Positions 1 through 64,000 of a stretch of DNA of 64,000 nucleotides are shown piece after piece. The notes under the pieces are model-generated. The model ran no database searches. It saw nothing but the letters and a program-made list of their open reading frames with translations, and was not told the DNA's origin. The DNA is from Heliocidaris erythrogramma (taxonomy: Eukaryota > Echinodermata > Echinoidea > Camarodonta > Echinometridae): the NCBI GenBank assembly GCA_025617745.1, contig CM046853.1:61456616-61520615 (forward strand). Direction: 5' to 3'. The stretch's first letter is position 1; every line of letters begins with the position of its first letter. The position numbers and the translations under genes are program-made.

Positions 1-2045
1 GAAGTAATTGCCAATTTGATGAGAGTGTGATATAGTTATTGCGAAGTTGGAACACTCGTACTCATGCCCGTATTTATCATGTCCAATTATACAATTGTCA
101 AATTGACAATGCAGAGAGAGTGGAAGAATATTATCGTAAGCTTTAGTTCGTAACGACAAAACGATTTTTCCACAGAGAAAGCACAGGTAAAGCGCGACGT
201 CCTCCGCGAGCGAATTAGCGAAAGTTAGCCAACAGTTTGAAGTCGCCTTCACGTTCTCTGCTAGTATATATGCTGTACGTTACGGAGTTTCTTTTTTTAT
301 TTGCTTTTTTCATGGTGGCTAGTCAAAAATCTGGCGGACTACAATTAAATTGATGCACCGGTTTTGCCAAAACGAAATTGGGATTCGATGTCTACGATCG
401 AACACCGGCTAACCAATCGATTCGACTCAGGCTTAATCAAAACCCCATTTTTTACCCTAGAACTAAAAAATATCCAAAACAAAATGTGAAATATTAATTT
501 TAATGTATACCGGTAGGTTCAATATTGTCTAAACTCCCCCAAAATGCCTATGATGCGTTCGTAGACCCGAAAGTGTCCTGAGTGTAATACTAATGTCATT
601 GACCTACAGTCACTCACACAATTTTCAGAACCACCATTCGTTAGACAAGACTGCTACGAGCGGGCCTCGTACGCATTCTGACCGGGCATCTTCAACACTG
701 CAGTCATTGTAATTGGCCTTATCATGAAATCTGTCACCTCTCTTCCCACGTGTGCTCTTGCATTCATTGTGTACATACAAAGTACAACTACAAACATGAC
801 AAAAGACTATCATTAGGATGCGCGGCCCGGTATTCGGTCATATTCCAGAATTCGGTCACGCAGCTCTTTGAACAGCTGTGAAGAACTCATGAATAATTTT
901 TGAGGCTCGAAACCTGTACATAACAGACACATGAACAAGGTACCTCTAATGTTGAAAGCAATTCAGGTCGGACGCCCTGGAAAAGATCTCCAAATACCCT
1001 CGAAACTGGTCAGTGTTACCCAAGTTTCCGCACTTCCGGGTTCCGTTAGCGCGTGAGTTAACACGCATAGCCATATGTAGACGCCTATGGTGAAATAACT
1101 GTGTGCAGGTGCAATGAATTTAGTATGTGTGTGAAGAGGAGCTTCCGGGTCTTCCCTCTATCGCAGCGAATTTGCAAATGGCGATCTCAGCGATGAGCAA
1201 GAGAATATATACCTCACCCCTGCCAGTGAGATGGCGCTCTTCCAGTATTCGGTCAGGCAACATTGAGTGCCTTGCGCCAACGCGCTTTGTGTGCAACTTG
1301 TCGCTTTGCGCTTCGCCGACGCGCTTTGCGCTTTGCTGACGCGCTTTGCTCTTTTTAGAAATACATTTTGTGCATTATTTCTGACCCTAGAGCTTCGATT
1401 TGTGGATTTTAATGGATAAAAATTCTCATACATTTAAGTATGAATATATAGAAGCCACAGAAAATGCCTAAAAACGCAGAAATGTGACAAAAATGGTTAT
1501 ATAACTCTCCCGAGACGCAGACCGAATTCGGCGCCGACCGAATACTGGGCGGAAAACTTCTCCTTCTTCTGTCGGCGATATTTTGTTGGGGTAAGTTTCC
1601 ATGTTTAAATTATCATGATTATTTTGATAATTATTTAAAGGACAATTTTGCGGTTCTTTTGATGGTAGATTGTCAATTTAAAGAGATAGGTATTCATATC
1701 AGCGGCGATTTCTTTTTAAGTGACCGAATACCGGGGCGCGCACCCTTTGTTATTAATTATGGGAGTGGAATTCTGTCACCAGCACTGACGAAATAAACGG
1801 CAGTGAATGGACCGGTGCCTTGTAATTACATTATAACAAATCAATTTTAATAGATCTACAAAGACAAAGTCTCAACAGAGAGAAAAAAAATGATGTAACA
1901 AATGGCAACACTACCAACACAACAAATACCATTGCACTGTACACAGACTAAACACAATCCTCATATTGTACAATAGGCTGCCGCATCTACTTGAGTGCGG
2001 CATGTCTGCCGTTTCTTTGAAACAAGTTTTCATCAAAATAATTAC
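1..2045 (-). other. QARS1 intron 1 (partial)
   Basis: This stretch follows the GT donor of the QARS1 first coding exon on the minus strand and runs off the left edge. I found no second QARS1 exon in it on either strand. It holds one inverted-repeat element (815-1746). A CpG-rich patch near 185-290 could be a regulatory island, but I see no exon there. The rest is unique-looking AT-rich sequence. Confidence 0.55.
815..1746. mobile_element. Inverted-repeat DNA element with TTCGGTCA ends, 0.93 kb
   Basis: The two ends mirror each other over about 25 bp: the left end begins AGGATGCGCGGCCCGG and continues TATTCGGTCA, and the complement of the right end begins AGGGTGCGCGCCCCGG and continues the same way. 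The TTCGGTCA/TGACCGAA word recurs inside, near 850, 1248 and 1546, as expected for subterminal transposase-binding sites. A GCGCTTTG-rich patch lies near 1275-1350. There is no convincing coding frame and no clear target duplication. It is a non-autonomous DNA transposon of unknown superfamily. Confidence 0.6.
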
Positions 2046-2159
2046 CTTTTCTATGTTGTTCTTAAATTCCTTCGCTAATATTTCATTTTTCGCAGTTTCC
2101 TTTGCCTTTTGAGCACTAAGACCTGCAGCCACAAAGAGATTTATCAACGCATCTGCCAT
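2046..2159 (-). CDS. QARS1: Glutaminyl-tRNA synthetase, first coding exon
   Basis: This exon encodes 38 residues of the N-terminal helical domain of eukaryotic cytosolic glutaminyl-tRNA synthetase, which charges tRNA-Gln in the cytoplasm and sits in the multi-synthetase complex. The peptide starts MADALINLF and contains GLSAQKAKETAKN, closely matching the GLSxQKAxETxKN core of animal QARS and its leading LxLF motif. The exon ends IEK at a GTAATT donor on the minus strand, in phase 0. I chose the ATG at 2159 because it gives the usual short leader; an in-frame ATG six codons upstream (2177) would add MELTIS. The remaining exons lie beyond the left edge. The call rests on one short exon. Confidence 0.82.
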
Positions 2160-2350
2160 GCTAATCGTTAACTCCAACGGGAAATGAACGAACGATACTA
2201 GTATATAAAAGAATGGACTACTTTCTATGATATGGGCCTAGGCCTAGGTAATGGGTCGATATTTGTGAGACAAGAGCACAGTCTCTACCCAAGGGTGGGG
2301 GCCGCGCACTGGGGCCGCGCCACTGAACTATGTGGGGCCCGATACGAGCG
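2160..2350 (-). promoter_or_regulatory. Candidate QARS1 promoter/5' leader
   Basis: This segment lies immediately 5' of the QARS1 start on the minus strand and includes a GC-rich patch at about 2290-2355 (GGGGCCGCGC words) that stands out from AT-rich surroundings. A TATATAAAAG string at 2202-2211 reads as a TATA box only on the plus strand, so I do not assign it to QARS1. No transcription start can be fixed from sequence alone. Confidence 0.3.
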
Positions 2351-2391
2351 CGTGGTGGCAGCATGGAGTCATGGTTAGGAGTTCTGAGTCT

Positions 2392-2466
2392 GGGGAGCGT
2401 TTCATCAAGCGTTTTGTCAGTTTTTACCGACAACTGTTATAAGCTACTGAAACTGAAACACTCCCC
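2392..2466. mobile_element. Short palindromic MITE (family A), internally deleted copy
   Basis: It begins GGGGAGCGTTTCATCAAGCG and ends in the mirrored AAACACTCCCC. It shares TTTTGTCAGT and TTATAAGCTACTGAAA with fuller copies at 44308-44445 and 50495-50639. At 75 bp it has lost the middle and part of the right arm. Confidence 0.65.
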
Positions 2467-2531
2467 AGGAGTCGTGTCAGGGGTGGATGGGGCCCCCAAA
2501 TGGGCAATAGAGTATAAAGCATCGGTACAGA

Positions 2532-2556
2532 GGGGGGGGGGGGGGGGGGGGGGGGG
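2532..2556 (+). repeat. Homopolymer run of 25 G
   Basis: An uninterrupted poly-G tract, one of many in this window; its length may be unstable or assembly-dependent. Confidence 0.9.
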
Positions 2557-2798
2557 AGTATTCCTTCCATGTCACAGTGACCCCAAAAATTATAGAGAAA
2601 TTGAGGTTTTGTTCCGGCTATAGCTACCTCTCCCGGGCACTGAATCACGCAGGCTTATGAGATTTCCAAGTGCCCAGGACACGGACACTAATTTAGTCGA
2701 ACAATTCTTTTATGACAGATCCAAATTTGAAAATAAATGAAATTTGTGTGCTTTTGTATTCTTATCACAGAAGTAATCAAACAAGCCCTACTATAATC

Positions 2799-3544
2799 GG
2801 GAACCTGCCCCGAAATAGTCACCCAATTTTACCCGTAAGATTTGACCCTTTAAACTTACTTAGACCATCTAAGTCATTGACAAAAAGGTTGTCAGTCTGA
2901 CCAAAGCTGTCGGGTTTAGCCCCCACAAGAAGTTTATTATACTCATAATATATATGTTATGAATTTAATTGAATAAAACACTTTTTAGTTATCATTTTCA
3001 GAATGTATATACTTAAGAAAATGTTGTTTTTTTGTTTGTTTGTTTGTTTTTCATATAGAGCATTGGGAGGGCGAAGCGTTGTCAAAGGGCACAGTTGCAT
3101 AGGGTTTTTAATTTCTGGGGGTCTGACACCCCCTTCCCGGTGGACAATTGTATCAGTTTTTATATTTTTGGAATATACATCCATAGCTCTTCCTTCTGAC
3201 AAAATTTGGTCCCTGGGCTTCAAGGGGGAAAATTTACCACAATTTTAGGGGCCGTCTGACACCCCATCCCGACGGAAATTGTTGTCAGTTTTTTTTTTTT
3301 TTTGTGTGTTTTGTAATGTCAAGTCATACTGCTTCCTATATACTGACAAAGTTTGGTGCATGGGGGAGATGGGGTGAAATCGACCCAATTTTTAGGTCTC
3401 TTTGGGGGGCTCTGCAAGCTAAACACGGCGGCTACGTTCAGGCTGACAACTTTTTTTGTCAATGACTTAGATAGATGGTCTAAGTAAGTTTAAAGGGTAA
3501 AAATTATGGGTAAAATGGGGTGACTATTTCGGGACAGGCTCCTG
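2799..3544. mobile_element. 0.75-kb element with about 95-bp terminal inverted repeats
   Basis: The left arm (about 2799-2897) and right arm (about 3445-3544) are near-perfect inverted copies. Shared words include CCCGAAATAGTCACCC, CCCTTTAAACTTACTTAGA and CTAAGTCATTGACAAAAA. The interior carries repeated GTCTGACACCCC plus CCCG(G/A)(T/C)GGA strings and has no long open frame. It looks like a non-autonomous DNA transposon. Target duplication is unclear. Confidence 0.72.
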
Positions 3545-4195
3545 GCATATAGCCTATATATACCGATTAGATCATTGAAAAATAATTAAGGCATTGGCTT
3601 GCATGGGCTGACCGGGGGTCCATTTGCCCCTTAATTTGCCTTCCCCCCCCCCCCCCCATAATTGGGTATAGTGGAGCTTGGTCATATTAAAGGCCTTGCA
3701 ATCACGCCGTGTCCGCCAATCTCGATCATTAAAAAAATATAATATAATCACGTAAGGTGTGACTCAAAATAATGAATCAAGAAGAAAATTATTTTTCAGA
3801 GAAAGGTATTAATTGCTATCCTCAGATCTCATATAACCATGTGTAAATTTAAGGTACTTTGTTTTCTGTCATTGGAATTTCACTTAATAACAATAATTGC
3901 AAAATGTCAGCACAATACCACTATTTTGACTTTTTTTAAAAACTGTAAATAGTAGATATTAATGAATTGTATTTAGTTTTGCTGTTCTTTGTATGTATGT
4001 ACAGTTGTACTTTAATACGGAAATTCAAATTATCAGCTTTAGTTATCTGCAAATCAGAATATTCTTCAGTAAACCTAAACATTATTTTGGACACATGTGC
4101 CCTTTCATTTAGCCCCGTATGCCCACTGTTCTAGATATTCAATATTCCAGCCCTTGTTCCGTAAAGACAATTTACGGAATGAAACAGAGTGTTTG

Positions 4196-4197
<2 letters not shown>
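3545..4197. other. Unannotated intergenic stretch
   Basis: AT-rich sequence with a poly-C run near 3643-3657. I see no gene, RNA or recognisable repeat here. Confidence 0.5.
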
Positions 4198-4199
<2 letters not shown>

Positions 4200-4247
<48 letters not shown>

Positions 4248-4256
4248 GAGAGAGGA
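4200..4256 (+). repeat. (GA)n microsatellite followed by a G run
   Basis: A long AG dinucleotide run with minor interruptions leads into a purine-rich GAGGGGGG tract ending near 4267. It generates artificial Arg-Glu and Leu-Ser reading frames that are not genes. Confidence 0.95.
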
Positions 4257-4329
4257 GGGGGGGGGGAGATGAATCTCCATGCACCTTTGTGTGGTAGGGG
4301 AATCTGGTTCTGGTTTGGTTCTGGTTTAT

Positions 4330-5685
4330 ATACCCAACGCCCTGTTGGACTATCACGGTACAGAGGTCGGGTCTTGTGGCAGCAACAGTTTAAATTTTGT
4401 AATGAACATAATGAGCTTGTTGAACTAATGATTCAACATCCAGACCGGCCAACATGGTTTTAAATTTTTCTAGATCTGAGTCAAACGTTCTATATTATGT
4501 ACTGAATATGACATGTGGCCGTATATGATTGATGTATGTTCATTTTCTCAAGCACAAAAATTAGTTTGGTCGAAACTTCTCTTTGATGATAATTTTTCTT
4601 GTGATTGGAAGAGAAATGAAGTTGGTTTGTTGAGAGGGATTTTCATGATGACTACCAGATTCTTTTCAAGTCCCAAGCTCCAGAAGAAATTTTGAAAAAG
4701 CTGAATTGCCAGCTAGGGGAAACACTACGAATTTGGTATATTTTTAGGCAGAATATGAAGGTGCACTTGAACATGGAAGATTCACACAAACTGGATCTTC
4801 TGTGGTATAATGCAGATATTCGACTAAAGAGCAAAACTTATTATTATTATTCTGAGTGGTACGATAAGGGCATTTACTCATGTTCAAGAGCTGATTTTAG
4901 GATCACGTTTTAAAGGGTAGTAGAATATGACATTTCAATTTATTATAAGCGTAAATATATATTTTTTATCAAAGCTGTTCCATGAGATTGGTTAAATTCT
5001 GATGATGATGACTTGTTTCATTCTTGCGTTCATAAATTATTGCTTAGTACTATATAGGAAAGTTCCAAAGTATGCATATATATGGTATTTTAAAGGAAAC
5101 TATTGTCCCCGAGAAAAAATTGAGAAATGGAATAGTATTTTGAATATATAAAAGACTTGTGACGATTGGAAAGTGGTACATAAATCCAATTTTAGATGCA
5201 CGTTGCATGGAAACACAATTAAGATCATTTTATTTTAAAGTTTTTCACGTGGCAATTGCCACCAATGATTTTTTTTATATAGGGTGAAAAGATCTGAGAG
5301 TCAACTTTGTGCTTTGTGTGTAGTGAGGAATCAGGAACGATCCACCACTTATTGGTTAAATGTCGAGTTGTTACTCCCTTGTGGGAGATATTAGAAAAAA
5401 ATTTTGACTGAGAATCAGAATATGTCATTGCTTCAAAGAATGGTAAATTAGGTCTTCATTTCAAAAATATTGTTTTCAAGCTGTGAGTTTGAATATCTTT
5501 ATCCTGCTGTTCCACTATTCCTTCACCATCATTAATGTTACTAGTACTGTTTTTATGTGCACATTATTTCAAACTGGTGACCTTTTTTTTTAGCTTCTAA
5601 TTTGTACTTGTGATGTACATGTATTTTGTACTTTTATGTAATCGACTGTTTTATCCAATAAAAACATAAAAATTAAAAAAAAAAT
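4330..5685 (+). mobile_element. 5'-truncated LINE, 3' end with poly-A tail
   Basis: The plus strand carries decayed pieces of a non-LTR reverse-transcriptase C-terminus. Around 5284-5400 it reads SQLCALC and then, in another frame, IHHLLVKC followed by a WEIL tail: the CxxC...HxxxxC zinc-knuckle signature that closes many L1-like ORF2 proteins. The reading is split across frames, so the copy is dead. The element ends in AATAAAAACATAAAAATT and a poly-A stretch at about 5674-5684. Its 5' limit is uncertain; 4330 is my estimate from the onset of LINE-like codons. Confidence 0.6.
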
Positions 5686-5689
5686 CTAA

Positions 5690-5905
5690 ATCTGGAGCTG
5701 TCTTGAAATCATCCGGTAATAGATTCCATTCTGAGATTGTTCGTGGATAAAGGGAGTATTTCAAGCAGTCCTTATTTTTGGAATAAGACACCGTAAATCA
5801 TCCCAGAAAATGGGAAGAGAGCACCTTTATGTCTCTGGAGTGTGATTTTTTTTATAGCTTTTATCACATCTGGAGAAAATGAAAATGAGAAAATAAGACA
5901 TCTTT
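5690..5905 (-). mobile_element. LINE reverse-transcriptase C-terminal fragment
   Basis: Read on the minus strand, about 5690-5785 encodes YSLYPRTISEWNLLPDD followed by FKTAP. This is the YPRTIxEWNxLP motif at the end of many invertebrate non-LTR retrotransposon polymerases. It is short, has no intact frame beyond this block and abuts the tail of the plus-strand LINE, so it is a second insertion in opposite orientation. Confidence 0.6.
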
Positions 5906-5929
5906 AATCAATAGAGGGTGTTGCCGTTT

Positions 5930-6100
5930 TAGCACGCAGCGCCTTTGAAAACATTTACGGTCGAATTTGTGACGTCACTCAGTCGGTCACAGAAGAAATT
6001 TCGACCTCGCCCTGTACATTGGCCGGTGTGTGTATTCCGTTGACAGAATTTGCAGGAAAACACGGATTTTACACATCTTACATATTGAGTAACAACAGTA
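5930..6100 (+). promoter_or_regulatory. Candidate Rap1 promoter and first non-coding exon
   Basis: This is the most CpG-rich patch upstream of Rap1 in otherwise AT-rich DNA. It contains a full palindromic CRE (5970-5977), and is followed by a consensus donor GTAAGT at 6101. An acceptor just before 10174 would join this leader to the exon with the Rap1 start codon. Assignment to Rap1 is inference from position, strand and splice signals. No transcript evidence is available here, so the start site within the patch is unknown. Confidence 0.5.
5970..5977. promoter_or_regulatory. Palindromic CRE (TGACGTCA)
   Basis: Exact TGACGTCA, the full CREB/ATF site, inside the CpG-rich candidate Rap1 promoter. 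Two further exact copies lie in the large Rap1 intron at 20687 and 20853. Confidence 0.6.
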
Positions 6101-6537
6101 GTAAGTATTTACGTAAATTTTAATGTTTGCATTACATCTATTAAGACTAAAAATAGATAATATGTTTCAATCGCCTGAATTATTGTTTCTTATTCACAGC
6201 ATTCTTCCTCGGAGTAGGTCGAACTTGGACTCGAGTCGCAAACTAGCCCGCTAGCCGCTACACACGCAATTCATATCCCTAGCACTCAGGCGACAGTTGC
6301 AATGCATTTCCGCTGGTTGTGATCGACCGGTTTTGATGTGGGGAAGCAGGGAGCCCTACAAAAGTACAATACATACAAATAATACTCTCCTCATTTCTGA
6401 TTTGACTTGAAATTGAACTAGAAATTTCCTTTATATTCTTATGAAGAATATCTTTTACAATGTAATTTCACAATGTCACACATTTGAACTGCACACGCTT
6501 TTTATCACGCACAATTTGAAATTTTAAGCAATGTGAC

Positions 6538-6940
6538 ATAATAATAATAATAATAATAATAACGTACATTTATATAGCGCAATAACTGTACACATATACT
6601 CTACTGCGCTTATCATGATAATCAATTGTTACATAGTAGTTCATTACACAAGCATGACAAGTGATATACACTAAAGGAAACTACTGAAAACTTAAAAGCT
6701 TCTACAAACAGGTGGGTTTTTATTAACTTAGTCTTAAAAGAGTGCACTGACTGAGAATTCCTAAAGTTAAAAGGAAGATTATTCCAAATCTTAGGTGGTG
6801 CGCAAGACAAAGCTTGATCTACCATTGTCACCTTAGTCCTGTAAGTTGGCATTTTTAGAAGCAATGTGTCATTTGTACTCCTGAGATTATATGAATGTGG
6901 ATTTAATTTTAAAGTAAGTAATTCAGAAATGTAATACACA
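6538..6940 (-). mobile_element. CR1/L2-like LINE, 3' fragment
   Basis: On the minus strand, 6939-6622 encodes the last part of a non-LTR reverse transcriptase: YNLRSTNDTLLLKMP, then PPKIWNNLPFNFRNS and SFKTKLIKTHLF. These are the typical LRS...LLxxP, PxxWNxLP and FKxxLKTHLF blocks at the C-terminus of CR1/L2-type proteins. Beyond the stop it runs into a short 3' tail with a GCGC-containing hairpin-like segment and an ATT microsatellite (6538-6561), as CR1/L2 elements end in short tandem repeats rather than poly-A. It is strongly 5'-truncated. Confidence 0.78.
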
Positions 6941-7772
6941 AATAGTATTCAATTTCAAATCATGATTTCTCATGTTCTGCTAAAAATTATTTAGATCGAT
7001 TCATACCAAATGGAAAGCTAAATTTTAGACAAATGGCCGCAACCAGACAATCTGTCGACAAGGAGTTCTGGAAATACTGATTATCTTGATTTCAAAATTC
7101 GATGTTGGATTGCATTTGCAGTGCACTAGTCTAGATCTAACTTGTTAGATCTAAGTTACTATGTAGATCTAGTATGATGGGGGAAGGGGGGTTGCGTGTC
7201 CGGAGACTTACTAAAAATTAAGCCATCAGCTGTCGCATTTGCTGTTGAATTTTACAAAATGCATGTGTTCTCTAAATTCTGGAAATATTTGCCATTTAAA
7301 ATATTGTGAACATAAACGATTTATGGAATCTTGAAGTTGAATAAGAAGGCATTTGATATTCTGTTTGAAAATCATTTGTCTGGATAACCAACCTGTGGGT
7401 ATACAACGGAAAGAATGGTCATAAAAGCAATGGGTCCATAATGACCCGAAACTGTTGCGCACATGAGTTTATACTTTATAGACCTAGTTGATTTTATGAT
7501 TCAAACTAGAGATCCATCAAGAACAAGGTATTGATAATTGCATCAATTGCAAGTATACCTTCACATGTACATAGTAATTAAGTTGGTTTCCCTGTTCTAC
7601 TAACAATTTTGATAACATCTCTCAAATTTTTGGGAATGAATGCAAAACTGCCAAATCATTTTGGTAACTTAAGACTTCCGTTTGTACCCCAAGGTTAGGG
7701 TGGGGGGGGGGGGGGTAGGAAAGGAAGTCTTTTCATAATTTTTGCTACCTCTTTCCATTGGAGACCTGAGCT

Positions 7773-7815
7773 GGGGGGTGTTTCATCAAGTGTCTTGTCG
7801 GTGATATTTACCTAA
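7773..7815. mobile_element. Family-A MITE, one end only
   Basis: GGGGGGTGTTTCATCAAGTG followed by TCTTGTCGGTGATATTTACC matches the left arm of the copy at 44308. The opposite arm is missing, apparently cut off by or lost beside the next element at 7839. Confidence 0.5.
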
Positions 7816-7838
7816 AGCTGAGCACATATTTTTTATTA

Positions 7839-8259
7839 GAGGCGCACCACCGATATCTGAGACTCTTCTATTTGGGAGATTGTCTCTGATATCAGAGACT
7901 GCTGTAAATAATTTTGGTCTCTGATCTGGGAGACAGTCTCCCATTTGGGAGATCGATTTGCTTTGTTTACATTTGCGGCAAAGGGATTACAAAATGTGAT
8001 AAGCAGATTCCTCATGAGAAATTACCCCTCTTGACCGTCTACTTCAAAGATTCACTGTCTACTTTTGTTTTCATAACAGTTTTTGTTATGACCCACACAC
8101 AAAACAAATGGGTTTCTGATCTCGATGAAGCAAAAATTTGGCTGGGATAAATGGCCTTGTTGTTGGTATTGTTTCTTTTATCCTTTTGTAAGCTAAGTCT
8201 ACAATATAGGAGACAGTCTCCCAAATGGGAGAGAGTCTCTGATATCAGCCATGCGCCTC
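7839..8259. mobile_element. 0.42-kb inverted-repeat element flanked by TA
   Basis: The ends mirror each other: GAGGCGCACCACCGATATC on the left, and GAGGCGCATGGCTGATATC as the complement of the right. TA lies at both flanks (7837-7838 and 8260-8261), consistent with a Tc1/mariner-type TA target. The interior repeats (T)GGGAGA and GTCTCTGAT(A/C)T words in both orientations. No coding frame. Superfamily is inferred from the TA flank only. Confidence 0.7.
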
Positions 8260-9421
8260 TACTGATTTTTATCCCACATTTTGAAGACAATTCAAGACAT
8301 TACATGTACACTGTACATACATTTGTAGGATAGTGAGATGTTTTTTTAAAAACAATTGTTGTGGTTGTTGTTGCCTGTTGGTTTAATTGTTTTGTGTGCA
8401 GTAATAATCTGTTGGTAATTTCAAATAAAATTTTAGTTTATGTTACTGTTCATATACTGAAGGTGCCGGTTAGCCCATTATCAAATCTATCCCAAGTGTG
8501 TACATCTACATGTATAATGCAGGGGGGGGGGGACCTAAAGCTATGCACTTTGTTTTCAGTGGCTGATAAACATTTAATTCGGTGGTTTATGGTTTATGCT
8601 AATTTCTTTGGTTCTACATAATCTGAAGTTGAATCGTTGAGAAAACTTCAATGATATTCTCGTTGCTCTGTCACAGCAGAAATTTTGTGCATTGAAAATT
8701 AATTGCATTTTATTTTGAATTTTGACAAACAGCTGTTTGGAAAATAGGCACATTTTATATTTCAAACTCTTAAAGTACATGTATTATTTTTGACGTTACA
8801 CACATGTGGAAAATTGCCTACATATACATTCTAAGCTTCTACAAACTAGAATGGGGCATGATGGGAAAATTAGAGGCACAGACCCTTATCAAATCCTGTT
8901 GAAAGATGGCGCCATTAGGAGCTTCAATTTACTGTCACTTTAAAATATATGTAATAATGTAACAATAAATACATCTTTGGAGAATTTATATGGAGTGCAC
9001 ATTTCAGTGCATACTAACAAAAAGTCACAGAAGTTAAGAGTATTTAGCTCTGGAAAACTGTAGAAAGCAATGTTAAAGAAAACAAAAACAATACAACAAG
9101 TGAAATTGTTTGTATTACATACCAATCAAAAATGAGCTTCTGTGAACAGAAAAGTATAGCTTACTCTGGGTGACGTACACATGCCCACGCTTGTAAGTTG
9201 TAATATTATCCAGATACCAGCATTTTTTGTACTACAGCGAAGAAGGTTATTGTTATGATAACAGAGGTGTCTTTTAGACATTACAACGTGTATTCCTACA
9301 TTTGGTCATAAACTCCTATCATAAACCAAGAGAAAAGGAGTATTATATTCTGGTGATGTTGATTGCTGGTTTACACTGTAAGTTTATTTAGGAAATCATT
9401 CTATGTTTACAATGTATAATT

Positions 9422-10083
9422 TGTGACCCTCCACCATAAAACGACCAATAAGTCGCAATGGGAGTTTTAGAGTAAACAGCTGAAAAAGGTGGTTTGGGGT
9501 GGAAATTTTGATTTTAACTTGTTTGTATTTTCTGAAAGTTCATTTATTAATCTACCATCTGACAACATTTCAGGTTAAAATACCTTGTTGAAATATGTTT
9601 TTACTCTCATTCAAAATGACCATGTTTTCCTGGACATTCAAACTCTGTGTGTCAACTTGCTGGGATTGTACTTCACATCGCTTTTCTGGTATAGCTTAAA
9701 AACTATGCACTGTCTGATATTCAAAATCTAAAGAAACATAGAAATATATCTATTCTGAAGGTATGGAAAGTTTCAACCCAATCCAATTAGTACTTCAGTG
9801 TATGCTAGGGAGTTTTGACCAACCTTTTGTGCGACAAACAATAGGACATAGATTAGGCGCTCTTAAATGGTCACTCTTCTTTAGAGTCCGTTTTCTCTAT
9901 TGTTTTGGTCATTAGCCTGTCTGACACGTTGACATTCTCATTGTAATTTACAAGGGTTTGTTTAGTCCGTACAAGACGAGTTATCATTTTAAAGCTTTAA
10001 TAGAATCAAAGCTTTCAAACTGTGTTGAAATTTTAAAAACCCAAATTTCCAACTTATTGGTCGTTTTGTGGTGGAGGGTCACA
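9422..10083. mobile_element. 0.66-kb element with about 30-bp near-perfect inverted ends
   Basis: The left end TGTGACCCTCCACCATAAAA and the complement of the right end TGTGACCCTCCACCACAAAA are followed on both sides by CGACCAATAAGT. The interior is AT-rich and non-coding. The right edge lies only 90 bp upstream of the splice acceptor of the Rap1 start-codon exon. Non-autonomous DNA transposon; superfamily unknown. Confidence 0.72.
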
Positions 10084-10173
10084 TTTGTTCTCCTTTATAT
10101 GGCTACATGCATGTTCAATATTCAATTTGATTTTTAATATGTTTCTCATTTTCATTAACATTATTCTTTTCAG

Positions 10174-10226
10174 ATCTACTGTGAGGAATATTATATCTGT
10201 AGACATAACATCTATTTTCACACACA
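10174..10226 (+). other. Rap1 5' UTR, in the start-codon exon
   Basis: Begins after the acceptor TTCTTTTCAG and runs to the base before the Rap1 ATG, with no in-frame upstream start. The acceptor is inferred from its polypyrimidine tract and position. Confidence 0.55.
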
Positions 10227-45917
<35,691 letters not shown>

Positions 45918-46918
45918 TTAAGGGGAGCTATGGGTTAAAAAATATGCTTGATCGGTGGGATGAGAAAGGGGGTAAATGAGATAAGACTTTTGTGAGAGAG
46001 CTTAAAGCAATCTGTTAGGTTTGTGGATGTGGCAAATTCTGTGCAGCTCATGGGGTGACTCTGCAAACGTTGGACAAGCAATATACACCTTTCTTCTTAT
46101 ACTGGTAGCCCTTGCGGCGATTCATGCTCTCCGTGTGCGTGTAGAGCAGAAAAGTCAATATCAAAATCTACTTCGTGAAAAATGAAGAATTCAGTTTGGT
46201 ATGAACAAATTTTTCTCTTGTTTCTTGCCACAAGTTGGCATTTACAAATCAACGGTGCTTACTTTTTAGTAGTATCGTAGAAGATTTTTAAAAATTTGTA
46301 GCTTTGAAACCATTAAAGGATAGCCAGGATTCACATGCAAAAGTTTAGGGGTGACAATGCAGCATGAAGAAAGTCCTCCTATTTCAGATGTTACAATGCT
46401 GATGTAAGCAGAGTTCATGTGATAGCACAGAACTGTGTAAGAAACGTGTGTGTAATATCCCTCATCTTGTAAAGAGGAATGGACTTTATACGCATGTGCC
46501 ATGCTTTTGATGTGTAGACCTTGGTACAAACAAACTTGCAGAGAAGATACTGGGAGAATCTTGGGGAAAGAGTGGATTATCAAAGAAAAAGCGAAGATCG
46601 CTGAGAGAAATGGGGAAAAAAAGTTTAAAGGATGTTGTGAGAATCGTGGGGTTCTTGTACATGGGACCAGTATTACTGGGGTAATTTTTTCTACGTTCGG
46701 AAAAAAAAAGAGAGCAAAAGCCTTCAACTCTGCTGTGTTTTGTAAAGTTAAATTTGTACACATTTTGGTAAGTACATGTAATTTGCATAGATTATAGTAC
46801 AGTATCTCTTGTTCACTACATTGTAAATCAATAGAACTGACACAAAGTAGACTTTTTCAAAACTGTCAAAATTGTCATATACATATCGAAGAGCATGCGT
46901 TTTATGCTCCTTTGTAAA

Positions 46919-47189
46919 GCCCCTTTCAGACATGATGTGGTTAACCACCTACAATGACCACTGCAGTAAAACTGCATATAAATGAATGGAAAGGGGCAAT
47001 TTTTATTTTTAAGTGGGGGGGGGGGGGGGGTGGGGGGAGCAGTTTAAAAGAAATTGTGTCTAAACAATAGCCCCTAAACATCATTCATCTGTGAGTTATA
47101 AGATACAGGAATGTGGAATGCACTGTGCTTATCTCATTTAATTTTGCTGCAGTGGTTTTTTTTTGGAAAGCCTCTTGTCTGAATAGGGC
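46919..47189. mobile_element. MITE family C, copy 1 (271 bp)
   Basis: GCCCCTTTCAGACATGATGT and GGTTAACCACC on the left mirror the complement of the right end, GCCCTATTCAGACAAGAGGC. A shorter relative sits at 55803-55880. The interior has a G run and CACTGCAG words. Confidence 0.6.
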
Positions 47190-49591
47190 ATTTAGTCAAC
47201 ACTGTTTTCTAGCTATTTTGTATGCATATTGTTTGATGAATCTGTGATTTCTCTCTATCAGCGGTCAGTCTTGCATCATTTTGAATGAGTATTGTATGAT
47301 GTTCTCTGCATTCAGTAAGATAGTCAACTTGTAGAAGTAGATTAGCCGTAACTTCTCTTTTTTTTTATACTTGAGAAGAAAAGAGAGAAGAACCCCCCCC
47401 CCCCAATGCTGTCCCCCTCCCCCACTTTCCAAAACATCACCAAACATCCCTCCACCAGCCCATGTTTCCCCTCCAGGATCCCTCCAGGAAAATATATAAT
47501 CACTTGTAGGTAGAACTTTCTAGAATTTTTCCCCCCTTTTTTTTTTTTTGGGGGGGGGGGGGGGCAATAGTAGATGATAAATCATTATTCAGATGGGATG
47601 TAAATATATGACACTTTATTAGGAAAACTGGGATTCCACACATAAAATAAGTATCATTAATTACATAGGATGTACATCATATTAAACACATGCTGAAGAA
47701 TCGGATAAAATATTCTTTTGTAAAGTGTCGGTACCTGTACATTTCAGCACACTCTTTAACGGTAGTTACTGAAGTTCTATCCATTCTCTTTAATATAAAT
47801 GCATCATACAAAGAGTAGGTTTACATTGTGGATGGTAACACTTCCATATCGTACATATCGTTTAATGTCCAGTTTCAAATGGTATTCTTTTGTTCAGTAC
47901 TGGGCGAATCAAAACGAAATAAGCAGCATCTCCTTGCAACAATCTCAATGGCTATGATAAAACACACTGTTTTATACTTCCCTACATAAATGTTTAGCGA
48001 TATCTGTGCTTTTTAGAACTCTATGTCTGCATGCTCTTCCAATCGTAATTATAACCTGTCTCTTAATGAACTTTTGCATTATTTAAATTGCTATAAGTCT
48101 TATTTATCTGGAACTGTGATATATATGTATACTTTGTTATAATCTTAATTATTGTCGATATCATTAAGTCAAATATGACTGTTTTATTATACTTTGTAGA
48201 CGTTAGTATGAGCTATTGATATTTTAACAGTTAATACTAGAGTTGTTTATGAAATTTACAGGCAGACTATCATTGTTTGAGACAATTTCTTACAAAATGT
48301 GATTGAATTTCATCCTCTCTCTCTCTAAGGCATGTATTAGCCATGCATCTCATTAGGAGGAAACAGAAGTCTATGAATTTTATCATGAACAAAATGTTCT
48401 AGATCCTAGAAATCATTAACAGACATGGTTTTTATTGATTTTTATTAAGAAGCCAACACATCATAAAAATTGAAAATATCGTCTTAAAATTAGCAGAGCA
48501 GCTTTTGAAAAAAAAAATGATAAGGGCAAATAATATGTGATGTTATGCTTGCCAATACAGAATATTAAATGATTGTGTTTTTACTTTGGTACTTGGTTCA
48601 ATGTATAATTTTTTTTCTCACTTCAGTTGGTTCATGGTATTTGGAGTAAGAAAAAAATAGCAAGTACTTGAAATGCAGTGATTTGTGAGCTTTGCTGTTT
48701 ATTTGGTTTATTAATTTTTTATTTTTGTACATGGATATGTCCATCATTGCTCAGTTCGTGAGTATTGAAGCAAGAATAGTCATTGAAATGGTTGAGAATA
48801 ACATGAACTAACAATTTTTTTTGAAAAGGAATTACTTTTGTGACTCGAGTGTAAATCTCAGTGAACCTCATATACATGCCTACATGTACGTTTGCTTTAA
48901 TACACTTTTTTGTGTTCTTTCTTGTGCATGTACTTGTGTTATGTCTAAAACTTTTCTTGTAAATAAAGGAGAGGTCTAAGGGTTTATTTGCAAAACCAGA
49001 GCCGTCACTTGTGGCAGCTTAAAGTCTCAAAAAGGTTGTAGCTTAATTTTCTTTATACACCCTGTACTTATCACTGGTTCTTTGTACCCCCTTGTAACAA
49101 CTTGAGATAAAGAATAATGAATATCTCTTCCATTTATACACCATTTTTTGCAGGATTATTCAATGTAATATTGATTCATACCTGAACCCGCTTTCCTTTT
49201 TCGTACTGCTCAATATCACTCATGAAAATTACCGTGTTTTGGTATCCGTGATCCCTCTCAAAAGAAAAAAAATAAACGCTACCCAAATTTGTCATTAAAG
49301 CTCAATCTCTCATGCTCAGATATTCACATTTCATAAGAAAGAGGTAAAGGTGTATTTTATGTGTATGCTGAGTATGGCCTTGTGTTAAAATTTAACATTT
49401 TATAAATAAATATCTCTTCTATTTTATTGTATTTTCTTTTCTTATTTGATTTTATCAGTAGTTATTAAGAATTATTTAGTGATCATCATGTAGTTGGCTT
49501 TTCTTGCATTTGTATGTTTGTAAATTGTGATGCCATTTAAATGATTTTTATGTTGGTTGTCAAGGGCTTGCATTGTGAGGAAGCCTTCATC

Positions 49592-49597
49592 AATAAA
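49592..49597 (+). terminator. Distal poly-A signal, likely Rap1
   Basis: AATAAA in CATCAATAAAATATGC, the last good signal before repeat-derived sequence starts at 49794. Confidence 0.5.
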
Positions 49598-49793
49598 ATA
49601 TGCTTTACTGTACAGTATACAAGTATGTTTGAATTGTGTCTTTTTTGTAAAGATAAAGTTGAGTTCTGGTCATGAGATTGAATTGTGAAAGAAACTGTCT
49701 CAAAGCAATTGGGAAAGATTGATTATATAGCACATAAGAATTTGTGTACGCTGTAAGGTTTTGGAATCACCAAAATGATAAGAAATAAGCCAG

Positions 49794-50105
49794 TTCGGGG
49801 TTAGCGCATGGTACAAATGACCCCAAATATCCACAGATATTTTAGACATGGAGGGTCCCTTTATGTGCACTTCAGAAAAATAACTCTGGGAGTGATAGAG
49901 GTGCCTCATGAATAGCTTTTGTTTCCCCCTTTAAAAAGAATACTTCCACCTGGATATCATGGAATGCACCATTAGTGCATAATTGAATAATGATTACATG
50001 ACATTCATGAGCACATATCGAATATTAGTGTCAGTGGGTTTTAGAATTTGGTACAGATGACCTTTATCTGCTCATGCTCAGATTGCATCTCCGAAGTGGC
50101 TTATT
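49794..50105. mobile_element. MITE family B, copy 2 (312 bp)
   Basis: An inverted, nearly identical copy of 18454-18774, running AATAAGCCAGTTCGG to CCGAAGTGGCTTATT. The frame MSKISVDIWGHLYHALTPNW occurs in both copies because they are the same element, not because of coding. Confidence 0.82.
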
Positions 50106-50494
50106 GACTCAATCCTGTGAGAGTCACATGCTCTGCACACAGAAATGTGTATATAGGACTACACACAAATGTTCGGCCCATACATTTCAGCTGTTTCTTG
50201 TCATATTTTGAATATGAGAGCATTTGAAGAGCAATCTTTTTCAGGGGACATATCTACTATAATAATCTTCCAAACTAACATAAAAAGAATGGAGAAAGCT
50301 CACAAACTTTACATTTCCCAGAACTCAAGCTTCCCTTTAAATGCATATGTGACTACGCTGTGAAGGGTTCCACAACATCTGCTCTGGCAACAAATGCTCC
50401 ATGGTCAATTTCATATACTAACCATATTTTTAACCGCCATCCAGATACTAGGTAACCATAACCCTAATACAGCCATGGAAAAATTAGTAGACAA

Positions 50495-50639
50495 GGGCCC
50501 CGTTTCCTAAAATTTATTATCAACATGTTACAATAATTGTTATAAGCTACTGAAATCCTTTAATCTGACTGGCTGAGAGCAAATTTGTCATAGAAATGGG
50601 GCAGTTGTTATTGATAACAAGTTTTATGAAACAGGGTCC
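50495..50639. mobile_element. Family-A-related palindromic MITE (145 bp)
   Basis: GGGCCCCGTTTCCTAAAATT at the left mirrors the complement of the right, GGACCCTGTTTCATAAAACT. It shares TTATAAGCTACTGAAATCC and GGCTGAGAGCAAAT with the copies at 44308 and 50899. Confidence 0.82.
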
Positions 50640-50898
50640 AGGGTTATTGACAAAAGCTATTTCCGAATTAAGAAGGAAATGAAATACCACAATAGCAAAG
50701 GTAGAATTCCTGTTATATGTTATTCATTCAAGGAAGCACAAAGAAATTTTTTTTTTTTAATTTTTTTTTTTACATAGATTGCATGCATAATCTAATACAT
50801 GTACCCCTATACTATGTCTGAGCTTGGTCTAATAATTTTCTAGGGCCGTGTCTTTGACAAAATAAAGCCAGGGGCAAATGCTACCAGACCAAATGTCA

Positions 50899-51036
50899 GG
50901 GCCCTGCTTCACAAAACTTGTCATCAATTACAAGTTGCAATAACTGTTACAAGCTACTGAAATCCTTGCATCTGATTGGCTGAGAGCAAATTTGTTGGTA
51001 AAAATCACAGACAAGACACTTAAAGAAACACCCCCA
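50899..51036. mobile_element. Family-A-related palindromic MITE (138 bp)
   Basis: GGGCCCTGCTTCACAAAACT at the left and AAGAAACACCCCC at the right, with the conserved core AAGCTACTGAAATCCTTGCA and GATTGGCTGAGAGCAAAT. It looks like a mosaic of the two sub-types: GGGCCC start with a GGGGGTGTTTC end. Confidence 0.8.
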
Positions 51037-51153
51037 GGTCACCCTCTGAAAACCTCATTCTCAACAATCCAATGTCACTTACAAAACCTCAATATATAAT
51101 ACATTGAGAAAATAATGAACTGAAGGAGAGATGCATTTAAGAATGAGAAGTCT

Positions 51154-51159
51154 TTTATT
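51154..51159 (-). terminator. Candidate IFT122 poly-A signal
   Basis: TTTATT on the plus strand reads AATAAA on the minus strand. No AATAAA is evident between the IFT122 stop and the mobile element, so this is a plausible distal end, which would put the element at 52537-55531 within the 3' UTR. Nearer non-canonical signals are possible. Confidence 0.25.
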
Positions 51160-52536
51160 TTACAGCTTTTAGCATAAATAGGAATTTTCTGACATTCACA
51201 AATTCTTTATACAAATGAATACAATCAATTTTTTTACGATTTGCTATGATCAAAATGTACACACAATCATCTACTGTCATAAGATGAATCCTCACATATA
51301 ATAGACTATACGCTAGTAAACTCTCCATGCTGAAAAAAAAATCTGTGAAGTACTTCTGACATGGATAAGGGTATATAGAACTAAAAGAAAACAGAGTGAG
51401 ATCAAGGTAATAGTATACCATATAAACTTATAGTACTATTTACGGCAGATAGTACTATTTACAGCAGATGTGTGATCAAGACTATTTGGAATAACTTATG
51501 CACGAACTAGTAGTCACATGGTAAAGCTACCATTCCCATTTAGGAATAAAAAACATGAGAATATTGCTATGAAATAAAATAAAAACATGAATAAGTACCT
51601 AATGCTACAGATCACAATGTCATAGCAAACAAGTTAATAAGCAAGCTGTTCATAATAGCTATAATTCTATCCAGCAACCAACCTTTCTCAGATTTCGGAT
51701 GTTTTTCTTCAAATAAATAGGTTACCTTACCAGGGGCCCGTTGCACAATACTTGCGTTTAATCGCAACTCCTAAAAATCAAATGCAAGTCCTTAATGCGC
51801 AGTTCTGATTGGCTGAAAATAAAAGTTGCGTTTGATACATTAACACTGTTTTAATCAGATTTTAGAGCATTCAATTTTGACTCTGAAAATTTAGCTCCCT
51901 GAATTGTGCCTTTTTTTCTCTAACAATTGATATTTCAATAGTTAATGACATGTCACTTTAACAGAAATTGCGAAGTTTCTCTCTCAATACCACATTTCTC
52001 ATACTATGATTGCAGGAACCTGTAAGGTAAATGCTGACTTTGTTTTCTGATCTATTTTTCTTCAAATAAATTGGTTACCTTACCAGTGTCCATCAAACAA
52101 ATAAGGATAATATTATAAAAAAACTGCATCAAAATTATATCCATGTACCACTATATGAACAATATATCACATTGCATCATGTTACACAGACTTTGGGATG
52201 GGTATGGTAGAATCTTCAAATTCCTGTTTAAGACAACCCTTCTACAAACTTACTTTATTTGCATTTAATCCGAGAAGGTATATTTGAAAAACAACTGCAG
52301 TATTTACTTTTGAATTTGAAAACACACAATACTAGAACACATTATCTTTCTTAGTATACATAAATCACACACATTGACACAAGAAAACAATCACAATGAA
52401 TTGACCTTGAGATGTCATTCACTCAGATACTTGTTAACAATTTTTGAAAATATAAAAGACAAGAACTAACTTAGGCTCTTGTCTAAAGCCTTCAAGATGT
52501 ATAGAAGAATACCTGTTATATCTGGAAATAATACTA
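51160..52536. other. Stretch between Rap1 and the PIN/CXC element
   Basis: AT-rich sequence holding a half palindromic repeat at 51734-51832 and a short direct repeat (TTCTTCAAATAAAT(A/T)GGTTAC with CTTACCAG) at about 51706 and 52063. I see no gene. Confidence 0.5.
51734..51832. mobile_element. GGGCCCGTTGCAC-type palindromic repeat, partial
   Basis: GGGGCCCGTTGCACAATACT opens it, and GATTGGCTGAAAATAAAAGT with TGCGTTTGAT follows, mirroring the TTGCGTTTAATCGCAA left arm. The closing GGGCCC-type end is missing. Confidence 0.6.
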
Positions 52537-52999
52537 GTGGGGGAGCATAGCAAACCTATTGTGCATTTTGTGATACAAACATCAAATTTGGCACAGATGT
52601 ACATTAACATATTGCGAACATTTTCAGATATTGAGCCACTTGGAATTCTTTCTTTATGTCCGCCATATTGGATTTCAAAATGGCCGCCACTTGAAATCTA
52701 CATTTGCGATTAATTGTGGGTCTAATGCTGGTATTATTTTGATTCTTGTGTCTAAATGTATGTTTTTGGGGTCAAGGAATCCGATGGTAACAATCTTCAT
52801 TGCATATTTTGTACCAATTGGCCGCCATATTGGATTTCAAAATGGCCGCCACTTGAAATCTACATTTGCGATTATCTGTGGGTGTAATGCTGTTATTGAC
52901 TTGATTGTTGTGTCTAAATGTACGTTCTTTGGGTCAAGGAATCTAATGGTAACAATCTTGCATTGCGTATTTTACCATATTGGATTTCAAAATGGCTCG
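52537..52999 (+). repeat. Left terminal inverted repeat of the PIN/CXC element
   Basis: Two subunits of about 170 bp, each with GCCATATTGGATTTCAAAAT, GGCCGCCACTTGAAATC and TCAAGGAAT(C/A)(C)(G)ATGGTAACA-type text, then a partial third copy of CATATTGGATTTCAAAATGG just before the gene. The GCCGCCATATTGG words resemble YY1 sites in reverse. Confidence 0.88.
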
Positions 53000-53011
53000 C
53001 CTCCGTTAAAA

Positions 53012-54746
53012 ATGACTGAACTTTTCGCACGCCTGTACATTGGCTGCCAGACGAGGGATGGAAACCTTGAGGAGTTCTTTGGTCACGAGAACCAGGCATG
53101 TCCTCCTGCACTGTCTGATGGTGGAAAACTTTTCACTGGTACCAAGAGTGATCTCATCACATGCTTGGAAGAAGGCTCTGACGCCAAGAAAGAGACTCCT
53201 GTCACGACCTGTATCGTGCTTGATGGAGCAGCCATCGTCCAGATGCTGAAGCCGGCTGCATCAAAGACCTTTGCAAAGTATGCACATCAGATCTTTATCC
53301 CCTTTATGTCTACGAAGCTGCAAACAGTGTCACGCCTGGATCTGGTCTGGGATACTTGCCTTGTTGATTCAATTAAATGTAGTACACGTGCAAAGCGGGG
53401 ACAAGGCGTGCGTAGACGTGTGATGGCCAACGCAGCTATACCAGGAAACTGACAGAACTTCCTACGAGTTGACAGCAACAAGACCGAGCTGTTCAGGTTC
53501 CTCTCAGTAGCCCTCATGGAATGGTTTGACCAAGAGGACAAGCAAATCGTCATTACTGATGGAGAGGCAGTGCTGAGCAAGCCACTGCTACCAGATATGA
53601 CCTCACTCGCCCCATGTAGCCTTGAAGAGGCCGACAGTCGGATGTTGCTGCATGTATTTCACGCAGCTAAGCATGGACACCATTCAATACTCATCCGGAC
53701 TGTATAGACACTGATCTTGTGGTGCTGACAGTGTCTGTGGTACAGGAGCTGCAACCAGAAGACGAGCTATACCAGGAAACTGACAGAACTTCCTACGAGT
53801 TGACAGCAACAAGACCGAGCTGTTCAGGTTCCTCTCAGTAGCCCTCATGGAATGGTTTGACCAAGAGGACAAGCAAATCGTCATTACTGATGGAGAGGCA
53901 GTGCTGAGCAAGCCACTACTACCAGATCTGACCTCACTCGCCCCATGTAGCCTTGAAGAGGCCGACAGTCGGATGTTGCTGCATGTATTTCACGCAGCTA
54001 AGCATGGACACCATTCAATACTCATCCGGACTGTATAGACACTGATGTTGTGGTGCTGACAGTGTCTGTGGTACAGGAGCTGCAACCAGAAGACGAACTA
54101 TGGCAGGCATTTGGAACAGGCCAAAGTTTCCGATACCTAGCAGTACAAGAAATAGCAGCTGGACTGGGACGAGAGAAGGCTCGTGCACTACCAATGTTCC
54201 ACGCTGTAACTGGATGCGACACTGTGTCAAGTTTTGCCAGACATGGTAAAAAGACTGCGCGGGCAGTCTGGACGGTACTACCAGAACTCACTGAGACGCT
54301 TCTGCAGCTGTCCTCCGCGCCACGTGACATACCAGACGATGCAATGTCCATCATCGAGAGGTTTGTGATTCTCATGTATGATCGAACCGGCAAATGAACG
54401 GACATCAACAAGGCCAGGAGGAAACTCTTCGCAAGGAAAGAACAATGTGCAGCTGATCCCTCCAACGAAGGCAGCTTTAGAAGAACATGTGTATCAAGGT
54501 GGGCATGTGTGGGGTCAGATACTGCTACCAGCACCAGAGCTCCCTTCACCAACCAACTGGGGGTGGTCGACGACTGGAGGACAGTACACATCATACTGGA
54601 CCAGGCTACCTGAGGCAGCTCACAGCTGCACTGAACTGGTGTCTTGCAAGTGCCAGAAAGGATGTGTGAGGCACTGCAAATGCAAGAAGGCTGCCCTTCA
54701 GTGCACAGCCCTCTGTGTGTGTGAAGGGGACTGCACAAGACAATGA
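53012..54746 (+). pseudogene. PIN/FEN-like nuclease with C-terminal CXC domain, broken
   Basis: From MTELFARLYIGC the text matches, from memory, a repetitive family of uncharacterised echinoderm proteins. Recognisable blocks are DTCLVDSIK with CSTRAKRGQGVRRR, ELFRFLSVALMEWFDQEDKQ, LEEADSRMLLHVFHAAKHGH, DTDVVVL-like text, FHAVTGCDTVSSFARHGKK, and a Cys-rich end SCKCQKGCVRHCKCKK. Acidic EEAD and DTD blocks followed by GCD and a helical GKK segment resemble the FEN1/XPG (PIN-like) nuclease core with its H3TH region. The final cysteines resemble a tesmin/TSO1 CXC DNA-binding motif. The frame is interrupted, and a 331-bp segment is duplicated in tandem, so no full product is expected. The nuclease reading is my inference. 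Confidence 0.68.
53434..54095 (+). repeat. 331-bp tandem duplication inside the PIN/CXC gene
   Basis: AGCTATACCAGGAAACTGAC at 53434 recurs at 53765, and the text stays almost identical through GCAACCAGAAGACGA at the end of each copy. The period is 331 bp, not a multiple of three. Confidence 0.95.
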
Positions 54747-55104
54747 GTATACAACATATATGTACTTGTGGCAGTGCTGAATTTGTTAACATGACACTGG
54801 TTATGGACATGTATCTTCAGTACCGATGTATACCTAGCCAATCGTCTTCAGCAAGTTATCTGAATAGTTTCTGTCGTGCGTGTTGTTTTTGCGTAGTGTC
54901 TGTTTGTTGTGTGCTGAGATTGTTTGTTTCACGTTCGGCATGCAGCTGTACCTAAGACATTTACAGACCAAAGACTTTTACACCCATTTAACATGCTTTT
55001 ATAAAATTATTTTCAAAGTATCGTGTTCAATGTAATAATTGCCTAGATAATTACCAAATACAAGTATATACCAGACTGTGAAAAATAACATAAAAGTTTA
55101 AAAT

Positions 55105-55531
55105 GTTACCATTGGATTCCTTGACTCCCCAAAACATACAATTAGACACAAGAGTCAAGTCAATAGAGCATTAGACCCACCGATAATCGCAAATGTAGAT
55201 TTCAAATGGCGGCCATTTTGAAATGCAATATGGCGGCCCATTGGTAAAAAAAACGCAATGTAGATTGTTACCATTCGATTCCTTGACCTAAAGAACATAC
55301 ATTTAGACACAAGAATCAAGTCAATAGCAGCATTAGACCCAGAGATAATCGCAAATGTAGATTTCGAGTGGCGACCATTTTGAAATCCAATATGGCGGAC
55401 ATAATGAGAGAATTCCGAGTGGCTCAATATCTGAAAATGTTCGCAACATATTAATGTACATGTGTGCCAAATTTGGTGCTTGTATCACAAAATGCACAAT
55501 TCCTTTGAATATTTGAGCTAAGCCGGGCCAC
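55105..55531 (-). repeat. Right terminal inverted repeat of the PIN/CXC element
   Basis: Inverted counterpart of 52537-52999 with the same two subunits. Read on the minus strand it also keeps an open frame over about 90 codons, starting MSHSEFSHYVRHIGFQNGRH, parallel to MSHLEFFLYVRHIGFQNGRH in the left arm. Confidence 0.88.
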
Positions 55532-55802
55532 TATACATACATATCTACTTCATCACAATTATTCAAAGAGAGGAAATTTACATGTGATTCTTTCATAAAA
55601 AGGATGACATGACACTTAAATAGGAGAGATTTAGGAAGGAAGCAATCAAATCGTGTAGAGTATATCAGAACATCTTTTTTTTTGGGGGGGGGGGACTCTA
55701 TAAAGGTAGCCTGATTGTCAGAGATTGTCAGAAGAAAAAAAAATCCAGCAAATCACATATCATATCAAGTGCGCTTTGCTAAACAATATATCAATATATT
55801 AA

Positions 55803-55880
55803 GCCTCGTTCAGACATAGTGTGGTAAACTGCCTAAACAAGTTTTTTGAAGTGGTTTCCTGTGTGAGGTGTGAATAAGGC
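55803..55880. mobile_element. MITE family C, short copy (78 bp)
   Basis: GCCTCGTTCAGACATAGTGT with GGTAAAC at the left mirrors the complement of the right, GCCTTATTCACACCTCACAC. Related to 46919-47189. It lies 74 bp beyond the IFT122 stop, probably in its 3' UTR. Confidence 0.6.
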
Positions 55881-55953
55881 TTTTGAAAGGTGTTAGAGCC
55901 TATTAGTGACTGCTGATGCTGATACGAGTGGACGGTACCGATGATGAAAGATC

Positions 55954-56046
55954 TCATGATTCAGGTGGTTCTGCTACAGCCTTGCGGCAGAATGGACAGT
56001 GGTTCTTCTGAAGGACTTGGATCTCGTACTCATCGGTGTGAAACAG
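55954..56046 (-). CDS. IFT122: IFT122 last coding exon
   Basis: Encodes [20 protein letters not shown] and [10 protein letters not shown], then TGA. CPFC completes the second zinc site. Acceptor CTCTTGCAG. Confidence 0.96.
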   Translation of the reverse strand: MFHTDEYEIQVLQKNHCPFCRKAVAEPPES

Positions 56047-59000
56047 CTGCAAGAGGAAAATATAAACAAGGTAAACACAATGAGAGGATTCATTTATGTC
56101 TTTTATGAGTACGTCGATATGAATCCAAGGATAACTGCATATTTTTCAATGCAATGTGTATATGAGTGTAGTGGACATGAGTAAGCACTCTTATAGCACT
56201 ATTTCATTAAAACCACTCATACAATCTTGAATGCAAAGCACAAAAGACCAGTCCAATAAAAGGTACAGCTTCTATTATAGGTCTGGGCCTAAGAACATTA
56301 GGATAATCTTTCAAGATCATGTACATCATGTGAAAGCTTGGTGGTTTGAGCAAGTCTTTAAACAAGGAGGGTTGACCATGTTCAGTGCATTAATGCTCTT
56401 GAGAAAAGGTGTAAGGAGTGAATTCTTGATCATCTCTTCCCTTCGGTTGGACTCAAAGCTCTAGGATCCATCTCAGGTCGCTTTCAAATATTCCCAAAAT
56501 ACCTTAACCCTCTTGTTATCACAAGACTAAAATCTTATTCACTTTGTGAATAACGTAGTTGACATGGTATTAAAAGGGTTAAAAAGTCTTGCAACTATTA
56601 TTCCTCACCTGGTTACATGAAGGACAGACAGTGACCGATACATCAGGCATAATGGACTTGAAGTACTGATAACGGAGAGGAGCCGGCCATCTCTTGATCA
56701 CCACGTGACTCCTGTCCAGTGTCTTCAAAACTGCTCGGTTGACCACCACCGGGATAAACTCATTGCCTCCTTGCTGCAATGGAAAAGGACGAAGGTATCA
56801 TAGCAAGAGAGAGATCCAAAGTTCTATGCTGGATAGAGTGGCATTCAACGTGGTCCATCTTTCTGATTACCAGTAAAGAGGTCTAAAACATTTCAGCTAT
56901 CTGAACAGCACTTTAACAGGATGGACCCTTACTATGTCCCAGTATAATATCTTGCGATAAGAAAATCCTCATCTTTCCTATATATTTCATGTGCGTCTAT
57001 AAAAATACCACTTTAATTTACAACTTTTGAATTCGTAGATTTTCAGACACATCTAAACTCTCCTTATCATACAAGCCAGCAATGAGAAGCTAATTAACAG
57101 AGATATCAATTTAGCTATTTTTCTGGTTAAAGTTTTTATTATTCTTCAGAAAAGAGTCTATTCATCGCTCTAGACAGCAGGTTATTAGCACTGGGTAATA
57201 AAACACCACAAAGTTAAATAGTTTTTGTTTCGTTTTGTTTGTTTGTTTGTTTGTTGTTGTTGTTTTTTTTTTTTTTGGGGGGGGGGGTCATCTTACCTCA
57301 AAGCTGAGCAGCCTAGCAGTGAAGGGGTCATCCTGAACTTCCGCGTCATCCCCACCATACTCATCCAGCCTCATGGACTGGACGTTGCCTGTGTTAGACT
57401 CGCTCCACTTGTCTCCACCTCGGCCCTTCCTCGGTGGCTCCATCTGGATCAGCTGGACCGCCTCCTCGTCTGGGATACCTTCTTCCAGGTGGAACTCAAC
57501 CAGAGGGAGCACCTCTGCGGAGTGCAAAAATATGCAATTCAGTACAGTGCCTTTGCTTACTGAATTATAAGTGCTAGTCAAACCTGCATTAGAGACCACC
57601 TGTATAGAAATACCACTAAATACAGACCAGTTTCCTTGTTTACATTGAGTAAGTCTTTATACAGGTTCGACTGTATTTAAACATTTTAAAGGGAAAGTAA
57701 TTGAGCAGTGCATAAGTAAATCTTAAAATGCATTTTGAAAAACATACATGTATTGTAGATTCAAGGAATAGATTATTTAGTGTGGTAAAAAAGAAATACG
57801 ACTCAATTCTTTATCTCTCCTTTTAAAGTACATTTTCATAACTTAACTATAAAAATTACCTAAAAATCACATTTCTACAAGGACCATTTGTGACCTTCAT
57901 GTACATTTGAATGCACTTGTAAAAGCGAACTTGATCACTTACCGAAGGAGGCAAAGGAATGGACGAAAGGTTGGCTACAATTGATACATTGGTTCCCTTG
58001 GTTGTTCAGCAGAGGGTTGGTGGTAGAGCAACGATAACACATTGGTAGCACATCCTACAGTGAAAGAAAGAGACAGACTGGCAATCATTACACATCACTG
58101 CTGATTATTTGAAGGGGAAAAAAGCTGATTTATTCAGCCAGTTAAAACCTCTTCATCTTTGATAAGTTCCAAACATTCAAAAATATTCATTTCACAAAGA
58201 CACATTATTGTGGAACAGTGCTAATTTTTGGATTGTAATGCCAAAAAAAAATTAAAGTTCTAGCAGTCCAAAATTTATAACATAATTCAAATCCATGCAT
58301 TGTTGTAGTGTTGGCTTCTTAGAAGAATAAAAAGGAATATTTTCTTTCTTTCAATTTGGCAACAGAGAGCCAAACACAAAGTCATCATTCTCCCAAAATC
58401 CTATTTGGACATGGCTGACTAGCCAGTTCAGAATTCTCATATTCACTGATCCCCCGTATAAAGAATGTCCTCTTTCTCTAGAATTTCCACTACAATCCAA
58501 AGCAACATCTAAATTAAAGGGATACGCCACCAGGCGGCCATGGGAAAAGTCAGGATTGCGTAAGCCCCGTTCACTCGTACACAAATTTGTGCGTTGAACG
58601 CGTCCGTCGGACTGCTGGGATTACATTTCGGACTGCACGAAACTGACCGAATCTCGCACAAGAGCTCGAGCTCAGGCAGAGCGTGAATGTTGTGCGGCGA
58701 CCAGTCTGTCCGAAGTTTGCGCCCCGCGGGGCAATGGCATGATCAGGTAATGATCACGGTGCCCTCTCGCGGTATAGAAACGTCCACAATCTGCGGTTGT
58801 GTATCCCTTTAAGGTACAGTGTTTCCTATAAACTCTATAAAGGCAGATGTAATCAGTGTTAATCATTGAGCATTGTACTTTAAAGGTCTCTTAATAAGGC
58901 CTCAAACAACAACCCAAGCAGTGTCTGATGGGTAAAGGTAACTGTTACCCTTAAAGGGCAATAAGGAGGCCTACTTGTTAGCAATTGTAATCTTGCTGAT

Positions 59001-62000
59001 TAGTCTGTCTCTTTGAAGGAAGTTTGGCATTGTATATTGCATTTAACTATTATTATCTACAGCACATGGACATAATGCTCTTCTTGCAGATTTTCTTTGA
59101 ATGATTCTTTTGTGTTTTTTTAAATGCCTTATTTTGTCTTTTCTCTTTTTAAAGAGATTATTTTGCAACCCAGTCTAGTTCAAAAGCAGTACATGGAAAA
59201 AAAAATTATCCTACTTGCTTCTCACAACTCTTTTTGCAATCTAATGTCAATATGGATCTTTTTTTCTCACAATTCTTTTAGCATGATTTCATATATTTGA
59301 TTAATTTACCTCAGCATCATGGAATGGCTTCGACCTGATGGTGATACTGCCTAGGTCAATGGACTCCTGGAACCTTAGAGGAATCCTCAAAGACTGCAGC
59401 TTCTCAAAGGCAAAGCGAGCCAGCTTGAAGGCCCCTAGGTTACGGCTCTGCTTGGCCAGGGCATACAGGGTGTTCCTGCAGTATCAGGGTGTTAAGGAAT
59501 GCAGTGATAACCCAGTCACTCCGACATCAAACTGACAATACACAGTCGAGTAATTATATGATTTCAGGGCCCTCAGGGAGAACAGTATTAATACTGATGA
59601 GGCTACCATGGATAAAAAAGACATATTATCACTATTTATTATCATTACTATTAATTCAATTCAATTCAATTTAATTTTTATTCCATTCATTCATAAAAAC
59701 ACATAAATATACAAAGTAAAACAAAATATTAATATAGGAATGTGGAGACAGCCTAAAAAGAAACAGGTCTTATAAAGTGCTGCCACCTAATGAAAAATAG
59801 AAAAACAAATCAAACAAACTACATTAACCTAAATGGCTAAGATTTTGGGGGTTTAAAAGTCCATTGGAGTTGGTTTGACAGTGTGATTTTGGTATAAGCT
59901 GGTTTTAGTTGCAGCATAAATGAGCTGAACATTGTGTATCCACAATATTCTTCTTGCTAACTTTACGAATCAGTCATAGAGGTTTTCGTTTAAACTAAAA
60001 CACTTAGATTAAAATGACCTGTTTATAATGCAGCATATTATTAACCACTTAAAACAATAATTGCTAATGACAAATATTAGAGACAGATCTCAGTTCTTAG
60101 AGACAGGTTTTAGTTCCTGGTTTAATTGTTTAAGTGAGCATACCTTTCAGGAGAACAACCTCCATTTCTCCATTTGTATGTATGCAATTCAATATCACAA
60201 GAAAATATAAATTTATTCATGTCTAGGCATATGACACAACATTCGTTCTTGGGCAAGAAAATTGGGTGGAATCTGACACCTATGGCACTAAAGAAATTGT
60301 ACAGGTAAAGTGTTGTTCTAAGAGAGATTATAACAAGGAAGTGAAATGTGATTTCATGTCTCCAAATAATAATTGGAATACATATGTGAGCTGAGACAAT
60401 TGGACAGACATGGTTATAAAGTCCAAAGTCAATGAAAATCAAAGGATACACTTTGCTGATGCCATGCGGTATGTTGTTAAGAATGGCGTGCCACAGGTAT
60501 CTAGACATGTTGAAAAGGGCATCGGGAAGATGGGACGTGAACGGTTCATCGGTGTAGCGCTGGATGGAATGGTAGACATAGTACATTTCAGCCTTCGCTT
60601 GGAACTCCTGGAACTTGCTTAGCATGTCCTGCCTCTTGTCTGCATCAGCTGGAAAAAAGAAACACATGAGCAATGATAATAATAACAATGCAACATTTCT
60701 TACATAGCGCAAGAGACAGAATACTGTCTTGATGAATTTTATGTAGAAATGCATTTGAAAGAAGTTGTTATATAATTTAAACTCTTAATGAAATTCATAA
60801 AACTGTAATTCAATAGGTATTAAAGAGAAACAGCTAAACACACATAAACTCATAATCATATATCCTTGGCTACATGTATCATAATGCAGATGTGAAATAT
60901 GAATTTCGAATACTATTTATGCCCCTTCATCTACTCTTTCACATGGAGAAAATATTTCATCATCTTTCAGGCAGAAATCAAGAAATTTCATTATCACTGC
61001 GTATTGAGAGTCCAAAGAGTCACAATTTTAACATTTGAAAATTCATTTAAGACAATCCTTTAAAAGATGTGGTGGCACCAAAGGGGTACGATAATGGATA
61101 TGCAGGTAGTGAAATTTAGTGGTGCTTTGGTAATCATTTTAAGGCAAGGGGCAGTTTTCAAAATGGTAGATGATGAACAAGATTATCATAAGGACTGCAA
61201 GACTAATCTCCACTTTAGCAATTCTAGGTCACTGACCTCCTGCTATCTCCAAGCACTGCATGGACAGCATCCAGAAGTAATATCCAGCATCGTTGAACCG
61301 GCTCTCCAGCACTGCATTGTGGGTAAGCTGTTCCAAGACCTTGACAGCCTCATCTTGCCGGCCAGCCTTGTGGAATGCTAAGAGAATAAAAAAGAATAAG
61401 ATGCGATGAGAGATGTGTTTCCTGCAAGGGTTCATCCAACTTAAACTGATAATGATTCTGAATTTCCAGTGTCTAAAACTAATATGCATACCTCTCTGAG
61501 CTTCCTCAAATCTGTCATTCTCTGCTAGCCACTGAGCATATGGGACATATACATCATCCTAAAATGGGGAACAAAGCAGGAAGAACAAAAGATTTTTTCA
61601 AAATTGATATCTTCACTATGACACTTACCACTGAAAAAACAACTAATTATATCTAAGCAATGGTGATGATTTGATTACCATATCTGAACATATTTCTCAG
61701 TTACACACCTCTGAAACTTTGATATAAAAATATTTTACGACAAAATTAAGAATATCATGTATTTTGCTTACTTTTACACGCAAAAAAGATCAGTAAACAA
61801 GGATTCTAGGGATGATAATATCAGTTTGAAAAGCCTAAAGTATGAATCATGCCTCCCAAATAGGATTGGTTAACCAGCGAGTTATCCTCTTCCATACCTT
61901 GAACTCTGGATGCTTCTCCACCAGACCGAAGGCAGCATCCCAGTGACGAGACTCCACATGAAGCATGACCAGATTCCTAGTGTCACCCATCTTGGTGTAT

Positions 62001-63899
62001 GTCTCAGCAGCGTAGGCAAACTGCTCCATCTTCTTGAAGTACTGGGCACACTTCCCTAGAGGCTCTCTCTCCGCCTTATCCAACTTCCTTGCCACATCGA
62101 TCAGCCTGAAAGACCATAGGTGTTTGGATTCAAGATGGATGTTTGAAAGAAGATTGTAGGTCACATAATGAGAAGAAAGCATGGAGAATGAGCCAATATT
62201 TTAGTGCAAAGATATTGACGCAGATAACAGTGACACAGACATTTTTGCAAGTTGTCGTTTTTGAAAAAAATAACCCATGCTACTCACAATACATGTTCCT
62301 ATATGTACTGCCAGCTCATTTTTTATGAGTTGCAACCAAACTATTTACTATTTTTAAGAACAAAACCCTTGCGAAAATAAGCACTTATACATCTGCATAC
62401 AACACTAAGTTGGGGTTTTATATAAAATATTTTACTTCAATGACCACGCTTATACCGTAGAGAGAAAAACATACTAGTACATTCAGAAAAAGTTAGCAAG
62501 CTTTATCTTGTCACATTCACAAGAATTTCTTGAATCTCTACAGATTTTACAAGAATCACTCAGAAATCAATCCATAGTGTCTGTGAATGAGAAGAACTTA
62601 CATGTCAGCCCATCCATGGTCTCCTATGATCTCAATGGCTTTGAGATGTTCGCCAGCTGACAGGTACATCTCAGCAGCAGCCCTAGGCTCGTTGATGTTC
62701 TTGGCCCAGTCGGCCTGCTTGGTGATCAGGAGCTTCTTGTCTTGTGGATCACCTGACCCAATGAATTCCTGAACATAGCAAGGTAGGAAAGGACAACAAT
62801 ATTTAGCTGAAAGGAGGACAATTTACCTTAAAATAAATAACTTGTGTACAGCTAGTATTGATCCATTAGACTAACAGTCAATTGTGAAGGTTTATTTTAA
62901 AGGATCAAGTCATAAAAATGAAAAAAAAAACACATGTACAGTCTACAGATTTGGCAGGATCTAAATAGGAAAAGAATGCAAATAAATCTGGCCACTCAGA
63001 TCAATATATGAAAAAGTCTGACAATGTTGCGATGATGCACCAAACACGTGAGGATAAAAATTTTGGTTAAACATCAGGATTCTCAACAATTTTCTGTGCA
63101 AAACGTTTTTATTTTAAAAAAATCACACATGCAGACATTTCAAAAAATAAATAAAACTATTCCTTAGCAAAGCATTTTTATTGCAAAAATCATACATTTT
63201 GACATTAAAAACAAAAATCAAATTGGTCCATTACCTTGGCATGGTCAAACATACGCAGGTCTGTGTACATGTTCATTGCTCTCTGTTCCTGGCCAGCTCT
63301 CTTGTACAGTTTGGCTGCTTCTCCAAACTTGCCCTGGTATGCATAGATGTCAGCTAGGAACAGCTGATCATCAACCTCCCCACGACGTTTACGCTCCTGT
63401 GATCAAAGGTCAAAGGTGGACAAGGTATGGTTATAGGGTGTGAATAAATTGAGGATGAAATTTGATGCACAAATCTTCATAGTTAACTACTATTTTAAAG
63501 TAACACTGGATTCTGATGGATTCAAATGGATCCGTCTCTATGCATCACCCAGGTCAACAGGAATCACCGTCCCACTACAATGATGTTACACTAGCTGCCA
63601 GGTCAAAACTTCCATCAATAAGTTTTTTTTTGTCTGTAGCTTACACTTAATTTGGAAATCATCATCAATTTCAATTTCTTCAGAATGTTTGTTCAATAAA
63701 TGATACTGCCTGCAGGAGAGAGAAGAAGCGGAGACAGAAACTGACCTCTATGCTGTGTATAAGTTCCAGATAACGTAGGTCTCTGACCCTGGTAAAAGCC
63801 TTCTTGGCAGTGTCAAAGTCCAGGCCCTGAATAGCTTCACTGGCTAGGGCAGTCCAGTCCTTGACGGTTACTCCTAGACAGGCCACTTTGTATGCATCT
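55954..63899 (-). CDS. IFT122: Intraflagellar transport protein 122, C-terminal half (12 exons, partial)
   Basis: Joined on the minus strand: 63899-63746, 63396-63235, 62768-62602, 62105-61898, 61558-61492, 61377-61237, 60648-60450, 59475-59310, 58054-57943, 57514-57297, 56773-56609 and 56046-55954. This gives 616 residues and TGA at 55954-55956, with consistent phase at all eleven junctions. The protein is a core subunit of IFT-A, which drives retrograde transport and GPCR entry in cilia. The sequence follows animal IFT122 closely: DLRYLELI, WAKNIxEPxAAAEMY, [31 protein letters not shown], then the zinc-binding pairs CYRC/CINC and CPSC/CPFC at the C-terminus. The helical repeats are present; the N-terminal WD40 propellers (roughly the first half of about 1,200 residues) are outside the window. 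Confidence 0.96.
56047..57296 (-). other. IFT122 last introns (around exon k)
   Basis: Introns 56047-56608 and 56774-57296 hold only AT-rich sequence and a GTTT/T/G-run at about 57234-57287. I see no other feature. Confidence 0.6.
56609..56773 (-). CDS. IFT122: IFT122 exon k
   Basis: Encodes [40 protein letters not shown] and [15 protein letters not shown], with the first half of the last zinc pair (CPSC). 55 codons, phase 0 at both ends. Confidence 0.96.
57297..57514 (-). CDS. IFT122: IFT122 exon j
   Basis: Encodes [60 protein letters not shown] and [12 protein letters not shown]. The middle ([11 protein letters not shown]) is the least conserved part of the tail. Donor GTAAGA, next to a poly-C/A tract in the intron (minus strand sense). 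Confidence 0.95.
57943..58054 (-). CDS. IFT122: IFT122 exon i (first zinc-binding pair)
   Basis: Encodes [37 protein letters not shown] plus one base. CYRC and CINC form a CxxC...CxxC zinc ribbon typical of the IFT122 C-terminal domain. Confidence 0.96.
58514..58812. mobile_element. TTAA-flanked MITE (299 bp), piggyBac-like
   Basis: TTAAAGGGATACGCCACC at the left mirrors the complement of the right, TTAAAGGGATACACAACCGC. TTAA at both edges is the target of piggyBac and Kolobok transposons. The interior is GC-rich for this window. It lies in the IFT122 intron between exons h and i (58055-59309). Confidence 0.72.
58813..59309 (-). other. Rest of the IFT122 intron before exon i
   Basis: No gene or clear repeat apart from T-rich tracts. 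Confidence 0.55.
59310..59475 (-). CDS. IFT122: IFT122 exon h
   Basis: Encodes [40 protein letters not shown] and [15 protein letters not shown]. The first base completes Val. Donor GTAAAT, phase 0. Confidence 0.95.
60450..60648 (-). CDS. IFT122: IFT122 exon g
   Basis: Encodes [40 protein letters not shown] and [20 protein letters not shown], ending HGISK plus GT of a Val codon. The donor is GTATCC, a weak consensus chosen because it alone keeps the ISKV...TLAKQS-type family text in frame. Confidence 0.93.
61237..61377 (-). CDS. IFT122: IFT122 exon f
   Basis: Encodes [40 protein letters not shown] and CLEIAG, preceded by the Ala completed with exon e. Donor GTCAGT, phase 1. Confidence 0.95.
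61492..61558 (-). CDS. IFT122: IFT122 exon e
   Basis: A 67-bp exon encoding [20 protein letters not shown] then QR, nearly invariant in animals. Phase 1 at its GTATGC donor. Confidence 0.95.
61898..62105 (-). CDS. IFT122: IFT122 exon d
   Basis: Encodes [60 protein letters not shown] and LVEKHPEFK. Its first base completes Met with exon c. Donor GTATGG, phase 0. Confidence 0.95.
62602..62768 (-). CDS. IFT122: IFT122 exon c
   Basis: Encodes [40 protein letters not shown] and [15 protein letters not shown], ending in phase 2 at GTAAGT. The ITKQADWA block is strongly conserved in animal IFT122. Confidence 0.95.
63235..63396 (-). CDS. IFT122: IFT122 exon b
   Basis: Encodes [38 protein letters not shown] and [16 protein letters not shown], two TPR-like helical hairpins; 54 codons, phase 0 at both ends. 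Confidence 0.95.
63746..63899 (-). CDS. IFT122: IFT122 exon a (first in window)
   Basis: Encodes [35 protein letters not shown] and [16 protein letters not shown]: the start of the helical TPR-like region after the WD40 propellers. The first base completes a codon from the exon beyond the right edge. Acceptor TTCCCAG, donor GTCAGT. Confidence 0.95.
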
Positions 63900-64000
63900 C
63901 TGGGAACAAAGATACAGGATGACTCAAATTAACAAATGTTACAACAAGTACGTCGGCGACAATAAGCCAGCTCGTAATTACAATTTGTGCATGAGCATAT
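63900..64000 (-). other. IFT122 intron, running off the right edge
   Basis: Intron upstream of exon a on the minus strand. Nothing further is visible. Confidence 0.7.

Follow-up and report, generated by a model that had tools for sequence, protein, structure and literature searches.

A nuclease-like gene remnant between long inverted arms beside IFT122: probably a decayed, internally deleted DNA transposon of AcademX-like kind

The locus examined here raises the question of what enzyme could have moved it: two long inverted arms enclose one broken gene whose motifs recall a structure-specific nuclease, and no DDE transposase is visible between them. The first-pass annotation had proposed that an undescribed group of DNA transposons might be mobilised by this nuclease, fused to a CXC domain. 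Our analysis of the window (the whole stretch of DNA analysed, 64,000 nucleotides long) leans instead, with modest confidence and from sequence features, towards a decayed class II (TIR) DNA transposon of an animal genome, non-autonomous, AcademX-like and shortened by internal deletion. The element measures 2,999 bp (ends 52535..55533; Table 1), and blastn found a single occurrence of it within the window. The DNA is eukaryotic, as seen from the exons of IFT122 on the minus strand (window 55966-62200), which were recognized by their TPR domain and by two models for C-terminal zinc ribbons; the Pfam TPR_IFT122 match lay at 60-62 kb, and IFT122 chains in PDB were also matched. The C-terminal zinc ribbon match of IFT122 was placed at about 55966-56052, so that the element sits ~430 bp beyond the last such match, shortly after the 3' end of IFT122, with its own gene pointing towards IFT122.

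Long inverted arms had been described from the sequence, and their existence was borne out by direct comparison. The segments 52558-52954 and 55500-55104 share 357 of 394 aligned bases, with 6 additional gap positions, and thus differ at about 9% of aligned positions. The arm-versus-arm blastn score was 522, whereas the best of 50 block-shuffled versions of this 5.1-kb stretch reached 37.4; the similarity of the arms is far above chance, and the reading of the locus as a long-TIR element is supported. A 162-bp repeat occurs in about two tandem copies per arm, and the four copies are 88-93% alike, with left and right copies forming no groups of their own. The match between the arms is poor across their outermost 20-30 bases.

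The ends of the element were sought by asking for at least three matching terminal bases together with an exact flank repeat of 2-12 bp, and three parses were listed. The best parse (52535..55533) has 6-bp termini, TAGTGG...CCACTA, with TAC outside on each side; the second (52537..55531) has 4-bp termini, GTGG...CCAC, with TA outside on each side; the third has an AG flank repeat and lies further inward. The TA flanks reported by the first-pass annotation are therefore present at 52537..55531, but they come second to the TAC parse with its longer termini. The TAC/TAC pair is suggestive as a candidate target duplication, since three random flanking bases would agree by chance in ~2% of cases and the parse, available from one copy, was picked as the best. 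These ends bear on the proposal that two unrelated things are seen here, a PIN/CXC pseudogene having come to lie by chance between inverted copies of a repeat. The presence of one copy in the window and the poorly matching outermost arm bases would agree with such a coincidence, but matching 6-bp termini with a 3-bp repeat outside them are unexpected from independent insertions, and we regard it as improbable.

The TAGTGG terminus resembles the short terminal consensus of hAT elements. Target duplications of hAT elements are 8 bp long. The 8 bp on either side of the best ends match at 2 of 8 positions, and none of the parses listed (2-12 bp searched) had an exact flank repeat exceeding 3 bp; hAT was rejected on these grounds.

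Table 1. Features of the element and its immediate flanks, in window coordinates.
Feature	Position	Strand	Remarks
Left 3-bp flank	52532..52534	.	TAC; candidate target site duplication
Left inverted arm	52535..52996	+	TAGTGG terminus; two 162-bp copies and ~23 bp of a third
First readable piece	53012..53449	+	From first in-frame ATG beyond the arm
VLD motif	53216-53224	+	In first readable piece
VWD motif	53345-53353	+	In first readable piece
Arg-rich stretch	53387-53419	+	In first readable piece
331-bp tandem duplication inside gene	53434..54101	+	Copies identical at 328 of 331 positions
Readable piece in first tandem copy	53453-53704	+	Near-copy at 53784-54035
Second readable piece	53784..54035	+	In second tandem copy; EEAD at 53955-53966
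Third readable piece	54002..54394	+	DTD 54038-54046; TGCD 54209-54220; GKK 54245-54253
Last readable piece	54369..54746	+	Nine-cysteine tail 54645-54734; final TGA 54744-54746
A+T-rich stretch	54747..55103	+	Gene end to right arm; about 34% G+C
Right inverted arm	55104..55533	-	CCACTA terminus on + strand; about two 162-bp copies
Right 3-bp flank	55534..55536	.	TAC; candidate target site duplication

Between the arms, a single gene remnant on the plus strand extends from about 53012 to 54746, as the first-pass annotation had stated, and the EEAD, DTD, TGCD and GKK motifs and the cysteine-rich tail were found where it had placed them. The frame of the first readable piece is open back into the left arm, where further in-frame ATGs occur at 52760, 52784 and 52946, so that the gene may begin upstream of 53012. 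Downstream, the coding sequence is interrupted by two in-frame stops (TGA at 53450 and TGA at 54395), by two frame breaks (one near 53700, the other somewhere from 54398 to 54613 and judged by eye to lie near 54437) and by a tandem duplication of 331 bp; the duplication and the four other coding breaks had gone unrecorded in the initial description. The gene is dead, and the whole protein cannot be made by the element copy studied. The two tandem copies differ at about 1%. The TGA at 53450 and the frame break near 53700 recur in the second copy and so most likely predate the duplication.

The putative nuclease identity of the remnant is drawn from its motifs, and nuclease activity is presumed from them. 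Their order, VLD, VWD, EEAD, DTD, GCD and then GKK, is that of FEN1. The spacings of the acidic motifs are 43, 92, 26 and 60, compared with 52-53, 71-74, 19 and 63-64 in four PDB FEN-1 chains; the DTD-GCD spacing (60 versus 63-64) is thus close to that of FEN-1, whereas two of the others (92 and 26) are clearly longer. A motif pattern composed after the window had been seen matched all four FEN-1 chains and 0 of 200,000 shuffles, and a shorter pattern, likewise composed after the fact, matched 1 of 200,000 shuffles. The FEN1/EXO1/XPG enzymes combine a PIN-like fold with an H3TH, and the remnant differs from them in being joined to a cysteine tail and in its broken reading frame. Translation of the element in six frames gave no match to an XPG or PIN family in Pfam, and phmmer against PDB (one of the three plus-strand frames and one gene piece) returned weak unrelated rows only. 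In pairwise alignments, 6% of 500 shuffles scored at least as high as the alignment to EXO1 and 80-98% at least as high as those to the four FEN-1 chains; for a joint profile, 24 of 200 shuffles did as well. A profile built from the four FEN-1 sequences assigned probabilities of 0.1-0.2% to all five sets of gene pieces, which were outscored by the five best of 100 shuffles. AlphaFold2, run on one 131-aa piece without relatives, yielded a mean pLDDT of 34.7, too low to be of use in judging the fold. A search for XPG_I, intended only to find a source of FEN sequences, was positive in 0 of 1 genome and in 4 of 14 control genomes. The earlier designation as a PIN/FEN-like nuclease is supported by the order and the rough spacing of the acidic motifs and not by the Pfam, PDB, alignment or profile comparisons.

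The cysteine-rich tail carries nine cysteines arranged as C-x-C-x3-C-x3-C-x-C-x6-C-x3-C-x-C-x3-C, a spacing that resembles that of the tesmin/TSO1-like CXC domain. The usual tesmin/TSO1 CXC is a pair of domains, whereas the tail of the remnant is a single copy. Pfam returned no CXC family at E up to 10, although the HMMER filters remove most matches above E about 0.1. The CXC tail of the first description can accordingly be retained as a likeness in cysteine spacing, unaccompanied by a Pfam match.

The absence of a visible DDE transposase, also noted at the outset, was confirmed in two ways. The six-frame comparison with Pfam gave no DDE match, the three rows returned being weak and unrelated (best E, 0.036), and the spacers measure 15 bp from the left arm (to 52996) to the ATG at 53012 and 357 bp from the gene end to the right arm; with spacers of these lengths, a DDE domain would not fit in the element copy studied. 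The nuclease-like gene is the only gene seen between the arms, which counts in favour of the proposal that mobility was due to the PIN/CXC protein, with the cysteine tail binding the long arms and the FEN-like nuclease cutting their flaps or branches. The ordered acidic motifs are complete, and cruciforms could arise from long arms that contain subterminal repeats. The copy at hand, however, is single and dead, and its left arm adjoins the gene as though sequence had been removed. No strand-transfer chemistry is known for enzymes of the FEN family, so integration would need another enzyme. Moreover, Academ has already been described as a DDE superfamily in which a nuclease is encoded (PMC10045372). 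Overall, a nuclease acting as the mover appears very unlikely, and the claim is not supported, because its basis is the absence of a DDE domain from one decayed 3.0-kb copy while published Academ already includes a nuclease-encoding lineage. More doubtful still is its genome-wide form, in which the sole product of long-TIR elements in this genome would be a FEN/EXO1-like nuclease whose cysteine-rich tail binds DNA, and the elements would move without DDE by its cutting of branches or hairpins formed by the arms. A literature search on DNA transposon superfamilies with a PIN domain found no paper; it covered PIN domains only, and such an element is not claimed to be undescribed.

The base composition of the locus bears on a different possibility, namely that a long-TIR (fold-back type) element of another superfamily carries, as a passenger, a fragment of an unrelated PIN/CXC gene. 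The gene remnant has 51% G+C, compared with 34-39% in the arms, the 3' part and the flanks, and the left arm joins the gene with almost no spacer, both of which count in favour of a captured fragment, as does the likeness of TAGTGG to the short hAT terminal consensus. The contrast in G+C is nevertheless weak as an argument, since coding sequence often exceeds the neighbouring DNA in G+C, and the 8-bp duplication typical of hAT elements is not seen at the flanks. We consider a passenger origin unlikely.

An internally deleted AcademX-like element, the reading that we favour, accommodates both the nuclease-type gene and the missing transposase. The nuclease of AcademX is of the XPG type. The left arm breaks off ~23 bp into a third copy of the 162-bp repeat, 15 bp short of the next in-frame ATG, which could mark a deletion junction. 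According to the published account, AcademX elements make target duplications of 3 or 4 bp and AcademH elements of 9 or 10 bp, a difference that seems tied to the encoded nuclease and helicase, the type of nuclease being left unstated there (PMC10045372). The element studied here would share with Academ/AcademX its DNA transposon ends, the candidate 3-bp duplication and the nuclease-type gene (PMC10045372). It differs from Academ in the absence of DDE and in its length of 3.0 kb versus about 5.6 kb, the mean of the curated bivalve Academ consensus elements being 5,565 bp (PMC10294476). A deleted AcademX-like element is thus compatible with the nuclease-type gene, the candidate 3-bp duplication and the ~2.6-kb shortfall. 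In the scenario that we infer, the full ancestral form would have encoded a DDD/E transposase and the nuclease part, and a deletion between the left arm and the nuclease part would have taken out the transposase region. The element would have moved by cut-and-paste, with the DDD/E transposase recognising the termini and producing a 3-bp target duplication, and the nuclease would have been at most an accessory processing branched DNA. Derivation from Academ is probable, whereas membership is not assigned because DDE, the part that defines Academ, is absent from this copy. A segment chosen to represent the putative lost N-terminal transposase part matched no Pfam family, and a literature search for DUF6589 found no paper; that members of the family have a long N-terminal transposase part is a tentative lead. 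KolobokP elements are composite-like transposons that encode a His-Me nuclease besides a DDD/E transposase, and they provide a precedent for a DNA transposon with a transposase plus an extra nuclease (PMC9587614). As a candidate for the present element, KolobokP was ruled out by its long terminal direct repeats and by its nuclease being His-Me and not PIN (PMC9587614).

If the ordinary explanation holds, the locus would be one more worn copy among DNA transposons with an additional nuclease, and the DDE domain missing from a single decayed copy would not be a sign of a novel mobility enzyme. If the bold proposal were true, a DNA transposon would owe its movement to a flap-type nuclease, a chemistry of which no example is known among transposons. 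The question raised by the locus is the role of the accessory nuclease in nuclease-carrying DNA transposons.

Searches for relatives covered prokaryote, plasmid and viral records and not animal genomes, so their misses say little. Two protein scans of viral contigs yielded 5 and 26 pattern-matching stretches and one of prokaryotic genome contigs yielded 55, with no relative confirmed by tblastn in any of them. A degenerate motif scan of viral contigs gave 0 stretches, as did a variant to which the window does not itself conform; a further variant gave 3, matching over 18 residues only (E about 0.01). The motif scan of genome contigs returned 2 stretches with stops in the surrounding frame and matches of only 14-17 residues (E 0.03-0.05), and a scan of viral contigs with the arm core returned 0. 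No relative was found among phages (one protein piece; left-arm DNA) or plasmids (one protein piece), and PHROGs, queried with four pieces, gave one weak row (E, 0.041).

Other repeats were observed elsewhere in the window. Inverted arrays of 16- and 26-bp minisatellites of the TTCGGAAATACGAACC type lie at 38247-38746 and 42969-43405, and the interior between them (about 4.2 kb) contained no Pfam family at E 0.01 in six frames. At 27491-28427, a GTCC microsatellite precedes a tandem array of five 170-bp repeats that are 94% alike, and at 29278-30901 about 820 bp are duplicated in tandem with 92% identity. A 322-bp sequence is present in two inverted copies (18454-18774 and 49784-50105); since these are 99.4% identical, it is probably a recently active short mobile element.
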